From the NCBI RefSeq assembly GCF_013035425.1, contig NZ_WQHX01000001.1, positions 124,001 through 188,000 on the forward strand: 64,000 nucleotides of DNA, written 5' to 3'. A program made the position numbers and the translations under genes. Below, one piece after another: positions 1 to 64,000 of this stretch. The stretch's first letter is position 1; each line of letters begins with the position of its first letter. Origin of the DNA: Ruegeria arenilitoris (lineage in GTDB: Bacteria > Pseudomonadota > Alphaproteobacteria > Rhodobacterales > Rhodobacteraceae). The notes beneath the pieces are model-generated. The model was not told the DNA's origin. It saw nothing but the letters and a program-made list of their open reading frames with translations, and did not search any database.

Positions 1-295
1 TTGGAGTAAGGCCGGTTCGCGCATCGATCATGAACAGGCAAACGTCTGCCATATCAACTGCGCGTTCAGTCAGGCGACGCATCCGCCCTTGCAAACTGTC
101 GTCCGTCGCGTCCTCAAGACCTGCGGTGTCGATCACAGTAAATCGAAGATCGCCCAGCCGACCTTCGCCTTCACGCAGGTCCCGCGTTACCCCCGGTTGA
201 TCGTCAACCAAGGCCAATCGTTTGCCGACAAGGCGATTGAACAGAGTGGATTTACCCACATTGGGGCGCCCCACAATTGCGAGGGTCAGCGACAT
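1..295 (-). CDS. der: GTPase Der (EngA), N-terminal part, runs off the window
   Basis: The first 98 codons of ribosome-assembly GTPase Der, reading leftward out of the window. The protein opens with [16 protein letters not shown], which contains the P-loop of the first G domain (GRPNVGKS). It continues with the DxPGVTRD switch I region and the switch II motif DTAGLED. Der carries two tandem G domains and a KH-like domain and is needed for 50S subunit maturation; only the first G domain is visible here. It lies 49 bp downstream of bamB on the same strand, an order I recognise from other Rhodobacterales. Confidence 0.93.
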
Positions 296-344
296 GATAC
301 TCAACTTTCAAAACTCAAGAAGCGCCCTTTAGCGCATCTTTCCG

Positions 345-1667
345 TCAACGGAAAGCGTGCAGTTCGCCCTTGGTCGAAACGACGTATAGCGTTTGCCCTG
401 CTACGACAGGGGCGGTAGTCGCGCCGTTCGGAACCTCGACTTGGTGCACCCGCGACCCATCGACCGGGCTAAAAAAGCGCAAGAATCCGTCATTTGAGGC
501 GACAACAACTCGGCCTCCGGCAACAATTGGGCCGTAATGGGCAAAGATTGGTCCCCGACGCCCTGGCCTGTCCTTGACAAAACCTGGCAGGTCTTGGGCC
601 CAGACTATCGATCCGTCAGAAGCATCCAGGCGGACCAACTGACTGCGATCGCTGATCAGAAAGACGCTGTTACCTGCAGGCCAGACCGTATCAACTGCGC
701 CTTCAGGCGCGGTCCAGCGGCGCTCACCCGTGGCGGCATCAAAGGCGACAGTGCGACCAGAATGGTTTCCGATATAGATCGTGCCGCCTGAGACCATGGG
801 ACCTCCGGTTACGTCTACGACACGCGCAGCAGCGCGCCCGCGACGTCCACCGGCAACAGAAGCGTTCCAGCGCCGGATACCTCCTTTGCGAAAGGTCGCC
901 GCGACATCGCCGGACCCAAATGCGAAAACCGCTAAGTCCGAGGTCACAACCGGAGCTGGAGCCCCAAGCACGTTGCCAACACTTGGAGTGCCTTGAACCT
1001 GCCAAGCAATGCGCCCATCCTTGGTGTTGACTGCCCAACCAGTATCGTCACCAGCAACAAGATACAGCAGCCCGTCGCTAACCAATGGCGCACCACTGCC
1101 TGTAGCATTCAAACGCTTTTGCCAACGCTGAACTCCAGTTTTGGCATCCAAAGCCGTCAGCCGACCAAATCCGGACGAGACGTATAGAACCCCGTTCGCA
1201 TATGCTATGCCACCGCCGGTCGCATCAATTTCTTTTTCGGTGGCAGGGATAACATTAGTGCTCCACGCGACTGCCCCCTGAGGAGTAACAGCTGAAACTG
1301 TTGCCGCTGCATCGAGCGTGTAAATCAATCCCCCAGCAACAACCGGATCAGCAGTTATGCGCTGTTTGCGCGCGTCGCCCGCTCCGATCGAGGTTGACCA
1401 AATCCGCTGAGGCGTAGCGCGAAGAGCGGCATTTGTTGTCCGAAATGCAGCTGTACCTGGGCTTTGCGGCCAGCTGGCATTCGCAGACTGCCCGGGCAAA
1501 CTGATCGGTTTTGATCCCCGCGTCTCAACTGTTTCATTGTCTATCGCAGGACGAATGTCTTCACGCTCGCCAGGTAAAATAACCTCAGGCTCCTGACAGG
1601 CGCTGAGAGTCATTAGGGTCAGCGCAGAAACCACTAGTCCAAAATGAGAAATATATTTTGCTGCCAT
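345..1667 (-). CDS. bamB: BamB-like PQQ beta-propeller lipoprotein
   Basis: A 440-residue lipoprotein made of repeated PQQ-type beta-propeller blades (A.D..TG...W patterns such as ALDAKTGVQRW and AFDAATGERRW). The chosen start (MAAKYISHFG) puts a signal peptide directly before the lipobox LSAC at about residue 24, so the mature protein should be acylated; the upstream in-frame start would add 17 residues that do not fit a signal peptide. The family's BamB is a scaffold of the BAM outer-membrane protein insertion machine on the periplasmic face. It sits between a YfgM-like TPR gene and der, a known BamB context, which supports BamB over an unrelated PQQ dehydrogenase. No dehydrogenase-type catalytic or haem motifs are seen. 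Confidence 0.85.
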   Translation of the reverse strand: MAAKYISHFGLVVSALTLMTLSACQEPEVILPGEREDIRPAIDNETVETRGSKPISLPGQSANASWPQSPGTAAFRTTNAALRATPQRIWSTSIGAGDARKQRITADPVVAGGLIYTLDAAATVSAVTPQGAVAWSTNVIPATEKEIDATGGGIAYANGVLYVSSGFGRLTALDAKTGVQRWQKRLNATGSGAPLVSDGLLYLVAGDDTGWAVNTKDGRIAWQVQGTPSVGNVLGAPAPVVTSDLAVFAFGSGDVAATFRKGGIRRWNASVAGGRRGRAAARVVDVTGGPMVSGGTIYIGNHSGRTVAFDAATGERRWTAPEGAVDTVWPAGNSVFLISDRSQLVRLDASDGSIVWAQDLPGFVKDRPGRRGPIFAHYGPIVAGGRVVVASNDGFLRFFSPVDGSRVHQVEVPNGATTAPVVAGQTLYVVSTKGELHAFR

Positions 1668-1714
1668 GATCTCTTGCACCAGCCTGTCACATCCCGTTTT
1701 GCCGACCCGAAGAA

Positions 1715-2386
1715 TCAACCTTGCTGCGCCACAAGTGGTTCCGGCTCACCGCCGAGTGCCACAATCAGCTGACCAGCACGTTGTTGAAGGTCAAAGCTGG
1801 CCTCTGCGTCCTGGCGAAGAGCCTGCAGGCGTTCAATCGCGGCCTGTATCTCTCCCTCTGAAATCTCGATAAGAGCGAGCTGCTCTTCGGCCAGCAGCCG
1901 CAAAGGTGCACCAGGTGCTGCCAGGGCCTCAAATTGCTGACGCCGATCAGCGGCCGGCAAAGAATCAGTTTGCAGTAACAACGCTTTGAAACTGGCGATA
2001 GCGCGATAAATCTCCGGCAGATCGCCCTGAACCGCGATAGCATTTAACTTTTCGACAGCCTCAGCTTCGGAACCCGCCTCGAATTGTGATGCGGATGAAA
2101 GCATGTTCAGAACCGCGTCCCCGCCAGCTGATTCAGCATCAATCTGGCTTAGACGTTCAGCGCGCTCGGTCGACCCGTTCTCGGCCAGCGCGGAAAGGAT
2201 TGCGTCGCCCAGTGCCTTGGCTTGGCCGGTTTCGCGGGCCTTGCGGTATTCGTTGAACGCTGCGCCGCCAACGATCGCGACTACAGCAACTACCCCGATC
2301 CATCCCCAACGACGCAGAAGCAGGTACATGCGGTCGCGTCGTACCTCTTCGGTGACTTCATCAATAAAACTATCGGCGTCGCTCAT
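1715..2386 (-). CDS. TPR_21/YfgM-like membrane-anchored tetratricopeptide protein
   Basis: A 223-residue protein with a short cytoplasmic N-terminus (MSDADSFIDEVTEEVRRDR), one transmembrane segment at about residues 26-46 (WGWIGVVAVVAIVGGAAF) and an Ala/Glu-rich helical periplasmic domain. This architecture is that of the YfgM/TPR_21 family, an ancillary subunit of the Sec translocon that works with PpiD-type chaperones. It is first in the minus-strand operon TPR-bamB-der, with 47 bp to bamB. A 226-bp intergenic region separates it from the divergent RND operon and should hold both promoters. The family match is by architecture and neighbourhood rather than by a catalytic motif. Confidence 0.8.
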   Translation of the reverse strand: MSDADSFIDEVTEEVRRDRMYLLLRRWGWIGVVAVVAIVGGAAFNEYRKARETGQAKALGDAILSALAENGSTERAERLSQIDAESAGGDAVLNMLSSASQFEAGSEAEAVEKLNAIAVQGDLPEIYRAIASFKALLLQTDSLPAADRRQQFEALAAPGAPLRLLAEEQLALIEISEGEIQAAIERLQALRQDAEASFDLQQRAGQLIVALGGEPEPLVAQQG

Positions 2387-2612
2387 CCTGCCTCCGGGCG
2401 TTGTATTCAGCTTTCTGGCGCCATGTCATACCCCGCCGCCACGGCCAAGCCAAGTGCCCGAATTCACACATTCTGTGATATACTGGCGCCTCTTGCCTAA
2501 AAAAGTGAACCGAACTATTCAGTTCAGTATGGACATGCATGGGGTTCGGCCCCATTTCAAAGCATGTGCGCCAAGGTTCAGTTTGGCCAAGGTATTGGTA
2601 GAGAGGCTTTGT

Positions 2613-3842
2613 ATGCGGTTGATTTCCCTGATCAACGCGGTTTTGGTCACCGTCGCATTGTATTTCCTGGTTTTTCAACGGGATGAACTGTTTGCGTTCG
2701 CTGGTCGTGGCGAAGATCAATCCGCATCGGCCGAAGATTCCGTTGAACAGGGTTCTGTCGTCGCCGAAAACGCTGTTGGAGTCGTCGCACTCCGATCGAC
2801 CGCACGCGAGATAGGCAGTGCCGTGCTCTTGCGGGGACAAACAAAAGCGAACCGTCAGGTTGAAGTTTTGGCAGAAACTACGTCGACAGTGGTCTCCGAA
2901 CCGATGCGCAAAGGCGCATTTGTCGAAGCGGGTGATCTTCTTTGCGAACTTGACCCCGGCACACGTCCTGCGGGTCTGGCCGAAGCGATGGCAGGAAAAC
3001 TTGAAGCAGAAAGCCGAATACCCGAGGCTGAGGCTCGTTTGGAAGAAGCTCACGCTCTGGTCGCCGAAGCCGAAATCAATCTGAAAGCAGCCAGCCGACT
3101 ATCTGAAAGTGGATTTGGATCAGAAACACGCCGAATTTCCAGCGAGGCCGCTATGAGCAGCGCCGAAGCCGGCGTGAAATCTGCTGAAGCAGGATTGGAA
3201 GCCACTCAAGCGGGTATCGAGGCAGCCGTAGCTGAAGTCGCCGCAGCCCGTCGCGAAATGGACAGGCTTACCATCGAGGCTCCGTTCAAAGGTTTGCTGG
3301 AAAGCGATACCGCAGAACTAGGGAGTTTGATGCAACCCGGATCACTGTGCGCGACTGTTATACAGCTTGATCCGATAAAACTGGTCGGTTTTGTTCCGGA
3401 AACCGAAGTGAATCGCATTATTGTAGGGTCCTTGGCCTCGGCCAAACTGGTTACAGGGCTTCAGGTTGAAGGTCGTGTAACTTTCTTAAGTCGTTCGGCA
3501 GACGAAACAACTCGCACATTTGAGGTGGAAGTAACCGTACCCAACCCCGAACTGTTGATTCGAGACGGCCAAACCGCAGAAATTCAGATTGCAGCGGAAG
3601 GCGTCAAAGCTCACTTGCTACCGCAATCTGCTCTTACACTCAACAATGACGGCCAGTTGGGTGTGCGTACAGTCGGGGCGGGAAACATCGTCGATTTCAT
3701 GCCGATCGAGTTGCTGCGCGACACGTCCGAAGGCGTATGGATCGGTGGCCTTCCAGAAACAACTGATGTGATTGTTGTAGGGCAGGAATTTGTGACAAGC
3801 GGTGTGGCCGTGGCGCCGACTTACATGGAAGAATCGCAATGA
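2613..3842 (+). CDS. RND efflux periplasmic adaptor (membrane fusion protein)
   Basis: A 409-residue HlyD/AcrA-type adaptor. The chosen ATG (MRLISLINAVLV) follows GAGAGG and begins with an uncleaved-looking membrane anchor at residues 3-19, whereas the longer open frame upstream has no coding character. Next come a lipoyl-like half-motif (ETTSTVVSEPMRKGAFVEAGD), a long Ala/Glu-rich alpha-hairpin at about residues 130-210, the second lipoyl half (IEAPFKGLLES) and beta-barrel and membrane-proximal domains. Adaptors of this type join an inner-membrane RND pump to an outer-membrane channel. Its stop overlaps the start of the pump gene (ATGA), indicating translational coupling. No TolC-like gene is adjacent, so the outer-membrane partner must be encoded elsewhere. 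Substrate unknown. Confidence 0.9.
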   Translation: MRLISLINAVLVTVALYFLVFQRDELFAFAGRGEDQSASAEDSVEQGSVVAENAVGVVALRSTAREIGSAVLLRGQTKANRQVEVLAETTSTVVSEPMRKGAFVEAGDLLCELDPGTRPAGLAEAMAGKLEAESRIPEAEARLEEAHALVAEAEINLKAASRLSESGFGSETRRISSEAAMSSAEAGVKSAEAGLEATQAGIEAAVAEVAAARREMDRLTIEAPFKGLLESDTAELGSLMQPGSLCATVIQLDPIKLVGFVPETEVNRIIVGSLASAKLVTGLQVEGRVTFLSRSADETTRTFEVEVTVPNPELLIRDGQTAEIQIAAEGVKAHLLPQSALTLNNDGQLGVRTVGAGNIVDFMPIELLRDTSEGVWIGGLPETTDVIVVGQEFVTSGVAVAPTYMEESQ

Positions 3843-6800
3843 CGGGTATCGTCAGTTGGGCCGCTGGCCGCGCCAGAATGGTTCTGGCGTTCATTGCGAT
3901 CTCACTTGTTGTGGGGGGGTTCGCCTATGTCAGCTTGCCGAAAGAAGGCGAGCCGGACATCGAAATCCCCGCCCTGTTCGTTTCAGTGTCGTTCCCTGGA
4001 ATCTCGGCGGAGGATTCCGAAAACCTTTTGGTCAAACCAATGGAAACCGAACTGGCGGATTTGGATGGCCTAAAGGAAATGACCGCCACCGCTGCTGAAG
4101 GCTATGCCGGCATCGGGCTGGAATTTGACTTCGGCTGGGACAAGACAGCCATAACCGCCGATGTGCGTGATGCAATGAACAGCGCACAGGCCGAGTTTCC
4201 CGATGGCGCTGAACAATATTCACTGTTCGAAATCAACTTTTCGGAATTCCCGATAGTCATCGTGAACTTGACGGGCGCTGTACCTGAACGCACAATGGCC
4301 CGCATTGCCAAAGACTTGCAGGATGAACTTGAAGCATTGGATTCTGTGCTTGAAGCTGGAATAGCGGGTAATCGCGACGAGTTGCTGGAAGTAATCATCG
4401 ATCCACTTCGACTCGAATCCTATAACGTTACAGCGGCCGAATTGATCGACGTCGTGCGCAACAACAACCAATTGATTGCGGCAGGCGAAGTAGAAACGGC
4501 GCAAGGCACATTCTCGGTTAAAATTCCGTCCTCGTTCAAAACCGCACGGGATGTGTACGAACTGCCCGTCAAAGTTAACGGCGACCGCGTCGTAACTCTG
4601 GGTGAGTTGGCCGAAATCAATTACACCTTCGAAGACCGCTCGGGTACTGCCCGCTTCAATGGCGAAGCCACCGTGGCCTTGCAAGTGGTCAAACGCAAGG
4701 GATTCAACCTGATCGACACAGTTGAACAGGTGAAACAGACTATTGAGGCAGCCCAGACTAAATGGCCACCTGAATTGCAGGCGGCCGTCGATGCCGGAAC
4801 TTCTAACGACCAGAGCCGTATCGTTGGATCAATGGTCAGTCAGCTGGAAGGATCTGTTCTGACTGCGATCGCTTTGGTGATGATCGTAGTGCTTGCGTCA
4901 TTAGGAACGCGTGCCGCGCTTTTGGTTGGATTTGCCATTCCGACATCATTCCTCCTTTGTTTTGCATTTCTTGCCGTAATGGGTGTCAGCATTTCCAATA
5001 TCGTGATGTTCGGTCTCATTCTGGCAGTCGGAATGTTGGTAGATGGCGCCATCGTTGTTGTCGAATACGCTGACAAACGCATCAAAGAAGGCGTTGGCCC
5101 CATGCACGCCTACGTTCAGGCCGCTCAACGGATGTTTTGGCCGATCGTGTCGTCAACGGCCACTACACTTTGTGCCTTTCTTCCCATGCTGTTTTGGCCC
5201 GGTGTTCCTGGCGAGTTCATGGGGATGTTGCCCGTTACGCTTATTTTCGTACTTTCGGCGTCGTTAATCGTCGCGCTTATCTATCTTCCGGTCATGGGCG
5301 GCGTTTCCGGACGCCTTAGCCGCACTTTCGACCGTATGTCGAAATGGTTAAGGGCACGTACTCGATGGTGGGTACGCGCAGCATTGGTCCCGCCTTCACT
5401 TTATTTGATTTTCCTTGGCGCGATGCAGATGCTGAACCCCAGCTATTTGTTGCCCGGCGGCTCTATTGTTGGAGCGGTTCTATTTTTGTTTGGAGCTTTT
5501 GCAGGTTCGGTTACGCTCAGCGCGGCGCGAATTGAACGTAAGGTCGACGAGAAGGTTCAAACATCAAAAGAACACACCCCTTTTGGTTATTTCGTCAAAT
5601 TTCTGGTTGGAAATCCGGTAATGCCGATCGTCGCTATAGCTGCGGTGTTCACAATGGTTTTCTACATTGCTTTTGTACTTTTCCCACAGAACTCTCGCGG
5701 AGTTGAGTTTTTCGTCGAAAACGAACCGGAACAAGCCACTGCGTATGTGCGCGCTCGGGGAAACCTGTCTCTGGCTGAAAAAGACGCGATGGTATTGGCG
5801 GCAGAAGAGGTCATCAGCGCCCATCCCGCAGTTATTAATGTCTTTTCCTTTGCTGGCGAAGGCGGTTTGGATCAAAACAATGGCGGTGCCCAAGCCCCGG
5901 CTGATACGGTAGGGCGAGTTCAGTTCGAGATCATACCATGGGAGGATCGGCCCACCGTATCGGAACCTGTCGCTGGAGGACGTTTGGAACGGCAGGTTAT
6001 TGCGCCTGAATTCGATGGCGATTTCGTGCTGGAAGAGTTGAGTTCCGAACTTGCCAAGTTACCGGGTATCGTGGTCGAAATTTTGGCCTTAGAACAGGGA
6101 CCCGCGTCGGCCAAACCGGTACATCTGCGTATCAAAGGCGACAGCTGGGAAGATCTGACCACAGCCGCGTCAAACGCACGCTCGGTGTTTGATTCAATGC
6201 CCGGCCTGATCAAAGTCGAAGACACCCTACCGCTTCCCGGAATCGACTGGCAAATCGACGTCGATGTCGCCAAGGCCGGGCGTTTTGGCGCCGATGTTGC
6301 GACCGTTGGTGCAATGGTACAATTGGTGACACGCGGCATCCTGTTGGGCGAAATGCGCCCTGACAGCACGGATGAGGAAATCGAAATAAGGGTCCGCCTG
6401 CCCGAGGAAGACCGAGTGTTATCAACTTTGGATACTCTAAAAGTGCGAACCCAGGATGGGTTGGTGCCTCTTTCGAACTTTGTCACGCGTAAGCCAGTGG
6501 CCAAACTCGCGGTAATCGACCGGGTCAATCAGGAACGTTACTATGACGTAAAAGCGGATGTCGAACCCGGTTTGAGCAAAGTGTTCATCGAAGGTTCAGA
6601 TGGGGCGGAACAACGTTTGGCCGTAATGAAAGAGGTCGCCGAAGGGGCAGAACCTTCCGGAACGGTTTTGACCAGCTCAGAAGGCAAGGCTTTTGAGCTT
6701 GTGCAGCTAACAGGCGCCGAAAGTGTCGATGACCTGCAAAATGCCATTGAAAGCGGAGATGCCAAGTTTGGTCTGATCAACCCGAATGAACGTATCGCGG

Positions 6801-7627
6801 TTCTGACCGAATGGTTAAACACCGATCCCTTTACCAACACGGTAAGTTGGGAATGGACCGGAGACCAGGAAGATCAAGAAGAATCGGGCGCCTTTCTGGT
6901 CAACGCGTTTGCTGGTGCGTTGGGGCTAATGTTCGTAATTCTGCTGGCGCAATTCAATTCGTTCTACAACTCTGTTCTTGTTCTTTTGGCCGTCGTGCTT
7001 TCCACAACCGGTGTGCTGATCGGAATGATGTGGATGCAACAGCCCTTTTCGATCATCATGACCGGGACAGGTATTGTGGCGCTTGCAGGGATTGTGGTGA
7101 ACAACAACATTGTTCTGATTGACACTTATCAGGAATACAGCCGCCAAATGCCCAGAATCGAGGCTATTGTACGAACGGCCGAGGCGCGAATTCGACCCGT
7201 TTTGCTAACAACCTTGACAACTATGGCGGGCCTCACGCCAATGATGTTCGGTTTGTCTCTGGACTTTATCAATGGTGGATATTCAATCGACAGCCCCACT
7301 GCGCTTTGGTGGAAGCAGCTTGCGACAGCAGTTGTTTTCGGCCTGGGCACGGCAACCGTGCTGACTCTGATCGTAACGCCATCGTTTCTTGCGCTTCGGG
7401 TTTGGGTTGTCACCTACTCGGTCTGGCTGGCCAAGGCATTGGCCGGTCTGACCGGGGGCCGGTCCAGTCAAATTGCGCAAGATATGAAAATTGGCCGCAC
7501 GGCGCGCCAGATGCAATCCACCGAAGTCGTCTGGACTGACAACGCCGACGTAATTTTCGAGTCGCAAAGAACAGATAAAGACAATCCAGACCATCCTCCT
7601 TCAACACCATTGAAGGCCGCTGAATAG
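3839..7627 (+). CDS. RND (AcrB/MexB-type) efflux permease
   Basis: A 1262-residue inner-membrane proton-driven efflux pump. It begins with a first TM helix (ARMVLAFIAISLVVGGFAYV) and the family's GEPDIEIP and FPGISAEDSENLL segments. Two TM bundles (about residues 335-620 and 1015-1190) flank large periplasmic porter domains. The conserved TM4 acidic motif appears as GMLVDGAIVVVEYAD, where Asp and the following acidic residue belong to the proton relay, and the second half has the matching IVVNNNIVLIDTYQEY. It is about 200 residues longer than a typical 1030-1050 residue pump because of an extra hydrophobic stretch near residues 510-570 and a polar C-terminal tail. Substrate specificity cannot be read from sequence. 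Confidence 0.93.
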   Translation: MTGIVSWAAGRARMVLAFIAISLVVGGFAYVSLPKEGEPDIEIPALFVSVSFPGISAEDSENLLVKPMETELADLDGLKEMTATAAEGYAGIGLEFDFGWDKTAITADVRDAMNSAQAEFPDGAEQYSLFEINFSEFPIVIVNLTGAVPERTMARIAKDLQDELEALDSVLEAGIAGNRDELLEVIIDPLRLESYNVTAAELIDVVRNNNQLIAAGEVETAQGTFSVKIPSSFKTARDVYELPVKVNGDRVVTLGELAEINYTFEDRSGTARFNGEATVALQVVKRKGFNLIDTVEQVKQTIEAAQTKWPPELQAAVDAGTSNDQSRIVGSMVSQLEGSVLTAIALVMIVVLASLGTRAALLVGFAIPTSFLLCFAFLAVMGVSISNIVMFGLILAVGMLVDGAIVVVEYADKRIKEGVGPMHAYVQAAQRMFWPIVSSTATTLCAFLPMLFWPGVPGEFMGMLPVTLIFVLSASLIVALIYLPVMGGVSGRLSRTFDRMSKWLRARTRWWVRAALVPPSLYLIFLGAMQMLNPSYLLPGGSIVGAVLFLFGAFAGSVTLSAARIERKVDEKVQTSKEHTPFGYFVKFLVGNPVMPIVAIAAVFTMVFYIAFVLFPQNSRGVEFFVENEPEQATAYVRARGNLSLAEKDAMVLAAEEVISAHPAVINVFSFAGEGGLDQNNGGAQAPADTVGRVQFEIIPWEDRPTVSEPVAGGRLERQVIAPEFDGDFVLEELSSELAKLPGIVVEILALEQGPASAKPVHLRIKGDSWEDLTTAASNARSVFDSMPGLIKVEDTLPLPGIDWQIDVDVAKAGRFGADVATVGAMVQLVTRGILLGEMRPDSTDEEIEIRVRLPEEDRVLSTLDTLKVRTQDGLVPLSNFVTRKPVAKLAVIDRVNQERYYDVKADVEPGLSKVFIEGSDGAEQRLAVMKEVAEGAEPSGTVLTSSEGKAFELVQLTGAESVDDLQNAIESGDAKFGLINPNERIAVLTEWLNTDPFTNTVSWEWTGDQEDQEESGAFLVNAFAGALGLMFVILLAQFNSFYNSVLVLLAVVLSTTGVLIGMMWMQQPFSIIMTGTGIVALAGIVVNNNIVLIDTYQEYSRQMPRIEAIVRTAEARIRPVLLTTLTTMAGLTPMMFGLSLDFINGGYSIDSPTALWWKQLATAVVFGLGTATVLTLIVTPSFLALRVWVVTYSVWLAKALAGLTGGRSSQIAQDMKIGRTARQMQSTEVVWTDNADVIFESQRTDKDNPDHPPSTPLKAAE

Positions 7628-7697
7628 TCTATTGCGACAGCGTTTTGTTTGGATTCTTGCATAGCCGTGTAAGGCTTAACCTGCGAATTTACAGTGA

Positions 7698-9521
7698 TCA
7701 CGCAGCCTGGGCATCCGATTGCTGTCGGTTCCAAAGCTGCGCATAGCGCCCCTCTTGCAAAAGCAATGCATCATGGGTGCCTTGCTCTATGATTTCGCCT
7801 TTTTCCAAGACGACAATCTGGTCGGCCTCGGCAATTGTACTTAGACGGTGCGCGATCGTTATCACAGTCCGCCCTTCGCCAGCACGAGCAAGCGCATCCT
7901 TGATATCCTGTTCCGTATCTGTGTCCAAAGCTGATGTCGCTTCATCCAGCAGCAGGATCGGAGGGTTCTTCAACAGCGTTCGTGCAATGCCGACCCGCTG
8001 TTTTTCGCCCCCTGACAACTTCAACCCGCGTTCTCCCACTTTGGTTTCATAACCTTGGGGCAAACCTTCGATAAATTCGTGTATTTGGGCTGCTCTGGCA
8101 GCGGCCTCAACATCCGCTTGGCTGGCCCCATCCCGACCGTAAGCGATATTGTAACGGATTGTATCATTGAACAGGACCGTGTCTTGGGGAACCACGCCTA
8201 TGGCTGAATGCAGGCTGGCTTGAGTAACGTCGCGCACGTCTTGCCCATCAATCTTCAACGCGCCGCCGGTCACGTCATAAAACCGGAACAACAAACGCCC
8301 AATTGTGGACTTTCCGGAACCGGTCGCACCCACAATAGCCACGGTTTTTCCGGCCGGTACTGTCAGCGACACACCACGCAAGATCTCTCGATCCGGATCA
8401 TATCCGAAACGAACATTGTCGAGGGTGACTTGCCCTCCTGCAACCTCAAGATCAGGCGCACCGGGCTTGTCGGTTACCTCAGATGGCTGTTCGAGCAAAT
8501 CGAACATTTGCCCCATATCCACCAATGACTGACGGATTTCGCGGTAAACCGTGCCAAGGAAATTCAGCGGGACCGTAATTTGGATCATGTACGCATTGAC
8601 CATGACGAAATCCCCCACGGTTAGCGTCCCGTTTTGTACTCCAATCGCCGCCAGAACCATGACACCGATCAATCCCGCAGTGATCAGCATGGATTGACCA
8701 AAATTTAGAAACGCCAGCGAATAAGCCGTTTTTAGCGCGGCCTGAGCATACGCCTTCATCGACACATCGTAACGTTCAGCTTCGCGCGTTTCCGCATTGA
8801 AATACTTGACAGTTTCAAAGTTCAACAGGCTATCGATCGCTCGTTGATTGGCTTCAGTATCCTGATCGTTCATTTCGCGACGCAGTTTTACGCGCCATTC
8901 GGTCACCGCAAATGTGAACCAGATGTACAGTGCGATTGTCGCTGCGACTACGACCAGATACCAGACGTCGAACAACCACATTAGGATGACCGCTACCATC
9001 AAAAGTTCCAAAATCAGCGGTCCAATGGAAAAGAGTAAAAACCGCAGCAGGAATTCTACGCCTTTCACGCCCCTTTCGATAATGCGGCTTAGGCCACCAG
9101 TGCGCCGGGTCACGTGATAGCGCATCGACAATTGGTGGATGTGCCGAAATGTTTCTAGCGCCAGCGCTCGCAGTGCCCTTTGCCCTACCGGTGCGAACAG
9201 TGCGTCCCGCAATTGCTGGAATCCAACGGTCATCATTCGAGCTACGCCATAGGCAACGGTCAATCCCACCGCTCCCAACGCCAGCGGGGGCACACCTTCG
9301 CCAGCTAACCCATCAACTGCGCCTTTATATAAAATCGGGGTGTAGACAGCGATCAGCTTAGCCAAGACAAGCATCAACAATGCCATTACGACACGCCGCT
9401 TTACCCACGGCTCATCATCAGGCCATAGATATGGTGCAACTTTGCGGATGGTGCGCCATCCCGACTTGCGCTCGTCCTGGTCTCGCGTCTCAATAGGCGG
9501 ATTCGCGGGCTTTCGTCTCAT
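7698..9521 (-). CDS. Atm1/HMT1-type ABC half-transporter (ATP-binding and permease fused)
   Basis: A 607-residue ABC exporter half-unit with an N-terminal six-helix TM domain (about residues 35-310) and a C-terminal nucleotide-binding domain. Walker A (GATGSGKST), the Q-loop (VPQDTVLFND), the signature LSGGEKQR, Walker B (ILLLDEATSALD) and the H-loop (TIAHRLST) are intact. The TM-domain segments YHVTRRTGGLSRIIERG and NFETVKYFNAE match the Atm1/ABCB7 family, which exports glutathione-bound sulfur or metal species from the mitochondrial matrix or bacterial cytosol. The start at MRRKPANPP is preferred because AAGGT lies five bases upstream; an in-frame start 14 codons earlier is possible. It is convergent with the RND pump gene. 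Confidence 0.9.
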   Translation of the reverse strand: MRRKPANPPIETRDQDERKSGWRTIRKVAPYLWPDDEPWVKRRVVMALLMLVLAKLIAVYTPILYKGAVDGLAGEGVPPLALGAVGLTVAYGVARMMTVGFQQLRDALFAPVGQRALRALALETFRHIHQLSMRYHVTRRTGGLSRIIERGVKGVEFLLRFLLFSIGPLILELLMVAVILMWLFDVWYLVVVAATIALYIWFTFAVTEWRVKLRREMNDQDTEANQRAIDSLLNFETVKYFNAETREAERYDVSMKAYAQAALKTAYSLAFLNFGQSMLITAGLIGVMVLAAIGVQNGTLTVGDFVMVNAYMIQITVPLNFLGTVYREIRQSLVDMGQMFDLLEQPSEVTDKPGAPDLEVAGGQVTLDNVRFGYDPDREILRGVSLTVPAGKTVAIVGATGSGKSTIGRLLFRFYDVTGGALKIDGQDVRDVTQASLHSAIGVVPQDTVLFNDTIRYNIAYGRDGASQADVEAAARAAQIHEFIEGLPQGYETKVGERGLKLSGGEKQRVGIARTLLKNPPILLLDEATSALDTDTEQDIKDALARAGEGRTVITIAHRLSTIAEADQIVVLEKGEIIEQGTHDALLLQEGRYAQLWNRQQSDAQAA

Positions 9522-9581
9522 CACGTACCTTAACATCGGTCTGAGATTGGCCCTGGCCCGCACTGGGCCAGAGGCAGCGTT

Positions 9582-10928
9582 CTATTCGGGGATCGTGAAG
9601 ATTTGCCCGGGATAAATCAGGTCTGGGTCGCGGATTGACTCGCGATTGGCATCGAACAGCCTGACATACAACACTCCATCGCCATAACGCTCGCGCGAAA
9701 TAGCCCACAAGGTGTCGCCTTTTTGAACTGTGACGGACCTGATCGGAGCTGCCGTCGACGAGTTGGGGTTGGCCGCTGCCTCGGCAGCCTTCAACGTTTC
9801 GATGGGTTCACGTTGGAAAGGTGTCTCGATCCGGCTAACCACGTCGCCTTCGGGTGAAACCTCGTCTACGCGCAATGTATAGACACCGGGATCCACACCT
9901 TCGATTTCTCCGCGCCACTGACCGTCGTTCGAAGGATCCAAATCTGCCACGAGATTGTTGTCCAAATACAGACGCACCGAGGAATCATCCTGAACGCGGC
10001 CTGTCAGCTCAACCTCGCCTTCGTCTGAATACCCAATTGTGTCGAGTTCAACTTGATCCGGCGGTGTTTCGCTTGCTGCAGGCGGCTGAACCAGTTCGAC
10101 GCCATCTTCGCCAGACCTCAGGATAGCCACCTGTTGGCTCGGCTTGTCGGGGTTCGTGGTTGGGGTGATAGCCGCAGGTTCTTCGTCGGTTTCGGTTTCA
10201 GCAACAGAGGTTGCTGTCTCCGAAGACTCTGTCTGCGGCTCTTCTAATTCTTCGATTTTTGGGTCAGGGCTTTCTGCGTCAGAAGCCTCCAATCCGGCGG
10301 TTTCGGGGTCCTCGGTTTCCTGGGGAGCATTATCCGTCAGCTCAGGCCCAGGCTCAGGCAGAGCGGCGATCAGATAGTCATCAGAACGAACAGGCTCATC
10401 CTCATTTTGAGTTTCCAATACCAACCCTCTCGCATCATCATCAAAAGGAATTGACAGAAATTCGGCGAACTGACCAGTTTCGTCCACGGTAAAGCTGTGA
10501 ACAGTTTCGCCATCCAGCACGACGTCGACTTCGGAACCCGGATCTGCTGTTCCTGAAAGCAAAGAATTCCCGTCTGGTTCGACAAAAATCTGATCCAGAA
10601 CCGGAGCGGCAGAGGCGATTTCATCAGTTGCGGGGTCTTCAGACTCAGATTCAACGGCGGGTTCGGAAATATCCGCCGATTGGTCCGTGCCGACATTTTG
10701 TTCCAGAGCTTCGGCCTGAATATCCTCTGTCGACGCCGCAGGCTCATCTGTTTGCAACTCTTCCGACGGTTGCTCAACAGCAACGTCGGTTTCTGTCGGT
10801 GACTGTGTTGGTGTCCTGTTGAAAATCCCCGATAGATAAAGCCCCCCTGCCACCAAAACAGCGACGAGCCCCGCAACCAGCCCCCAAATAAATGTTTTAG
10901 AGCTTCCGCTTCCCGATTCGGCGTTCAT
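9582..10928 (-). CDS. LysM-domain envelope protein with acidic disordered linker
   Basis: A 448-residue membrane-anchored protein. The start MNAESGSGSS is preceded by GAAAGGAAAAGA, a good ribosome site, whereas the longer frame lacks one. A single TM helix (TFIWGLVAGLVAVLVAGGLYL) is followed by long Glu/Asp/Ser/Thr/Pro-rich low-complexity stretches and two Ig-like segments (FVEPDGNSLLSGTADPGSEV and LDTIGYSDEGEVELTGRV). A C-terminal LysM domain (VQKGDTLWAISRERYGDG...IYPGQIFTIPE) binds peptidoglycan. This layout matches the LysM peptidoglycan-binding proteins common in Rhodobacterales. The acidic linkers probably span the periplasm. Function beyond wall binding is unknown. Confidence 0.87.
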   Translation of the reverse strand: MNAESGSGSSKTFIWGLVAGLVAVLVAGGLYLSGIFNRTPTQSPTETDVAVEQPSEELQTDEPAASTEDIQAEALEQNVGTDQSADISEPAVESESEDPATDEIASAAPVLDQIFVEPDGNSLLSGTADPGSEVDVVLDGETVHSFTVDETGQFAEFLSIPFDDDARGLVLETQNEDEPVRSDDYLIAALPEPGPELTDNAPQETEDPETAGLEASDAESPDPKIEELEEPQTESSETATSVAETETDEEPAAITPTTNPDKPSQQVAILRSGEDGVELVQPPAASETPPDQVELDTIGYSDEGEVELTGRVQDDSSVRLYLDNNLVADLDPSNDGQWRGEIEGVDPGVYTLRVDEVSPEGDVVSRIETPFQREPIETLKAAEAAANPNSSTAAPIRSVTVQKGDTLWAISRERYGDGVLYVRLFDANRESIRDPDLIYPGQIFTIPE

Positions 10929-11054
10929 TCTTTTCCTTTCACCCCGCCACACAAATACCCCGAGTGTCGGGCATTCGATCGGACGGTTGAGCCAATCTAT
11001 CAATGTCGCTATCAGGGGTCAAAACCTCTGACACAAGCCCGGAGAAGTCATTCC

Positions 11055-11606
11055 ATGCCTCAGAAATCTGTTTGTGTGTATTGCGGGTCACGCAATGGCA
11101 CTAATCCGGCCTATTCACAAGCTGCCAACCAATTTGGACAGTTGTTGGCCAAGGAAGGTTGGAGATTGGTTTACGGCGCAGGTGACGTGGGCTTAATGGG
11201 CGAAGTTGCGCGCGCTGCGCAATCAACCGGCGGAGAAACCTTTGGTGTGATCCCTGTTCACCTTTTACAACGCGAAGTCGGCAAGACAGACCTAACGCGT
11301 TTCATCGTAACCGAGACGATGCATGAACGTAAGAAAGTCATGATCATGAACGCTGATGCCGTCGTCGTGCTTCCCGGAGGAGCGGGGTCTTTGGACGAGT
11401 TGTTCGAGGCCCTGACCTGGCGACAGTTGGGTTTGCACGACAAGCCCATACTGGTCTTGAACATAGACGGTTACTGGGATGCATTGCGCACTCTTCTGCA
11501 GCAAGTCATCGATCGGAATTTCGCTGATGCATCACTGTTGGATTTTATTACCTGGGTCGACAGTCCTAACGACGCGATGTCTGCCCTGCGACAGGTTTTA
11601 GACTGA
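11055..11606 (+). CDS. LOG-family nucleotide phosphoribohydrolase (TIGR00730)
   Basis: A 183-residue Rossmann-fold protein of the LONELY GUY / YvdD family, whose members hydrolyse cytokinin riboside 5'-monophosphates or, more generally, nucleoside monophosphates to base and ribose 5-phosphate. The hallmark PGGxGTxxE appears as PGGAGSLDE, with Ser in place of the usual Thr, near residue 108. The upstream conserved ERK segment is present as MHERKKVM. It starts 127 bp from the divergent LysM gene. It was long misannotated as lysine decarboxylase; no such activity is implied. Confidence 0.9.
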   Translation: MPQKSVCVYCGSRNGTNPAYSQAANQFGQLLAKEGWRLVYGAGDVGLMGEVARAAQSTGGETFGVIPVHLLQREVGKTDLTRFIVTETMHERKKVMIMNADAVVVLPGGAGSLDELFEALTWRQLGLHDKPILVLNIDGYWDALRTLLQQVIDRNFADASLLDFITWVDSPNDAMSALRQVLD

Positions 11607-11648
11607 CGTAATAGATGGGCAGTGTGTAACCGCCCTTATCTTTCCCGT

Positions 11649-12104
11649 TCACGGAACAGACGATTTCAACCGATTGCTCAACAAAGCTTCTACTTTGCGT
11701 AAGGGGTGATTGGTCATGGTCTTGTCGACTTCGGCGACAACTTTAGTCAAGACTTTACTGTGAAGCCGACGACGTAGAAGCCCCAGTACATGCGGACTTG
11801 CAACTAAAACCAATCGTTTATACGCGCCCTTTAAACCCTTTCGGTTCAGTAAATTTGCCAAATCTTGCACAAACAGTGATTTCGCATGGGTTTTCCAGTC
11901 GGGCTCCTCTACGGCCGACTTTTGGTTCGGCCCCGCGTCATACCTACGACCGGCACGATCCGTAGGTCTGGGTTGAGGCGTATCGGGCTCCTCGACGGAG
12001 ACAACAACCAGATTAGGGTCCTGCGCGTCGGTGATATTCTCCATCACCAGCGCCTTTTCCCCATCCGCGATAATGACCCAAGTTCCCTGTTCAAGTGCAG
12101 CCAT
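11649..12104 (-). CDS. Host-attachment-type protein (baeRF family 12)
   Basis: A 151-residue cytosolic protein resembling the AtsE/host attachment family, now grouped with bacterial archaeo-eukaryotic release-factor-like domains (baeRF family 12). Typical features are the N-terminal WVIIADGEKALVMEN strand, the mid segment DRAGRRYDAGPNQKSAVE, and the C-terminal LVLVASPHVLGLLRRRLH followed by LTKVVAEVDKTMTNHPLRKVE. The name comes from a plant-attachment phenotype in one species and should not be taken as function here. It is convergent with the LOG gene. The family assignment is from remembered consensus. Confidence 0.8.
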   Translation of the reverse strand: MAALEQGTWVIIADGEKALVMENITDAQDPNLVVVSVEEPDTPQPRPTDRAGRRYDAGPNQKSAVEEPDWKTHAKSLFVQDLANLLNRKGLKGAYKRLVLVASPHVLGLLRRRLHSKVLTKVVAEVDKTMTNHPLRKVEALLSNRLKSSVP

Positions 12105-12311
12105 AGTGACCTCCTGTATCGATTTATTTGCTCATCCCTCATCCAGCGGGCACAGCCCATCTGGTCGCGTGAATGGTGTCTTTCACGCAGCACAGTGTTG
12201 TTTTTCAACGATTTGGCGGTTCTCTCCCTCCGCCTATTATAGCTAGGTACTGCGGGAGGCGGTGCAATAGGTCTCAACATGAAAGTTGACGTGTCGGCAG
12301 GTTTCCACCCG

Positions 12312-12737
12312 TCAGGTGGACAATTCGATCACCGTGATCTCAGGCGAAACTCCGAATCGCACCGGCAAGATGGAGCACCCGATCCCGCCCGAGACAATCA
12401 GGTCACGCCCATCCTCATGCACATGGCCATAGACGTAACGGTTGCGGCACTGGGACGGGACAAACGGCGCCCAACCCGCAAACCGAATCTGCCCGCCATG
12501 GGTGTGACCAGAGACCGTCAAGGCAACCTGCTTGGGCATCTCGGGCTAATGGGCCATCATGATGACAGGCGCGTCATCGATAACTTGCGCCAATGTTGCC
12601 GGTAAGTCGTGCAACCTTCGGCATTTTCGTAACCCGCGCGGGATCGCGCGTTGATCCTCCAACCGCGCCAGCCAAACTCTGGCATCATCCAATTTGACCT
12701 CGACATTGGACAAGACCTGAAAGCCCATACCGTTCAA
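12312..12737 (-). pseudogene. Decayed YkuE-like metallophosphoesterase
   Basis: The C-terminal half of a calcineurin-like phosphoesterase is readable in one frame. An upstream segment (GFQVLSNVEVKLDDA ... HDLPATLAQVIDDAP) runs to PVIMMAH, is interrupted by an in-frame TAG at 12546-12548 with loss of about three to four codons where EPD(I/V)FP is expected, and resumes with PKQVALTVSGHTHGGQIR through VSGGIGCSILPVRFG. The metal-binding GHTHGG motif survives. The N-terminal 150 or so residues, including the DxH and GNHD metal-site motifs, are not found upstream to 12893. Stop plus truncation make it almost certainly inactive. Confidence 0.82.
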
Positions 12738-12832
12738 GCGTCAGAACATAGACATTCGACCCAACCGCGTCGTCGCACGTACCATTTGCGCGCATGCAGC
12801 CGTAGCGAAGGCTCAAGAAAGAAATTGTAAGT

Positions 12833-12871
12833 AAAAAAAAGGCCCGCTTGCTTTCGCGCCAGCAGGCCTTT
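12833..12871 (-). terminator. Rho-independent terminator of sodB
   Basis: On the minus strand, 23 bases after the sodB stop, AAAGGCC...GGCCTTT forms a GC-rich stem that extends with AGC/GCT after one mismatch. It is followed by eight T residues (the A-run at 12833-12840 on the plus strand). Position and T-run fit an intrinsic terminator reading leftward. Confidence 0.85.
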
Positions 12872-12893
12872 CCAAAATCGTCGGTTCAAACGA

Positions 12894-13493
12894 TCACATC
12901 CGCGACGCGACGTTTTCCCAGTTCACCAGATTGTCGAGGAAGTTCGACAGGTAAGCCGGGCGCTTGTTGCGGAAATCGATGTAATACGAATGCTCCCACA
13001 CATCACAACCCAGCAGTGCTGTCTGACCAAAGCACAATGGGTTCACGCCATTTTCTGTCTTAGTCACCGCCAGCGAGCCGTCTGCGTTCTTGACCAGCCA
13101 CGCCCAGCCTGAACCGAACTGACCAGCGCCAGCCGCACTGAACTGTGACTTGAATTCGTCAACCGAGCCAAAGTTTTCCACCAATGCCGCTTCCAGCTCA
13201 CCCGGCATCGCATTACCGCCAGGGCCCATCATTTCCCAGAATTGGTTGTGGTTCCAGAGCTGACTAATGTTGTTAAAGATTCCGTTTTGCGCGACGGCAT
13301 CTGCATCATAAGTGCCGACAATGATATCCTCCAAAGACTTGCCGTCCCATTCAGTTTCAGCGATCAATTTGTTGCCATTGTCCACATATGCCTTGTGGTG
13401 CAGGTCGTGGTGATACTCCAGCGTTTCCGCGGACATACCTTTGGCTGCAAGCGCGTCATGTGCATAAGGAAGATCAGGAAGTTCAAAAGCCAT
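12894..13493 (-). CDS. sodB: Superoxide dismutase [Fe/Mn]
   Basis: A 199-residue cytosolic superoxide dismutase that converts superoxide to hydrogen peroxide and oxygen. The N-terminal helix holds the first metal ligand in LEYHHDLHHKAYVDN (about residues 25-39), followed by NHNQFWEMMGPGG. The C-terminal domain has FGSGWAWLV and the signature DVWEHSYYIDF, which carries the remaining Asp and His ligands. Length and the absence of a signal peptide match the bacterial Fe-type enzyme; the Fe/Mn choice is not certain from sequence. A terminator follows directly. The 274 bp upstream contain no gene and should carry the promoter. Confidence 0.95.
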   Translation of the reverse strand: MAFELPDLPYAHDALAAKGMSAETLEYHHDLHHKAYVDNGNKLIAETEWDGKSLEDIIVGTYDADAVAQNGIFNNISQLWNHNQFWEMMGPGGNAMPGELEAALVENFGSVDEFKSQFSAAGAGQFGSGWAWLVKNADGSLAVTKTENGVNPLCFGQTALLGCDVWEHSYYIDFRNKRPAYLSNFLDNLVNWENVASRM

Positions 13494-13767
13494 CTCGGCC
13501 CCCTGTTAAATATAAGTTTCGGTTCCCAAGGGTTAAATGCTTTGGCAAGTGGCCGAGGTCAAGGGCGGAGATTACAAATCCATGCGTCCGCCACCTTGAT
13601 GAAGCCGCCCAAGAAGCGCTGCGCCTTCTAAAAACGTGAAACAAGTGTATCGACCGATAACGACCACATCCCACTTGGTAAAATTGGATTTTTTGACGAG
13701 ACTTCTGGACGACAAAAAGACAACTTTTTTAGACCAATTGAGCCGGACAAATGATGAGAATGCTGGG

Positions 13768-14334
13768 TCAGTAAACCCCAACCTCGCTGCCGGGCTGCGC
13801 CGCGACCTTCAACAGCTCAAAAACATATTCTGCAGCGGATCGAAAACAGACAACTCGGAACGTATCGGTGTCGTCCATCCAGAAAGCCGCCGCCACCTGC
13901 GCCAAGCGTGAACGCCGGATTTGACCCGGTTGGAAGGCCTCGGGCGACAAATCTACCGGTGCCAGTTTGGCCAGAACTTCGCGCGCCGAATTGCCGGATA
14001 CACGAAACACAGCCCGCGCATCTGAGACGTTGACTGCCAGAGCATGAACGCCACTCAGCGCGTCTGTCATTGCTGCCAACTTTGCATTCAATTCGGCATA
14101 AGGCACCAGTACCAGCAGTTCGTCGGGCGACATCCAACAGACACCTGTGTCGCCTTCGACAAATGCTTCGCGCTGTCCGGGCACTTTTTGGCCGGTCGCA
14201 TCCTTGACCGCCTTGGCTAACACTTTGTCGGACAGATTTCCACGCACGGTAATCATCCCCTGCAGGCCGCTTTCCTCAACCTTGGCAATGCCGTCATAGC
14301 TGGCATGGTTCAATGCGCTGATGGGTTCAGACAT
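13768..14334 (-). CDS. soxG: Sarcosine oxidase gamma subunit
   Basis: A 188-residue subunit of the heterotetrameric sarcosine oxidase, which oxidises N-methylglycine to glycine with transfer of the methyl to tetrahydrofolate. It shows weak GcvT-like similarity typical of the gamma chain, for example VCWMSPDELLVLVPYAE and the C-terminal RVVCFRSAAEYVFELLK. The start MSEPISALNHASYDG overlaps the end of soxA by 8 bp and has GGAGAG upstream, so it is preferred to the longer frame. It is the last gene of soxBDAG; this subunit is structural and has no cofactor motif. Confidence 0.9.
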   Translation of the reverse strand: MSEPISALNHASYDGIAKVEESGLQGMITVRGNLSDKVLAKAVKDATGQKVPGQREAFVEGDTGVCWMSPDELLVLVPYAELNAKLAAMTDALSGVHALAVNVSDARAVFRVSGNSAREVLAKLAPVDLSPEAFQPGQIRRSRLAQVAAAFWMDDTDTFRVVCFRSAAEYVFELLKVAAQPGSEVGVY

Positions 14335-17300
14335 TCTGCTTCTCTCCATCTTTGTCGAAGAAGACCGGATCAACGATTTTGACCTTGTAGATTTTGTCGT
14401 CAGTGCCGGGAAATTCGATGATCTCGCCCATCCGGTCCGGTCCGTTCTTGACTAACCCCATTGCGATACCCTTGCCCAGATTAGCCGAGAAATAAGTTGA
14501 GGTTACGCGTCCGATCATGTTCCGTTGACCGTTGGCGTTTACGCCCTCGCCCACTGCGTATGCGCCATCGGGGATAACAGAACCATCCACAGTCTCAAGC
14601 CCCACCAGTTTCCAGCGATCAGGATCCGTCATATGGCTACGCGAATGGGCACGTTTGCCCAGGTAATCCTCTTTCTTTTTTGAAAGCGCCCAGTGCAGGC
14701 CAAGATCTTGTGGGATCACGGTTCCGTCTGTTTCGTCTCCTATCATTATGAAGCCTTTTTCGGCGCGCAGAATATGCAAACATTCTGTGCCATAAGGCAT
14801 CACACCAAACTTCTGCCCCGCCGCAAACAATGCATCCCAAAACGCTTGTCCCTGGCTGGCAGGTACCGCAATTTCATAACTGAGTTCACCGGAGAACGAG
14901 ATGCGATAGGCGCGGCAATCGAAGTCACCTATTTTGCCATCTCGCCATTCCATGAACGGCAGGGCATCTTTCGATACGTCCATACCACCCAACTTCTCAA
15001 GCACCTTGCGGGCATTCGGACCGACAACCGCAACCTGTGCATACTGTTCGGTCACATTGGCGACATAGACTTTCCAATCCCACCATTCGGTCTGAAGCCA
15101 TTCTTCCATATGCGCGTGTATTCGCTCAGCCCCGCCTGTCGTCGTGTGGCAAAGCCATGTGTCCTCGTCGATACGAGCGACAACGCCATCATCTATCAAA
15201 AACCCGTTTTCCGAGCACATCAGACCATAGCGGCATTTACCCACTTTAAGCGTGGACATCATGTTCGTGTACAACATGTCCAGAAATTTGCCGGCGTCTG
15301 GGCCTTTGACGATCAATTTGCCCAGAGTCGAAGCGTCTAGAATGCCAAGATTATCGCGAGTATTTTTAACCTCTCGATTCACTGCGTCATGCACAGATTC
15401 CCCGGGACGGACATAGGCATAGGGGCGTCGCCATTGGCCAACCGGTTCCCAGTCTGCACCGTTCGCGTCATGCCAATCGTGCATCGGTGTACGGCGGATA
15501 GGCTGAAAAACCTCGCCCCGCGCTTCGCCACCAATAGCGCCTAAGGAAATCGGGGTGTAAGGCGGACGAAATGTTGTCGTTCCAACCTTTGGAATATCGG
15601 AGTCTAATGAGTCAGCAAGTATAGCTAAGCCATTAATATTGCTTAGTTTGCCCTGATCGGTGGCCATGCCCAACGTTGTATAGCGCTTGGTGTGCTCAAC
15701 GCTTTCATATCCCTCGCGCGCTGCCAGTTGAACATCCGACACTTTGACGTCGTTCTGAAAATCCAGCCAGGATTTCATACGCAGCTGCACCTCGGCATTC
15801 GCAGGCATCAACCAGATTGCCTCCATCGGTGCCTCTTCGGCCGCTTCACCTGATGGAGCTCTGGTGTTTTTAGGCTTAAAGCCAGCAGCCTTGGCAGCCG
15901 CCTTTCCGGCAGCATGTGCGTCGGCAATCACTTCGCCCAGCGACAAATGCCCATTCGACGACCCCGCGGCAACAACGAACCCGTCGCCATTTGCCCCTAA
16001 GGGTGGTCTTTTGGGATCGGGGCGGAAATACGCGTTCGCGTCATCCCAGATCAGCTTACCTCCACAATGGGACCACAGGTGGACAACCGGTGACCAGCCA
16101 CCCGACATCGCAACTGCATCGCACTCGATCTCTTCACGAGCACCACCGATACCGTCCTGGTTACATAGCTGGACATTCTTGACGCGCTTGCCACCTTTGA
16201 CCTTGGCAATAGCTTTACCCGGATCGACACGTACCCCAAGCTGACGGACTTCCTCAGCCATTGGACCCGCCGTTGCACGCGTATCAACGACACGGATTAC
16301 GTTCACACCGACCTGTTTCAGGGCAATTGCTGTTCGGTATGCATCATCGTTGTTGGTCGCGATCACGACCCGCTGTCCTGGAGTCACTCCCCAGTTCACA
16401 ACATAATCGCGCATCGCGGATGCCAGCATGACTCCCGGCACATCATTCCCGGCAAACGACAACGGTCGCTCGATTGCACCTGTAGCGGTGACGACCTGTT
16501 TCGCCCGTATACGCCACAAACGATGGCGCGGACCCTGTGTCCCGGGTCTGTGGTCACTCAAACGCTCGTAGCCCAATACGTAACCGTGGTCGTATACTCC
16601 GGCCCCCATGCAGCGTGTGCGCATGGTCACGTTATCCATTGTTTCTAGCTCAGAAACCAATTGCTCCACGAACTTATCCACAGGTTTCCCGCCAACGGTT
16701 CCACCATCGACCAAAGTACGCCCGCCCCAATGCGCGGTCTGCTCGATCAGCATGACCTTGGCCCCGGACAGTGCTGCGGCTTTTGCCGACTGCAATCCTG
16801 CGATACCACCACCGATCACTAAAACGTCGGCAAAACTGTAAAAGTGCTCGTAAGTGTCCGCATCTCGAGAGTCCTTGTCTGGGGCTTTGCCCAGACCCGC
16901 AGATTGGCGGATGAACGGCTCGTAGATGTGTTTCCAGAACGGTTTAGGATGAATGAACATCTTATAGTAGAACCCGGCTGGCAAAAATCGGGCCAGCGCA
17001 GTGTTAACCGAACCGATGTCGAATTCCAGACTCGGCCAATGGTTCTGCGAGATCGCGGTCAGGCCATTGAAAAGTTCTGTGGTTGTGGCGCGCTGGTTCG
17101 GCTCGAACCTATTGCCCTGCCCCAAACCGACCAGAGCGTTGGGTTCCTCTGCACCGCTGGCAACAACTCCGCGAGGACGATGGTACTTGAAAGAACGGCC
17201 AACCATCATCTGATCGTTCGCGAGCAGGGCCGAAGCAAGCGTATCTCCCTCGTACCCCTGCATTGAATTGCCGTTGAAGGAAAACGTGACCGGTTTGGAA

Positions 17301-17341
17301 CGGTCAATCAAACGACCTTGTTTTGCCAGACGGGAACTCAT
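14327..17341 (-). CDS. soxA: Sarcosine oxidase alpha subunit
   Basis: A 1004-residue flavoprotein subunit. The N-terminal part has a ferredoxin-like fold segment (SRLAKQGRLIDRSKPVTFSF) and a long FAD/NAD Rossmann module starting at about residue 172 (VLVIGGGIAGLQSAKAAA). The C-terminal about 380 residues form a GcvT-like tetrahydrofolate-binding domain (GKLIVKGPDAGKFLDMLYTN...CSENGFLIDDGVVAR). In known heterotetrameric enzymes alpha binds NAD and folate, while beta carries the substrate flavin. The length is normal for the family and the frame is intact. It lies 67 bp after soxD and overlaps soxG. Confidence 0.96.
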   Translation of the reverse strand: MSSRLAKQGRLIDRSKPVTFSFNGNSMQGYEGDTLASALLANDQMMVGRSFKYHRPRGVVASGAEEPNALVGLGQGNRFEPNQRATTTELFNGLTAISQNHWPSLEFDIGSVNTALARFLPAGFYYKMFIHPKPFWKHIYEPFIRQSAGLGKAPDKDSRDADTYEHFYSFADVLVIGGGIAGLQSAKAAALSGAKVMLIEQTAHWGGRTLVDGGTVGGKPVDKFVEQLVSELETMDNVTMRTRCMGAGVYDHGYVLGYERLSDHRPGTQGPRHRLWRIRAKQVVTATGAIERPLSFAGNDVPGVMLASAMRDYVVNWGVTPGQRVVIATNNDDAYRTAIALKQVGVNVIRVVDTRATAGPMAEEVRQLGVRVDPGKAIAKVKGGKRVKNVQLCNQDGIGGAREEIECDAVAMSGGWSPVVHLWSHCGGKLIWDDANAYFRPDPKRPPLGANGDGFVVAAGSSNGHLSLGEVIADAHAAGKAAAKAAGFKPKNTRAPSGEAAEEAPMEAIWLMPANAEVQLRMKSWLDFQNDVKVSDVQLAAREGYESVEHTKRYTTLGMATDQGKLSNINGLAILADSLDSDIPKVGTTTFRPPYTPISLGAIGGEARGEVFQPIRRTPMHDWHDANGADWEPVGQWRRPYAYVRPGESVHDAVNREVKNTRDNLGILDASTLGKLIVKGPDAGKFLDMLYTNMMSTLKVGKCRYGLMCSENGFLIDDGVVARIDEDTWLCHTTTGGAERIHAHMEEWLQTEWWDWKVYVANVTEQYAQVAVVGPNARKVLEKLGGMDVSKDALPFMEWRDGKIGDFDCRAYRISFSGELSYEIAVPASQGQAFWDALFAAGQKFGVMPYGTECLHILRAEKGFIMIGDETDGTVIPQDLGLHWALSKKKEDYLGKRAHSRSHMTDPDRWKLVGLETVDGSVIPDGAYAVGEGVNANGQRNMIGRVTSTYFSANLGKGIAMGLVKNGPDRMGEIIEFPGTDDKIYKVKIVDPVFFDKDGEKQNV

Positions 17342-17408
17342 GCTGCGGACCTTTCGCAGGTTAATGCGTAGACGCTTTGGGAAGAAGTTTTTTCAAGAAC
17401 AAGCAGCA

Positions 17409-17738
17409 TCAGGAGTGTCCCCTCCAAGACCACCCTGGGCGTTTGGCCGAGATGGCATTTTTGACTTCTTTCGGAGGCTCGGTGGTTTGCGCAGAATAAG
17501 TACCAAAAACTTCGAGCGTTTGCGTACAACGTGCAGCGTGAAACCACTTGCCACATCCGTTTGAGTGGCGCCAGCGTTCAAAATGTACGCCTTTGGGATT
17601 TTCACGCATGAACAGGTAATCGTGGAATTCGTCATCTGACGAACCCGGGCCATAGCGTTTCAGATGCGCCTCTCCACCTGCGGACAGCTCGGTTTCTTCG
17701 GCTTCGACACCGCAATAAGGGCAAGTAAGGACTAGCAT
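17409..17738 (-). CDS. soxD: Sarcosine oxidase delta subunit
   Basis: A 109-residue small subunit that binds zinc in solved structures. The ligand pattern is visible: CPYCG at residues 6-10, and later HSNGCGKWFHAARC. The family segment YGPGSSDDEFHDYLFMRENPKG precedes it. It is placed between soxB and soxA as in other soxBDAG operons. The 114-bp space upstream of it is longer than usual and shows no gene. Confidence 0.93.
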   Translation of the reverse strand: MLVLTCPYCGVEAEETELSAGGEAHLKRYGPGSSDDEFHDYLFMRENPKGVHFERWRHSNGCGKWFHAARCTQTLEVFGTYSAQTTEPPKEVKNAISAKRPGWSWRGHS

Positions 17739-17852
17739 TGTTTCATCCTTTCAGCAGCCGGTTGCAGCCAAATCCGGCTGACATTCCACTCAAAAACACG
17801 CAATGGCCTTCATCGAATGCTCGTTCTGGGGTTCCGCGATCAAAACGTCTCA

Positions 17853-19097
17853 TCAATGCGCCACCCCTGCTGCAACGCTTTCGTCGATAAAACGGCCTTC
17901 TTTGAAGCGGTCCAGCGTAAAGGCTTCTGTCAAAGGCGAATGACCGGTTGCCATCAACTGCGCCATTCCCCAGCCCGAGCCGGGTATAGCCTTGAAACCG
18001 CCAGTGCCCCAACCACAGTTTATAAAGCAACCACCCAGCGGGGTTTTTGACAAGATGGGTGAACGGTCGCCAGTCATATCGACGATCCCGCCCCATTGAC
18101 GCAGCATCTTCAGTCGCGAAATCATCGGAAAAGTTTCGACAAGTGCACGCACAGTTTCCTCGATATGATGGAACGAGCCGCGCTGGGTATAGTTGTTGAA
18201 GCCGTCGGTTCCACCACCGATCACCATCTCACCCTTGTCTGACTGAGACATGTATCCGTGAACGGTATTGGCCATTACGACCACATCCATGCACGGCTTT
18301 ATCGGTTCTGAAACCAGCGCCTGAAGAGCAATAGCTTCCAGCGGCAACCGGAAACCTGCCATTTCGGCCAATTGTCCCGAATGGCCAGCAACCACAATCC
18401 CCAGCTTATCGCAATCGATGGCACCTTTGGTGGTGTCGACACCCACAACGCGGCCGTTTTCCGACCTGACATCAGTGACTTCGCACTGCTGTATGATGTC
18501 CATCCCCATCGCCGAACACGCACGTGCATAGCCCCACGCAACGGCATCATGGCGCGCAGTACCGCCACGTTCCTGCCAAAGCGCGCCCAACACTGGGTAT
18601 CGAGGGCCGTCGATATTGATGATCGGCACCAGTTCTTTCACACGCTCCGGCCCGATCCACTCGGTCTTGACGCCCTGTAAGGCATTCGCATGGGCAGTAC
18701 GCTGGTACCCGCGTATTTCGTGCTGAGTCTGCGCCAGCATCATCACCCCGCGCGGACTGAACATAACGTTATAGTTCAGCTCTTGGCTCAGATCCTCGTA
18801 GAGGCTTCGAGCCTTTTCATAAAGCGCCGCCGATGGATCCTGCAGATAATTCGATCGAATAATGGTTGTGTTTCGGCCCGTATTGCCGCCACCCAACCAG
18901 CCTTTTTCGATCACAGCGACATTTTGAATGCCGTAGTTCTTGCCCAGGTAATATGCTGTCGCCAGCCCGTGACCCCCAGCACCGACAATAATGACATCAT
19001 ATCGCTTTTTCGGCTCGGGCGAACGCCACGCCCGTTCCCATCCCGTGTGATATCGCAGCGCCTCACGCGCTACAGCAAAGGCTGAATAGTGTTTCAT
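17853..19097 (-). CDS. soxB: Sarcosine oxidase beta subunit
   Basis: A 414-residue FAD-dependent amine oxidase subunit carrying the sarcosine-oxidising site. The dinucleotide-binding motif VIIVGAGGHGLATAYYL lies at about residues 35-51, and EKGWLGGGNTGRNTTIIRSNY follows, a region that in the family includes the flavin-anchoring and active-site surroundings. The C-terminal DRSPILSKTPLGGCFINCGWG is typical. It is the first gene of soxBDAG. Sarcosine arises from glycine betaine and choline breakdown, so the operon likely feeds one-carbon and glycine pools. Confidence 0.95.
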   Translation of the reverse strand: MKHYSAFAVAREALRYHTGWERAWRSPEPKKRYDVIIVGAGGHGLATAYYLGKNYGIQNVAVIEKGWLGGGNTGRNTTIIRSNYLQDPSAALYEKARSLYEDLSQELNYNVMFSPRGVMMLAQTQHEIRGYQRTAHANALQGVKTEWIGPERVKELVPIINIDGPRYPVLGALWQERGGTARHDAVAWGYARACSAMGMDIIQQCEVTDVRSENGRVVGVDTTKGAIDCDKLGIVVAGHSGQLAEMAGFRLPLEAIALQALVSEPIKPCMDVVVMANTVHGYMSQSDKGEMVIGGGTDGFNNYTQRGSFHHIEETVRALVETFPMISRLKMLRQWGGIVDMTGDRSPILSKTPLGGCFINCGWGTGGFKAIPGSGWGMAQLMATGHSPLTEAFTLDRFKEGRFIDESVAAGVAH

Positions 19098-19275
19098 AAG
19101 CGAATCCGTCCGGTCTTCGGTGATTGGGCGCAGATATGCCGCGTACCGTCATTTTACCTGTGCCGTGCAACGTCACAATATCGCATTATTGCGACATGAT
19201 CGCGCTTCGCGGCTTTTTGCCCCTTTTTTCGTCCGGCCCGGGGGTCTAAGTCTGATGAGCCACTCCGGAGGGACA

Positions 19276-20505
19276 ATGACATTCTGGATTATCACTTCGC
19301 TGATAGCATTGCTTATCGCTGGGTTTTTGATTGCCCCTCTTGTGCGTAACCGCCGGGCAGAGGAGTCAACCGCGGCGTATGATCTGAGGGTGTATCGCGA
19401 ACAGTTGGCCAGTGTGGACCGTGACCTTTCCCGAGGTGTGATTGCAGAGGCTGACGCAGATCGTGTGCGGACCGAAATTTCCCGTAGGATATTGGCGGCC
19501 GACGCGCAGGCACGCACTACAGAAGACGCGAAAGGGCCGCCACGAACAGTTTCAGTCATTGCTGTCATTTTGTTGGTCTTATCGCTGGTCGGTGGTGCCT
19601 TGGTGATTTACCGGCATATGGGGGCTGCTGGGTTTCCTGACATGCCACTGTCCGCAAGATTGGCGATGGCCCAGGATTTGCGCACAAACCGTCCTAGCCA
19701 AGCTGACGCTGAAAGCATGGCGACTCCGGTCGCTGCACCGACACTCGATGAAAACTACGCCGCGCTGCTTGCCCAGCTGCGGGAGACAGTGGCAGGGCGA
19801 CCAGACGACATACAAGGCCACACTTTGCTGGCACAGCACGAAACAAACGCCGGAAACTTCAAGGCTGGATATGAAGCTCAGACCAGGGTCATCGAACTTT
19901 CTGACGGTGGAGCTTCTGCCGAAGCCTATGCCGATCTGGCCGAAATGATGATCCTTGCTGCCGGAGGCTATGTCTCACCACAAGCCGAGGAAGCGTTGCA
20001 GCAGGCACTTGAGCGTGATCCCGAGCAAGGTCCGGCGCGATATTACTGGGGGCAGATGCTGGCTCAGACCGGGCGACCGGACCTTGCCTATCGTGTTTGG
20101 GCGGATACGCTTCGCAGTGCTCCTCCGGGCGCTCCCTGGGCCAGCGCCATTCGAAGTCAGATCGACGACCTTGCTTTCCGCGCCGGGGTGTTCAACGCAC
20201 CGAACCTAAGTTCTGCTCCGGCAATGCCGGGTCCCTCGCAAGAAGACATGCAAGCTGCGGCGGACCTTACGCCTGAAGAACGTCAAGAAATGATTCAAGG
20301 CATGGTCAACCAGCTGTCTGACCGTTTGGCCACCGAAGGTGGAACACCCGAGGAATGGGCCCGCCTGATCTCAGCCTTGGGCGTTCTTGGCGACACCGAG
20401 CGCGCAAAGAACATTCGGGATGAAGCGTTGCTTGTGTTTTCTGGCAACGACGCCGCATTGGAAGTGATTCAAATCGCTTCGCAACGCGCTGGTCTAGACC
20501 AATGA
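19276..20505 (+). CDS. ccmI: Cytochrome c biogenesis protein CcmI
   Basis: A 409-residue inner-membrane protein of cytochrome c maturation system I that captures apocytochrome c and delivers it to CcmF/H. It starts at MTFWIITSLIALLIAG, giving TM1 at residues 3-21, a cytoplasmic loop with YDLRVYREQLASVDRDLSRG, TM2 at about residues 95-112 (VSVIAVILLVLSLVGGALV) and a periplasmic TPR domain. The first loop motif is characteristic of CcmI. The open frame extends upstream without coding character. It overlaps ruvX by ATGA. The other ccm genes are not in the window. Confidence 0.92.
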   Translation: MTFWIITSLIALLIAGFLIAPLVRNRRAEESTAAYDLRVYREQLASVDRDLSRGVIAEADADRVRTEISRRILAADAQARTTEDAKGPPRTVSVIAVILLVLSLVGGALVIYRHMGAAGFPDMPLSARLAMAQDLRTNRPSQADAESMATPVAAPTLDENYAALLAQLRETVAGRPDDIQGHTLLAQHETNAGNFKAGYEAQTRVIELSDGGASAEAYADLAEMMILAAGGYVSPQAEEALQQALERDPEQGPARYYWGQMLAQTGRPDLAYRVWADTLRSAPPGAPWASAIRSQIDDLAFRAGVFNAPNLSSAPAMPGPSQEDMQAAADLTPEERQEMIQGMVNQLSDRLATEGGTPEEWARLISALGVLGDTERAKNIRDEALLVFSGNDAALEVIQIASQRAGLDQ

Positions 20506-20966
20506 TCTGCGAAGAATTTCAGGACTTTGCCGACGCTCTACCTCAGATGAAGGCATTGATAGGTTTGGATCTTGGCGAAAAAACCATCGGGGTCGCAGTT
20601 TCCGATCGCATGCGCACAGTGGCCAGCCCGCTAGAGACGGTGCGGCGCAAAAAATTCTCACTCGACTCAGCTCGTCTTATCGAAATTGCAACAGATCGGG
20701 AGATTGGCGGAATAGTTCTGGGGCTTCCCAAAAATATGGACGGATCAGAAGGACCCCGCTGTCAGTCAACCCGCGCTTTTGCCCGAAATCTTTCTCGTTT
20801 GACCGATTTGCCAATCGGGTTTTGGGATGAAAGACTTAGTACTGTTGCGGCAGAAAAAGCACTGCTCGAGGCGGATACGACACGAAAACGTCGCGGACAG
20901 GTTATCGACCACGTCGCGGCAGGTTATATCTTGCAAGGGGCGCTGGACAGGTTGCGCTTTCTTTGA
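20502..20966 (+). CDS. ruvX: Putative pre-16S rRNA nuclease / RuvX (YqgF)
   Basis: A 154-residue RNase H-fold protein. The N-terminal catalytic strand is LIGLDLGEKTIGVAVSD, with the acidic residue at about 19; further motifs are GIVLGLPKNMDGSEG and FWDERLSTVAAEKAL. The C-terminal Asp lies in RGQVIDHVAAGYILQ. YqgF proteins process the 5' end of 16S rRNA and have also been described as Holliday junction resolvases. Its start overlaps the ccmI stop, and this start rather than the internal Met 17 gives the N-terminus common in related bacteria. Confidence 0.92.
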   Translation: MICEEFQDFADALPQMKALIGLDLGEKTIGVAVSDRMRTVASPLETVRRKKFSLDSARLIEIATDREIGGIVLGLPKNMDGSEGPRCQSTRAFARNLSRLTDLPIGFWDERLSTVAAEKALLEADTTRKRRGQVIDHVAAGYILQGALDRLRFL

Positions 20967-21217
20967 CGGATCGGATGACATTGATGACAAATATGGTTTG
21001 GAGAAGGAATGAGGTGGAAAGCCCCTGTATCCAAATTTGTGTTGTGCATCCAACTGAACGCATTTGCACCGGTTGCTATCGTACCATCGAGGAAATCACG
21101 CGCTGGTCTAAAATGGAAAGTTCTGAACGCGCTGAAATCATGCAGGACCTGCCAAACCGAAAACCCAGGTTGGCCAAACGTCGTGGCGGTCGCTCTGCTC
21201 GGATGCACCGCGACTAG
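20963..21217 (+). CDS. DUF1289 Cys-rich small protein
   Basis: An 84-residue protein with the DUF1289 pattern: ESPCIQICVVHPTERICTGCYRTIEEI (Cys at four positions, presumably a metal or Fe-S site) and then W..M...ER..I. The first in-frame start is a TTG overlapping the ruvX stop; ATG codons at 20975, 20984 and 20993 are alternatives and the true start is uncertain. Placement after ruvX is common in Rhodobacterales. Function is unknown. Confidence 0.82.
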   Translation: MTDRMTLMTNMVWRRNEVESPCIQICVVHPTERICTGCYRTIEEITRWSKMESSERAEIMQDLPNRKPRLAKRRGGRSARMHRD

Positions 21218-21591
21218 CTTTCATTCAGAATACTCATTTGGATCAGCCAAGTCCCGTTGGCCTGCCTTTCAAGCACGTTTAGGGAAACACCATTTTCAGC
21301 AGCTTCGCCTTCCGAAAAACTAGCAAGGCACCAAGCCAAGTTTCCCGATTGACCGGAATCCAAGACGGTGAGAGATTTATTTTCCGTGCCTTCGGTGAAC
21401 CAATCCCGGTGAAGTTCGGCGATAGCTTTGCGACCCGTCGCAGAACCAAATGGCGAAAAGAGTTGAGCCTCAACTGAATACACGGCAGCACAGCCGTCAG
21501 CGTCGGCTTGACGGTAAGCAATCAGGTAATCTTCGAAAAGTTTGTCCAGCTCATCTCGTACTGCCATGCGCATAGTCTTTCCATCATACAT
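21214..21591 (-). CDS. SnoaL/DUF4440-like NTF2-fold protein
   Basis: A 125-residue cone-shaped NTF2-like domain protein. It has LFEDYLIAYRQADADGCAAVYS followed by AQLFSPFGSATGRKAIAELH, the usual pattern of the SgcJ/DUF4440 group, and ends with NVLERQANGTWLIQMSILNES. Such proteins bind small ligands or have ketosteroid-isomerase-like activity, but no substrate can be given. It is convergent with the DUF1289 gene (4-bp overlap of ends). Confidence 0.75.
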   Translation of the reverse strand: MYDGKTMRMAVRDELDKLFEDYLIAYRQADADGCAAVYSVEAQLFSPFGSATGRKAIAELHRDWFTEGTENKSLTVLDSGQSGNLAWCLASFSEGEAAENGVSLNVLERQANGTWLIQMSILNES

Positions 21592-21603
21592 TCTACGGTG
21601 CGG

Positions 21604-22332
21604 TTATCCTGCGGCTAGCCAGGTTTTTGCGCTTTCAATTTCAGCTGACGGGAAATATTGCGTACGAGTGCCAAGAAGATGACTTGCTGTCCGTTGCGCC
21701 AACTTTTGCCACGCCTTATCCCCGACAATCGCCGCGCGATCCAGCATTCCGATATGCCCTGCTGCCAAGCGGAAATGGGCGGCCAACGCCGTTAAACCTT
21801 GCCAGCCGTCAAATTCGCGCAAATCGATCAGCAAACGAAACCCCTCTTTGCCGCTCAGCAGCGCGTCCAGATCCGATTGCGCCTGCTTGTATTCATCCGG
21901 GTCCAACTTTCCTAGCAAGCTGATCTGAACGCATGGTCCACTTAGGTCGGTCACATGAATAGAACCGAGAGACTCACGCATCCATCGACGTGCGGCCTCA
22001 AGTTCCTCCATCGAAAAAACCTGTACTGGACAAGGCAAGATCGGTGCAGCCAAACGAATACTGGTTTGCACCCATCCTTGGTCGGCCACCACACCAATAC
22101 GGTCAAACCCGCGCCAGTGACTGAGACCCAGCTTGGTGTCAGACCACGCTGCACCCAAATCGTAGCCTTTGAATTCTGGCGTCACGATTGCCAATAACCG
22201 AACGGAGTCGTGATCGGCAAGTGCGGCTTCAATTGCCGGAACCAGAGTGTTTGTGTAATCCGCGCTGGTAACTTCACCGGACAATTCCACTTCGATCAGT
22301 GTACCGTCAGAATTCGTTTGGACCGTAATCAT
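21604..22332 (-). CDS. Tandem SpoIIAA-like (STAS-fold) protein
   Basis: A 242-residue soluble protein built from two copies of the SpoIIAA-like fold. Each copy begins with a beta-strand segment (EVELSGEVTSADYTNTLVPAIEAAL; VQISLLGKLDPDEYKQAQSDLDALL), contains FKGYDLGAAWSDTKLGL or FDGWQGLTALAAHFRLA, and ends with a WM/WL helix. Single-domain members are common near metabolic genes; the tandem form is less usual. No enzymatic motif is seen. Its neighbours do not clarify a role. Confidence 0.75.
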   Translation of the reverse strand: MITVQTNSDGTLIEVELSGEVTSADYTNTLVPAIEAALADHDSVRLLAIVTPEFKGYDLGAAWSDTKLGLSHWRGFDRIGVVADQGWVQTSIRLAAPILPCPVQVFSMEELEAARRWMRESLGSIHVTDLSGPCVQISLLGKLDPDEYKQAQSDLDALLSGKEGFRLLIDLREFDGWQGLTALAAHFRLAAGHIGMLDRAAIVGDKAWQKLAQRTASHLLGTRTQYFPSAEIESAKTWLAAG

Positions 22333-22368
22333 TGAAACTATCCTCCAAAACAGAGCAATGGCAGGAGG

Positions 22369-23154
22369 TTACGGGAATTCGAGCCATTGCGCCACTCCGC
22401 CGGGCAATTCTGGGCGGAAATAGGCGATCATCCGGCCGTCCGGCCCCGCTCGAGCGCTTTCCCCCCAAGGGGCAACACCATGCAGGCAGTGGCGATGAAT
22501 GACATAAGCCTCGCCGGGGCTTGCAGGCAACTCGACGCGCGAACAGCGGTCGAAAACCTCCCGCCGGGTTGCCTGATATATATCGGTCACATCTGTTTGG
22601 GCCAACGCATCATTTGGCACCCCTGTCAGAGCCGTTCGAAACGCATCGCCCAGAATTTTGTGGCTGCCCTCCCAGACGACCATCGGCGACGCACTTGCAG
22701 AGACATCGCTAAGCGGAATACCCATCACCCACGCGTGAGGTTCATCAATAATTCGTCTGCGATCAGGGCCTGTCGGTTTCAAGCCGTCCACGTGGGCCGC
22801 ATCCCGTTTTGCGCGATACCGCGCAGCGGCCTCGCTCTCATCCCGTCTTGGACGTGGGTACCCCGGATAAATAACCGAGACCTGACCTTTGTGCAGGTCG
22901 ATGCCGCCGTAAAGCTGCGTCACGAAATCAACCGCCTGCCCGGTCAAAGGCTGGGAACCCCCTACTCTGCCCATCGCATCATTCTCCAAAACGTCGACGC
23001 CGACGAACCAGGTTCCCTCGCACTCATGCCATTGCGCATGAGCCGGATCTGTTACTGCTGCGCGTGCTGCAGGAAGGACGTGCGTTACCCAGCGTTCCAA
23101 CGCCGGATCGTGTGGGAAAGTAATCCAACCCCTCTCCTCGAATGAGCCTACCAA
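22369..23154 (-). CDS. Phytanoyl-CoA dioxygenase-like Fe(II)/2-oxoglutarate oxygenase
   Basis: A 261-residue non-haem iron oxygenase-like protein. The facial triad candidates are His and Asp in DAAHVDGLKP (about residues 130-139) and a distal His in HRHCLHGVAPW, with the 2-oxoglutarate-binding Arg in GRMIAYFRPE. It begins with a TTG codon overlapping the stop of the TauE/SafE gene by 7 bp, so the two are probably co-translated. Substrate is unknown; related roseobacter proteins act on small alcohols or amino-acid derivatives, but nothing here proves which. Confidence 0.75.
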   Translation of the reverse strand: MVGSFEERGWITFPHDPALERWVTHVLPAARAAVTDPAHAQWHECEGTWFVGVDVLENDAMGRVGGSQPLTGQAVDFVTQLYGGIDLHKGQVSVIYPGYPRPRRDESEAAARYRAKRDAAHVDGLKPTGPDRRRIIDEPHAWVMGIPLSDVSASASPMVVWEGSHKILGDAFRTALTGVPNDALAQTDVTDIYQATRREVFDRCSRVELPASPGEAYVIHRHCLHGVAPWGESARAGPDGRMIAYFRPELPGGVAQWLEFP

Positions 23155-23972
23155 CCCAGTGCCTTTCGCAACATGTTCAATGCCACAAGCGTCAAGAATA
23201 CCGCAAAGACGCGTTTCAAAGGTTTAGGATTCATTGCGTGAGCGAGTTTTACGCCCCAGGGTGCTGTTATCATAGTCATCGCGATGACAATCCCAAAAGC
23301 GATCAGATTAACGGCTCCGAAGGTAAAAGGCGGACGATGTTCTGGCGCGATTTCAAAAAACAAAAAACCCAGAACTGAAGGTACCGCAATTATCACACCA
23401 AAGCCCGCGGCGGTTGCAACTGCGCGGTGAATGGGCGTGTTGTAAAGGCTCATCAATGGCACGCCAAAGCTGCCGCCACCGATGCCCATCAACACCGATA
23501 AAAATCCGACAGAAGGAGACAACAGAATGCGGCGCACCCCAATAGGCATCGCGTCGCCCAACCGCCACTCGGACCTGCCCAACCCCAGATATAGACCGAT
23601 GACCATTCCAAGAACGCCAAAAAGGGCTTGCAAAACCTCAGTTCGCAACGATGACGCAACCAACACGCCCAAAAGCGCGCCGAGTGCGATTCCCGGACCC
23701 CAACCACGTAGAATATCCCAGTCTACCGCGCCTTTTTTATTGTGACTCAGTACGGACCGAACGGACGTGACCACAATCGTTGCCAACGATGTCGCCAAAC
23801 ATAGTTGCATCAGCTGTGGGCCGCCGTAACCCAAGGTTTGAAATGCGTAAAAAAACGCTGGAACCAGAACAATTCCACCGCCCACACCCAGCAAACCTGC
23901 CAGAACCCCTGCAAAAGCGCCAATCACAAGCAAAAGGCCCAGCATCTGGGCCAGCAACATAGTCTCGGGCAT
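23148..23972 (-). CDS. TauE/SafE-family sulfite/organic-anion exporter
   Basis: A 274-residue polytopic membrane protein with about eight TM helices. The two family repeats are visible: FAGVLAGLLGVGGGIVLVPAFF near the N-terminus and LMGIGGGSFGVPLMSLY in the second half, each carrying the GxGGG motif. Members export sulfite, sulfoacetate or related anions, though most are untested. It is 28 bp downstream of dusA and translationally linked to the oxygenase gene that follows. Confidence 0.9.
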   Translation of the reverse strand: MPETMLLAQMLGLLLVIGAFAGVLAGLLGVGGGIVLVPAFFYAFQTLGYGGPQLMQLCLATSLATIVVTSVRSVLSHNKKGAVDWDILRGWGPGIALGALLGVLVASSLRTEVLQALFGVLGMVIGLYLGLGRSEWRLGDAMPIGVRRILLSPSVGFLSVLMGIGGGSFGVPLMSLYNTPIHRAVATAAGFGVIIAVPSVLGFLFFEIAPEHRPPFTFGAVNLIAFGIVIAMTMITAPWGVKLAHAMNPKPLKRVFAVFLTLVALNMLRKALGW

Positions 23973-24000
23973 TATTCCCTCACCCTGGCTAAGGTTCGCA

Positions 24001-25029
24001 TTAAACCGCCGCGTCCTCTTGCGCAGCGGACAAAACGCTTTCCAGCGCCTGCAGCATTATCATGGGCCCGGCGTCTTTCCGCACTGCGCCTTCGGACAGC
24101 ATCCTGCGCCAGCTGCGCGCTCCGGGACGACCTGCAAACAGACCTAACATATGCCGGGTGATCTGGTGCAAACGCCCACCGCTGGCAAGGTGTCTCTCTA
24201 CATATGGCACCATTTTTCTTACCACCTCAAAAGGATCAACGGTTTGCCCTGTTTGAAAAATCAGCCTATCCGCATCAGCCAGAATTTCGGCTGGGTGGTG
24301 ATAGGCGGCGCGTCCGATCATGACCCCGTCCAAACCAGCGTCCAGCATTGCCCGGGCCTGAGTAAGCGAAGTGATGCCACCATTGACCGAGATATGCAGG
24401 TCCGGAAAGGCAGCCTTCATCTGGTAAACCAAGGCGTAATCCAGCGGCGGAATATCCCTGTTTTCCTTGGGGCTTAATCCTTGCAACCAAGCTTTGCGTG
24501 CATGAATTATGACACGGCGGCAACCGCTGGCTCTGATTTGCTCTAAGAAATCGGGGAGGACTTCGGTCGGGTCTTGTTCGTCCACTCCGATCCTACACTT
24601 AACAGTGACATCGACATCGACCACTTCTCGCATGGCGCTGACACAGTCCGCGACGCGACCGGGCTCTCTCATCAAAACGGCGCCAAAAGTGCCGGATTGA
24701 ACCCTGTCGGACGGGCAACCACAGTTCAGGTTGACCTCGTCAAAACCGGCTTGCTCCCCAAGTATCGCGGCCTGAGCAAGCTCCTGCGGATCGGATCCCC
24801 CCAATTGCAGTGCAACTGGATGTTCTTGGGGGCTATGGTCGAGCAAATGCAACGCTCCTCCGCGCACCAGCGCCGGAGCCGTAACCATTTCGGTATAAAG
24901 CAAAGTCTGTGAGCTAAGCAGACGATGAAAGTAACGACAGTGACGGTCTGTCCAATCAATCATAGGTGCTACAGATAATTTAGCGTTATAATTCAATGGT
25001 TTATTATTCACTAAATCACCCGATTTCAT
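24001..25029 (-). CDS. dusA: tRNA-dihydrouridine(20/20a) synthase, 5' end supplied by an inserted element
   Basis: A 342-residue FMN enzyme that reduces U20/U20a in the tRNA D-loop. It shows SVAPMIDWTDRHCRYF, LQLGGSDPQELAQAA, the catalytic Cys loop NLNCGCPSDRVQSG, the phosphate-binding VKCRIGVD and the HARKAWLQGLSPKENR segment diagnostic of DusA. The first 20 or so codons (before APM) are AT-rich and unlike the rest of the gene, and the original 5' end of dusA is found 12.6 kb away at 37521-37610. The reading frame was therefore restored after integration with an element-borne N-terminus and promoter. The start is uncertain: ATG at 25029 or GTG at 25041, neither with a good ribosome site. Confidence 0.93.
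   Translation of the reverse strand: MKSGDLVNNKPLNYNAKLSVAPMIDWTDRHCRYFHRLLSSQTLLYTEMVTAPALVRGGALHLLDHSPQEHPVALQLGGSDPQELAQAAILGEQAGFDEVNLNCGCPSDRVQSGTFGAVLMREPGRVADCVSAMREVVDVDVTVKCRIGVDEQDPTEVLPDFLEQIRASGCRRVIIHARKAWLQGLSPKENRDIPPLDYALVYQMKAAFPDLHISVNGGITSLTQARAMLDAGLDGVMIGRAAYHHPAEILADADRLIFQTGQTVDPFEVVRKMVPYVERHLASGGRLHQITRHMLGLFAGRPGARSWRRMLSEGAVRKDAGPMIMLQALESVLSAAQEDAAV
24947..24972 (-). other. att site copy at dusA (integrase side)
   Basis: This sequence encodes V-A-P-M-I-D-W-T of dusA. It matches 37525-37550 at 21 of 26 positions in the same orientation, with the longest exact run ATCATAGG. It marks the junction between the chromosomal body of dusA and the element-supplied 5' end. 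The exact crossover point inside it is not resolved. Confidence 0.8.
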
Positions 25030-25035
25030 CTGTTT

Positions 25036-25108
25036 TTGCACACATATTGCACACGGCTTGTAAATTCCTTACACACGGTTTGATTTTAATCGCACAGGAA
25101 TTGCACAC
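25036..25108. promoter_or_regulatory. Cluster of TTRCACAC motifs, candidate integrase arm sites
   Basis: TTGCACAC occurs at 25036-25043, 25047-25054 and 25101-25108, and TTACACAC at 25069-25076, between the att copy and the integrase start. A matching cluster of CTGCACAC occurs just inside the other end. Spacing from the crossover site (about 65-135 bp) is what arm-type binding sites of tyrosine recombinases show. The region must also contain the divergent dusA and integrase promoters. Binding is inferred only. Confidence 0.5.
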
Positions 25109-25109
25109 C

Positions 25110-26138
25110 GTGGCCACTATCACACGTTTACCCTCTGGGAAATATCGCGCCCAAGTTCGTAAACAAGGCGTTTACCGCAACCGAACATTCGACCGCAAGG
25201 CCGATGCAAACGCTTGGGCCGTGGATATTGAAAGGGCCATAGCTGGCGGTGGTTCCACTGGCACAATCAGTGTCCCGAAAGATATGACTTTGGGCGATGT
25301 CATTACCGCGTATCTTGAACAGGTAAACGTGGGCCGAACTGTCCACTCCAACCTTACCCGAATGAAAAACCGCATTGGTAATACCACTATCGCCAGCCTG
25401 AACGCAGTCACGTTGCGCGATTACGTAGAAAGCCGCAAATCCGATGGCGTAACGGGCGCAACGCTTGCTGCCGACTTGTCGAACCTGTCATCTGTCTTGA
25501 AGTGGGCAAGGCACGTCAAAAATCTGGACATCAATATCGACCTTGCCAAAAACGCCCGTCAGAGTCTGAGCGCCGAGCGCATAGACACACGTAGCGTTGA
25601 ACGTGACCGCATACCTACTGAGGCCGAAATCAAAGCCCTGTGCGACTATTTCGAGAACAACCCCCGCCAGAAAATCCCAATGGCAGAAATCATTCGTTTT
25701 GCGGCTTCAAGTGCAATGCGTTTGGGCGAAATATGCCGTATTCGAATTGAAGATATTTCTTGGAACGAACGTTCCGTAATCATCCGTCAGAGGAAAGACC
25801 CAAGACGCAAACTGCGTAACGACCAAGAAGTTCCACTTGTCGGAGTTGCATACGACATTGCCCGTAGGCAGGCAGAGGGGCGCACAGAAGGCCGCTTGTT
25901 CCCCTATTCAGCCGCCAGCGCCAGCACCGCCTTTACACGGGCCGTAAACAAGCTGGGCATTGAAGACCTGCACTTTCACGACCTGCGACATTTGGGGATT
26001 ACCGAACTGTTCAGGGCGGGATTGTCTACGCCGTTGGTTGCCGTTGTTTCTGGGCATAAAGATTGGAAACATCTGAAACGCTACACGAACCTGAACGCCC
26101 AAGATGTTCACGCCGCTTTGGAGGGCAAGCAATTATGA
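25110..26138 (+). CDS. Tyrosine recombinase/integrase of the dusA-associated type
   Basis: A 342-residue phage-type integrase. The start is a GTG giving VATITRLPSGKYRAQVRKQG, the usual opening of an arm-binding AP2-like domain; the frame further upstream covers the att/arm region and is not credible. A core-binding SAM-like domain follows (about residues 70-160). The catalytic domain has Arg in SSAMRLGEICRI, Lys in RQRKDPRRK, the HxxR box as FHDLRHLGI, His in VVSGHKDWKHL and the nucleophilic Tyr in KRYTNL. Its position adjacent to and divergent from dusA identifies it as a dusA-associated integrase. Its stop overlaps the next gene (ATGA). Confidence 0.95.
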   Translation: MATITRLPSGKYRAQVRKQGVYRNRTFDRKADANAWAVDIERAIAGGGSTGTISVPKDMTLGDVITAYLEQVNVGRTVHSNLTRMKNRIGNTTIASLNAVTLRDYVESRKSDGVTGATLAADLSNLSSVLKWARHVKNLDINIDLAKNARQSLSAERIDTRSVERDRIPTEAEIKALCDYFENNPRQKIPMAEIIRFAASSAMRLGEICRIRIEDISWNERSVIIRQRKDPRRKLRNDQEVPLVGVAYDIARRQAEGRTEGRLFPYSAASASTAFTRAVNKLGIEDLHFHDLRHLGITELFRAGLSTPLVAVVSGHKDWKHLKRYTNLNAQDVHAALEGKQL

Positions 26139-26491
26139 GAATTTCAGCAATAGTGGTTGCCGCTCTGGTGGCTGGCAATGCGTCAGCGGGGGTTACCTGC
26201 GAAGGTCCGCATATCAAATTAATTGAACAAGACGGAAAGGCACTCATTACAGTTGGGACCGCAGGAACGTTCTCTGCGGATTGCACATCGTTTTACACAC
26301 CCTTTGAACACCAAAGCCAAAACAACCTTAAAGTTTGTAAGTATATTTGGGGAAGATTTGAAAGCCTTGAAGTTTTAGTAATTGAACCGCGTCGAATTCT
26401 TATGATTCCAGTGGCAAACTCTATGTTTCCTGAAAAATCCCCCGAAGGCCTCGTTTACGAAGCCACCTGTTCGGGCTTTGATGATGAGTGA
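26135..26491 (+). CDS. Small exported protein, unknown function
   Basis: A 118-residue protein starting MRISAIVVAALVAGNASAG, a clear Sec signal peptide with a likely cleavage after ASA. The mature part has four Cys (VTCEGPH, ADCTSF, KVCKYIW, ATCSGF), which could form two disulfides. The ATG overlaps the integrase stop, so it may be co-translated with the integrase. No family was recognised. Similar small Cys-containing exported proteins recur at 35708 and 36062 in the same element. Confidence 0.7.
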   Translation: MRISAIVVAALVAGNASAGVTCEGPHIKLIEQDGKALITVGTAGTFSADCTSFYTPFEHQSQNNLKVCKYIWGRFESLEVLVIEPRRILMIPVANSMFPEKSPEGLVYEATCSGFDDE

Positions 26492-26888
26492 CCCCAACGC
26501 CGTCCGTGTATACGGACTGACGGGCCGTTATCTGGATTTGCCGCAAGAAGTGGTTAACCGTTACACAGGACGTGAAACGGAATTGCAGGCGTTAGTAGAT
26601 GCAAGCGCCGATTTCCTGACATCCGACGATATGGAAATACCTGCAGGTATGGTTGCCGTGGGTAGCCTCATTGCCCAGCGCAAGGCCGTTAATGCGGCCA
26701 AGGGTGCGCCTGACCCAAACGTCACGCTTGCTGTCGAAAACGCTCGCGCGATGCTATCACAGGCCGAACGTGACGGACGTAAAATGTCCAAGCGCGAGGC
26801 AGCGAAACGTGCTGTACAAAATCTTGAACAGATGACAGGGCGGATAGTTTCACCCGACGCGGTTCGTATGAGGCTTAACCGAAAATAA
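26478..26888 (+). CDS. Hypothetical element protein with basic C-terminal helix region
   Basis: A 136-residue soluble protein that overlaps the preceding gene by 14 bp. The C-terminal third is basic and helical (GRKMSKREAAKRAVQNLEQM followed by SPDAVRMRLNRK) and could be a helix-turn-helix DNA-binding element, which would suit a regulator or excisionase of the island. The N-terminal part (VRVYGLTGRYLDLPQEVVNRY) is unrecognised. Function is not assigned. Confidence 0.6.
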   Translation: MMMSDPNAVRVYGLTGRYLDLPQEVVNRYTGRETELQALVDASADFLTSDDMEIPAGMVAVGSLIAQRKAVNAAKGAPDPNVTLAVENARAMLSQAERDGRKMSKREAAKRAVQNLEQMTGRIVSPDAVRMRLNRK

Positions 26889-26963
26889 TTTTGGAACGAG
26901 TTACTGGTTCCGTGACTCATCACGAAATGTGTTTCTATTGGAAGGCACCTTAACGAATCACAG

Positions 26964-27323
26964 GTGCCGAATATGAGTGAATACCAAGAGACCTTTCTGA
27001 CATTGACGCCGTTGTTGCAGGCGCAATTGTCAGACTTGATTGCATCGACGCCCCGCCCCCGATACTCCGAGACCGTCAAGGCGATGTTGCTTGAACACGG
27101 TCTGATTACCGAGAGTGAAGTTTCCGAACTCAAGGGCGAGGAAACCACCACAACCCAAGCCAACCGCGCCCGTGGGAAAATGCCCCCGCACTACAAGTGG
27201 GGAAGCCTGATTTGCTATCACGCTGATGACATCGCCGCGATGATCAAAGCCGAGCGTGTAGAGAACGCCGCGTACAAGCGCCGCAAGGTGACCAACAAAG
27301 ACCTGTTAGGCGGTGCGTCGTGA
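26964..27323 (+). CDS. Hypothetical element protein, possible excisionase/regulator
   Basis: A 119-residue protein (an ATG three codons downstream, at 26973, is an alternative start). The N-terminal part is helical (SEYQETFLTLTPLLQAQLSDL). A Thr-rich linker leads to a basic C-terminal part with KMPPHYKWGSLICYHADDIA, a layout loosely like MerR/AlpA-type winged-helix excisionases, where a Trp-containing strand precedes a helix. It overlaps the next gene by GTGA. The excisionase idea rests on position next to the integrase and is weak. Confidence 0.55.
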   Translation: MPNMSEYQETFLTLTPLLQAQLSDLIASTPRPRYSETVKAMLLEHGLITESEVSELKGEETTTTQANRARGKMPPHYKWGSLICYHADDIAAMIKAERVENAAYKRRKVTNKDLLGGAS

Positions 27324-27544
27324 CCCTGCTTTTGGAACCCGACAAAGCCAAAACCCTTGTGGCCGATGCCGTTTATTTTATGGCGCACTCTGACGACACG
27401 GGCGACTTTGCAAGCGCGGCTAATCTGGCCCGCTTGTTGAACCGTCTTTATGTCCGCTTAGCCCGCGAACGCCACGACGGTTTCGTGTCCGTAAAGCTAT
27501 CGGGCGACGTCGAAGAAAAGTTGTTCAATCAGCTTAGTCGGTGA
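27320..27544 (+). CDS. Small hypothetical protein
   Basis: A 74-residue protein beginning with GTG that overlaps the stop of the previous gene by 4 bp, so it is probably translationally coupled. It is mostly helical (FASAANLARLLNRLYVRLARERHDG) with no recognised motif. It directly precedes the primase-helicase gene (69-bp gap). Confidence 0.55.
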   Translation: MTLLLEPDKAKTLVADAVYFMAHSDDTGDFASAANLARLLNRLYVRLARERHDGFVSVKLSGDVEEKLFNQLSR

Positions 27545-27613
27545 AACGAAGCGGGCCGACCAAACGAAGCGGTCGGCCCAATCAGTAACCCACCTACCAA
27601 AGTAAGGTCACAT

Positions 27614-30385
27614 ATGATGCCTAAAGATATATCGACGCGGGGACATCTGACAACCGCAATAAATCGCGGTTACCATTTGGGTGATCTTGTCCCGCTCATT
27701 CCCGTCGGCGCTGCGTTGAAGCCCGAAACACGCAATCAAGACGGATCGGTAAATCCACCTTTGGAACTGGAACCAAACGCCTTCGGCAAGACACCAGGTA
27801 AATTTATTACAACGTCTACAGGCGGTTATTGGATGCGCCGTCGGGCTTGGAATAGCACCGACATCACCGATGCTGAAGTCATCGGTCACGATCTGGCAGG
27901 GGCATCACTTGGCCTTAAAATGGGCATCAATCTGGCGGGTTTTGATGTCGATATTACAGACCAAGCCGCAATGGACCTAATTCGACCTGCGCTTATTCAG
28001 GCGGGCGTTGAAGGGCCGATTAGGATAGGCCGAGCGCCGAAGGCCCTGTGGCTTTTCCGCGTCCACGGCGATCCGATTAAATTCCGCCAGATACCTTTGA
28101 CGGGCGGACATCTGATTGAAGTGCTTGGCGTGCGGTCCAGTGGCAACCCATCACAGGCCGCAGCATTGGGCCAACACCCGTCTGGTTCCTTCTACAATTG
28201 GGAAGGTTACGCGCCGAACGACCTGCCCCCGATAGACGGCTTGCCAGTTATCGACCAAGCGGGAATGGATCGCATCTTGGATGCGACTTTGGGCGTCGCT
28301 TCACTGGTCGGAATGGTGCCTGCGAAATCCGAATACGAGACAGGCGGCAATCCCGAAACGTCATCAATGGGACTGCACGCCGATCCAGAGATTTGCGCGC
28401 GCATAATGGAACTGATGCCCAATGATGAATCCGTGGATTGGGACGGCTGGAAAATCCGCGTCGGAATTCCGCTCTACAACGCGATTGGCGTTGAATTAGG
28501 TTGGCCGCTGTTTGAAGCGTGGTCGAAGAAATCCCCAGCCTATGACCCGCACACGACCGAACGCACGTGGCATCGGGAAATGTGGCCCAACAATATGACC
28601 AGCGGTTTCGGCTCGCTTGTGAAGCGGCTGCGCACGGCTATGGGCGGCACGTTACCAGCCGACCTAGAAGGCAGCTTGGTGAAGCGGAGATTTGACCACG
28701 CCAAAGGCCAGCACAATTCAGCCAGTGCAGCCCCTGCCCTGCCATCTGTAGAGGACGATGACTATCAAAGCCCATTGGCTGACCACGTGCGTGAACACCT
28801 GTTCCCATTGGTCACGATGTCGCCGCTGGATGTGGATGCAAATCTGGACCGCCTGTCAGGTACTTTCGGCATCGGCAAGCAAACGTTGAAGGCCGAGCTA
28901 AAACGCATCCGACAACAGATGCAATCGGTCCAAATCGCGGGCGACTTTACCAACATTGACGTCATGCGTGACCAATGGTTCGCGGGTTGTGTTTACGTCG
29001 TAAAGCGCAACAAAATCTTTTCGCCCCACTATGGTCTGTTGGACCAAAAGCAGTTCAAAGCGACTTATGGCGGGGCGGTGTTTCAGATGTCGCGCGATGG
29101 TCAGGCGACCACAACCGACGCTTGGAAGGCATTCACTGAAAACCGTGTAATGAGATTTCCGCAAGCCGAATTTACCTGCTTTCGACCTGAATACGACTTC
29201 GGCGCAATCGTGACGCGTGCGGACGGCAGCACAGCCGTGAACACGCTCAAGATGCCCAACATACCATTCGACAACAAACCGCCCGAACCGTTCCTGACCC
29301 ATCTGGAAAAGCTACTGCCCAACCGACGCGACCGCGAAATTCTGCTGTCGTGGATGGCCGCTGTCGTTCAGAACACGGGCCGCAAGCTGATGTGGTCACC
29401 CGTCCTGCAAGGCACCGAAGGCAACGGCAAGTCGTTCATTATGAAAGTGATGGAATATTGCGTTGGCCAGAACCTGACGCATTGGGTCAACCCCGAAGAT
29501 ATGCACGAAAAGTACAACGGCTATCTGGCAGAAAATCTGCTGATATGCGTTGAAGAAATCCATATGTCCGACCGCCGCGAAATCTTGGACCGCCTGAAAA
29601 AGTACATCACAGGCGACCGCGTTGAAATCCGCAATATGAACGAAAACAAAATCACGATGGATGTGCTGGCCGTCTTTATGTTCTGCACGAATTACAAAGA
29701 CGCCATTTTGAAATCTGTGAATGACCGTCGGTTTGCCGTGTTCTTCACCGCGCAACAAACAGCCTACGACATCGAAGCGCACGGTATGGATGCGGAGTAT
29801 TTCCGCAATCTCTGGACGTGGGCAAACAATGGGGGGATGGCATCCATCCTTGGCTATCTCAAAACGTACCGCATCACCGATGCCAACCATCCGCTGATTG
29901 GCGCAACGCGTGCGCCGAAGACATCCAGCAATGAAGAAGCTGTTGAGGCATCAATGGGCAGCTATGAGGCAATGATTTTAGATTTGGTTGAAGAAGGTCA
30001 CCCCGGTTTTTTGAACGGCTGGATTAACGCGGACATTCTTTGGTTGATGATGGAAGACAGAATGCATATGCGGCCCAATTTCCGCGCAATCAGTTCGGCG
30101 CTGACAAATTTGGGCTATCAGAAAGTTAAGCCGCGCGTTCGTCTGCTATCTGGTGACCGTAGATTGACGCAGTTATATAGCAAGCAGCCTATGTCTACAG
30201 ACGGCCCGTCAATTATAGAACGTTACAACGCGGACCAAATTATCAAGCCGTGGATAAATACCAGCGAAATTAAAGTACCGATGGCTGATTATAATGCGGC
30301 TGTAGAGTTAATGGACGGTACGAAATTAACGTATGGTTTTGTTGTAACGCTTCCAAACACACAATTTCGGTTCACGGATCACTAA
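27614..30385 (+). CDS. Primase-polymerase / D5-like helicase fusion replication protein
   Basis: A 923-residue replication initiator-like protein. Residues about 60-220 look like a bifunctional primase-polymerase domain (NLAGFDVDITDQAAMDLI with the D-x-D metal pair, PIRIGRAPKALWLF, and the GQHPSGSFYNWEG loop with the catalytic His). Residues about 258-335 match the PriCT_2 linker (PNDESVDWDGWKIRVGIPLY). The C-terminal helicase (DUF5906, P4/D5-type superfamily 3) has Walker A GTEGNGKS near residue 600, Walker B-like NLLICVEEIH and sensor 1 VFMFCTNYKDAI. P4 alpha-like proteins of this build replicate satellites and plasmids from a linked origin. A ribosome site (GTAAGG) precedes the ATG and a hairpin terminator follows at once. 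Confidence 0.9.
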   Translation: MMPKDISTRGHLTTAINRGYHLGDLVPLIPVGAALKPETRNQDGSVNPPLELEPNAFGKTPGKFITTSTGGYWMRRRAWNSTDITDAEVIGHDLAGASLGLKMGINLAGFDVDITDQAAMDLIRPALIQAGVEGPIRIGRAPKALWLFRVHGDPIKFRQIPLTGGHLIEVLGVRSSGNPSQAAALGQHPSGSFYNWEGYAPNDLPPIDGLPVIDQAGMDRILDATLGVASLVGMVPAKSEYETGGNPETSSMGLHADPEICARIMELMPNDESVDWDGWKIRVGIPLYNAIGVELGWPLFEAWSKKSPAYDPHTTERTWHREMWPNNMTSGFGSLVKRLRTAMGGTLPADLEGSLVKRRFDHAKGQHNSASAAPALPSVEDDDYQSPLADHVREHLFPLVTMSPLDVDANLDRLSGTFGIGKQTLKAELKRIRQQMQSVQIAGDFTNIDVMRDQWFAGCVYVVKRNKIFSPHYGLLDQKQFKATYGGAVFQMSRDGQATTTDAWKAFTENRVMRFPQAEFTCFRPEYDFGAIVTRADGSTAVNTLKMPNIPFDNKPPEPFLTHLEKLLPNRRDREILLSWMAAVVQNTGRKLMWSPVLQGTEGNGKSFIMKVMEYCVGQNLTHWVNPEDMHEKYNGYLAENLLICVEEIHMSDRREILDRLKKYITGDRVEIRNMNENKITMDVLAVFMFCTNYKDAILKSVNDRRFAVFFTAQQTAYDIEAHGMDAEYFRNLWTWANNGGMASILGYLKTYRITDANHPLIGATRAPKTSSNEEAVEASMGSYEAMILDLVEEGHPGFLNGWINADILWLMMEDRMHMRPNFRAISSALTNLGYQKVKPRVRLLSGDRRLTQLYSKQPMSTDGPSIIERYNADQIIKPWINTSEIKVPMADYNAAVELMDGTKLTYGFVVTLPNTQFRFTDH

Positions 30386-30430
30386 TGGTTCACAATGAGT
30401 TGGTGATTGTGAACCACATTTTTTCTTTTG
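30386..30430 (+). terminator. Rho-independent terminator after the primase-helicase gene
   Basis: A perfect 11-bp inverted repeat, TGGTTCACAAT (30386-30396) and ATTGTGAACCA (30406-30416), with a 9-base loop, begins one base after the stop codon and is followed by a T-rich tract. The stem word GTTCACA/TGTGAAC recurs nearby (TGTGAACC and GTGAACCACAT at about 30545-30570), so it may double as a protein-binding sequence. Confidence 0.75.
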
Positions 30431-31574
30431 TTCTTATGCTCTTATACTCTACTGGTTCTTGGTTCTTAATAAGTAGTAGTAGTAGTAGAATAAAGGGATA
30501 CGGTTAAGAGAAATAAAGAACAGTAGAGAACAGACCTAAAAACGTCTGTGAACCTGTTCCAGTGAACCACATCAGCAGCACCAGCAATATAGGACAAGAC
30601 TTAGAGGTTTGCTGCGCGACACGTCCTAGCGTGATGGTGATCAGGTCAGGCGAAACGTCCTAGTTATCCTAGCCACAGCCACACACACCGACCACGACAT
30701 CTGATCGCCAACACCATATCCACATTCGTTTTGGTTTATGACTAGGTACCAGTTGAAACTCTCATTCAGGAACCACACACGATGCGTCATCATCCACATT
30801 TCACGTGATCGCATCGATTTGGTTCGATGATGTGAAATGTATATACATTTGCTGCACGACCAAGCGACCGCGTTCGTTCAAGCGTGGGGAGGGTATGACC
30901 AAACCGAGTTCGAGGGGGCCGCACCGCGCGGGGTCCAATGATTCAATAACAAACCTCAAAAATGCCGATATGAAAAAATCTTATATCTACCGTTCTAAGG
31001 GGTCGTACCGTTCCAGAACTGATATCAAATTTTATCAGATAATGAGATTTTATTGTCAAATAAATTTAATTAGTTATAATTCACATCGACTCGCGCCTGC
31101 CGACGCGCAGGGGGGGGTAATATGGCTCTTTTTAGAGCTTTACGGCGGGGGGACACGAGACCAACGTGAGTGATTGGTGAAAACGATCACGCGTCAGACC
31201 CCCTAATCCAGCCAAATTTCCCCACTCTCCGATGTGGTTTGCACTACCGGTGGCTGAACTTGCGTTCATTTCGCATTCTTTGATCTCCGATGCTTTTGAA
31301 AGCCGGCCAATTACTTATTCTGATCTGCCCATCCGTTGCTCATCCAGGAAGATTGTCAGAAATTCGCATATTATTGACGTCGTTTCGCAAGTAACGCTCG
31401 GATATATGACTATTTCGACTTCAAGCTGATTAGTCTTGTGAGTGAAAAGGGTTGGTAATGAAGGTCTTTTTGACTGTGGCAACGCCTCTGGGTGATCTAG
31501 ATATTTTGCTCGCACGGATGTCCGTTCCTACACACAAAATGCGAATACTTTCCGCAATTGATTTCAAAGACTGA
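30431..31574. other. Gene-free, AT-rich, repeat- and hairpin-rich region; candidate replication origin
   Basis: I see no credible gene in these 1.1 kb. It contains an AGT trinucleotide run (30472-30488), recurring GGTTCTT and GTGAACC words, two copies of a TTTGCTGCRCGAC word (about 30607 and 30848), two ACGTCCTAG words, and a large imperfect hairpin (30796-30840). It also has an AT-rich stretch with CTGATA/TATCAG near 31020-31080 and an eight-G run near 31113. P4-like elements place the origin and initiator-binding repeats beside the alpha gene, so an origin is plausible. The open frames here are short and lack family features. Confidence 0.5.
30796..30840. repeat. Large imperfect inverted repeat
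   Basis: ACATTTCAC (30796-30804) pairs perfectly with GTGAAATGT (30832-30840). Inside it CATCGA and TCGATG form a second perfect 6-bp arm pair, giving a nearly continuous 45-base hairpin with a six-base loop. No T-run follows, so it is not a simple terminator; a structured RNA or an initiator-binding site is more likely. Confidence 0.6.
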
Positions 31575-33767
31575 ATGGCTATGAAACGGCAACTTGAACT
31601 CTTTCCAAAATTACCGAGCGACAAACAGCTTTTGTCCGACTTTCCCGAGTTAGCTGCAGAGTTTCATCGCACTGAGAACGGCTCGAAGACGCCTGAAGAC
31701 TTTACCAAGGGAACTTCGAAAAAAGTTTGGTGGCGTTGCCAAAATGGACACGAATGGTCTGCGCCAATATCCAATAGGACAAGACTGGGTAATGGTTGTC
31801 CGTATTGCTCGGGTAAGTTGGCAACGGCTGAAAACAACTTGGAAGTCGCAAACCCTTCGCTGTGCAAAGAGTGGAACAACGAAAAAAACAAAAAAAAGCC
31901 AAGGGACTATACCCCGCGTAGTTCCGCGAAAGTTTGGTGGCGATGCGAGAAAGGACACGATTGGCAGGCTCCCATCAGTAACAGAAACTCATCGCAAAAT
32001 ACCATTCTTCGCGGCTGTCCTTATTGCACAAACAGAAAAGTATGTGGTGACAATAACTTTGCGTTTTTGCATCCCGAAATGGCGAGAGAGTGGCATCCGG
32101 AAAACAAAGAACAACCCGAAAAGGTTCTGGCTACTTCAAACAAGAAAGTTCGTTGGAAATGCTCTGAGGGGCATACTTGGCGCGAAAGCCCAAGCAACAG
32201 GGCTATGCGGGTATATGGATGCCCTGAGTGTTCCAAGGAAATTCGCGGTGACTCTTATCGAAAGGCTACTGAGCATCAGAATCTCCAAACGGAGAACCCG
32301 ACCGTTTGTAAAGAATGGCATCACGACAAGAATGAGAAACCGCCGAGTTTCTATGTGTCGGGGAGCAATGATGTAGTTTGGTGGCGTTGTCAAAATGGTC
32401 ATGAGTGGCAAGCAGCAATTTATTCTCGAACCAATCCAAACGACGGAGTTGGTACGGGTTGTTCATTTTGTTCGGGCAGACGAGCCAGTGCCGAGCGAAA
32501 CCTCGCGACCAACCATCCAGACGTTGCCGCCGAGTGGCATCCTACAAAGAACAAACTTAACCCAACAGACGTAACGCCTAAATCAAACAAGGTGGTCTGG
32601 TGGCGCTGTGAGAATGGTCACGAATGGAAGACAGATATTGCCACGAGGACAATGCAAGGAACTGTCTGTCCGAAGTGCAGCAACCGCATCCAGTACTCGA
32701 AAAACGAAATTCGAATTCTGACAGAGTTACATGCATTAGTAGGCGACGTTGAATGGCGTCATAAAATCGACGGTGTCGAAGTTGATGTCTACCTACCCAG
32801 TTTATCAGTTGCGATAGAGTACGATGGTGATTACTGGCACCGCGACAAGGAGGAAAAAGACAAGAAGAAGCAGACGATTATTCAGGCTCGCGGCATAAAA
32901 CTGTTCAGAGTAAGGGAAGCGCCACTGCCTGCATTGTCAGATGAAGATATTATCGTTCCTGGCGGTTCGCTCCTTAGCAAGGAAACTATGAACGAATTGG
33001 TTTTGCGTGTTGGACTAGAGAAGATAGCAGAAGATCGCTACCTCTCGCATTCTGACTTTTTGAACGATGACTTGTATCGCAAGTATCTAGACTTATTCCC
33101 GTCGCCACTCCCTGAGAAATCGTTGGCGAGCCTGAATCCAACGCTTGCCGCAGAATGGCATCCAAAACGAAACAGACCTCTCACTCCATCGAACTTCACC
33201 GCACGTTCTGGTCATAAAGTATGGTGGCAGTGCGATAAGGGTCACGAATGGGAGGCGTCAATAGGGATGAGAGACTACTACAACGCGAAATGCCCTTGCT
33301 GTAGTGGAAGGAAAGCAACTCCGGAAAACTGTATGGCGGTGACCCGCCCCGATATGGCCGCGGTTTGGCACCCAAAGAGAAATGGTGAAGCTACGCCAGA
33401 AAATACAAAGGCTGGCTCAGGGATAAAACGCTGGTGGCTATGCTCGCAAAACCCTGACCACGAATGGCAGCAAACACCCGACAAATTGCAACACCATCTC
33501 CCGGACAACTTCTGCCCACATTGTCGTGAAGAGCGAAATCCGCCGTTGGCGTCCACCCACCCCGAAATCGCTCGGATGTGGCATCCAACCAAAAACGGCA
33601 AAGTTACTCCTGATGACGTCAAAAGCGGCTCTTCCACATATCGCTGGTGGGTATGTCCAGAAAATCAACGCCACGAATGGGAGAATTCGCCAAGCAATTT
33701 AGCAAACCCGAACCGAAAACTCGGCTACTGCCCATTTTGTACCGGACGTCGTGTGTTCAAAGGGTAG
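31575..33767 (+). CDS. Eight-repeat zinc-ribbon protein with internal Vsr/DUF559-like nuclease domain
   Basis: A 730-residue protein with eight DUF4379-like treble-clef/zinc-ribbon repeats, each of the form hP.laxeWHp.kN..P.d...s..kvwWrC..GHeW......R....gCp.C. Five repeats occupy about residues 20-372 and three about residues 515-728. Between them (about residues 374-490) lies a restriction-endonuclease-like domain: SKNEIRIL, then VEVDVYLPSLSVAIEYDGDYWH, then KKQTIIQARGIKLFRVRE. This matches the Vsr/DUF559 arrangement of D, E-x-D and K. The zinc repeats probably recognise nucleic acid and position the nuclease. An isolated gene in a mobile element suggests a one-gene defence or interference role, but this is inference. 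A second possible start lies two codons on. Confidence 0.85.
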   Translation: MAMKRQLELFPKLPSDKQLLSDFPELAAEFHRTENGSKTPEDFTKGTSKKVWWRCQNGHEWSAPISNRTRLGNGCPYCSGKLATAENNLEVANPSLCKEWNNEKNKKKPRDYTPRSSAKVWWRCEKGHDWQAPISNRNSSQNTILRGCPYCTNRKVCGDNNFAFLHPEMAREWHPENKEQPEKVLATSNKKVRWKCSEGHTWRESPSNRAMRVYGCPECSKEIRGDSYRKATEHQNLQTENPTVCKEWHHDKNEKPPSFYVSGSNDVVWWRCQNGHEWQAAIYSRTNPNDGVGTGCSFCSGRRASAERNLATNHPDVAAEWHPTKNKLNPTDVTPKSNKVVWWRCENGHEWKTDIATRTMQGTVCPKCSNRIQYSKNEIRILTELHALVGDVEWRHKIDGVEVDVYLPSLSVAIEYDGDYWHRDKEEKDKKKQTIIQARGIKLFRVREAPLPALSDEDIIVPGGSLLSKETMNELVLRVGLEKIAEDRYLSHSDFLNDDLYRKYLDLFPSPLPEKSLASLNPTLAAEWHPKRNRPLTPSNFTARSGHKVWWQCDKGHEWEASIGMRDYYNAKCPCCSGRKATPENCMAVTRPDMAAVWHPKRNGEATPENTKAGSGIKRWWLCSQNPDHEWQQTPDKLQHHLPDNFCPHCREERNPPLASTHPEIARMWHPTKNGKVTPDDVKSGSSTYRWWVCPENQRHEWENSPSNLANPNRKLGYCPFCTGRRVFKG

Positions 33768-34067
33768 GAAGTGTAAATTAAACGCAAGGCTTCTTTTGCA
33801 CTCGGCATCGCGCTTTGGGTGAACGCTGAAGAAATTGGCGTTCTGATTTTGAAAGCGGGCGAACCCGTGATCCAGACTGCGATTTGGTCTGCGGCTGAAG
33901 GCGTTCTGGATACTGTTTACGAAACCCTGTGGCGGCATCGGATCGACCTTGTGCGGCAGATGCTTCGGCACGAAGCCAACCCGCAAAAAATTGACCGTCT
34001 GTTTTTCTCACAACGTCTTTCCCACCATCATCCGTGCATTGAATTAGTAAGACCTTAACATAGCAAA
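33768..34067 (+). other. Intergenic stretch with a possible gene remnant
   Basis: After the nuclease gene an open frame runs to a stop near 34056 and encodes ALGIALWVNAEEIGVLILK followed by a helical segment ending in RHEANPQKIDRLFF. It lacks an ATG; only a GTG at 33819 or rare starts are available. No family was recognised. It could be the tail of a lost gene or a short real gene of 79 codons; I cannot decide. Confidence 0.3.
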
Positions 34068-34156
34068 GTCAGCAGGGTTTATTCCCATACTATTGCCTCC
34101 CTGCTGACCCAGCCCGCCACGATACCCCGCAACGGTCGTGGCGGGCTTTAAAAAAG
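34068..34156 (+). terminator. Two consecutive hairpins, the second a strong terminator
   Basis: Hairpin 1: GTCAGCAGGG (34068-34077) and CCCTGCTGAC (34099-34108), perfect 10-bp stem, 21-base loop. Hairpin 2: GCCCGCCACGA (34112-34122) and TCGTGGCGGGC (34136-34146), perfect 11-bp stem, followed by TTTAAAAAAG. Hairpin 2 can terminate transcription from the nuclease side and, with its flanking A-run, also from the HNH side. Hairpin 1 is too long-looped for a terminator and may be part of a structured transcript. Confidence 0.7.
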
Positions 34157-34188
34157 CCCCGCATACTACCGATCCCTATAGCGTTCAC

Positions 34189-34965
34189 TCAATCTTGGTC
34201 ATCCCACTCGGTTTCGAACTTGTTACCTTTGGATACGTTCTCAAAAGCAGATATTACCCGCAGGTTCCAAGGTACGTGTAGACCTGAAATATTCTCGCCT
34301 TGAAGCGGAACGATGTGGTCAACGTGATGCTGCTCTCCAGTTTCGTATTCTAAATTTGTTCGCATCGCATAAGCGAGACGCATTTCAGCTCTCTGCTCTT
34401 TGGTTAGCCAGTTCGGCGTTCGATCCATTTTCGCGGCGCGACGTACCGCGTTCTCAGCGGCACGGATTTCGGGATTTGCTTTTTTATACGCGCGCATTCT
34501 GGCGTTGTTTTTTTCCCGATCACGCTCCGCTCTTGCGGCAATTCGGTCAGGATGTCTTTTGCGATACGCCTGTTGGCGTTCTGCCGCCCACTCGGGATTG
34601 GCTTTATGATAAGCTGCCGAGCGTTCAATGTGCTTGCGAGTGTATTCGGGACAAACGCCATACTTTTCTCTGTATGACACCACGGAGCGTTCTAACGCCT
34701 TTTCCCGACATTTTTCAGGGTTACGCCAATAGTAAGCCTTAGCGTTTTTTCTACCAAGTTCTTTGCCACGTTCGCTTGTGTCATATTTGTGCGAGATTTC
34801 TTTTCTGCGATGTGGGTTGTCTTTGTTCCAATTCGTCGCCTTGCTAATCCTGCACGGTTTGCAAACGCGGCCATCTGGCAGACCAGTTTTCTTAGCTAAG
34901 TACCAATGCTCAGCGTTCGCGGGCTTATCCTCTCCGCACACTTTACAAGTCTTCGTCTTATCCAT
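34189..34965 (-). CDS. HNH endonuclease with zinc finger and basic repeats
   Basis: A 258-residue protein. The N-terminus has a CxxC...CxxC finger (KTCKVCGEDKPAN ... RVCKPCRI). The middle is a long, highly basic helical region with repeated Y..xNPE/HPDR units (YYWRNPEKCREKA, YHKANPEWAAERQQAY, RKRHPDRIAARAE, YKKANPEIRAAE), which probably contact DNA. The C-terminal HNH nuclease core is HHVDHIVPLQG, then HVPWNLRVISAFENVSKGNKF. It may be a homing, nicking or defence endonuclease. The start MDKTKTCKVCG is chosen because it begins just before the finger; a longer frame adds 13 residues. Confidence 0.85.
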   Translation of the reverse strand: MDKTKTCKVCGEDKPANAEHWYLAKKTGLPDGRVCKPCRISKATNWNKDNPHRRKEISHKYDTSERGKELGRKNAKAYYWRNPEKCREKALERSVVSYREKYGVCPEYTRKHIERSAAYHKANPEWAAERQQAYRKRHPDRIAARAERDREKNNARMRAYKKANPEIRAAENAVRRAAKMDRTPNWLTKEQRAEMRLAYAMRTNLEYETGEQHHVDHIVPLQGENISGLHVPWNLRVISAFENVSKGNKFETEWDDQD

Positions 34966-35092
34966 CGTCAAGTCGCTCGTTAAACCGTTTTCTAAACTCA
35001 GCACCCCACTAGCTGCGAAATAGGAAATTGGCTCGGTCTACGCTTGTGATTTTCTGCCAACTGCGACGCCAAAGTTCGATTTGATGGCGCAC

Positions 35093-35121
35093 AAAAAAAG
35101 TCCCGCGCAATGGCGGGACTT
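35093..35121 (-). terminator. Rho-independent terminator for leftward transcription
   Basis: AAGTCCCGC (35098-35106) and GCGGGACTT (35113-35121) form a perfect 9-bp stem with a six-base loop. Read on the minus strand the stem is followed by a run of T residues (A-run at 35093-35099 on the plus strand). It would stop the leftward operon at 36818-35385 before the HNH gene. Confidence 0.8.
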
Positions 35122-35384
35122 AGTCAGGGAATTTGGAGTGTAAAACGTCGAATAACTTAGGTGATACGCGCCAACATCATCATTGGATCAACACCGAAAC
35201 GGCCGCAAAGGATTGAACGTCACAAGCCAAGACTGCCATTTCAGCGGGCTGTGCGTCAGGACCGCTTTGATAAATTGTATACCTTCAATCGAGAAGCGAC
35301 TTCAGCAACGGTCGGCGCTGATATTTTGTCTGAATTTCCGCATATGTCGTTCTTTCGGATAGGCAGGTGGTAGGTAGTTGCTGA

Positions 35385-35687
35385 TTAGGACAACAAGGCT
35401 CCAAGAACCGCACCGATTATGACCGAGACAATAGCAACGCAGGCTGACCAATACGTTGTGCGTTGTGCTATTTTCTCTTGTTGTTCCGCTGCGCGTCGAT
35501 CCAATTCCATTTGTGATAAAGCAGCCGCTTCAAGGATTGCGCCGTGATTGGGTTGGAGTTTTGCCTTCGTAGTCTCAACACGCAGCTTGAAGTCAGATTT
35601 AGCCGCAAGTATCTTTTTGGTCTCGTTCTCATCCTTAACCACAACGTCATCGCCATCATTGAATATTTGGTAGCGACCATCTTTCAT
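35385..35687 (-). CDS. Small tail-anchored membrane protein, unknown
   Basis: A 100-residue protein with a soluble N-terminal part (MKDGRYQIFNDGDDVVVKDE), a helical Glu/Ala/Gln-rich middle and one C-terminal TM helix (WSACVAIVSVIIGAVLGALLS). The ATG at 35687 has GGGG five bases upstream; a GTG five codons earlier is an alternative. No family was recognised. It is the last gene of a leftward run of small genes in the element. Confidence 0.6.
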   Translation of the reverse strand: MKDGRYQIFNDGDDVVVKDENETKKILAAKSDFKLRVETTKAKLQPNHGAILEAAALSQMELDRRAAEQQEKIAQRTTYWSACVAIVSVIIGAVLGALLS

Positions 35688-35707
35688 AACATCCCCATTC
35701 ACATTCT

Positions 35708-36061
35708 CTAATCGTCACATTTTACGTCGTAGTAAACCACCAAAGGCGGATATAAATCCGATTCAATGTTACCGTAAACGCCAACAACTTTGTCTTCTTC
35801 CCGAGACAATACTTTGTATCTGGGTGCATCTGAGTAGTCCCAGCACGAAAACGGAGGTGGGCTGTGCCAGCATTGGTAATCGCGCTGCACGGGTTTTCCA
35901 GTTTCAACGCCGCGGCCCTGATGAACCGCCCAACCATCGCCAAATATGAACGTTTCTTTCTGACCTGAACTAGTAAAATAAGTGCAAGTTACTTCTTGAT
36001 CAGACGCATATGCAGCGGTCACAACCAAAAATATGACCCCCGCTATTGTCCGTTTCATCAA
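35708..36061 (-). CDS. Small exported Cys-containing protein, unknown
   Basis: A 117-residue protein with a signal peptide (MMKRTIAGVIFLVVTAAYAS) and a compact mature part rich in Trp, Tyr and Cys (VTCTYFTSSG, DYQCWHSPPPFSCWDY, YYDVKCDD). The even Cys count suggests disulfides in the periplasm. It follows the stop of the next upstream gene directly. Function unknown. Confidence 0.6.
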   Translation of the reverse strand: MMKRTIAGVIFLVVTAAYASDQEVTCTYFTSSGQKETFIFGDGWAVHQGRGVETGKPVQRDYQCWHSPPPFSCWDYSDAPRYKVLSREEDKVVGVYGNIESDLYPPLVVYYDVKCDD

Positions 36062-36376
36062 TCAAACCTTTCCCATAACTAGCCCCAATCGATTTACACC
36101 AAGATAAGTCCGCGTTATGCCAGAAATGAAATCTTCGGCAAACGTGTAAGTAGTCTCAGCGTTCTCAGTATCCTTACAAACCACAGGAAATGCGTTAGTA
36201 GGTATGACCAACAATGCAGTTATACCGATGCAGTAAGATAGCAGTGTTTTTAATTTTCCGCTGCTCCAATAGTCAGCAGGCCAATACCTCGAAAGTAGGG
36301 AAAAGTTACGCTCTTCGTTTGTGATAATTTGCAAACTTTTATTGGCTGGGGGGCAGGTTTGGCCAACTTTCCGCAA
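36062..36376 (-). CDS. Small exported protein, start uncertain
   Basis: The frame encodes a signal-peptide-like segment (KTLLSYCIGITALLVIPTNA) followed by a short mature part with FPVVCKDTENAETTYTF. The only canonical start codons are TTG codons that overlap the end of the neighbouring gene or lie just after it, and they would place the signal peptide about 35-45 residues in. Either an unusual start is used or the gene is slightly damaged. It ends immediately before the next gene. Confidence 0.45.
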   Translation of the reverse strand: MRKVGQTCPPANKSLQIITNEERNFSLLSRYWPADYWSSGKLKTLLSYCIGITALLVIPTNAFPVVCKDTENAETTYTFAEDFISGITRTYLGVNRLGLVMGKV

Positions 36377-36818
36377 ATTCTTTGATAGCGTTCAACACAG
36401 CGGTGTTTGCATTCTCGTTGTTGAGATAATCAGCTGATGCGCCGGCACCGACACGGGCAATGTAGTACTTATCTATTTCCTCGAAATGTAGAGGAGTGTT
36501 CACAGAGGCTGAGTATGAGCCAAAGCAAATGCCATTATCCCTACGCTTTCCAGTAAGCCAAATTACGATTTCAGCTTCATTTAGGTCAGTTATTTCGTTC
36601 ATTTCACGGTCAACAGGGAACCCAGCCAACTCAAATTGGTCTTCAGCGTATCTTTTAGCTTCTTTGATATTTGTCCAGCACCCGTCCGAAGCCTCGTCGA
36701 TGATTTTGACAAAAGCCCGTTTGAAAACGTCAGGTGTTAGTTGTTTCTCTTGGGCCAATGATGGCGTAGAAACAGCCGTCATAGCAATGCTAACTCCCGC
36801 CAAAAGCAACGACTTCAT
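36339..36818 (-). CDS. Small exported protein, unknown
   Basis: A 159-residue protein starting MKSLLLAGVSIAMTAVSTPSLAQ, a textbook Sec signal peptide cleaved after SLA. The mature part is mixed helix and strand with two Cys (GCWTN and GICFGSY), possibly a disulfide. A GTG or ATG five codons earlier is less likely. It heads the leftward group of small genes ending at the 35093-35121 terminator. No family recognised. Confidence 0.6.
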   Translation of the reverse strand: MKSLLLAGVSIAMTAVSTPSLAQEKQLTPDVFKRAFVKIIDEASDGCWTNIKEAKRYAEDQFELAGFPVDREMNEITDLNEAEIVIWLTGKRRDNGICFGSYSASVNTPLHFEEIDKYYIARVGAGASADYLNNENANTAVLNAIKEFAESWPNLPPSQ

Positions 36819-37052
36819 TGTATCACCACTCATTATTTCATACCGACGTGAATGTATCGTTTTGCGATTGCTCTCAAAACCCCGTTACATATCGGGCAAC
36901 CAGAAAAAATTGCTTGTCGCGACGGGCCAAAGGTATGTGAAATTTCGCCAAACCGATTGATGGATCGTTGGCTCGCAAGCATATCTTGAGCGTTCATATG
37001 TGTTTCTTTCGGTGGTAGTTGGGTTCATCATCGCGGGCTGAAGTAGGAGTAT

Positions 37053-37454
37053 TTGGGCTGGAACGCAACGGTGTGCATTTTTACGTTCTGCACATCTGCG
37101 TTTGTGCGTAGACCACGCCAAACCGCTTTTCGGGTCAGCGACATAGACGCCAATGAAGGCCACACAGACCAACTCACCAGCTTCGTATGCGTCCCTCGCG
37201 TGTTCTTCGAGCATAAGGCCGACGTGCTGAAGCTGCGTGCAAAAATGAACAAAGAGCTGAATCAGATCGAATACGAACAAACACCCGCATCAACAATGGC
37301 CGCTGATGAACCCCAACCCGTCAAGATGGGTCGGCCTCGCAAATCTGATTGTGAGAAATGGCGCACACGTCTGATGCGCGTTCTGGCCGATGCACACGAC
37401 GAAGTAGCCGTTTACATCGAAGTCAACGGCAACAATATCGAAATCCTATTCTGA
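37053..37454 (+). CDS. Hypothetical protein, last gene of the element
   Basis: A 133-codon frame of uncertain start. The more convincing part begins near 37245 (MNKELNQIEYEQ) and contains KMGRPRKSDCEKW, which resembles an AT-hook (GRPRK), then a helical segment and a short strand (VAVYIEVNGNNIEILF). It could be a small DNA-binding protein. The upstream part looks less coding. It ends nine bases before the CTGCACAC cluster at the element's right end. Confidence 0.4.
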   Translation: MGWNATVCIFTFCTSAFVRRPRQTAFRVSDIDANEGHTDQLTSFVCVPRVFFEHKADVLKLRAKMNKELNQIEYEQTPASTMAADEPQPVKMGRPRKSDCEKWRTRLMRVLADAHDEVAVYIEVNGNNIEILF

Positions 37455-37463
37455 TGGCCCGCC

Positions 37464-37489
37464 CTGCACACACTGCACACTGACTGCAC
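37464..37489. promoter_or_regulatory. Right-end CTGCAC(AC) cluster, candidate integrase arm sites
   Basis: CTGCACAC occurs at 37464-37471 and 37473-37480, with a partial CTGCAC at 37484-37489, 36-60 bp inside the right att copy. The core TGCACAC is shared with the cluster beside the integrase at the other end. The symmetric placement inside both ends supports a recombinase-binding role. Confidence 0.45.
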
Positions 37490-37520
37490 GTAATTGCCCA
37501 TAACTATTTGATTACTATAG

Positions 37521-37610
37521 TTATTCTGCCCCATCCATCATAGGAGCGACCGAAAGGCGAAAATCACCATAATTATTTATAATATCTGAATTTTCGTCTT
37601 TTCTGTTCAT
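37521..37610 (-). pseudogene. dusA: Displaced original 5' end of dusA
   Basis: On the minus strand an ATG at 37610 opens a frame of 29 codons beginning MNRKDENSDI and ending DFRLSVAPMMDGAE before a TAA at 37521-37523. The SVAPMMD segment is the conserved DusA N-terminal motif, so this is the pre-insertion start of dusA, cut off from its body by the element. The present dusA reads KLSVAPMIDWTDR at the same place. The AT-rich DNA to the right of 37610 should be the original dusA promoter. Confidence 0.85.
37525..37550 (-). other. att site copy at the far end of the element
   Basis: Matches 24947-24972 at 21 of 26 positions, in direct orientation, and encodes V-A-P-M-M-D-G-A of the dusA remnant. 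The differences are mostly at third codon positions. This is what is expected if the element brought a mimic of dusA from another host lineage. Confidence 0.8.
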
Positions 37611-37823
37611 TTTAACAACTGCCTGTTTACAGCCGATCGTTGTCTGCTCTGGTCTATTGGTACAACAAATGCCGCATCGCAACACCAAAAGCTGCAACTT
37701 GGCGGACCATCCGTAAGCGAGAACGCGGGATCAGCGTTTGTTTCTATTAAGTAAAATGTCCTACAGATCAAAGTCCATTGATGTCATTCCCAGCGTCATG
37801 CTGGCACTGCCTTCCCGTTTGAA

Positions 37824-37979
37824 ATGCACGGGACGCCGCCACAACTTGCGGCATTGTTGAACCTTGGATCATTGTTGTCTCTTCAACACCATACCTGGTT
37901 CAAAGAGACCGTGGGCAAGTATGACGGCTCGGCGTCGACAAAAAAGCTCAACAAACTGATTAAGCCGAACGCCAAATAA
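37824..37979 (+). CDS. Possible 51-residue protein or gene fragment
   Basis: An ATG at 37824 opens MHGTPPQLAALLNLGSLLSL, followed by a basic end (STKKLNKLIKPNAK) and TAA. The composition looks protein-like, but there is no clear ribosome site and no family match; the frame continues upstream for a few codons, so it may be the tail of a decayed gene. An inverted repeat follows directly. Confidence 0.35.
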   Translation: MHGTPPQLAALLNLGSLLSLQHHTWFKETVGKYDGSASTKKLNKLIKPNAK

Positions 37980-38015
37980 GCACCAATCGTCCTAAGCAGG
38001 CAAGGCGATTGGTGC
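37980..38015. repeat. Inverted repeat, possible bidirectional terminator
   Basis: GCACCAATCG (37980-37989) and CGATTGGTGC (38006-38015) form a perfect 10-bp stem with a 16-base loop, between the convergent short frame and the 38046-38717 gene. No T-run follows on either strand, so termination is possible but not established. Confidence 0.5.
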
Positions 38016-38045
38016 AATGCGGTTGTCAGTCTGAACCGAAACCCA

Positions 38046-38717
38046 TCATTCATATGGGTTCGGCGGCGGTAGACCTTTAGCTTTTGCATCCTTACTGGAC
38101 ATAACATGCTTTTCAGCTCTTTCTGCCAAATTAACATCCACTTGGCGTAAGATGTCCCAGAACTCCTGACCATCTTTTGGGGTTTTATGATCCACAATAT
38201 CGATGGTGTCAGGGGACCAAAGTTGAACCAGGCGCGTTAACTGGATTAACGACATGGTTCCGTTATTTGTTTTCACTTCGGAGTATTGGCAGCCCCCTAC
38301 TCCGCCACGGCCAGCTGAGATCAAACCAAGTTCGTCCTTGGGCAACAAAGCATATGACGAACTGTCCATTCCAAGTCGCCCCAAAGGAGAGCTAGCACCA
38401 AGTGCAGGTCGCCACGGGACACCAGCATCACCACCGTCTCCACCGACTGATGTTCCGGATCCGGTCACGAAAGCATTACCGCCTTTGCCTCCGTAACCGC
38501 TGCCACCACTTCGACCTCCGTTCCTTCCAACAGCGGTACCGTCTCGTCCGACGGAAGCGTTCCCGCCGTCTCCACCACCGCCTAATGTTCCTCGCGGGGG
38601 TCTTCTCCCGTGTTTCAAATACAGGGCCAAAGCAGAAATAATTACCATAGCCACCGCAGCAACACCGGCCATCCAATCAGGTATATCCATAAAATCACTC
38701 AACTTTTGATCAATCAA
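38046..38717 (-). CDS. Gly-rich single-TM protein, unknown
   Basis: A 223-residue protein with one TM helix near the N-terminus (WMAGVAAVAMVIISALALYL), a strongly Gly-rich linker (GTLGGGGDGGNASVGRDG and GGSGYGGKGG) and a soluble C-terminal part (SLIQLTRLVQLWSPDTIDIVD). The linker has phage-tail-like GGxGG collagen-like character but too few regular triplets to call collagen. It lies outside the dusA element, in the flank that used to be upstream of dusA. Internal ATG at codon 10 is an alternative start. Confidence 0.6.
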   Translation of the reverse strand: MIDQKLSDFMDIPDWMAGVAAVAMVIISALALYLKHGRRPPRGTLGGGGDGGNASVGRDGTAVGRNGGRSGGSGYGGKGGNAFVTGSGTSVGGDGGDAGVPWRPALGASSPLGRLGMDSSSYALLPKDELGLISAGRGGVGGCQYSEVKTNNGTMSLIQLTRLVQLWSPDTIDIVDHKTPKDGQEFWDILRQVDVNLAERAEKHVMSSKDAKAKGLPPPNPYE

Positions 38718-39032
38718 TGATCAAACTATCGTAGCCCAACGCCGCTGTGGCAAGAAACTATTTTAGATTGTTTATACGATTGAAGTTAAACCCAAGGGTG
38801 CAGGACAATTGTTCCCATGCGTTTCCCCGGAGCCTTTTTACCGCCATATTTTCGGCAAAAAGTCACGACAGAGTTGGAGCCTTAGACAACTCGGTCGCAG
38901 TTTCGACGCGGCCATACGGAATTGTTCCCAACGATCCTTGTACTGAGCCTACCAATCTCGCGGCTTCCAATTCGACAGGATGCCGATCTGCAAACTAGGT
39001 GTGCAAATCGATAGGAATACATAAGCGGCCAC
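38718..39032. other. Intergenic, no gene seen
   Basis: I see no coding region or structured element that I can support. Short open frames lack ribosome sites and family features. Confidence 0.5.
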
Positions 39033-39590
39033 TTATTTAGCCTCATATCGCAGCTCTATGGGTTTTTGTGGCCCCATCAATCCTGAAAATTCACTCTGAA
39101 ACAAGCCTACAAAAGATGTCGAGCAGTCATAACTGCAAATAAGTTTTGCCAGTCCTGCAATTCCATCTGATCGAATTGGACTTTACCCAGCGATTGGACG
39201 CAATTCAGGTCAAACATGGGAAGATTTCGAATTTTTTACGGCGAAAGTGATCCGCAGCAAGTAATCTCGGGAAATCTTGTTACTCCATTCGTCCTGACGG
39301 ATAAACATATTCTGAAAATCAAAGTTTATCTTCATACCTGCAACCTGTGATTGAAAAAATTTAGTTATCACGATCTGGCCACGCCGGTATGCGTCTTGGG
39401 AAGTAAACTCTAACTGGGTCCAAAAATGATAAATTCCTTTTTGTGCAATTTCTTTAGCGCCGTTGTAATGGCGAAAGCAGTTGCATTTGCTACTTTTGTA
39501 TGCCTGGCGCCCGCATCCGCAAATGTTAAAATGGCTTAAATTGAGCCTCCGACCAAATCGGATCTTTCGGGACAGCGACGCCTGAAAACG
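39033..39590 (-). pseudogene. Decayed gene with a Cys-rich (SEC-C-like) motif
   Basis: One minus-strand frame of 186 codons, read from 39590 down to the TAA at 39033-39035, is protein-like except for two internal stops within nine codons (after KNSKSSHV and after ELRPIAG). It includes CGCGRQAYKSSKCNCFRHYN, a C-x-C-x(8-10)-C-x-C pattern like a SEC-C zinc motif, then a Phe/Tyr-rich segment (GIYHFWTQLEFTSQDAYRRG), and ends SGLMGPQKPIELRYEAK. No in-frame ATG exists at the 5' end, where a stop lies at 39591. I read it as an inactivated gene of unknown family. Confidence 0.55.
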
Positions 39591-39799
39591 TTAATTTTGA
39601 CCACACCAGATACGGGGACTCGCTAGGCTGCCAAAAGGTAATTTGGAGCAGGCCCGCTCTTGCACGGTCTGGGGCTTGCTGTTTTGGATCGTGTTTAAAT
39701 TTTTTCTCGCGAAGGACGCGACTGGTTGAAACATGCTTGAGCGATCTCAAACGGCGCGAACGAGTCCGGCCAAGAAACACCCACCGTGTTGGCCACCAT

Positions 39800-40000
39800 C
39801 TAGTTCATTATGAGGTCACACTGAATCTCGAAGTTTAATTCGTTGGATGTTACGCCGCCAGAAATCCGATTAACGCGTAACAGCCCGGTTGAGGCGGAAA
39901 CAACAGTGGATATTTTTGCAAAGCCGGCGACCAGGACGGCATCCGGTGTATGGATCGCAATCTGGCAGGACAAGTCTTCTGCGACCAAACGAAGCTGCAT
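39800..40000 (-). CDS. Possible 66-residue protein, unknown
   Basis: The frame MQLRLVAEDLSCQIAIHTPD continues with regular alternating strands (VLVAGFAKISTVVSASTGLL) and NELNFEIQCDLIMN. The pattern looks like a small beta-protein rather than a shadow. It begins 37 bp after the stop of the glycosyltransferase gene on the same strand. No family recognised; the antisense frame at 39843-40088 is judged non-coding. Confidence 0.4.
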   Translation of the reverse strand: MQLRLVAEDLSCQIAIHTPDAVLVAGFAKISTVVSASTGLLRVNRISGGVTSNELNFEIQCDLIMN

Positions 40001-40037
40001 CCGAACAATTCCGATCGCAGGTCAGGTCGATCAAAAT

Positions 40038-41648
40038 TCAGATCTTCTGAACGGCAACCTGCGCACCCTTTATCGCTTTGATGCGTAAATTGGCGGCGTT
40101 TTCGCCCAAAAACTCGTGAAAGGCGCGCATAACCCCATCTTTCCACCATCCTTTACGGTGGTAGTCATCCAACATGATGACACCCCCAGTCTGCATCTTA
40201 GGCAAAATTGCTTTTAGGTCCGCTTTTACACCTTCGTAGGAGTGATCCCCATCTACGTAGGCGAAGCCGATGCTGCCATCTTTGAACTGGTCCATCGCAG
40301 GGACAGAAAAATCCCGAATAACAGCAATTTTGCCGCGCGCGATCTCATCCTTATATTTGTTCTTCACAGACTCATAAATACGATCCATGTCCTTCTTGCT
40401 GCGTGCGCCAGCCAGCGAAACACCATCTTCGGGGTCTTCCTGAACACCCCAAGGATCGATGAGGAACAACTTGGACGGCCGCAGACCTTCCAGCAAAATC
40501 TGCGAAAACTCGCCCTTCCAAACGCCTATCTCGATGCTCAGTTTGCCTTTTGGCATAAGCTCCAACAGTTCGCGTCGAAGACCATCTTTTCGCTCTCGCT
40601 GTTTGGCGCGCTTGCCCCGTCGCACGGTCGCGGTTACCGGATTCGCCACGGGCTTGGCTTCCACCTCAGTGTTTTGCAAAACATTAACAAAATCAGCCCA
40701 ATCCGACCTGGCCCTGAGGTTCTTGGCCTTAGACAAATGCCAAGCGCAAGCATCATCATGTAATTCAGCCAGTCGGGCATCGTTCATGATTTCCGCGCGT
40801 ATTTTGTGCATTTTTGGCATATGGCCAAGGATAGAACGGTCCTCCACATGGTTGTGGTTCATCATTTTCCAGTATTCCAAACCCTGGTCTTGGCTTATGT
40901 GGTTTGTGCGGCCACGATCACGCTTAACCAGAAAGCTATCGGTACTGCGAACTGCATAGTGATGAATACGTGCATAATCGTGGCTGAAGCCACGCCATGC
41001 ACGCCACTTGACCTGATCAGCAGGAAACAGATTGCCACCGGAGTCGCGCCAAAGAACACCTTGATAAGGAGCGTCGGGATCAATCGCGTGTTTCGCGTCG
41101 ATCCGGGGGCGATGGGCGCGAAACCTATTGAACTTCCCATTATTTCGGAAAAGCGTTTTAAAGCCTTTCGCCCTTTGATGCGGGTATTTGTCTTCGGGTG
41201 CCGCGCGGAAAAAAGTCTCGGGCACCGGGTGATTTACAAAGTCGTTTTGACCGCCTTGACCAAACATGCGCCAGCACATCGAGATCGCATCTGCATCGCC
41301 GCTAGCCGCGACAAAACTGCGAATGTCGCCTCCGGGCACGCGAACATTGATATATTCGTCCACGTCCAGACTTAGAATCCAATCCGAAGCAAGATAACTG
41401 GAGTGACTTCTGGCCTTTGAAAAAGCAACAGTCTGCGGTTTCTCCTTGGGACCGACCGGATTACGTTCGTGATGGGCCCAACCCAATTCCTGCATCCGCT
41501 CGGCAATCGCATCAGTTCCATCGTCGCAGTCGTTCGTAAAGATCAGAATATCATCAAAGCCTATCGATCGGTTGTATGCCACCCAATCGATCATGAAAGG
41601 CCCTTCATTCTTCATCGTTGTCACGATGAGAAATGTTTCATCCGTCAT
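40038..41648 (-). CDS. Glycosyltransferase (GT2-like) fused to a class I methyltransferase
   Basis: A 536-residue two-domain protein. Residues about 1-300 are a Glyco_tranf_2_4-type domain: TMKNEGPFMIDWVAYNRSIG, FTNDCDDGTDAIAERM, and the metal-binding DxD-like motif LSLDVDEYINV. Residues about 340-536 are a Methyltransf_24-like SAM domain: SIEIGVWKGEFSQILLEGL, LFLIDPWG, FAYVDGDHSYEGVKADL and GGVIMLDDYHRKG. Single-domain versions of both are common in roseobacter polysaccharide loci; the fusion suggests glycosylation and methylation of one surface product. The start MTDETFLIV is chosen as it opens the first strand. Confidence 0.85.
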   Translation of the reverse strand: MTDETFLIVTTMKNEGPFMIDWVAYNRSIGFDDILIFTNDCDDGTDAIAERMQELGWAHHERNPVGPKEKPQTVAFSKARSHSSYLASDWILSLDVDEYINVRVPGGDIRSFVAASGDADAISMCWRMFGQGGQNDFVNHPVPETFFRAAPEDKYPHQRAKGFKTLFRNNGKFNRFRAHRPRIDAKHAIDPDAPYQGVLWRDSGGNLFPADQVKWRAWRGFSHDYARIHHYAVRSTDSFLVKRDRGRTNHISQDQGLEYWKMMNHNHVEDRSILGHMPKMHKIRAEIMNDARLAELHDDACAWHLSKAKNLRARSDWADFVNVLQNTEVEAKPVANPVTATVRRGKRAKQRERKDGLRRELLELMPKGKLSIEIGVWKGEFSQILLEGLRPSKLFLIDPWGVQEDPEDGVSLAGARSKKDMDRIYESVKNKYKDEIARGKIAVIRDFSVPAMDQFKDGSIGFAYVDGDHSYEGVKADLKAILPKMQTGGVIMLDDYHRKGWWKDGVMRAFHEFLGENAANLRIKAIKGAQVAVQKI

Positions 41649-41803
41649 TCTTTGCTCTCTTGCCTGTACCACCCACGGATTATTGATTTTGTGTTTAAAT
41701 TACAGCTTGGTTTTTGTCCAATCTGGATGGTGGTTGGCGGAATTAGCGCAGTGATCCGAATTGGCCCATGCCCCCGACCTTGCTTAAGATCGCTCGTGGT
41801 TGG

Positions 41804-42763
41804 TTACCCAGCTGCTCCTCGGTTGGCTGGGATCACCTCGTAACCCGGCTCTTCTGGTTCATCGTCTTCCATCTCGGCGGGAAAACCGGGTGCTCGGATG
41901 TCCAATCCAGTCGCTTCCTCCAGTCGTCGTATGATATTGGGTGATAATTCCCTGTCGCCGTAACGCGCTATTCCGTCTTCGAAAATTTTTATCATCAGCG
42001 GGTTTATCTCAAGCGGAACGCCCGCGCGATCGGCAACGTCCTGAAACAGGCCAATGTCTTTTTTGACCAAATCCATCGTGAACGAGATATCACGCGAACC
42101 GTTCAAAATGACCTGACTTTCGGTTTCATGAACAAAAGATGTGCCCGACGAAATCTTGATTGCCTCATAGGTCGTGTTCAGGTCCATCCCAGCAGCTTTC
42201 GCAGTAACCAATGCCTCGGCGCATGTTATCAGGTTCGCCGTAGCGAGGTAGTTGGTAAGAACTTTCAATACAGAGGCCGACCCCAGCTCTCCAGTGTGCA
42301 GCACACGTCTACCCATTGTCGTTAGGAAGGGCAAAATCAGATCGAAAGTACCTCGGTCGCAACCTGCAAAGATAGAAATGTTACCCGTGGCTGCTCGGTG
42401 GCATCCGCCAGAAACCGGACAGTCGACGGCAGATCCTCCTCGGTCGATAACCAGGGCCCCAAGCCGTTTGACCTCGGCCTCGTCGGTTGTGGACATCTCC
42501 ATCCAAATTTTACCGTTTCCGACCTCAGGCAACATTATTTGCATTACCGCGTCTGATGCTGCAGGTGACGGCAAGCAAGTAATCACTGCGTCGCAATCAC
42601 GCATCATCTGTGCCGGATCTTTTGCAGCCTTGGCTCCTTTGGCAACGAAGTCGCTGACAAGATCCGAATTCAGGTCATGCACGGTCAGATCGATGCCGTT
42701 GCGCAGCAGCGACCCCGAGAGTTTTCCGCCCACATTTCCAAGACCGATGAAACCAACTTTCAT
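41804..42763 (-). CDS. NAD(P)-dependent beta-hydroxyacid dehydrogenase (HIBADH family)
   Basis: A 319-residue oxidoreductase of the 3-hydroxyisobutyrate/tartronate-semialdehyde reductase family. It has the N-terminal GFIGLGNVGGKLSGSLL nucleotide fold, the substrate motif DCPVSGGCHRAATGNISIFAG, and the catalytic Lys region SVLKVLTNYLATANL. Substrate cannot be deduced. The Met of the usual GLGxMG motif is Val here. It diverges from the cobalamin operon, sharing a 439-bp intergenic region with the riboswitch. Confidence 0.88.
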   Translation of the reverse strand: MKVGFIGLGNVGGKLSGSLLRNGIDLTVHDLNSDLVSDFVAKGAKAAKDPAQMMRDCDAVITCLPSPAASDAVMQIMLPEVGNGKIWMEMSTTDEAEVKRLGALVIDRGGSAVDCPVSGGCHRAATGNISIFAGCDRGTFDLILPFLTTMGRRVLHTGELGSASVLKVLTNYLATANLITCAEALVTAKAAGMDLNTTYEAIKISSGTSFVHETESQVILNGSRDISFTMDLVKKDIGLFQDVADRAGVPLEINPLMIKIFEDGIARYGDRELSPNIIRRLEEATGLDIRAPGFPAEMEDDEPEEPGYEVIPANRGAAG

Positions 42764-42920
42764 AAAGCGTCACTCCATGCTCGCACTCTTGCGGACATGC
42801 CAGCACGAGACAGTGGCGCACGTCGTGCCGCCCACCGACGCTGGCAGGTCGTTTTTAACCCCCCAATGCAATCCAGTGAAGCGACTCGCTTGACAAGGCG
42901 CCTGCAGGTGCCGCATGTCC

Positions 42921-43105
42921 GATCCGTTGGTGTCTGCAACAGCAGATGAAAAGGGAATGCGTCAGCGGGTTAAACCGTCAAACGCAGCCGCCCCCGCGAC
43001 CGTGACCGGAGAGGGTGCCCAATGCCACTGGCCCGAATGGCCGGGAAGGCGGGACACCTGCCAGAGGCCTCCTCTGACATCCGTAAGCCGGGAGACCTGC
43101 CAGCG
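42921..43105 (+). promoter_or_regulatory. Cobalamin (B12) riboswitch
   Basis: Conserved riboswitch blocks appear in order: GATGAAAAGGGAA (42945-42957), CGCCCCCGCGACCGTGA (the CCCCCGC-A-CTGT box, near 42990), CCACTGG followed by GGGAAGGCGGG (about 43025-43054), and GTAAGCCGGGAGACCTGCC (about 43083-43101). These match the B12-box consensus. It precedes the cobalamin operon on the same strand, so high adenosylcobalamin should lower expression of the whole cluster. Confidence 0.95.
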
Positions 43106-43120
43106 CCCGAAATCCAGACC

Positions 43121-43202
43121 GGACGGGGTGTTCCGGTGTCGGGACCATTGCGAACAGCGTGGCCCGCATGAGACCCCGTCCCCCACGTACCGCAGAAGGG
43201 GG
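43121..43202 (+). promoter_or_regulatory. Expression platform of the B12 riboswitch
   Basis: GGACGGGGT (43121-43129) can pair perfectly with ACCCCGTCC (43173-43181), just upstream of the ribosome site GAAGGGGG that serves the ATG at 43203. There is no T-run, so control is more likely at translation initiation or by Rho than by an intrinsic terminator. The alternative fold was not computed. Confidence 0.55.
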
Positions 43203-43586
43203 ATGAGAGAAGTGACAGAAACCGCACCAGTCGAACTGCTGGTTTGCACGACTTGTCGGCGCGGGCTTCCCATCGAGGATGACACCCAACGCCCCGGAAC
43301 AGTGCTCCATCGGGCTTTAAAGCAGGCCGACTTGCCTTCTGGCGTAACACTAAAGGCGGTCGAGTGCCTTTCAAATTGTAATCAGGGGTGTTCCATCGTC
43401 CTGCGTGGTGGACCGACACGTTGGACCTTTGTCTATGAGAACCTGAACGAAATTGATCATATTGAGACGATTGTCGATGGCGCCACCAAGTACCTCGCCA
43501 CAGGTGACGGCTTGGTCAAATGGCGTGAACGTCCTGAACATTTCCGCAAAAACTGTGCGGCCCGCATTCCACCGATTGGAGCCTGA
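43203..43586 (+). CDS. DUF1636 metal-binding protein, first gene of the cobalamin operon
   Basis: A 127-residue ferredoxin-fold-like protein with Cys in LVCTTCRRG and VECLSNCNQGCSIVLRGG, the DUF1636 pattern, and a C-terminal half with YATGDGLVKWRERPEHF-like features. The start MREVTETAPV is preceded by GAAGGGGG; the longer open frame upstream is the riboswitch. DUF1636 genes are regularly found beside cobW and B12 riboswitches, which suggests a role in metal handling for cobaltochelation, but it has not been proven. It ends 3 bp before cobW. Confidence 0.88.
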   Translation: MREVTETAPVELLVCTTCRRGLPIEDDTQRPGTVLHRALKQADLPSGVTLKAVECLSNCNQGCSIVLRGGPTRWTFVYENLNEIDHIETIVDGATKYLATGDGLVKWRERPEHFRKNCAARIPPIGA

Positions 43587-43589
43587 CGA

Positions 43590-44645
43590 ATGAGCAACCT
43601 AGAAAAACTTCCCGTTACTGTGATCACTGGCTTTTTGGGTTCAGGCAAGACCACACTGGTCCGCCATCTGATGCAGAACCCTCAGGGTAAGCGTCTGGCT
43701 GTTGTGGTGAACGAGTTTGGCGATGTGGGTGTCGACGGTGACATTCTGAAATCATGCGCCATTCCGGATTGTCCAGCCGAAAACATTATGGAACTGGCCA
43801 ATGGCTGTATTTGCTGCACTGTGGCCGATGACTTCATCCCGACTATCGAAGCGCTGATGGCGCTCGAGCCGCGCCCCGATCATATCCTGATTGAAACCTC
43901 TGGGCTGGCATTGCCCAAGCCATTGCTAAAGGCGTTTGACTGGCCGGATATCCGGTCAAAAATTACCGTTGACGGGGTAATTGCATTGGCGGATGCCGAA
44001 GCAGTTGCTGCAGGTCGGTTTGCGCCAAATGTCGAAGCCGTGGATGCCCAGCGCATGGCAGACGACTCGATTGACCATGAAACGCCACTGTCCGAGGTGT
44101 TTGAGGATCAGATTTCGTGCGCCGACATTATCCTGCTAACCAAACCTGATCTGGCCGGTCCCGAAGGCGTAGCCAAGGCGCGCGCGATCATCGCAGCCGA
44201 AGCCCCGCGCTCCCTGCCTGTTGTCGAGGTTGCCGAAGGTGCAGTAGATGTGCGCGTGGTCCTTGGTCTCGAAGCCGCAGCCGAAGATGATATGGATGCC
44301 CGTCCATCGCATCATGACGGTCACGATGATCACGAACACGATGATTTTGAAAGCATTATCGTCGATCTTCCTGAACAGAGCGATCCAGTAGATCTGGTCG
44401 CAAGGATAGAACATCTGGCCAATGAGTTGAATATCCTTCGCGTCAAAGGTTATGCGGCCGTCACCGGCAAACCTATGCGTTTGTTGGTTCAGGCAGTCGG
44501 ATCGCGCGTGCGTCACCAATTTGACCGCCCGTGGAAACCTGACGAAGATCGCCGATCCCGTTTGGTGGTTATCGGAGAACATGACGACATCAAGGAAGCA
44601 GAAATTCGCAACATTCTTGTAGGTGTTGCCGAGCCAGCCGAGTAA
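43590..44645 (+). CDS. cobW: Cobalamin biosynthesis GTPase CobW
   Basis: A 351-residue COG0523 GTPase metallochaperone. Walker A is GFLGSGKTTLVRHLM at about residues 13-27. The metal-binding CxCC region is ANGCICCTVADDF near residue 72, and the guanine-specificity motif is LLTKPDLAG. A His/Asp-rich loop (SHHDGHDDHEHDDFES, about residues 230-245) precedes the C-terminal domain, as in cobalt- and zinc-binding members. Studied CobW proteins deliver cobalt to the chelatase, which fits its place just before cobN. Confidence 0.95.
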   Translation: MSNLEKLPVTVITGFLGSGKTTLVRHLMQNPQGKRLAVVVNEFGDVGVDGDILKSCAIPDCPAENIMELANGCICCTVADDFIPTIEALMALEPRPDHILIETSGLALPKPLLKAFDWPDIRSKITVDGVIALADAEAVAAGRFAPNVEAVDAQRMADDSIDHETPLSEVFEDQISCADIILLTKPDLAGPEGVAKARAIIAAEAPRSLPVVEVAEGAVDVRVVLGLEAAAEDDMDARPSHHDGHDDHEHDDFESIIVDLPEQSDPVDLVARIEHLANELNILRVKGYAAVTGKPMRLLVQAVGSRVRHQFDRPWKPDEDRRSRLVVIGEHDDIKEAEIRNILVGVAEPAE

Positions 44646-44648
44646 AAA

Positions 44649-47600
44649 ATGCACGTCGTCTTCCGCGAAAGCCACGGGCTTGAAGAAACAGAGACCCCAA
44701 CCGATCTTGGCCAAAGCCCGGCAGATTTGGTTGTTTTATCTTTTTCTGACAGCGACCTGGGAGCTTTCGCGGCGGGTTGGCATCGTGGCGGCGGACCTGA
44801 TGGTCGGATGCCGACACTGCGACTGGCAAATTTAACGGCATTGAAACACCCGCTTTCCGTCGACACCTATATCGAACAGACGCTGGAGGGCGCCAAGGGC
44901 ATACTTGTCCGATTGATAGGGGGCGTTCCTTACTGGCCGTATGGCCTACAACAAGTTTTGGCGCTGGCACAGGCCAAGGGTCTGGCGCTGGCAGTATTAC
45001 CAGCAGACGGGCGCGAAGATACCCGACTGGACGGCTATTCAACACTGCCTATTTCCACACTGCGCAGGTTGACGAATTTATGTGATACCGGCGGCGAAGT
45101 TGCGGCGCAGGCAGCGTTGGCGCAAATGGCGCTGGCAGCGGGCCTGTATGCCGGGCCGGTCATGGGCGCAAAAACCATCCCTGAATGTGGAGCATGGTGC
45201 CCGGATCGAGGGGTAATCTCGACCGACAACGCGTTTTCAGAAAACCCGAGACGAATTCTGGTGACATTCTACCGCGCTTATCTGACGTCAGCCGATACAG
45301 CGCCTGTGACTGCCTTGATCCGCAGCTTGCGTTCACGCGGTTTCGAAGCGTTGGGTTTATTCGCTCCGTCATTAAAGGCGCCGTCATCTGCCGATTGGCT
45401 GCGTGATACGGTTTCGGCGCTAAAACCGGCAGCCATAATAAATGCCACGTCATTTTCGGGCAGAGGCGCCTCGGGCACCTCACCTTTGGACGCCGCCAAC
45501 GTACCAGTTTTTCAAGTTGCGCTCGCTACTTCGCGCCGAAAGGCCTGGGCCGAAGCTGAACGCGGTCTTTCGCCTGCTGACCTCGCCATGCACGTGGTAC
45601 TGCCCGAGGTAGACGGACGAATTTCGGCAGGTATTGCCTCGTTCAAAGAACCAGGCAAACGCGACGCCAGTTTGGAGTATTCGCGCTTCGCGCACCGGCC
45701 AGAACCGGAACGGATCGAAGCAATCGTCGACCGCGTTTTCGGCTGGCTGAAGCTGAACGAAAAACCAAAACCAGAGCAAGTTCCCGTTTTAGTGCTATCC
45801 ACTTACCCCGGCAAGGATTGGCAAATGGCTCATGCCGTCGGCTTGGATGCATTGGCGTCGGCCGAGGTGATGCTGTCAGATTTAAAGACAGCCGGTTATG
45901 TGACCGGACCAGCAGAACAAATCGCAGATGCATTGCCGAACGCCCGGATTTCTTGGCCCCTTACAAAATATCAGGAGGCATTGAGTGACCTTCCCGATCA
46001 ACTACGCGGTGACCTCGAAGCTGTTTGGGGCAAACCTGAAGACGACTCCGCATATTTTAATGGTGCGTTTCATTTTACTGCTTTGCAACGTGGCAAAGCG
46101 GTTGTTGCGCTTCAACCCGAGCGCGGAACGCCAGAGTTGCGGGATAACGAATATCACGATCTTTCCCGGACACCGCGGCACGGATATGTCGCCTTTTATC
46201 TTTGGTTGCGGCGTGGGTTGAATGCCGATGCGCTGATTCACATAGGTGCACATGGCACGCTGGAGTGGCTTCCCGGCAAGTCGGTGGCACTTTCTGCAGA
46301 ATGTTGGCCCGAAGCGCTAATCCGTGACCTACCGGTAATATACCCTTTCATCGTCAACGACCCCGGTGAGGCTGCTCAGGCCAAACGCCGAATCGGTGCA
46401 GTCACTTTGGGTCACATACCGCCGCCTATGAAGCAAAGCAGCACTCCAGACCGGATGGTGAGGTTGGAAACTCTGTTAGACGAGTTTTCAAACGCCGACG
46501 GCCTTGACCCCAAACGCCGAGACCGATTGCAGACCGATATCCGCGACGAGGCCCAAGCCATAGGGCTGGAGAGCGATCTGGGGTTGGATCAAACAATGTG
46601 CGCCGCCGAAGCGATTACCCGAATCGACCGTTTTGTCTGTGACATCAAGGAAAGTCAGTTTGGCGACGGATTGCATATCTATGGCCGCGCCACTGATGTT
46701 ACGGGAATTTTTGACCCCGCTCCTTCTGCTGAAGCAGAACGAGTGGCTCTGTTGGATGCACTTACGGGCAAACGGATAGAAGCCGGTCCATCCGGCTCTC
46801 CGTATCGTGGCCGTTCCGATGTTTTACCCACAGGACGCAATCTTTACACGACCGATCCGCGCTCGGTTCCCACGCGCGCGGCTTATGCGCAAGGTGTAAA
46901 ACTGGCTGAGGAACTGGTGCGGCGACACCTGCAAGAAGAAGGCGATTATCCCAAGGGTCTTATCGTTGATTTGTGGGGCTCCGCCACTATGCGTACCGCC
47001 GGAGAGGAATTCGCCATGGCACTTCATTTGCTAGGTGTAAGACCAATCTGGGACAAGGGGTCCGAACGGGTCTCCGGTATTGAAGTTTTGCCAATCACCG
47101 ATCTTGAGCGCCCGCGGCTGGACGTCACTTTACGTATTTCCGGCCTGTTTCGAGACGTATTCCCGACCCTTTCGGCTCTTTTTGGTCAAGCCGTGAAAGC
47201 CCTTTCAAGTAGGGATGAAGCGCCTGATTGGAACCCTTACGCAGGGAAAGAACCTGCTGCCCGGGTCTATGGACCCGCCCCGGGTAGCTATGGCTTGGAC
47301 ATGACCCACCTGTCTGAAACTTATACGGATGAGGCGCTCGGACAGGCTGGTGAGGCTTGGTTGGACGCCAGCTCATTCGCGTTTGAAGGCGAGCATATCG
47401 CGCAGGACAGGGAAGGTATCTCGCAATTAGTCGCTAATGCAGATAGTTTCGTACACCTGCAGGATTTGACCGAGACCGACCTTTTGCTTGCCAATGACTA
47501 CGCCACTCATGAGGCTGGTTTTGCCGCTGCTAAAAAGCTTACAGGCGGCAGCGCTCAACTCTACCACCTGGACAACACCAACCCGGAAAACCCACGAGCG

Positions 47601-47942
47601 CGCACTTTGCCCGAAGAGATCAGCCGCGTTGTCCACGCCCGCGCCGCCAATCCCAGTTGGATCGCCGGCATGCAAAGACATGGATTCCGGGGCGCGGCGG
47701 AAATTGCTGCAACGTTGGATCACATGGCGTCTTTCGCGCATCTTTCAGGGACGGTCGCGCCGCATTTGTTCGACCTTTATCACGATGCGACGTTGGGGAA
47801 TGAAAAGGTCGAGGCTTTTTTGAAAGAAGCTAACCCACAGGCGCATCTGGCAATGCAGGATCGTTTCCGCGCGTTGTTGGAAGCTGGTCTATGGGATACG
47901 CGCCGAAACTCTATCCGGGCTGACTTGGAGGGTCTCGGATGA
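44649..47942 (+). CDS. cobN: Cobaltochelatase subunit CobN
   Basis: A 1097-residue large subunit of the aerobic ATP-dependent cobaltochelatase, which inserts Co(II) into hydrogenobyrinic acid a,c-diamide together with CobS and CobT. Family segments include LIHIGAHGTLEWLPGKSVALS, YPFIVNDPGEAAQAKRRIGA and the C-terminal LPEEISRVVHARAANPSWI with MQRHGFRGAAEIA. The length is somewhat under the 1200-1270 residues of Pseudomonas-type CobN, mostly at the N-terminus, but the frame is intact. CobS/CobT genes are not in the window. It starts 3 bp after cobW and overlaps cobG. Confidence 0.95.
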   Translation: MHVVFRESHGLEETETPTDLGQSPADLVVLSFSDSDLGAFAAGWHRGGGPDGRMPTLRLANLTALKHPLSVDTYIEQTLEGAKGILVRLIGGVPYWPYGLQQVLALAQAKGLALAVLPADGREDTRLDGYSTLPISTLRRLTNLCDTGGEVAAQAALAQMALAAGLYAGPVMGAKTIPECGAWCPDRGVISTDNAFSENPRRILVTFYRAYLTSADTAPVTALIRSLRSRGFEALGLFAPSLKAPSSADWLRDTVSALKPAAIINATSFSGRGASGTSPLDAANVPVFQVALATSRRKAWAEAERGLSPADLAMHVVLPEVDGRISAGIASFKEPGKRDASLEYSRFAHRPEPERIEAIVDRVFGWLKLNEKPKPEQVPVLVLSTYPGKDWQMAHAVGLDALASAEVMLSDLKTAGYVTGPAEQIADALPNARISWPLTKYQEALSDLPDQLRGDLEAVWGKPEDDSAYFNGAFHFTALQRGKAVVALQPERGTPELRDNEYHDLSRTPRHGYVAFYLWLRRGLNADALIHIGAHGTLEWLPGKSVALSAECWPEALIRDLPVIYPFIVNDPGEAAQAKRRIGAVTLGHIPPPMKQSSTPDRMVRLETLLDEFSNADGLDPKRRDRLQTDIRDEAQAIGLESDLGLDQTMCAAEAITRIDRFVCDIKESQFGDGLHIYGRATDVTGIFDPAPSAEAERVALLDALTGKRIEAGPSGSPYRGRSDVLPTGRNLYTTDPRSVPTRAAYAQGVKLAEELVRRHLQEEGDYPKGLIVDLWGSATMRTAGEEFAMALHLLGVRPIWDKGSERVSGIEVLPITDLERPRLDVTLRISGLFRDVFPTLSALFGQAVKALSSRDEAPDWNPYAGKEPAARVYGPAPGSYGLDMTHLSETYTDEALGQAGEAWLDASSFAFEGEHIAQDREGISQLVANADSFVHLQDLTETDLLLANDYATHEAGFAAAKKLTGGSAQLYHLDNTNPENPRARTLPEEISRVVHARAANPSWIAGMQRHGFRGAAEIAATLDHMASFAHLSGTVAPHLFDLYHDATLGNEKVEAFLKEANPQAHLAMQDRFRALLEAGLWDTRRNSIRADLEGLG

Positions 47943-49066
47943 GCCCGCCGCTGATAAAGGGCTGGTGCCCCAGCGCGCACCGACCAATGATGTCGGGAGA
48001 TGGTTTAATAGTGAGAGTGCGACCTCGGCTGGCGCGTTTGGATGTAAGACAGGCTATTGCGCTTTGCGAGCTTGCAGATCGGTTCGGAAATGGCACAATT
48101 GACCTGACCAATCGTGCAAACCTTCAGCTTCGCGGAGTAGCACAGGCAAACCACAAAAAATTACTTACAGAGCTGGCCGAATTAAACCTTTTGGATGCCG
48201 AACCCGGCATTGAGGTCCGGCGCAATATTCTTGTTTCACCGCTGTATCGAGACGGAGACCAGACGACGACGCTTGCTGAAGAGTTGATGAGAAGACTGGC
48301 GGAACTTCCTGAACTGCCCGCAAAATTTGGACTTGCAGTCGATGTCGGCCAAACCAGATTACTTGCGGCAGATTCCGCCGATATCCGATTGGAGAGAGGT
48401 TTGGACGGGCTGGTTTTGCGTGCTGACGGTGCCGAGACCGGGTGCTCGATTACTGAAGATGAGGCCGTTGATCAGGTGATCCATTTGGCGCGTTGGTTCG
48501 CCCAATCCTTTACACCTAGCTTGCGTCGTATGGCTCAGCTGATTGCTGAACGCGATCTACCGCTGAAATGGCAAGGCAAGGAAGTAGTTCCGATTGGGCC
48601 TATGATCCAACCCGGATCGAGTGAAATCGGACCAGTTTACGGTGCCGCTTTCGGCCAGCTTCCTGCCAGCAAGCTCTCGGAGCTGATCGAGGCATCTGGT
48701 GCCACTGCTATTCGAGTCACCCCGTGGCGAATGTTTATTTTGGAAGGCGGATCAGTGAAACAGGCATCGGCATTTGTCACTCACGAAAGCGATCCACTTG
48801 TCACCGCCGACGCCTGCCCCGGTGCCCCTCATTGTCCACAGGCGGAAATGGAAACGCGTACAATCGCCCGAGCCCTTGCGCCCCGCGTCTCCGGCAGCCT
48901 TCATGTTTCTGGATGCGCCAAAGGATGTGCTCGAAAGAAACCAGCAGACATAGTTTTGGTCGGCAATTCTGGACGATTTGATCTTGTAAAACGGGGCCGT
49001 GCAGGGGATGAGCCCTGCCAACGCGGACTGACATCCGAAACGCTTATGACTATGGACCTGACGTGA
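47939..49066 (+). CDS. cobG: Precorrin-3B synthase CobG
   Basis: A 375-residue nitrite/sulfite-reductase-like monooxygenase that converts precorrin-3A to precorrin-3B using O2, the hallmark of the aerobic pathway. Visible are FGNGTIDLTNRANLQLRGV, with the siroheme-type NIR/SIR repeat, and the Fe-S cluster Cys pairs in DACPGAPHCPQAE and HVSGCAKGCARKKPADIV. ATGA overlap with cobN and with cobH indicates coupling. Confidence 0.93.
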   Translation: MSPPLIKGWCPSAHRPMMSGDGLIVRVRPRLARLDVRQAIALCELADRFGNGTIDLTNRANLQLRGVAQANHKKLLTELAELNLLDAEPGIEVRRNILVSPLYRDGDQTTTLAEELMRRLAELPELPAKFGLAVDVGQTRLLAADSADIRLERGLDGLVLRADGAETGCSITEDEAVDQVIHLARWFAQSFTPSLRRMAQLIAERDLPLKWQGKEVVPIGPMIQPGSSEIGPVYGAAFGQLPASKLSELIEASGATAIRVTPWRMFILEGGSVKQASAFVTHESDPLVTADACPGAPHCPQAEMETRTIARALAPRVSGSLHVSGCAKGCARKKPADIVLVGNSGRFDLVKRGRAGDEPCQRGLTSETLMTMDLT

Positions 49067-49695
49067 TGCCCTATGAATATGAAACCGACGGCGCAGCGAT
49101 CTACAAACAAAGCTTTGCAACCATCCGGTCCGAAGCCGACCTTGCCGGTTTCGATGCAAATGAAGAGCAGGTTGCTGTCCGCATGATTCACGCGGCAGGA
49201 ATGGTCGGGCTTGAGGAATTCGTGCGTTTCTCTCCCGGGTTTGTTGTCACCGCCCGAACGGCATTGGAAAACGGGGCGCCAATCTTGTGCGATGCACGGA
49301 TGGTTTCTGAAGGCGTCACGCGGTTCCGCTTACCTGCCAATAACGAAGTGATTTGCACTCTGCATGACGAGCGTGTCCGCCCTATGGCCGCAGATATGAG
49401 CAACACCCGCTCAGCTGCAGCATTGGAGCTTTGGCGCCCGCATCTTGATGGCGCTTTGGTCGCCATTGGAAACGCACCGACGGCACTGTTCCATCTGCTC
49501 AATATGCTTGAAGACCCTGATTGCCCAAGGCCTGCCGCAATTATCGGCTGCCCAGTTGGATTTGTTGGAGCGGTGGAGTCTAAGGATGCATTGTGGGAGG
49601 CGCAACCTGTGCCTTCTTGTATTGTCAAAGGCCGACTTGGTGGCAGTGCAATAACCGTTGCGGCGATCAACGCCATAGCGAGCCGCGCGGAATGA
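49063..49695 (+). CDS. cobH: Precorrin-8X methylmutase CobH
   Basis: A 210-residue enzyme moving the methyl from C11 to C12 to give hydrogenobyrinic acid. The catalytic His is at residue 42 in VAVRMIHAAGMVGLEEFV. Further family segments are PILCDARMVSEGVTRFRLP, IGNAPTALFHLLNML and VGFVGAVESKDALW. The length and frame are normal. Overlaps cobG upstream and cobI downstream by ATGA. Confidence 0.96.
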   Translation: MMPYEYETDGAAIYKQSFATIRSEADLAGFDANEEQVAVRMIHAAGMVGLEEFVRFSPGFVVTARTALENGAPILCDARMVSEGVTRFRLPANNEVICTLHDERVRPMAADMSNTRSAAALELWRPHLDGALVAIGNAPTALFHLLNMLEDPDCPRPAAIIGCPVGFVGAVESKDALWEAQPVPSCIVKGRLGGSAITVAAINAIASRAE

Positions 49696-50420
49696 GCGCT
49701 GGCACTATATATGGCGTGGGCTTAGGTCCCGGCGACCCGGACCTTATTAGCGTCCGCGCCGATCGCTTGCTGCGCAATTCCCGGCACGTCGCGTTTTTTC
49801 GCAAACCCGGTCGCAGCGGTCAGGCCCGCAACATTGTGAATGGTATTATCCCAAGAGATGCCGTCGAATTCCCCATGGAATATCCGGTCACAACGGAAAT
49901 CCCGATCCAAGACCCTCGCTACAACGAATTGCTGTCTGCGTTCTACGAAAGCTGCGCAGCGCATCTAAAGTCAATAACTGATCGAGGGGACGATGTCGTC
50001 GTGCTTTGCGAAGGAGATCCATTTTTCTATGGTTCTTTCATGCACCTTTACAGTAGGTTACGGGAGTATTCTAAAGTCGAGATCGTTCCAGCAATTACCG
50101 GAATGTCCGGCGCTTGGACGGCGACCGGCGACCCTATCACTTGGGGTGACGACATACTGACTGTGCTTGTCGGTACGTTGCCCGAAGAGGTTCTTACCGA
50201 ACGCATGGCGCAAACCGATGCGCTGGTTGTGATGAAGATAGGGCGCAATATCGACAAGGTGAAACGATCATTGCAATCCGCGGGGCTCTATGATCGCGCG
50301 TGGATCGTCGAATACGCGCAGATGCCTAATCAGCGGGTTTGCAAACTGTCGGAAAATTGTGAAGGTATCACACCTTACTTTTCGATCATCATCGTGCACG
50401 GTCAAGGTCGCAGGCCATGA
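49692..50420 (+). CDS. cobI: Precorrin-2 C20-methyltransferase CobI
   Basis: A 242-residue SAM-dependent tetrapyrrole methylase making precorrin-3A. It has the family opening IYGVGLGPGDPDLISVRADRLL and VVVLCEGDPFFYGSFMHLY with the VPAITGMSGAWT loop. The ATG overlapping the cobH stop was chosen; the open frame extends 33 codons upstream without coding character. Confidence 0.95.
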   Translation: MSAGTIYGVGLGPGDPDLISVRADRLLRNSRHVAFFRKPGRSGQARNIVNGIIPRDAVEFPMEYPVTTEIPIQDPRYNELLSAFYESCAAHLKSITDRGDDVVVLCEGDPFFYGSFMHLYSRLREYSKVEIVPAITGMSGAWTATGDPITWGDDILTVLVGTLPEEVLTERMAQTDALVVMKIGRNIDKVKRSLQSAGLYDRAWIVEYAQMPNQRVCKLSENCEGITPYFSIIIVHGQGRRP

Positions 50421-51169
50421 GTGGATGGGTCAAGATCGCGGGGTTGGGACCTGGTGACAAAGCTTTGGTGACACCAGAAGTTACGCAATCATTGGCTGAA
50501 GCCACTGACGTAGTGGGTTACATCCCGTACGTTGCTCGGATAGCTGAACGACCCGGCCTTACCCTGCATGCCAGCGACAACCGCGTTGAGATCGACCGAT
50601 CAAACCACGCCCTGAAAATGGCAGCAGAGGGCAAACGGGTGGTTGTGGTGTCCTCGGGCGACCCAGGCGTTTTCGCCATGGCAGCAGCCGTGTTCGAGGC
50701 GTTAGAAAACGGCCCAAATGAATGGCGAAACATTCAAATTGACGTCCTGCCGGGAATTACGGCGATGCTAGCCGCATCGGCACGGGCCGGTGCGCCGCTG
50801 GGCCACGACTTCTGCGCGATAAATCTGAGCGACAACCTTAAACCCTGGTCCCTGATCGAAAAACGCCTGCGCCTTGCAGCGCAGGGAGATTTTGCCATGG
50901 GATTTTACAACCCACGATCAAAATCACGCCCCGAAGGATTTGAAAGAACCTTGGGAATACTACGCGAAGAATGTGAACCAGAACGTGTGATAATCTTCGC
51001 TCGGGCGGTGTCCCGACGCGACGAGACAATCAAATTCTCGACACTGGCTGACGCCACGCCAGAAATGGCTGATATGCAAACGGTGGTTATCGTTGGCTCA
51101 TCACGCACGCGAATTATCGAAAGAAATTTAAAACCAATTGCTTACACACCGAGGTTCACCCCAGAATGA
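50417..51169 (+). CDS. cobJ: Precorrin-3B C17-methyltransferase CobJ
   Basis: A 250-residue methylase that also contracts the macrocycle ring. It opens VKIAGLGPGDKALVTPEV, has YIPYVARIAERPG, the SSGDPGVFAMAAAVFE motif and the C-terminal FYNPRSKSRPEGFERTLGIL typical of CobJ. Its 3' end overlaps the 3' end of the antisense cobK gene by 28 bp. Confidence 0.95.
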   Translation: MSGWVKIAGLGPGDKALVTPEVTQSLAEATDVVGYIPYVARIAERPGLTLHASDNRVEIDRSNHALKMAAEGKRVVVVSSGDPGVFAMAAAVFEALENGPNEWRNIQIDVLPGITAMLAASARAGAPLGHDFCAINLSDNLKPWSLIEKRLRLAAQGDFAMGFYNPRSKSRPEGFERTLGILREECEPERVIIFARAVSRRDETIKFSTLADATPEMADMQTVVIVGSSRTRIIERNLKPIAYTPRFTPE

Positions 51170-51891
51170 GCCAGCCATTCCAAAACTTGCGGGACACTCG
51201 AAAACTCGGTTCGCTTTGGCAGGATCGGACGATCTATCATCAGCACCGGAATACCCAGTGCACGTGCGGCGTCCAGCTTGGCACGTGCTCCGGAACCACC
51301 CGCATTCTTGGAAACCACCAAATCGCTTTGGTGAGACTCAATCAAAGCCCTGTCATTTTCGACGGTGAAAGGCCCGCGCGAAACGACCACTTTGCGCCGC
51401 GGCAACGGCAAGCTCTCAGCATCATCAACGACTCGAAGAAGATAGTGATGTTGAGGCAGCGCGGCAAATTCCTCAAGGTGCATACGCCCCACAGCCAGAA
51501 AGATTCGCTTGGCTGGTCCTTGCAGCGCAGCAACCGCGCCAGCAAAGTCGGGCACGCGCTGCCAGCGATCCCCGGGCTGTGGGGACCAGGCAGGTCGAGT
51601 AAGCGCTGCCAGCGGAACCTCTGCTCTGTGGCAAGCCGCGATCGCGTTACTGCTCATTCGGGCGGCAAATGGATGGGTCGCGTCAATGACATGGCTGACA
51701 GAATGGTCTCTGAGGTATTGCTCCAGCGCCATCATTCCGCCAAAGCCCCCAACGCGCACAGGCAAAGGTTGCGGATGCGGCTCGGTGACTCGACCGGCAT
51801 AGGAATACGTTGCAGTGATACCTTGATACGCGATTTCTTTGGCCAGCGCGTTAGCCTCGGTCGTGCCCCCAAGGATAAGGAGGTTTGGCAT
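51142..51891 (-). CDS. cobK: Precorrin-6A reductase CobK, antisense within the cob operon
   Basis: A 249-residue NADPH-dependent reductase giving precorrin-6B. It opens LLILGGTTEANALAKEIAY and contains GGMMALEQYLRDHSVSHVIDATHPFAARMSSNA and the late VSKNAGGSGARAKLDAARALGIPVLMIDRP, all typical of CobK/CbiJ. It is transcribed against all other genes of the cluster. Its start codon overlaps that of cobL (shared CATG at 51889-51892) and its end overlaps cobJ. A promoter for it would have to lie inside cobL. Confidence 0.95.
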   Translation of the reverse strand: MPNLLILGGTTEANALAKEIAYQGITATYSYAGRVTEPHPQPLPVRVGGFGGMMALEQYLRDHSVSHVIDATHPFAARMSSNAIAACHRAEVPLAALTRPAWSPQPGDRWQRVPDFAGAVAALQGPAKRIFLAVGRMHLEEFAALPQHHYLLRVVDDAESLPLPRRKVVVSRGPFTVENDRALIESHQSDLVVSKNAGGSGARAKLDAARALGIPVLMIDRPILPKRTEFSSVPQVLEWLAHSGVNLGV

Positions 51892-53089
51892 GTCTGAGAC
51901 TCCGTGGTTGACCGTTTTGGGACTGGGAGAGGATGGACTGGATGGCCTGCCCCGTTCAAGCCGTCAAGTTCTGAAGCGTGCCGAAGTGATCATGGGTCCG
52001 CCCCGGCACCTGGCTTTGGTCCCGGAAACCGGAGCCGAGCGGATCGAATGGCCGGTGCCTTTTTCCGATGGACTTCCGGTTCTGAAAGCACTGAAAGGTC
52101 GAAACACAGTGGTGCTCGCCTCAGGTGATCCTTTTTGGTTTGGCGCAGGATCTGTCATTGCCCACGAAATCGACCCGGCGGAATGGGTCGCGTTGCCTGG
52201 TCAATCGACCTTTTCGCTGGCAGCCGCGCGGCTGGGTTGGCCGCTGGAGGGCACACTTACTTTTGGATTGCACGCGGCCCCTTTGACCCGTTTGAGACCG
52301 CATTTGTCCTCGGGGTTACGTACCATTTTGCTGCTGCGCGACGGACCGGCAGTTGCAGAGCTTGCAACCTACCTATCAGAAACGGGTTTCACAGACAGTA
52401 AGTTACATGTGATGGAAGCTCTCGGAGGTTCGCGAGAACGCGCGCAGAGCGTTTCATTGACCGAAGCTCTATTGGGCTCATTTGAGCACCCGGTTTGCGT
52501 TGGATTAGAAGTTAGGGGTCAAGGCAGTTCCTTTCCCAAAGCCTCTGGCAAGCCTGACGAAATATTTGAATCTGACGGTCAGATTACAAAGCGCCCTGTT
52601 CGGGCACTGACCCTATCCGCCTTAGCCCCCCAGCGGGGCGAACATCTTTGGGACATCGGCGGTGGAACTGGGTCAATCAGCATTGAATGGCTAATGTGCG
52701 ATCCCACTCTTACAGCTACCTCGATTGAGCCACGCGCTGATCGCGCTGAACGCATCAGACGTAACGCAGACGCGCTGGGTCAAGACCGCCTGCAAGTTGT
52801 GCATGGTGCTGCACCCAACGTGCTGTCGGAACTTAGATTGCCTGATGCTGTTTTTATTGGCGGTGGACTTAGCGATCAATTGATCGATTGGCTTAGCGCG
52901 AACCTTCGACCGGGAACCAGGCTGGTGGCGAACGCAGTTACACTTGAAAGCGAAGCAACGTTGGCAAACTATCACGAAGCGTTGGGAGGAGATCTCCTGC
53001 GAATCGAATTGGCCCATGCTTCAGCCTTGGGAACTCGGCGTGGCTGGAAACCCACCCATCCAATCGTGCAATGGAGCGTTACTTTATGA
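51890..53089 (+). CDS. cobL: Precorrin-6B C5,15-methyltransferase (decarboxylating) CobL
   Basis: A 399-residue fusion of a CbiE-type methylase (WLTVLGLGEDGLDGLP, VLASGDPFWFGAG, residues about 5-205) and a CbiT-type decarboxylating methyltransferase (LSALAPQRGEHLWDIGGGTGSISIEWL, residues about 230-399). It methylates C5 and C15 and decarboxylates the acetate side chain. The start ATG at 51890 follows AAGGAGG. ATGA overlap with cobE. Confidence 0.95.
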   Translation: MSETPWLTVLGLGEDGLDGLPRSSRQVLKRAEVIMGPPRHLALVPETGAERIEWPVPFSDGLPVLKALKGRNTVVLASGDPFWFGAGSVIAHEIDPAEWVALPGQSTFSLAAARLGWPLEGTLTFGLHAAPLTRLRPHLSSGLRTILLLRDGPAVAELATYLSETGFTDSKLHVMEALGGSRERAQSVSLTEALLGSFEHPVCVGLEVRGQGSSFPKASGKPDEIFESDGQITKRPVRALTLSALAPQRGEHLWDIGGGTGSISIEWLMCDPTLTATSIEPRADRAERIRRNADALGQDRLQVVHGAAPNVLSELRLPDAVFIGGGLSDQLIDWLSANLRPGTRLVANAVTLESEATLANYHEALGGDLLRIELAHASALGTRRGWKPTHPIVQWSVTL

Positions 53090-53454
53090 TTGTCGCAGGG
53101 CTTGGGTTTTCCACAGCCGCAACAGCGGACAGCCTGCGCGCCGCATACGAATTGGCGGCGCGTGGGCGCACCATCGATGCGCTGGCAACCGTCGCGAACA
53201 AAAAAGGCCATAAGGCACTGACTGAATTTGTGCGGTTAACTGGCCTGCCCCTGTGTTACATCCGGGCCGCAGAACTCGCCGAACAACGCACTCTAACCTG
53301 CTCGCCCCAGAGCCAAGCGACTTACGGAACCGGCAGCGTTGCCGAGGCGTCCGCTTTGGCCGCGGCAGGCGGCGACGCGCGTCTGGTTTCCCCAAGACAT
53401 ATTTCGAATGATCGGCTCGCCACTTGCGCCATCGCCATCGGAGGACAAACATGA
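53086..53454 (+). CDS. cobE: Cobalamin biosynthesis protein CobE (CbiG C-terminal domain)
   Basis: A 122-residue protein equal to the C-terminal domain of CbiG. It shows [41 protein letters not shown], and the late [21 protein letters not shown]. In aerobic bacteria CobE is associated with steps around precorrin-5 but its exact role is unclear. The start overlapping the cobL stop (ATGA) is preferred to an ATG five codons earlier. Confidence 0.9.
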
Positions 53455-54245
53455 CCGTTCATTTCATTGGCGCCGGACCAGGCGCTGCCGATCTATTAAC
53501 TCTGCGTGGGCGCGATATCATCGCGTCATGCCCCGTATGTCTCTATGCTGGATCTCTGGTGCCAGAAGGGATTTTGGCACATTGCCCCGAAGATGCAAAA
53601 ATCGTGAACACTGCGCCGATGGACTTGGATCAGATCATGGCCGAAATCGCGAACGCACATTCAAATGGACATGATATTGCGAGGCTGCACTCTGGGGATT
53701 TATCGGTTTGGTCCGCGATGGGTGAACAGATACGGCGGCTAAAGGAAATGGGTATTCCTGTCAGCGTCACGCCCGGCGTACCTTCATTCGCTGCAGCCGC
53801 TGCCTCTCTCGGCACCGAACTTACGCTGCCTGGTCTGGCACAATCGGTTGTACTGACCCGAACGCCGGGGCGAGCTTCGTCTATGCCCGAGGGAGAAACA
53901 CTTAGCAACTTCGCCCGCACTGGGGCTACGCTGGCAATCCATCTGTCGATCGGGAATTTGGACAAGGTTATCGCGGATTTGACTCCGACCTACGGCGCGG
54001 ATTGCCCGGTTGCAGTTGTCTATCGTGCCAGTTGGCCGGATGAACGAATAATTCGCGCTACATTAGCGTCCCTAAAAGACGCCGTGGACGAGAGCATTTC
54101 TCGCACGGCTCTGATCATGGTCGGACCCGCTCTCGCAGGCGAAGGATTTGACGAAAGTTGCCTGTATTCCAAAACTTATGACCGTCGATACCGTCCGCAA
54201 AGCGCAGATAGTCCATGGTCCAGTTGGAGCCACGGAGATGACTAA
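53451..54245 (+). CDS. cobM: Precorrin-4 C11-methyltransferase CobM
   Basis: A 264-residue methylase forming precorrin-5. It opens [20 protein letters not shown], followed by [34 protein letters not shown] and [19 protein letters not shown], the strongest CobM signature. ATGA overlap with cobE. Its last 8 bp overlap cobB. Confidence 0.96.
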
Positions 54246-55554
54246 CCCCCCGGGTGTCCTGATATCTGCCCCGTCCTCTGGCACGGGGAAAACAACGGTC
54301 ATGTTGGGCCTTTTGCGGGCACTTGCAGAAGACGGGATGGTCGTGCAGCCATTCAAAAGTGGGCCGGACTACATCGACCCTGCTTTTCATCGTGCGGCGG
54401 CGGGAAGAGCTTCGTTCAACTTGGACAGTTGGGCAATGGGGCCGTCCTTGATCGGGGCGATTGCGGCCCAAGCAACCGGCGCAGATATTGTAGTGGCCGA
54501 AGGCTCGATGGGCCTATTTGATGGGGTGGCAAAAACAGGTGAATCGGGTCACGGCACCAGCGCTGAGACGGCGCAACGCATGGGTTGGCCTGTGGTTTTG
54601 GTTTTAGACGTCGTTGGTCAGGCCCAATCTGCGGCTGCAACTGCGTTGGGATTTCGGATGTACAACCCCGAACTACCCTTTGCTGGGGTTATCCTGAACC
54701 GTTGTGCAAGCCCTCGTCACGAACGTTTGACACGTCTGGGCATGGAGCGCGCAGGCATGCCAGTTCTGGGTGTATTACCGCGCCGTGGCGACCTGACCCT
54801 TCCAGAACGGCATCTGGGCTTGATACAAGCCATAGAGCATCCAGATCTTGAAAAAGCCATCGTTGGATACGCGGCGTTTCTACGTGAACATGTGGATCTT
54901 GAGGCAATCAAGCGCGCGGCTTCCTCAGGCCCATATCGGCAAACGTCTTCGGCGCTGCCGCGCCCGCCCGCGCAACGTATCGCATTAGCGCAAGATGCGG
55001 CATTTTCCTTTGCTTATCCACATTTGGTGGAGGGGTGGCGCGCAGCAGGTGCTGAAATTCTTCCGTTTTCACCGCTGGCTGACGAGGCTCCGGCCAAGGA
55101 TAGCGATCTGGTTTGGCTTCCTGGGGGGTATCCTGAACTTCACGCTGACAGAATTGCAGCCGCGGAAACATTTAAAACCGGCTTGCGCGCGCACGCAAAA
55201 ACGAAACCTGTGCACGGGGAGTGCGGAGGCTATATGGCGCTCGGTCGCGGTCTGATCGATAAGGAAGGCCAGCTCCACCCCATGGTTGGGCTCTTGGGAC
55301 TGGTTACCTCATATGAAAAACGCAAATTCAACCTTGGTTATAGGCGGGCCGAGTTGCTGGAACAAATGCCCGGATTTTCTGCAGGAACCGCACTACGCGG
55401 GCATGAGTTCCATTACTCTTCCATCGTCGAACAACCTGACGCCCCTCTGGCAAAGGTCTTTGATGCCGAAGGGGCGGAGGGACCACAGACGGGTTCAGTG
55501 CGAGGAAACGTGACCGGAACATTTTTTCATTTGATCGCAGAGGCATCTGGATGA
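54238..55554 (+). CDS. cobB: Hydrogenobyrinic acid a,c-diamide synthase CobB
   Basis: A 438-residue glutamine-dependent amidase for the a and c side chains. The ATP-binding P-loop is [20 protein letters not shown] at about residues 10-29, followed by [13 protein letters not shown]. The class I-like glutamine amidotransferase domain has the nucleophile Cys in [12 protein letters not shown] and the C-terminal His in [10 protein letters not shown]. Start [10 protein letters not shown] chosen by overlap with cobM; the upstream frame lies inside cobM. Confidence 0.95.
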
Positions 55555-56279
55555 GCGGTTTTGTTTCCTTTGTCGGATCGGGTCCCGGCGATCCGGAACT
55601 GCTTACACTTAAAGCCGTTGACAGGATGCAAAATGCAAACGCGGTTTTATTCGACGACCTAAGCAGCGGTCCGATCCTTGCTCATGCCCACGAGGACGCC
55701 GATTTGGTCGGTGTCGGCAAACGGGCAGGACGCCCCTCGCCCAAACAAAACCATGTCAGCCGCCTTTTGGTCGATTATGCAAAAACCGGTGCCCGCGTTG
55801 TACGCCTGAAGTCGGGCGATGGCGGATTGTTCGGACGGCTGGAGGAAGAGTTGGTCGCTTTGCAGGAGGCCGGCATTGAATACGAGGTAATTCCAGGCAT
55901 CCCATCGGCCGTGGCTGCAGCCGCAGCGGCTGGTATTCCTTTGACCCGTCGTTTGACGGCACGGAGGGTTCAGTTTGTTACCGGGCATGATGTCAGCGGC
56001 AAATTGCCAGAGGATCTTAACCTGCCTGCCCTTGCTGACCCTTTCGCTACTACTGTGGTGTTTATGGGAAAGCGTACTTTTCCTCTTTTGGTCCAAACTT
56101 TGCATGGCCACGGTCTGCCCTTGGATACACCCGCTTTGATAGCCGAAGCTGTCTCGACCCCAGAGCAATCGCTTTGCCGCACGACGATCGGCGAACTGTC
56201 GAAACGGCTCAAATCCGAGGTCGGAACTGCCCCAGCTTTGATCCTGTATGGCCCACTGGCGGAGCCTGGGAATGTATGA
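55551..56279 (+). CDS. cobA: Uroporphyrinogen-III C-methyltransferase CobA
   Basis: A 242-residue SUMT making precorrin-2, the entry point of the pathway. It opens VSFVGSGPGDPELLTLKAVD, then VLFDDLSSGPIL, VGKRAGRPSPKQ, VRLKSGDGGLFGR and VIPGIPSAVAAAAAAGIPLTRR. The usual KSGDPFIFGR motif reads KSGDGGLFGR here, which is a small change at two positions. It overlaps cobB and cobF. Confidence 0.94.
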   Translation: MSGFVSFVGSGPGDPELLTLKAVDRMQNANAVLFDDLSSGPILAHAHEDADLVGVGKRAGRPSPKQNHVSRLLVDYAKTGARVVRLKSGDGGLFGRLEEELVALQEAGIEYEVIPGIPSAVAAAAAAGIPLTRRLTARRVQFVTGHDVSGKLPEDLNLPALADPFATTVVFMGKRTFPLLVQTLHGHGLPLDTPALIAEAVSTPEQSLCRTTIGELSKRLKSEVGTAPALILYGPLAEPGNV

Positions 56280-57018
56280 TCTGACCCTCATCGGTATCGG
56301 TACCGGAAACCCTGATCACGTGACTATTCAAGGTATCCAAGCAATACGGAGGGCCGATCTGATCCTTATCCCCAGAAAGGGTGAAAACAAGTCGGATTTG
56401 GCCGGTCTACGCGAAGAAATCATTTCTCGGGCGACAGACAAGGCGCCGCTCATTGCTTATTTCGATATACCGAAACGGCAAGCGGGTGACGGATATTTAC
56501 GCGGCGTGGATGAATGGCACAATGCAATCGCTGAACGCTGGAAGGCTGCGATTGAATTGCATCCAGATGCACGCAACATAGCGCTGTTAATATGGGGAGA
56601 CCCGTCGCTTTACGATAGTGCGTTGCGGATCGCTGCGCGCCTTGATCCACGACCCAAAACGCGAGTGGTGCCCGGTATCACCGCCCTTCAGGCGCTAACT
56701 GCCGCCCATGCGATACCAATCAACGAAATCGGTGAACCGTTCGTGGTGACCACAGGAAGGCGTATCCGCGAAGAAGGTTGGCCCAGCGCAACAAAAAAAA
56801 TGGCGGTTATGCTGGATGGCGAGTGTTCGTTTCAATCCCTGAAGATGGATGACTTTGATATCTGGTGGGGGGCCTATGTCGGTATGAAAGAGGAAATTCT
56901 GATCAACGGTCCGTTGGCTGAAAAATGTCAAGAAATTATGTCAACCCGGGCAAAGGCACGCGCAGACCATGGCTGGATCATGGATGTATACTTGCTGGCC
57001 AAACGTACGGCGACTTGA
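56272..57018 (+). CDS. cobF: Precorrin-6A synthase (deacetylating) CobF
   Basis: A 248-residue C1-methyltransferase that also removes the acetyl group, found only in the aerobic pathway. It opens DLTLIGIGTGNPDHVTIQGI, with ADLILIPRKGENKSDLAGLR and LLIWGDPSLYDSALRIAARL. Start MYDLTLIG overlaps the cobA stop by 8 bp. It is the last gene of the operon; no terminator hairpin is evident in the 93 bp that follow. Confidence 0.95.
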   Translation: MYDLTLIGIGTGNPDHVTIQGIQAIRRADLILIPRKGENKSDLAGLREEIISRATDKAPLIAYFDIPKRQAGDGYLRGVDEWHNAIAERWKAAIELHPDARNIALLIWGDPSLYDSALRIAARLDPRPKTRVVPGITALQALTAAHAIPINEIGEPFVVTTGRRIREEGWPSATKKMAVMLDGECSFQSLKMDDFDIWWGAYVGMKEEILINGPLAEKCQEIMSTRAKARADHGWIMDVYLLAKRTAT

Positions 57019-57111
57019 TAGCGACCTTCGTTTGCCACACAAGAACGTGACTGCACGCAAGTTCAAAATCTGGCATCAAAGCGTTGTGCAAATCCAGTTG
57101 GGTATCATGCG

Positions 57112-57579
57112 ATGAAGCGACTTCTGTGGGCTACGTTGATTGTTTTAGCGGCAAAGGCATGGGCGGGCGATATCCAGCCGCGTCAAGGTTGGTATTCGCA
57201 CACATCCAGCAAAACCTACGACACTCTGGTCAAAGACACTGTCGCTGCAATTAAAGAAACAGGATTGATTGTAGTAACCCAAGCAGGCCCGACCAAGGCC
57301 GCAGCAGCGCGAGGCATTACTATACCGGGCAATCGGGTGATAGGCGCATTTAACAACGATTATGCGGTGCGTATTCTCGCCACTTCGACCGCTGCTATGA
57401 TCGAAGCCCCGATCAGGTTTTATGTCACCGAAAACGGCGATGGTACTGCGACGCTGTCATACAAAACTCCCAGTTTTGTTTTTTCACCTTACGCAGATGA
57501 AGGCGGTGCAGCATTAGGGGAAATCGCTGCCGAACTGGATGCAAAGTTTCTTTCGGTGGCGGAAATCGCAGTCAAATAG
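57112..57579 (+). CDS. DUF302 exported protein
   Basis: A 155-residue protein with a signal peptide (MKRLLWATLIVLAAKAWAG) and a DUF302 domain: GWYSHTSSKTYDTLVKDTVAAIKE, ARGITIPGNRVIGAFNNDYAVRIL and IRFYVTENGDGTATLSYKTPS. Function is not known; some members bind metals or respond to stress. It stands alone between the cob operon and the TPP-enzyme gene. Confidence 0.83.
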   Translation: MKRLLWATLIVLAAKAWAGDIQPRQGWYSHTSSKTYDTLVKDTVAAIKETGLIVVTQAGPTKAAAARGITIPGNRVIGAFNNDYAVRILATSTAAMIEAPIRFYVTENGDGTATLSYKTPSFVFSPYADEGGAALGEIAAELDAKFLSVAEIAVK

Positions 57580-57658
57580 TCACACTGACGTGAATGCACT
57601 TGCTTCCGGTGCCGGGCTCCGCAATCTGCTCGGAAGTGAATAGATCGGAGCACGACCA

Positions 57659-59278
57659 ATGCAGGACCTTCAGCCCCGCGCTGCGGATCTTTTGGCACAA
57701 AGACTTTACGAAGCTGGATGTCGTCACGCATTCGGTATGCCCGGCGGAGAAGTTCTGACGCTTGTGGATGCGTTAGAAAAGGCTGGTATCGCTTTTCATC
57801 TTGCCAAACACGAAAATGCAGCCGGCTTTATGGCAGAAGCAGTACACCATCGAGATGGCGCACCCGCCATTCTGGTAGCAACTTTAGGTCCCGGAGCCAT
57901 GAATGGGGTCAATGTCGTTGCCAACGCCATGCAGGACAGGGTGCCTATGATCGTGTTGACAGGTTGTGTCGACGCTGACGAAGCGCTGACCTACACACAT
58001 CAAGTGATGGACCACGGCCAGGTATTCCAATCCATCACCAAGGGTACGTTTCTTTTGACAGCCCGTGGCGCCGACGTAATCACGGACAAGGCCGTTTCCC
58101 TGGCCAATCAACCTCGTCCCGGTCCCGTCCATATTGATGTGCCAATCTCAGTTGCCGATACCCGCGTGAAAAATGTTAAACGCCGCCGTTTGGCTAAAGC
58201 GGCTGCAGTCTCACCGAAAGGCGAGTGCCTTGAAAAGGCCCGCCGGTGGGTGTCAGAAGCAGAACGACCAATCGCTATAATTGGGCTGGACGTAATGTAT
58301 GACGGCTCCCGCTGTGTCGTTCAGGCGTTTTTGGAACATTTCGGCATCCCGTTCGTAACGACCTATAAAGCCAAAGGAATTGTGCCCGAGGATCACCCCC
58401 TGTGCCTTGGCGGCGCGGGCTTGTCGCCATTGGCCGACAAACATCTGGTGCCCCTGGTGGAACAGGCTGATCTTGTCCTGTGTATCGGCTATGACCCTAT
58501 CGAAATGCGTCCCGGCTGGCGCGAGATTTGGGACCCAGAGGACAAACGGGTCATCGATATATCGGCCGTAGCCAATGACCACTACATGCATCAAGCTGGT
58601 TTAAACCTGGTCGCAGATACCGGATTTACCCTGGAGGCCATAGCCAAGGGAACCTCGGCCCGTGAAACTTGGCCAAATGGTGAGCCTGATGCCGCTAAAC
58701 TTGCTCTTTCAAAGGACTTTCCAATCGATGAAGAATGGGGGCCGGGTGCAGTGATCGCCGAAACCCGCGCCGCATTACCCCCAGAAACACTTGCCGCTGC
58801 CGACAGCGGTGCGCATCGAATATTACTAAGCCAGATGTGGCGATGTGCCGAAGAGCGCGGCCTAATTCAGTCCACCGCGCTGTGCACAATGGGATGCGCT
58901 CTACCGATGGCGATTGGTCTGAAACTAGCGGAACCCGATCGCCCTGTGATCAGCTTTTCCGGTGACGCCGGTTTCCTGATGATTGCAGGAGAATTATCGA
59001 CCGCAGCCGAACTTGGCGGGAACCCAATATTCCTGGTCTTTGTTGACGCCAGCCTAGCCTTGATCGAGTTGAAGCAACGTCAACGGCAAATGGGTAATCG
59101 CGGAGTGGACTTCGACCGTCATGACTTTGCTGCCATTGGCCGGGCATTTGGCGGCTACGGACACACCGTCCGCAATCGCACGGAACTTCGCGCCGCCTTA
59201 GATGAAGCGATAAAAGCCGACAAATTCAGCGTGATTGCAGCTGAAATCGACCGCGGAGGTTACGATGGCCGCATCTGA
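57659..59278 (+). CDS. Acetolactate synthase-like TPP enzyme
   Basis: A 539-residue thiamine-diphosphate enzyme. The N-terminal Pyr domain has CRHAFGMPGGEVLTLVDAL and the catalytic Glu in LAKHENAAGFMAEAVHHRDG. A central domain carries IGYDPIEMRPGW. The PP domain has SFSGDAGFLMIAGELSTAAEL. In the usual GDG...NN metal motif, GDA stands for GDG and the second Asn pair is replaced by VDAS, so cofactor binding follows a subfamily variant. It overlaps the CoA-transferase gene by 14 bp. The pair recalls oxalyl-CoA decarboxylase/formyl-CoA transferase modules, but the substrate is not established. Confidence 0.82.
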   Translation: MQDLQPRAADLLAQRLYEAGCRHAFGMPGGEVLTLVDALEKAGIAFHLAKHENAAGFMAEAVHHRDGAPAILVATLGPGAMNGVNVVANAMQDRVPMIVLTGCVDADEALTYTHQVMDHGQVFQSITKGTFLLTARGADVITDKAVSLANQPRPGPVHIDVPISVADTRVKNVKRRRLAKAAAVSPKGECLEKARRWVSEAERPIAIIGLDVMYDGSRCVVQAFLEHFGIPFVTTYKAKGIVPEDHPLCLGGAGLSPLADKHLVPLVEQADLVLCIGYDPIEMRPGWREIWDPEDKRVIDISAVANDHYMHQAGLNLVADTGFTLEAIAKGTSARETWPNGEPDAAKLALSKDFPIDEEWGPGAVIAETRAALPPETLAAADSGAHRILLSQMWRCAEERGLIQSTALCTMGCALPMAIGLKLAEPDRPVISFSGDAGFLMIAGELSTAAELGGNPIFLVFVDASLALIELKQRQRQMGNRGVDFDRHDFAAIGRAFGGYGHTVRNRTELRAALDEAIKADKFSVIAAEIDRGGYDGRI

Positions 59279-60449
59279 AGGCCCATTGAAAGGTGTTAAG
59301 GTTCTGGACCTGTCTCGCATATTGGCTGGACCTACTTGCACACAATTGCTGGGAGATTTGGGTGCCAGCGTCATAAAAATTGAAAACCCTGCGACTGGGG
59401 GCGATGATACACGTCAGTGGGGGCCGCCTTATGTCGAGGATGCCGCAGGCAACCGCTCGGACCTGAGCGCTTACTTTATGTCATCGAACCGCAATAAAAA
59501 GTCGGTGGCATTGGATATTGCTACACCAGAGGGGCAGGCGCAAATTCGGCGCTTGGCTTCACACGCGGACATTTTGATTGAAAACTTCAAACCGGGCGGT
59601 TTGGCCAAATATGGTTTAGACTACAAGACTATTTCGCAAGAGTTTCCCGGCCTCGTCTATTGCTCAATCTCTGGATATGGGCAGACTGGTCCAAACGCTT
59701 CAAAACCCGGCTACGATCTGATGGCACAAGGTTATGGCGGTGTCATGTCCTTGACCGGGGACCCTAGCGGTGCGCCGATGAAGGTAGGTGTCGGGATTGC
59801 CGACGTAATGTGCGGCATGTACGCATGTGTCGGAATTCTCGCCGCTTTGCGCCACCGCGATCTTACCGGCGAGGGCCAACAAATAGATTTGGCTCTGGTT
59901 GACACGCAAGTTGCTTGGTTGATCAATGAAGGGGTAAATTATCTGACCTCCGGCGATGTACCACAACGGCGCGGCAACGGGCACCCAAACATTGTGCCTT
60001 ACGACGTTTACGAAACCGCAGACGGTCATGTTATTTTGGCGGTAGGGAATGACAGCCAGTTTCAAAGGTTTTGCCAGTTTTTGGAAAGGCCAGACCTTGC
60101 GGTAGACCCGCGGTTCGCAACCAACCCGTCCAGACTGGAACACCGCGAGGAATTGAACGCAGTGCTGCGCACTGCTGTCCGAGGCCGAGATACAGACGCT
60201 GTTATTTATGGTCTGGAAGCACTGAAGGTGCCAGTAGGACCGGTTCAATCTATTGATCAAGTCTTTGCGACAGAACAGGTCTCCGCACGGCAAATGCAGA
60301 TCAAGATGCAGGCCGAACCAGGTTCCGTGAACCTGATTGGAAATCCGCTTAACTTTTCGCGGACACCTGTCACCTATCGCAGCGCCCCACCCGTTTGTGG
60401 GGCCGATACAGATGCTGTTTTGAGTGCTCAAAACCCCTTTGAGGATTGA
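59265..60449 (+). CDS. CaiB/BaiF-type (family III) CoA transferase
   Basis: A 394-residue CoA transferase. Signature segments are GVKVLDLSRILAGPTCTQLLGDLGA, IKIENPATGGDDTRQWGPP, the active-site Asp in SKPGYDLMAQGYGGVMSLTG and the C-terminal VPVGPVQSIDQVF. These enzymes move CoA between carboxylic acids through aspartyl intermediates. The start MAASEGPLKG lies inside the TPP-enzyme gene, indicating co-translation and a shared pathway. Acid specificity unknown. Confidence 0.92.
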   Translation: MAASEGPLKGVKVLDLSRILAGPTCTQLLGDLGASVIKIENPATGGDDTRQWGPPYVEDAAGNRSDLSAYFMSSNRNKKSVALDIATPEGQAQIRRLASHADILIENFKPGGLAKYGLDYKTISQEFPGLVYCSISGYGQTGPNASKPGYDLMAQGYGGVMSLTGDPSGAPMKVGVGIADVMCGMYACVGILAALRHRDLTGEGQQIDLALVDTQVAWLINEGVNYLTSGDVPQRRGNGHPNIVPYDVYETADGHVILAVGNDSQFQRFCQFLERPDLAVDPRFATNPSRLEHREELNAVLRTAVRGRDTDAVIYGLEALKVPVGPVQSIDQVFATEQVSARQMQIKMQAEPGSVNLIGNPLNFSRTPVTYRSAPPVCGADTDAVLSAQNPFED

Positions 60450-60629
60450 AACACTCTGCCTAATTCGGCAGCAAGTTGCTGAAACATGTCGTTGAATCGG
60501 CGGTTTTATTCGCTTTTTCCATACACGAACTTTCACCAATTCGAGAGCAGGGTCGATACTGTTACGACGCCGCTGCACACTCTGATAAATCGAAATGTGT
60601 CAGATACCTCAATCGGATTGGACCCAAGC

Positions 60630-62000
60630 ATGAAGCAAGACGTTTTCGGACAGATGAACACCTTGACGCAGCCGGCGAGTGTCGACGCGTGGAATGGCGT
60701 TCTTCTTGGGTTCATGGCCCATGCTGCGGTCACACCTCAGCATTTGGGCAAGGTTCTCGAGCTTGAGCCGGATTTTGCACTGGGTCACGCGGTTAAAGGG
60801 TTATTCATGGTTCTGCTTGGCCGCCGCGAAATGCTGCCCGTTGCGGTCGAAGCGTTGTCGGCGGCCCAATGCGCAGCGGAACGTCAACCTGTTACTGAGC
60901 GCGAACAACTTTACATGGAAGCCTTGAAACTGTGTTTAGACGGGCAACATGTGCAAGCCGTCCAAAAGTTCGAAGCAATCCTGCGCAACCACCGCGAAGA
61001 TACGCTGGCCATGAAGCTCAGCCACGCGATCCGCTTTGTTCTGGGCGACTCGCACGGAATGAGACGGTCGATTGAACGGGTTATGCCCGCTTATGCGCCC
61101 GATCATGCAGGGCGCGGTTATCTGCTGGGCTGCCATGCCTTTGCTCTGGAAGAAACAGGGGCTTACGAAAAAGCCGAAATTGCTGGACGCCAAGCCTTAT
61201 GGATGGTGTCGGACGACGCCTGGGGGTTGCATGCGGTGGCGCATGTCCATGACATGACCGGCAACGCGGCTTTGGGACTAAATTGGCTGGCTGGACGTGA
61301 AGATGCATGGGCCCACTGCAACAACTTTCGCTATCACGTCTGGTGGCACAAAGCCTTGATGCACTTAGACTTGGGACAGGTCGATGAGGTGATTGATCTT
61401 TATGATCAACAGATTCGCCAGGACAAGACAGATGACTATCGCGACATCTCTAACGCCACTTCACTGCTTTCGCGCCTAGAGCTTGAGGGTGTGAACGTCG
61501 GAAACCGCTGGGAGGAGTTGGCCGACCTGAGTGCCACAAGAACAGAAGATGGCTGCCTGATATTTGCGGACTTGCATTACCTGTTAGCTCTGACCGGCGA
61601 CAACCGAGAGGACGCGACAGCCAAAATTTTGCACCGCATCCACAAAGACGCAAGCACGGCAGAAGATGACGTTACCGGCCGAATGGCTGATCCGGGCGTA
61701 GGTGCCGCCAAGGGGCTTGAAGCATTTGGCGACGGGCAGTACGGAGCGGCCTTCGAATACCTGAGTGCCGTACGCGGATCAATGCAACGGGCTGGTGGGA
61801 GCCACGCGCAACGTGACATTTTTGAACGGATTACAATCGATTCCGGCCTGCGTGCAGGACGTCTGGACGACGCAGAACGAATTTTAGATGACCGACGTAT
61901 GAAACGAGCAGGCGGCGAGGACAATTATGCACTTGCACGTCGCGAATTGATTGAAGCCGCCCGCAATAACGGCGACGTCCAAAGCGTCCCGGCAGAATGA
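60630..62000 (+). CDS. TTC38-like tetratricopeptide repeat protein
   Basis: A 456-residue helical-repeat protein resembling the TTC38 family. It opens MKQDVFGQMNTLTQPASVDA and has LELEPDFALGHAVKGLFMVLLG, VTEREQLYMEALKLCLDG, GRGYLLGCHAFALEETGAY and WGLHAVAHVHDMTGN. The open frame extends 48 codons upstream, but that part lacks repeat character. The start at 60630 matches the usual family N-terminus yet has no strong ribosome site. The function of this family is unknown. Confidence 0.78.
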   Translation: MKQDVFGQMNTLTQPASVDAWNGVLLGFMAHAAVTPQHLGKVLELEPDFALGHAVKGLFMVLLGRREMLPVAVEALSAAQCAAERQPVTEREQLYMEALKLCLDGQHVQAVQKFEAILRNHREDTLAMKLSHAIRFVLGDSHGMRRSIERVMPAYAPDHAGRGYLLGCHAFALEETGAYEKAEIAGRQALWMVSDDAWGLHAVAHVHDMTGNAALGLNWLAGREDAWAHCNNFRYHVWWHKALMHLDLGQVDEVIDLYDQQIRQDKTDDYRDISNATSLLSRLELEGVNVGNRWEELADLSATRTEDGCLIFADLHYLLALTGDNREDATAKILHRIHKDASTAEDDVTGRMADPGVGAAKGLEAFGDGQYGAAFEYLSAVRGSMQRAGGSHAQRDIFERITIDSGLRAGRLDDAERILDDRRMKRAGGEDNYALARRELIEAARNNGDVQSVPAE

Positions 62001-62029
62001 CAAAGTAGACTAAGAAGGACAGAAAACGT

Positions 62030-63247
62030 ATGGCGACCGTTTCGCCCGCTTCTGATTTCGCGCAGGTTTCGGTTTCGGCCGCGACCCCTGCTAGAACGCG
62101 CGATCCAAGGCTGGATTTTTATCGTGGAATCGCGATGTTCATTATCCTGATCGCACATATTCCTAACGACCCTTGGGCCAGATGGATTCCTGCCCGATTT
62201 GGTTATTCCGATGCGACTGAAATATTTGTTTTCTGTTCGGGCATGGCCTCGGCTATTGCATTTGGCGGAGCGTTCATGCGCAAAGGGTGGTTGCTGGGCA
62301 CCGCGCGCGTCGCGTTTCGCATCTGGCAGGTTTACTGGGCTCACATCTGTCTGTTTTTCTTTGTTGCCATGTCTATGGCTGCACTGGATCAATCCGGACT
62401 GTTTGAAAAGTTTTATGTGTCATCGCTAAACCTGCAGCATTTTTTTAATGACCCGATGCCCCAGATGGTTGGATTGTTCACTCTGACATATGTCCCGAAC
62501 TATTTTGACATTTTGCCAATGTACCTGGTCGTCCTTGCCATGATGCCTTTGTTCATGGGGCTTTATCGAATTGGTTTTTGGGCCGTAGCCTTAACTTCCG
62601 CCACAGTATGGTTGGTGGCGCAATTTGGTGTTCTTGCTTTACCCGCTGAGCCTTGGTCGGATCGCCAATGGTTTTTCAACCCGTTCGGCTGGCAGTTGCT
62701 GTTCTTCACCGGTTTTGCCTTTATGCGAGGTTGGATACCCGCACCTCCGGTCTCGAAGACGCTGATTTGGGCATCGGTGGCATTTCTGATCTTGTCGATG
62801 CCATTCGGTTCCTGGAAAGTCTTTATGTGGATCGACGGCATCGCCCCTGGTGTGGCGGATAGCATTCGCGATGTTTGGCCGCTAACTAAAGAATTACGCA
62901 ACAAGACAGACTTTGGCTTGTTCCGCTATATCCATTTCCTTTCATTGGCCTATCTGGGTTGGGTTGCTGCAGGTGAACATGGGCACCGCCTGATCGCCAC
63001 TGGGCACAGTGCAGGTGCGCGCATCTGGCAATGGCTTATGGCCGTGATCTCCAAGGTCGGGCAGCAATCTCTCGCCGTCTTTGTGTTTTCCATGGCTGCA
63101 GCTCGACTTATAGGCGTCGGCTTGGATCAGACTGGGCGGGATGTTGCCAGCGTATTCGCCGCCAACTTGATTGGCTTTGCCATGATCATCGGCGTGGCCT
63201 ATCTGGCCGCGTGGTTCAAATCACACCCATGGAAATCGAAAAAATGA
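62030..63247 (+). CDS. opgC: OpgC-like glucan-modifying membrane acyltransferase
   Basis: A 405-residue polytopic membrane protein with about ten TM helices. The OpgC signature is RDPRLDFYRGIAMFIILIAH with GYSDATEIFVFCSGMASAIAFG. OpgC succinylates osmoregulated periplasmic glucans in enterobacteria and alphaproteobacteria. Its stop overlaps the start of the glucan-biosynthesis gene downstream (ATGA), which supports this role. Confidence 0.9.
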   Translation: MATVSPASDFAQVSVSAATPARTRDPRLDFYRGIAMFIILIAHIPNDPWARWIPARFGYSDATEIFVFCSGMASAIAFGGAFMRKGWLLGTARVAFRIWQVYWAHICLFFFVAMSMAALDQSGLFEKFYVSSLNLQHFFNDPMPQMVGLFTLTYVPNYFDILPMYLVVLAMMPLFMGLYRIGFWAVALTSATVWLVAQFGVLALPAEPWSDRQWFFNPFGWQLLFFTGFAFMRGWIPAPPVSKTLIWASVAFLILSMPFGSWKVFMWIDGIAPGVADSIRDVWPLTKELRNKTDFGLFRYIHFLSLAYLGWVAAGEHGHRLIATGHSAGARIWQWLMAVISKVGQQSLAVFVFSMAAARLIGVGLDQTGRDVASVFAANLIGFAMIIGVAYLAAWFKSHPWKSKK

Positions 63248-64000
63248 ATTTCACACGTCGCGCATTTCTGGCTTCTAGTACTGCTCTGGCCATGGCTCCG
63301 TCAGCGTTCGCCACAGGAGGCGAAGTGCCCTTTGACCGAAGAGATGTCATTGCATTGGCTCGTGATCTGGCTAGTCGCCCTTATGCCGAACGCGAGATGG
63401 TCCCGCAAGAGTGGCAGGATCTGACTTATCAACAATACCGTTCAATCCGGTTTCGCCTTGATCGCGCGCTTTGGTACGAGACAGAGACCCCGTTTAACGT
63501 CGATTTCTTCACACCGGGCCTCTACTTCCCACGCACCGTAAAGGTCTTGACTGTAGAACGCGGCATGGCTTCCCCGGTTGCATTCGATTTGGACATGTTC
63601 GACAAGTCCAAAGATGTGCCGCAATTGCCTGTCGATGACACCCTGGGATTCTCCGGCCTACGCCTGCGCACGGAAATGCACCGCCCCGGCAAGACCGATG
63701 AATTCTGTGTATTTCAGGGCGCTAGCTATTTCCGAGCCATTGGCTTGAACGAAGTCTATGGCCTGTCGGCTCGGGGTTTAGCCCTGAAAACAGGAGATCC
63801 AGACGGCGAGGAATTTCCTGAATTCATTCGTTTCTGGCTGGAGCGTCCCGAACCCGGGCAGCGAGAGATGGTTGTCCACGCACTATTGGATAGTCCAAGC
63901 GTAACCGGAGCATATCGTTTCAAAGTCTCCGCTGGTTCTGATTGTGTTATGGATGTCGAGGCGACACTTTTCCCACGCGAGGAACTGCCCCATGTTGGAA
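63244..64000 (+). CDS. Periplasmic glucan biosynthesis protein OpgG/OpgD, truncated by window end
   Basis: The first 252 or so codons of an OpgG/OpgD family protein. The N-terminus MNFTRRAFLASSTALAMAPS carries a twin-arginine pattern (TRRAFLA), as in OpgD, whereas OpgG usually has a Sec signal. The mature part has PFDRRDVIALARDLASRPY, YQQYRSIRFRLDRALWY, SYFRAIGLNEVYGLSARGLAL and FPEFIRFWLERP, all typical. It works on the glucan backbone in the periplasm. It is translationally coupled to opgC. Confidence 0.88.
   Translation, partial: MNFTRRAFLASSTALAMAPSAFATGGEVPFDRRDVIALARDLASRPYAEREMVPQEWQDLTYQQYRSIRFRLDRALWYETETPFNVDFFTPGLYFPRTVKVLTVERGMASPVAFDLDMFDKSKDVPQLPVDDTLGFSGLRLRTEMHRPGKTDEFCVFQGASYFRAIGLNEVYGLSARGLALKTGDPDGEEFPEFIRFWLERPEPGQREMVVHALLDSPSVTGAYRFKVSAGSDCVMDVEATLFPREELPHVG

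What the first reader, a model, noticed from the sequence alone, without database searches (positions are those of the whole stretch)
31575..33767. Eight zinc-ribbon repeats around a Vsr/DUF559-like nuclease: candidate single-gene defence or interference effector
The repeats (five before, three after the nuclease) are regular, each with WWRC..GH.W and a paired CxxC. The central domain has the D, E-x-D and K pattern of Vsr-like nucleases in VDVYLPSLSVAIEYDGDYWH. A modular nucleic-acid reader with an embedded nuclease, carried in a satellite-like element, fits the profile of anti-phage or inter-element competition genes. The modular repeat number is unusual and I know of no experimentally studied example with this exact 5+3 layout; that is my limited knowledge, not a search result.
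Basis: partly seen in the sequence, partly recalled or inferred. Interest (0 to 1): 0.75.

Follow-up and report, generated by a model that had tools for sequence, protein, structure and literature searches.

The report
Zinc-finger-array nuclease carried by islands
A mobile DNA island in this bacterium carries a gene for a predicted DNA-cutting enzyme wrapped in eight zinc-finger units; the same design occurs in many bacteria, sometimes as the only gene of a tiny insertion, and probably attacks rival mobile DNA or viruses, although no activity has been measured.

Summary
In detail: 31575-33767 (+) is an intact 730-aa gene with five DUF4379 treble-clef fingers, a Vsr/EDxHD-type nuclease and three more fingers. 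An AlphaFold2 model (pLDDT 92) matches homing endonuclease I-Bth0305I and Vsr; catalytic-type residues are invariant in 45 sequences. The 5+3 layout is not unusual: of 83 ORFs (80 similarity-ranked relative loci plus the window), 82 have fingers on both sides and nine, the window included, are 5+3. The gene sits in a 12.6-kb island integrated in dusA (attL 24947-24975, attR 37525-37553) with an integrase and a primase-helicase. In ten relatives, repeats enclose a 1.8-4.3 kb unit holding the gene alone or with one more ORF and no integrase, mostly at tRNA, guaA or argJ ends; 12 of 72 start within 600 bp after a same-strand tRNA, against 9 of 904 other genes. Fingers and nuclease are under purifying selection. 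Best reading: a long-site DNA endonuclease of homing-endonuclease kinship, kept as cargo for interference with phages or rival elements. Defence is not shown. Phage members were already described as an EDxHD/Vsr outgroup (PMC12350094).

The parts
31575..33767 (+). 730-aa zinc-finger-array nuclease gene
31650..31817 (+). DUF4379 treble-clef finger 1
   Evidence: E 7.4e-22
31860..32036 (+). DUF4379 finger 2
   Evidence: E 1.2e-15
32082..32237 (+). DUF4379 finger 3
   Evidence: E 2.3e-15
32307..32480 (+). DUF4379 finger 4
   Evidence: E 2.1e-15
32526..32687 (+). DUF4379 finger 5
   Evidence: E 2.2e-20
32697..32924 (+). Vsr/EDxHD-type nuclease domain, residues 375-450
32925..33146 (+). mostly helical extension between nuclease and finger 6; the gap is 67-85 aa in 81 of 82 ORFs
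33144..33311 (+). DUF4379 finger 6
   Evidence: E 1.3e-17
33357..33530 (+). DUF4379 finger 7
   Evidence: E 2.4e-11
33567..33749 (+). DUF4379 finger 8
   Evidence: E 7.3e-15
24947..24975 (.). attL of the island, inside the 5' part of dusA
   Evidence: 24 of 29 identical to attR; DNA identity to ten sister loci ends at 24972-24978
37525..37553 (.). attR of the island, followed by the displaced native dusA start
24001..25041 (-). dusA, with a start supplied by the island
24996..26138 (+). tyrosine recombinase (integrase); the true start may lie downstream of the ORF start
   Evidence: PF00589 E 5e-24
26964..27323 (+). small excisionase/MerR-like ORF (weak)
   Evidence: phrog_66 E 0.0024
27614..30385 (+). 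primase/D5-type helicase (DUF5906, VapE-like, PriCT_2)
34189..35004 (-). endonuclease VII-like ORF in the same island
   Evidence: phrog_1035 E 6.5e-17

Best explanation
The protein is a stand-alone DNA endonuclease. The zinc fingers probably bind a long DNA site from both sides of the nuclease (inferred). The Vsr/EDxHD-type domain cuts it (fold and residues shown, activity inferred). It is related to the EDxHD/Vsr homing endonucleases. In chromosomes it is carried as cargo of site-specifically integrated units: here a dusA island with integrase and primase-helicase, elsewhere in some loci single-gene units without integrase (shown). It is kept by selection on function (shown for relatives). 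The most likely function is interference: cutting invading phages or competing mobile elements that carry the long site, which is rare enough that host and carrier are spared without a methylase partner (inferred).
For: Domains and residues. Model pLDDT 92.4; 3r3p (I-Bth0305I) Z 9.2, rmsd 2.7, 92 aligned, and Vsr 1cw0 Z 8.8, rmsd 2.9, 101 aligned; profile hit to 3r3p E 3.3e-5. Island. Rare in relatives, so probably acquired horizontally: only the window's own genome of 295 in the family search (E 1e-10), 5 of 385 in the class search (E 1e-15, own included). Relatives: at least 407 confirmed stretches, 80 kept, in many phyla. Cargo position: repeat-bordered units and tRNA adjacency; at argJ the same repeat core borders cassettes that hold no such nuclease. 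Nuclease relatedness does not track the site: three guaA-site copies are 35-41% identical over the central region, while a group linked by 68-88% central identities sits next to tRNA genes for Pro, Ser, Leu, Trp and Glu. dN/dS 0.07-0.23 in six pairs, nuclease and rest alike. Precedent: ICP1 Odn, a nuclease related to putative homing endonucleases, cuts a satellite's origin (PMC8263062, passages read).
Against: No activity, target or phage phenotype is known. PADLOC has no model that covers the protein; its hits are weak and the best is a 'homing endonuclease' model (E 1.5e-4). Neighbours within two genes matched 147 (140 proteins) and 36 (126 proteins) PADLOC families at 1e-10, farther genes 51 (140 proteins): inconclusive. 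Solved DUF4379 relatives are mitoribosomal or mitoribosome-assembly proteins, and a Toxoplasma mitoribosome chain scores between I-Bth0305I and Vsr on the nuclease fold (Z 9.0), so RNA or protein binding is possible. Many phage relatives are annotated as homing endonucleases. One argJ cassette joins three fingers to a weak GIY-YIG match, a combination typical of homing endonucleases (recalled).
Confidence: 0.5

Rival explanations
1. Selfish homing endonuclease: the gene spreads by cutting alleles that lack it and being copied in by repair; the island is only where it happens to sit.
For: Nearest solved relative of the nuclease is I-Bth0305I; many phage relatives are annotated as homing endonucleases; three to five CapR/DUF4379/DUF723-like domains plus an EDxHD/Vsr-like domain were described as a homing-endonuclease outgroup in phage group II introns (PMC12350094, passages read). 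Seven of 18 pairs of relatives share some flank.
Against: In 10 of 18 pairs compared, similarity stopped at or near the gene borders with no shared flank, though some contigs end close to the gene. Ten relatives are bordered by direct repeats, mostly of tRNA, guaA or argJ ends. The argJ site is shared with cargo of other kinds. Nuclease and fingers are under purifying selection.
Confidence: 0.25
2. The nuclease drives insertion or retention of its own single-gene unit: it cuts the empty att site (such as a tRNA 3' end), forcing repair from the unit or killing cells that lose it.
For: Repeat-bordered units in which the nuclease is the only ORF of 100 aa or more, without integrase: L037, L075, L081, L091, L093, L102, L110; the gene starts 181-557 bp after a same-strand tRNA in 12 loci.
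Against: At argJ, cassettes without the nuclease use the same repeat core, and one holds a tyrosine-recombinase-like gene (L154). L102 and L110 align over 602 residues at 68% but sit at different tRNA-type ends (Pro-like, Ser). Three guaA-site copies belong to distant nuclease lineages.
Confidence: 0.1
3. The enzyme acts on RNA: the zinc fingers bind structured RNA and the Vsr-like domain is a ribonuclease or RNA-binding module.
For: DUF4379 relatives mt-SAF33 and mS66 are mitoribosomal, and several mitoribosome chains match the nuclease fold (9i05_Xr Z 9.0, 9g6k_L9 Z 8.4); FASTKD4, called Vsr-like in the title of PMC11879112 (listing only), regulates an mRNA.
Against: The residues kept are those of the DNA-cutting Vsr/I-Bth0305I type; mobile-element carriage and phage relatives point to DNA.
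Confidence: 0.08

Closest known systems
EDxHD/Vsr homing endonucleases (I-Bth0305I; phage group II intron HEG outgroup, PMC12350094)
   Same: Vsr-like nuclease joined to small repeated domains, DUF4379-like among them
   Different: Nuclease in the middle of the array, not at the C-terminus; 5+3 fingers here and up to 15 in the sample (9+6), against 3-5 domains; carried in integrated islands or single-gene units instead of introns
Pfam PF14311 DUF4379 and PF18741 REase_MTES_1575
   Same: All eight fingers match PF14311; 33 of 45 central regions match MTES_1575 at E 0.01 or better
   Different: The window protein scores 20.6 bits against MTES_1575's cut-off of 38.2; MTES_1575 itself joins Vsr REase to HEPN, transglutaminase, helicase and wHTH domains (PMC3710099, passages)
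ICP1 Odn
   Same: Small nuclease related to putative homing endonucleases, used in conflict between phage and satellite (PMC8263062, passages)
   Different: Encoded by the phage; its DNA-binding domain is RepA-like and the paper discusses it beside the GIY-YIG enzyme I-TevI
dusA-specific genomic islands (PMC4482086)
   Same: Integrase beside the 5' end of dusA, imperfect direct repeats, island supplies a new dusA start
   Different: No difference in the manner of integration was noticed; cargo was not compared
Vsr mismatch endonuclease
   Same: Fold, Z 8.8
   Different: Only 3 of 45 central regions match PF03852 at E 0.01; Vsr has no finger array (recalled)

Membership tests
DUF4379 (PF14311) proteins | match over the curated cut-off | tested here: met
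   411.7 bits against 24.5, eight stretches
REase_MTES_1575 (PF18741) | match over the curated cut-off | tested here: not met
   20.6 bits against 38.2; 33 of 45 central regions match at E 0.01 or better, cut-off not checked
EDxHD/Vsr homing endonucleases | Vsr-like nuclease fold | tested here: met
   3r3p Z 9.2, 1cw0 Z 8.8 on a model with pLDDT 92.4; Foldseek E 0.0038 and 0.07
EDxHD/Vsr homing endonucleases | catalytic residue pattern of I-Bth0305I | tested here: inconclusive
   D, EYDG, H, K invariant and E nearly so, profile aligned to 3r3p; the defining paper PMC3239194 is not held
EDxHD/Vsr homing endonucleases | moves by homing: related copies share the flanks of one target allele | tested here: inconclusive
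   10 of 18 pairs share no flank, 7 share some, 1 matched only inside the gene; repeat-type borders in ten relatives. Speaks against homing, but was tested on relatives, not on the window copy
EDxHD/Vsr homing endonucleases | site-specific DNA cleavage | not testable with these tools
   needs protein
Known anti-phage defence systems (PADLOC-DB 2.0.0) | convincing match to a listed defence protein | tested here: not met
   best E 1.5e-4 to a homing-endonuclease model over 69 residues; E 0.0016 mREase_II; E 0.0066 PDC-S69
dusA-specific genomic islands | tyrosine integrase beside the dusA 5' end, imperfect attL/attR, new dusA start from the island | tested here: met
   compare PMC4482086
dusA-specific genomic islands | excision as a circle | not testable with these tools
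   needs PCR
Phage satellite (PICI-like) | integrase, regulator and primase-helicase without a full virion gene set | tested here: inconclusive
   integrase and primase-helicase found, regulator weak; eight ORFs of the island were scanned with Pfam and no helper is known

The most novel reading that the evidence does not exclude
A widespread class of self-sufficient single-gene mobile units, made of att repeat, zinc-finger-array nuclease and att repeat, occupies 3' ends of tRNA genes and other conserved genes without an integrase, with the nuclease itself driving insertion or preventing loss by cutting the empty site.
Probability: 0.1. Interest if true: 0.85.

Novelty: new variant of a known kind. 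Interest (0 to 1): 0.55.

Why it matters
If the interference reading holds, this is a large and mostly unnamed family of one-gene, partner-free nucleases with modular readers whose number varies from gene to gene, a natural case for asking whether treble-clef fingers read DNA unit by unit. Even if it does not, the integrase-less single-gene units at tRNA, guaA and argJ ends show a way in which nuclease genes spread that island finders which look for integrases would probably miss (my inference).

Tried and rejected
Exact-word search for the island's repeats found nothing useful; the pair was found only through sister genomes. The stretch right of the island (37560-39700) matched none of 53 other genomes of the genus, so the exact empty site in a close relative was not seen; one sister (L137) has the genes from window 41805 on at about 11 kb from dusA, so 37553-41805 may be variable too. 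A Rossellomorea flank gave only scattered matches and was dropped. At the L036 tRNA-Arg site, one relative (L166) has a single att copy at the tRNA but about 1.1 kb of other DNA before the next shared gene, so it is not a clean empty site; L167 and L168 did not show the att word at two mismatches or fewer.

The idea of hypervariable reading positions in the fingers was tested: columns 38, 40, 44 and 46 of the repeat are among the most variable across 696 repeats, but between close relatives they change no faster than loop columns 10, 11 and 15, and dN/dS is low. No recognition code is claimed.

The defence-neighbour comparison gives families matched, not proteins, and only the top 25 rows; near against far is inconclusive. 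Neighbour genes came from a simple longest-ORF caller: 267 near genes were listed, 266 were scanned (one was left out by my omission); the far set was 140 drawn at random of 207. Pfam on the near genes showed Resolvase in 8 of 266 as the commonest mobile-element family.

A hairpin-like motif TTGCCCTGCAA at the argJ-side end of finger-protein cassettes in Prochlorococcus was followed: present at three argJ loci with finger proteins; within 400 bp of the other relatives' genes it was not found; left unexplained.

Architecture counts and intactness are biased towards this design. The tRNA-adjacency test is not made of independent cases: seven of the twelve belong to one related group. Some of the ten loci with repeats of 14 bases or more may be chance; L073 and L079 were not interpreted. 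In one search, L099 and L102 beat their control by one mismatch only at 16 bases. Names of cargo at argJ other than those scanned are by eye.

Full report
THE GENE. The ORF 31575-33767 (+) encodes 730 aa without an internal stop. Pfam finds eight DUF4379 treble-clef fingers (E 4e-126 in all), five before and three after a central domain, and these are the only DUF4379 matches in this genome at E 0.001. The fingers share a C...H.W and CxxC layout, with small departures in repeats 3, 7 and 8. Repeats within the protein are 30-56% identical to each other, so the array shows no fresh duplication.

THE NUCLEASE. Pfam sees only a sub-threshold MTES_1575 match (20.6 bits against 38.2) and a marginal DUF559 match. 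PHROGs place the protein with phage families named HNH endonuclease, endonuclease and homing endonuclease (phrog_559 E 3.7e-51, phrog_681, phrog_3339); the matched stretches include fingers. A profile of 45 central regions hits the I-Bth0305I structure 3r3p at E 3.3e-5. In that alignment D404, E415-Y-D-G418, H422, K432 and R445 are invariant, and S375, E378, E402 and E448 are at least 90% conserved. AlphaFold2 gives a confident model of finger 5, nuclease, extension and finger 6 (pLDDT 92.4, pTM 0.76). In the VIA-align list the best matches over the nuclease are I-Bth0305I (Z 9.2, rmsd 2.7, 92 residues), a Toxoplasma mitoribosome chain (Z 9.0) and Vsr (Z 8.8, rmsd 2.9, 101 residues), with other PD-(D/E)XK enzymes below; the finger matches mitoribosomal DUF4379 proteins (Z 9.9-11.7 for the first four). 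Foldseek alone is modest for the nuclease (3r3p E 0.0038, Vsr E 0.07).

THE ISLAND. dusA lies at 24001-25041 (-), and a tyrosine recombinase starts beside its 5' end. DNA identity with ten sister loci ends at 24972-24978. A 29-base repeat, 24 of 29 identical, lies at 24947-24975 and 37525-37553. To its right the reverse strand still reads a displaced dusA start ending in LSVAPMMDG, while dusA itself now begins with a start from the island (LSVAPMIDWTD). This is how dusA-specific islands behave (PMC4482086, passages read). The island is about 12.6 kb and holds the integrase, a weak excisionase/MerR-like ORF, a primase/D5-type helicase, the finger nuclease and an endonuclease VII-like ORF, besides unassigned ORFs. 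Satellite-like is fair; no helper is known. Only the window's genome of 295 searched in the family set has the gene, and 5 of 385 in the class set, own included. The closest named relatives are Rhodobacteraceae assemblies at about 50% (L031, L032), from which I infer the taxonomic neighbourhood.

THE FAMILY. By record title they come from Alphaproteobacteria, Gammaproteobacteria, Prochlorococcus, Bacillota, Saccharibacteria, Elusimicrobia, Omnitrophota and others. In these 80 loci and the window, 83 ORFs hold both domains; 82 have fingers on both sides; 5+3 and 4+4 are the commonest layouts with nine each, the window included. The gap between nuclease and next finger is 67-85 aa in 81 of 82. 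Because the 80 are ranked by similarity, this describes the close family, not all of it: two plasmid relatives have the nuclease after all fingers (9+0 and 7+0), and no ORF in 17 viral-contig loci held both domains, although one phage record has 3+4 (L030). Array length changes between near relatives: L060 and L065 are 83% identical over 759 residues but have 4+5 and 4+9 fingers, and 4 of 83 proteins hold a pair of fingers at least 90% identical.

HOW IT MOVES. I compared 18 pairs of relatives. In 10 (71-87% DNA identity) the similarity ends at, inside or within about 45 bp of the gene's borders and no flank is shared; some of these contigs end close to the gene. Seven pairs share some flank and one matched only inside the gene. 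In Prochlorococcus, 130 of 151 genomes matched the argJ query. I fetched 20 of these, chosen by hand for near-identical argJ or for signs of a repeat; one was too short. With L037 and L098 that makes 21 readable: seven have 172-176 bp between the neighbouring ParA-like gene and argJ (empty), one has 326 bp, and 13 carry inserts. Eleven of the 13 show two or more direct repeats with the core GTATATTCGCTATT (three mismatches allowed), up to five in one locus (L160). In L037 the repeats lie 2,231 bp apart and enclose only the finger nuclease. Other cassettes hold other genes: a sulfotransferase-like ORF (L163), a DUF723-like ORF (L155, weak), three fingers with a weak GIY-YIG match (L158), and in L154 a tyrosine-recombinase-like ORF next to a resolvase. 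So at argJ the site is most simply set by a recombination system, not by the nuclease.

The pattern recurs elsewhere. Direct repeats of at least 14 bases flank the gene in 10 of 63 loci against 5 of 167 control intervals (p 0.001). Testing 17 loci for a repeat of the upstream gene's 3' end: clear in L036 (tRNA-Arg; 23 bases exact), L078 (tRNA-Pro; 49 bases exact), L075 (tRNA-Glu), L081 and L055 (guaA); weaker in L110 (tRNA-Ser), L102 (an end like tRNA-Pro; no tRNA was called there) and L099 (guaA); not found within 6 kb in L059, L064, L069, L072, L076, L091, L096 and L104; L063 ends at the gene. L091 and L093 have other direct repeats (23 and 35 bases) around the gene. In seven of these units (L037, L075, L081, L091, L093, L102, L110; 1.8-2.9 kb) the nuclease is the only ORF of 100 aa or more wholly inside; L036, L055 and L078 (2.5-4.3 kb) hold one more ORF, a Fic protein in L055 and no Pfam match in the other two. 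Twelve of 72 genes start within 600 bp after a same-strand tRNA, against 9 of 904 other genes in the same loci (p 2e-9). Seven of the twelve (L059, L072, L075, L078, L096, L104, L110) belong to one group linked by central identities of 68% or more, so the p-value overstates independence. That group sits at tRNA genes for Leu, Glu, Pro, Trp and Ser, and L102 and L110 align over 602 residues at 68%, while three guaA-site copies are only 35-41% identical. The insertion site therefore does not follow the nuclease lineage.

WHAT IT DOES. Six pairs of close relatives have dN/dS of 0.07-0.23 for nuclease and for the rest, so the function is selected. A partner-free nuclease with many binding units, carried as cargo in unrelated mobile units, fits interference with phages or competing elements best. 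Relatives of homing endonucleases can be turned to such use: Odn of phage ICP1 cuts a satellite's replication origin (PMC8263062, passages read). Shown: domains, fold, conserved residues, island, cargo position in some relatives, selection. Inferred: DNA as target, long-site recognition, interference.

WHAT IS KNOWN. PMC12350094 (passages read) describes phage group II intron genes with three to five domains distantly related to CapR, DUF4379 and DUF723 and a C-terminal EDxHD/Vsr-like domain, as a large unrecognised outgroup of these homing endonucleases. The library holds three papers with the word DUF4379; the other two are a fungal gene-transfer study (passage read) and the preprint of the same work (listing). 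Searches for a zinc-ribbon/Vsr defence gene, for finger nucleases with integrases at tRNA genes, and for argJ cassettes in Prochlorococcus returned no title or abstract that describes these (listings only); subscription papers are mostly not held. Tycheposons of Prochlorococcus are known to me by recall and from a listing; I did not compare their sites.

VERDICT. A correct observation and a partly supported interpretation: a new variant of a known kind, of moderate interest. The more striking part lies outside the coordinates: single-gene, integrase-less units at tRNA, guaA and argJ ends.

Noticed in passing
L037, L098, L146-L165 (argJ locus, Prochlorococcus): The argJ 3' end is a cassette site: empty alleles with 172-176 bp, occupied ones with one to several cassettes bordered by direct repeats of core GTATATTCGCTATT; cargo includes finger nucleases, a three-finger protein with a weak GIY-YIG match, a sulfotransferase-like ORF and, in L154, a tyrosine-recombinase-like ORF with a resolvase.
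   Followed up: partly
L037, L098, L158, just before the argJ-side repeat: An imperfect hairpin around TTGCCCTGCAA with differing outer stems at the end of the three finger-protein cassettes; 5 exact copies in six genomes, three of them at these loci, none in two genomes with an empty site.
   Followed up: partly
L081, L055, L099: Finger nucleases downstream of guaA in three distant groups, with repeats of the guaA 3' end in L081 and L055 and a weaker one in L099.
   Followed up: partly
L043 and L092: Two finger-nuclease ORFs side by side in the same contig.
   Followed up: no
window 34189-35004 (-): Endonuclease VII-like ORF next to the finger nuclease in the same island.
   Followed up: no
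window 40038-41672 (-): ORF joining a glycosyltransferase-2-like domain and a Methyltransf_24 domain, outside the island.
   Followed up: no
fold search of the central model: Predicted giant-virus proteins (Klosneuvirus, Terrestrivirus, Marseillevirus and others) match the finger-nuclease-finger model; mitoribosomal proteins match the finger and, in other chains, the nuclease fold.
   Followed up: no
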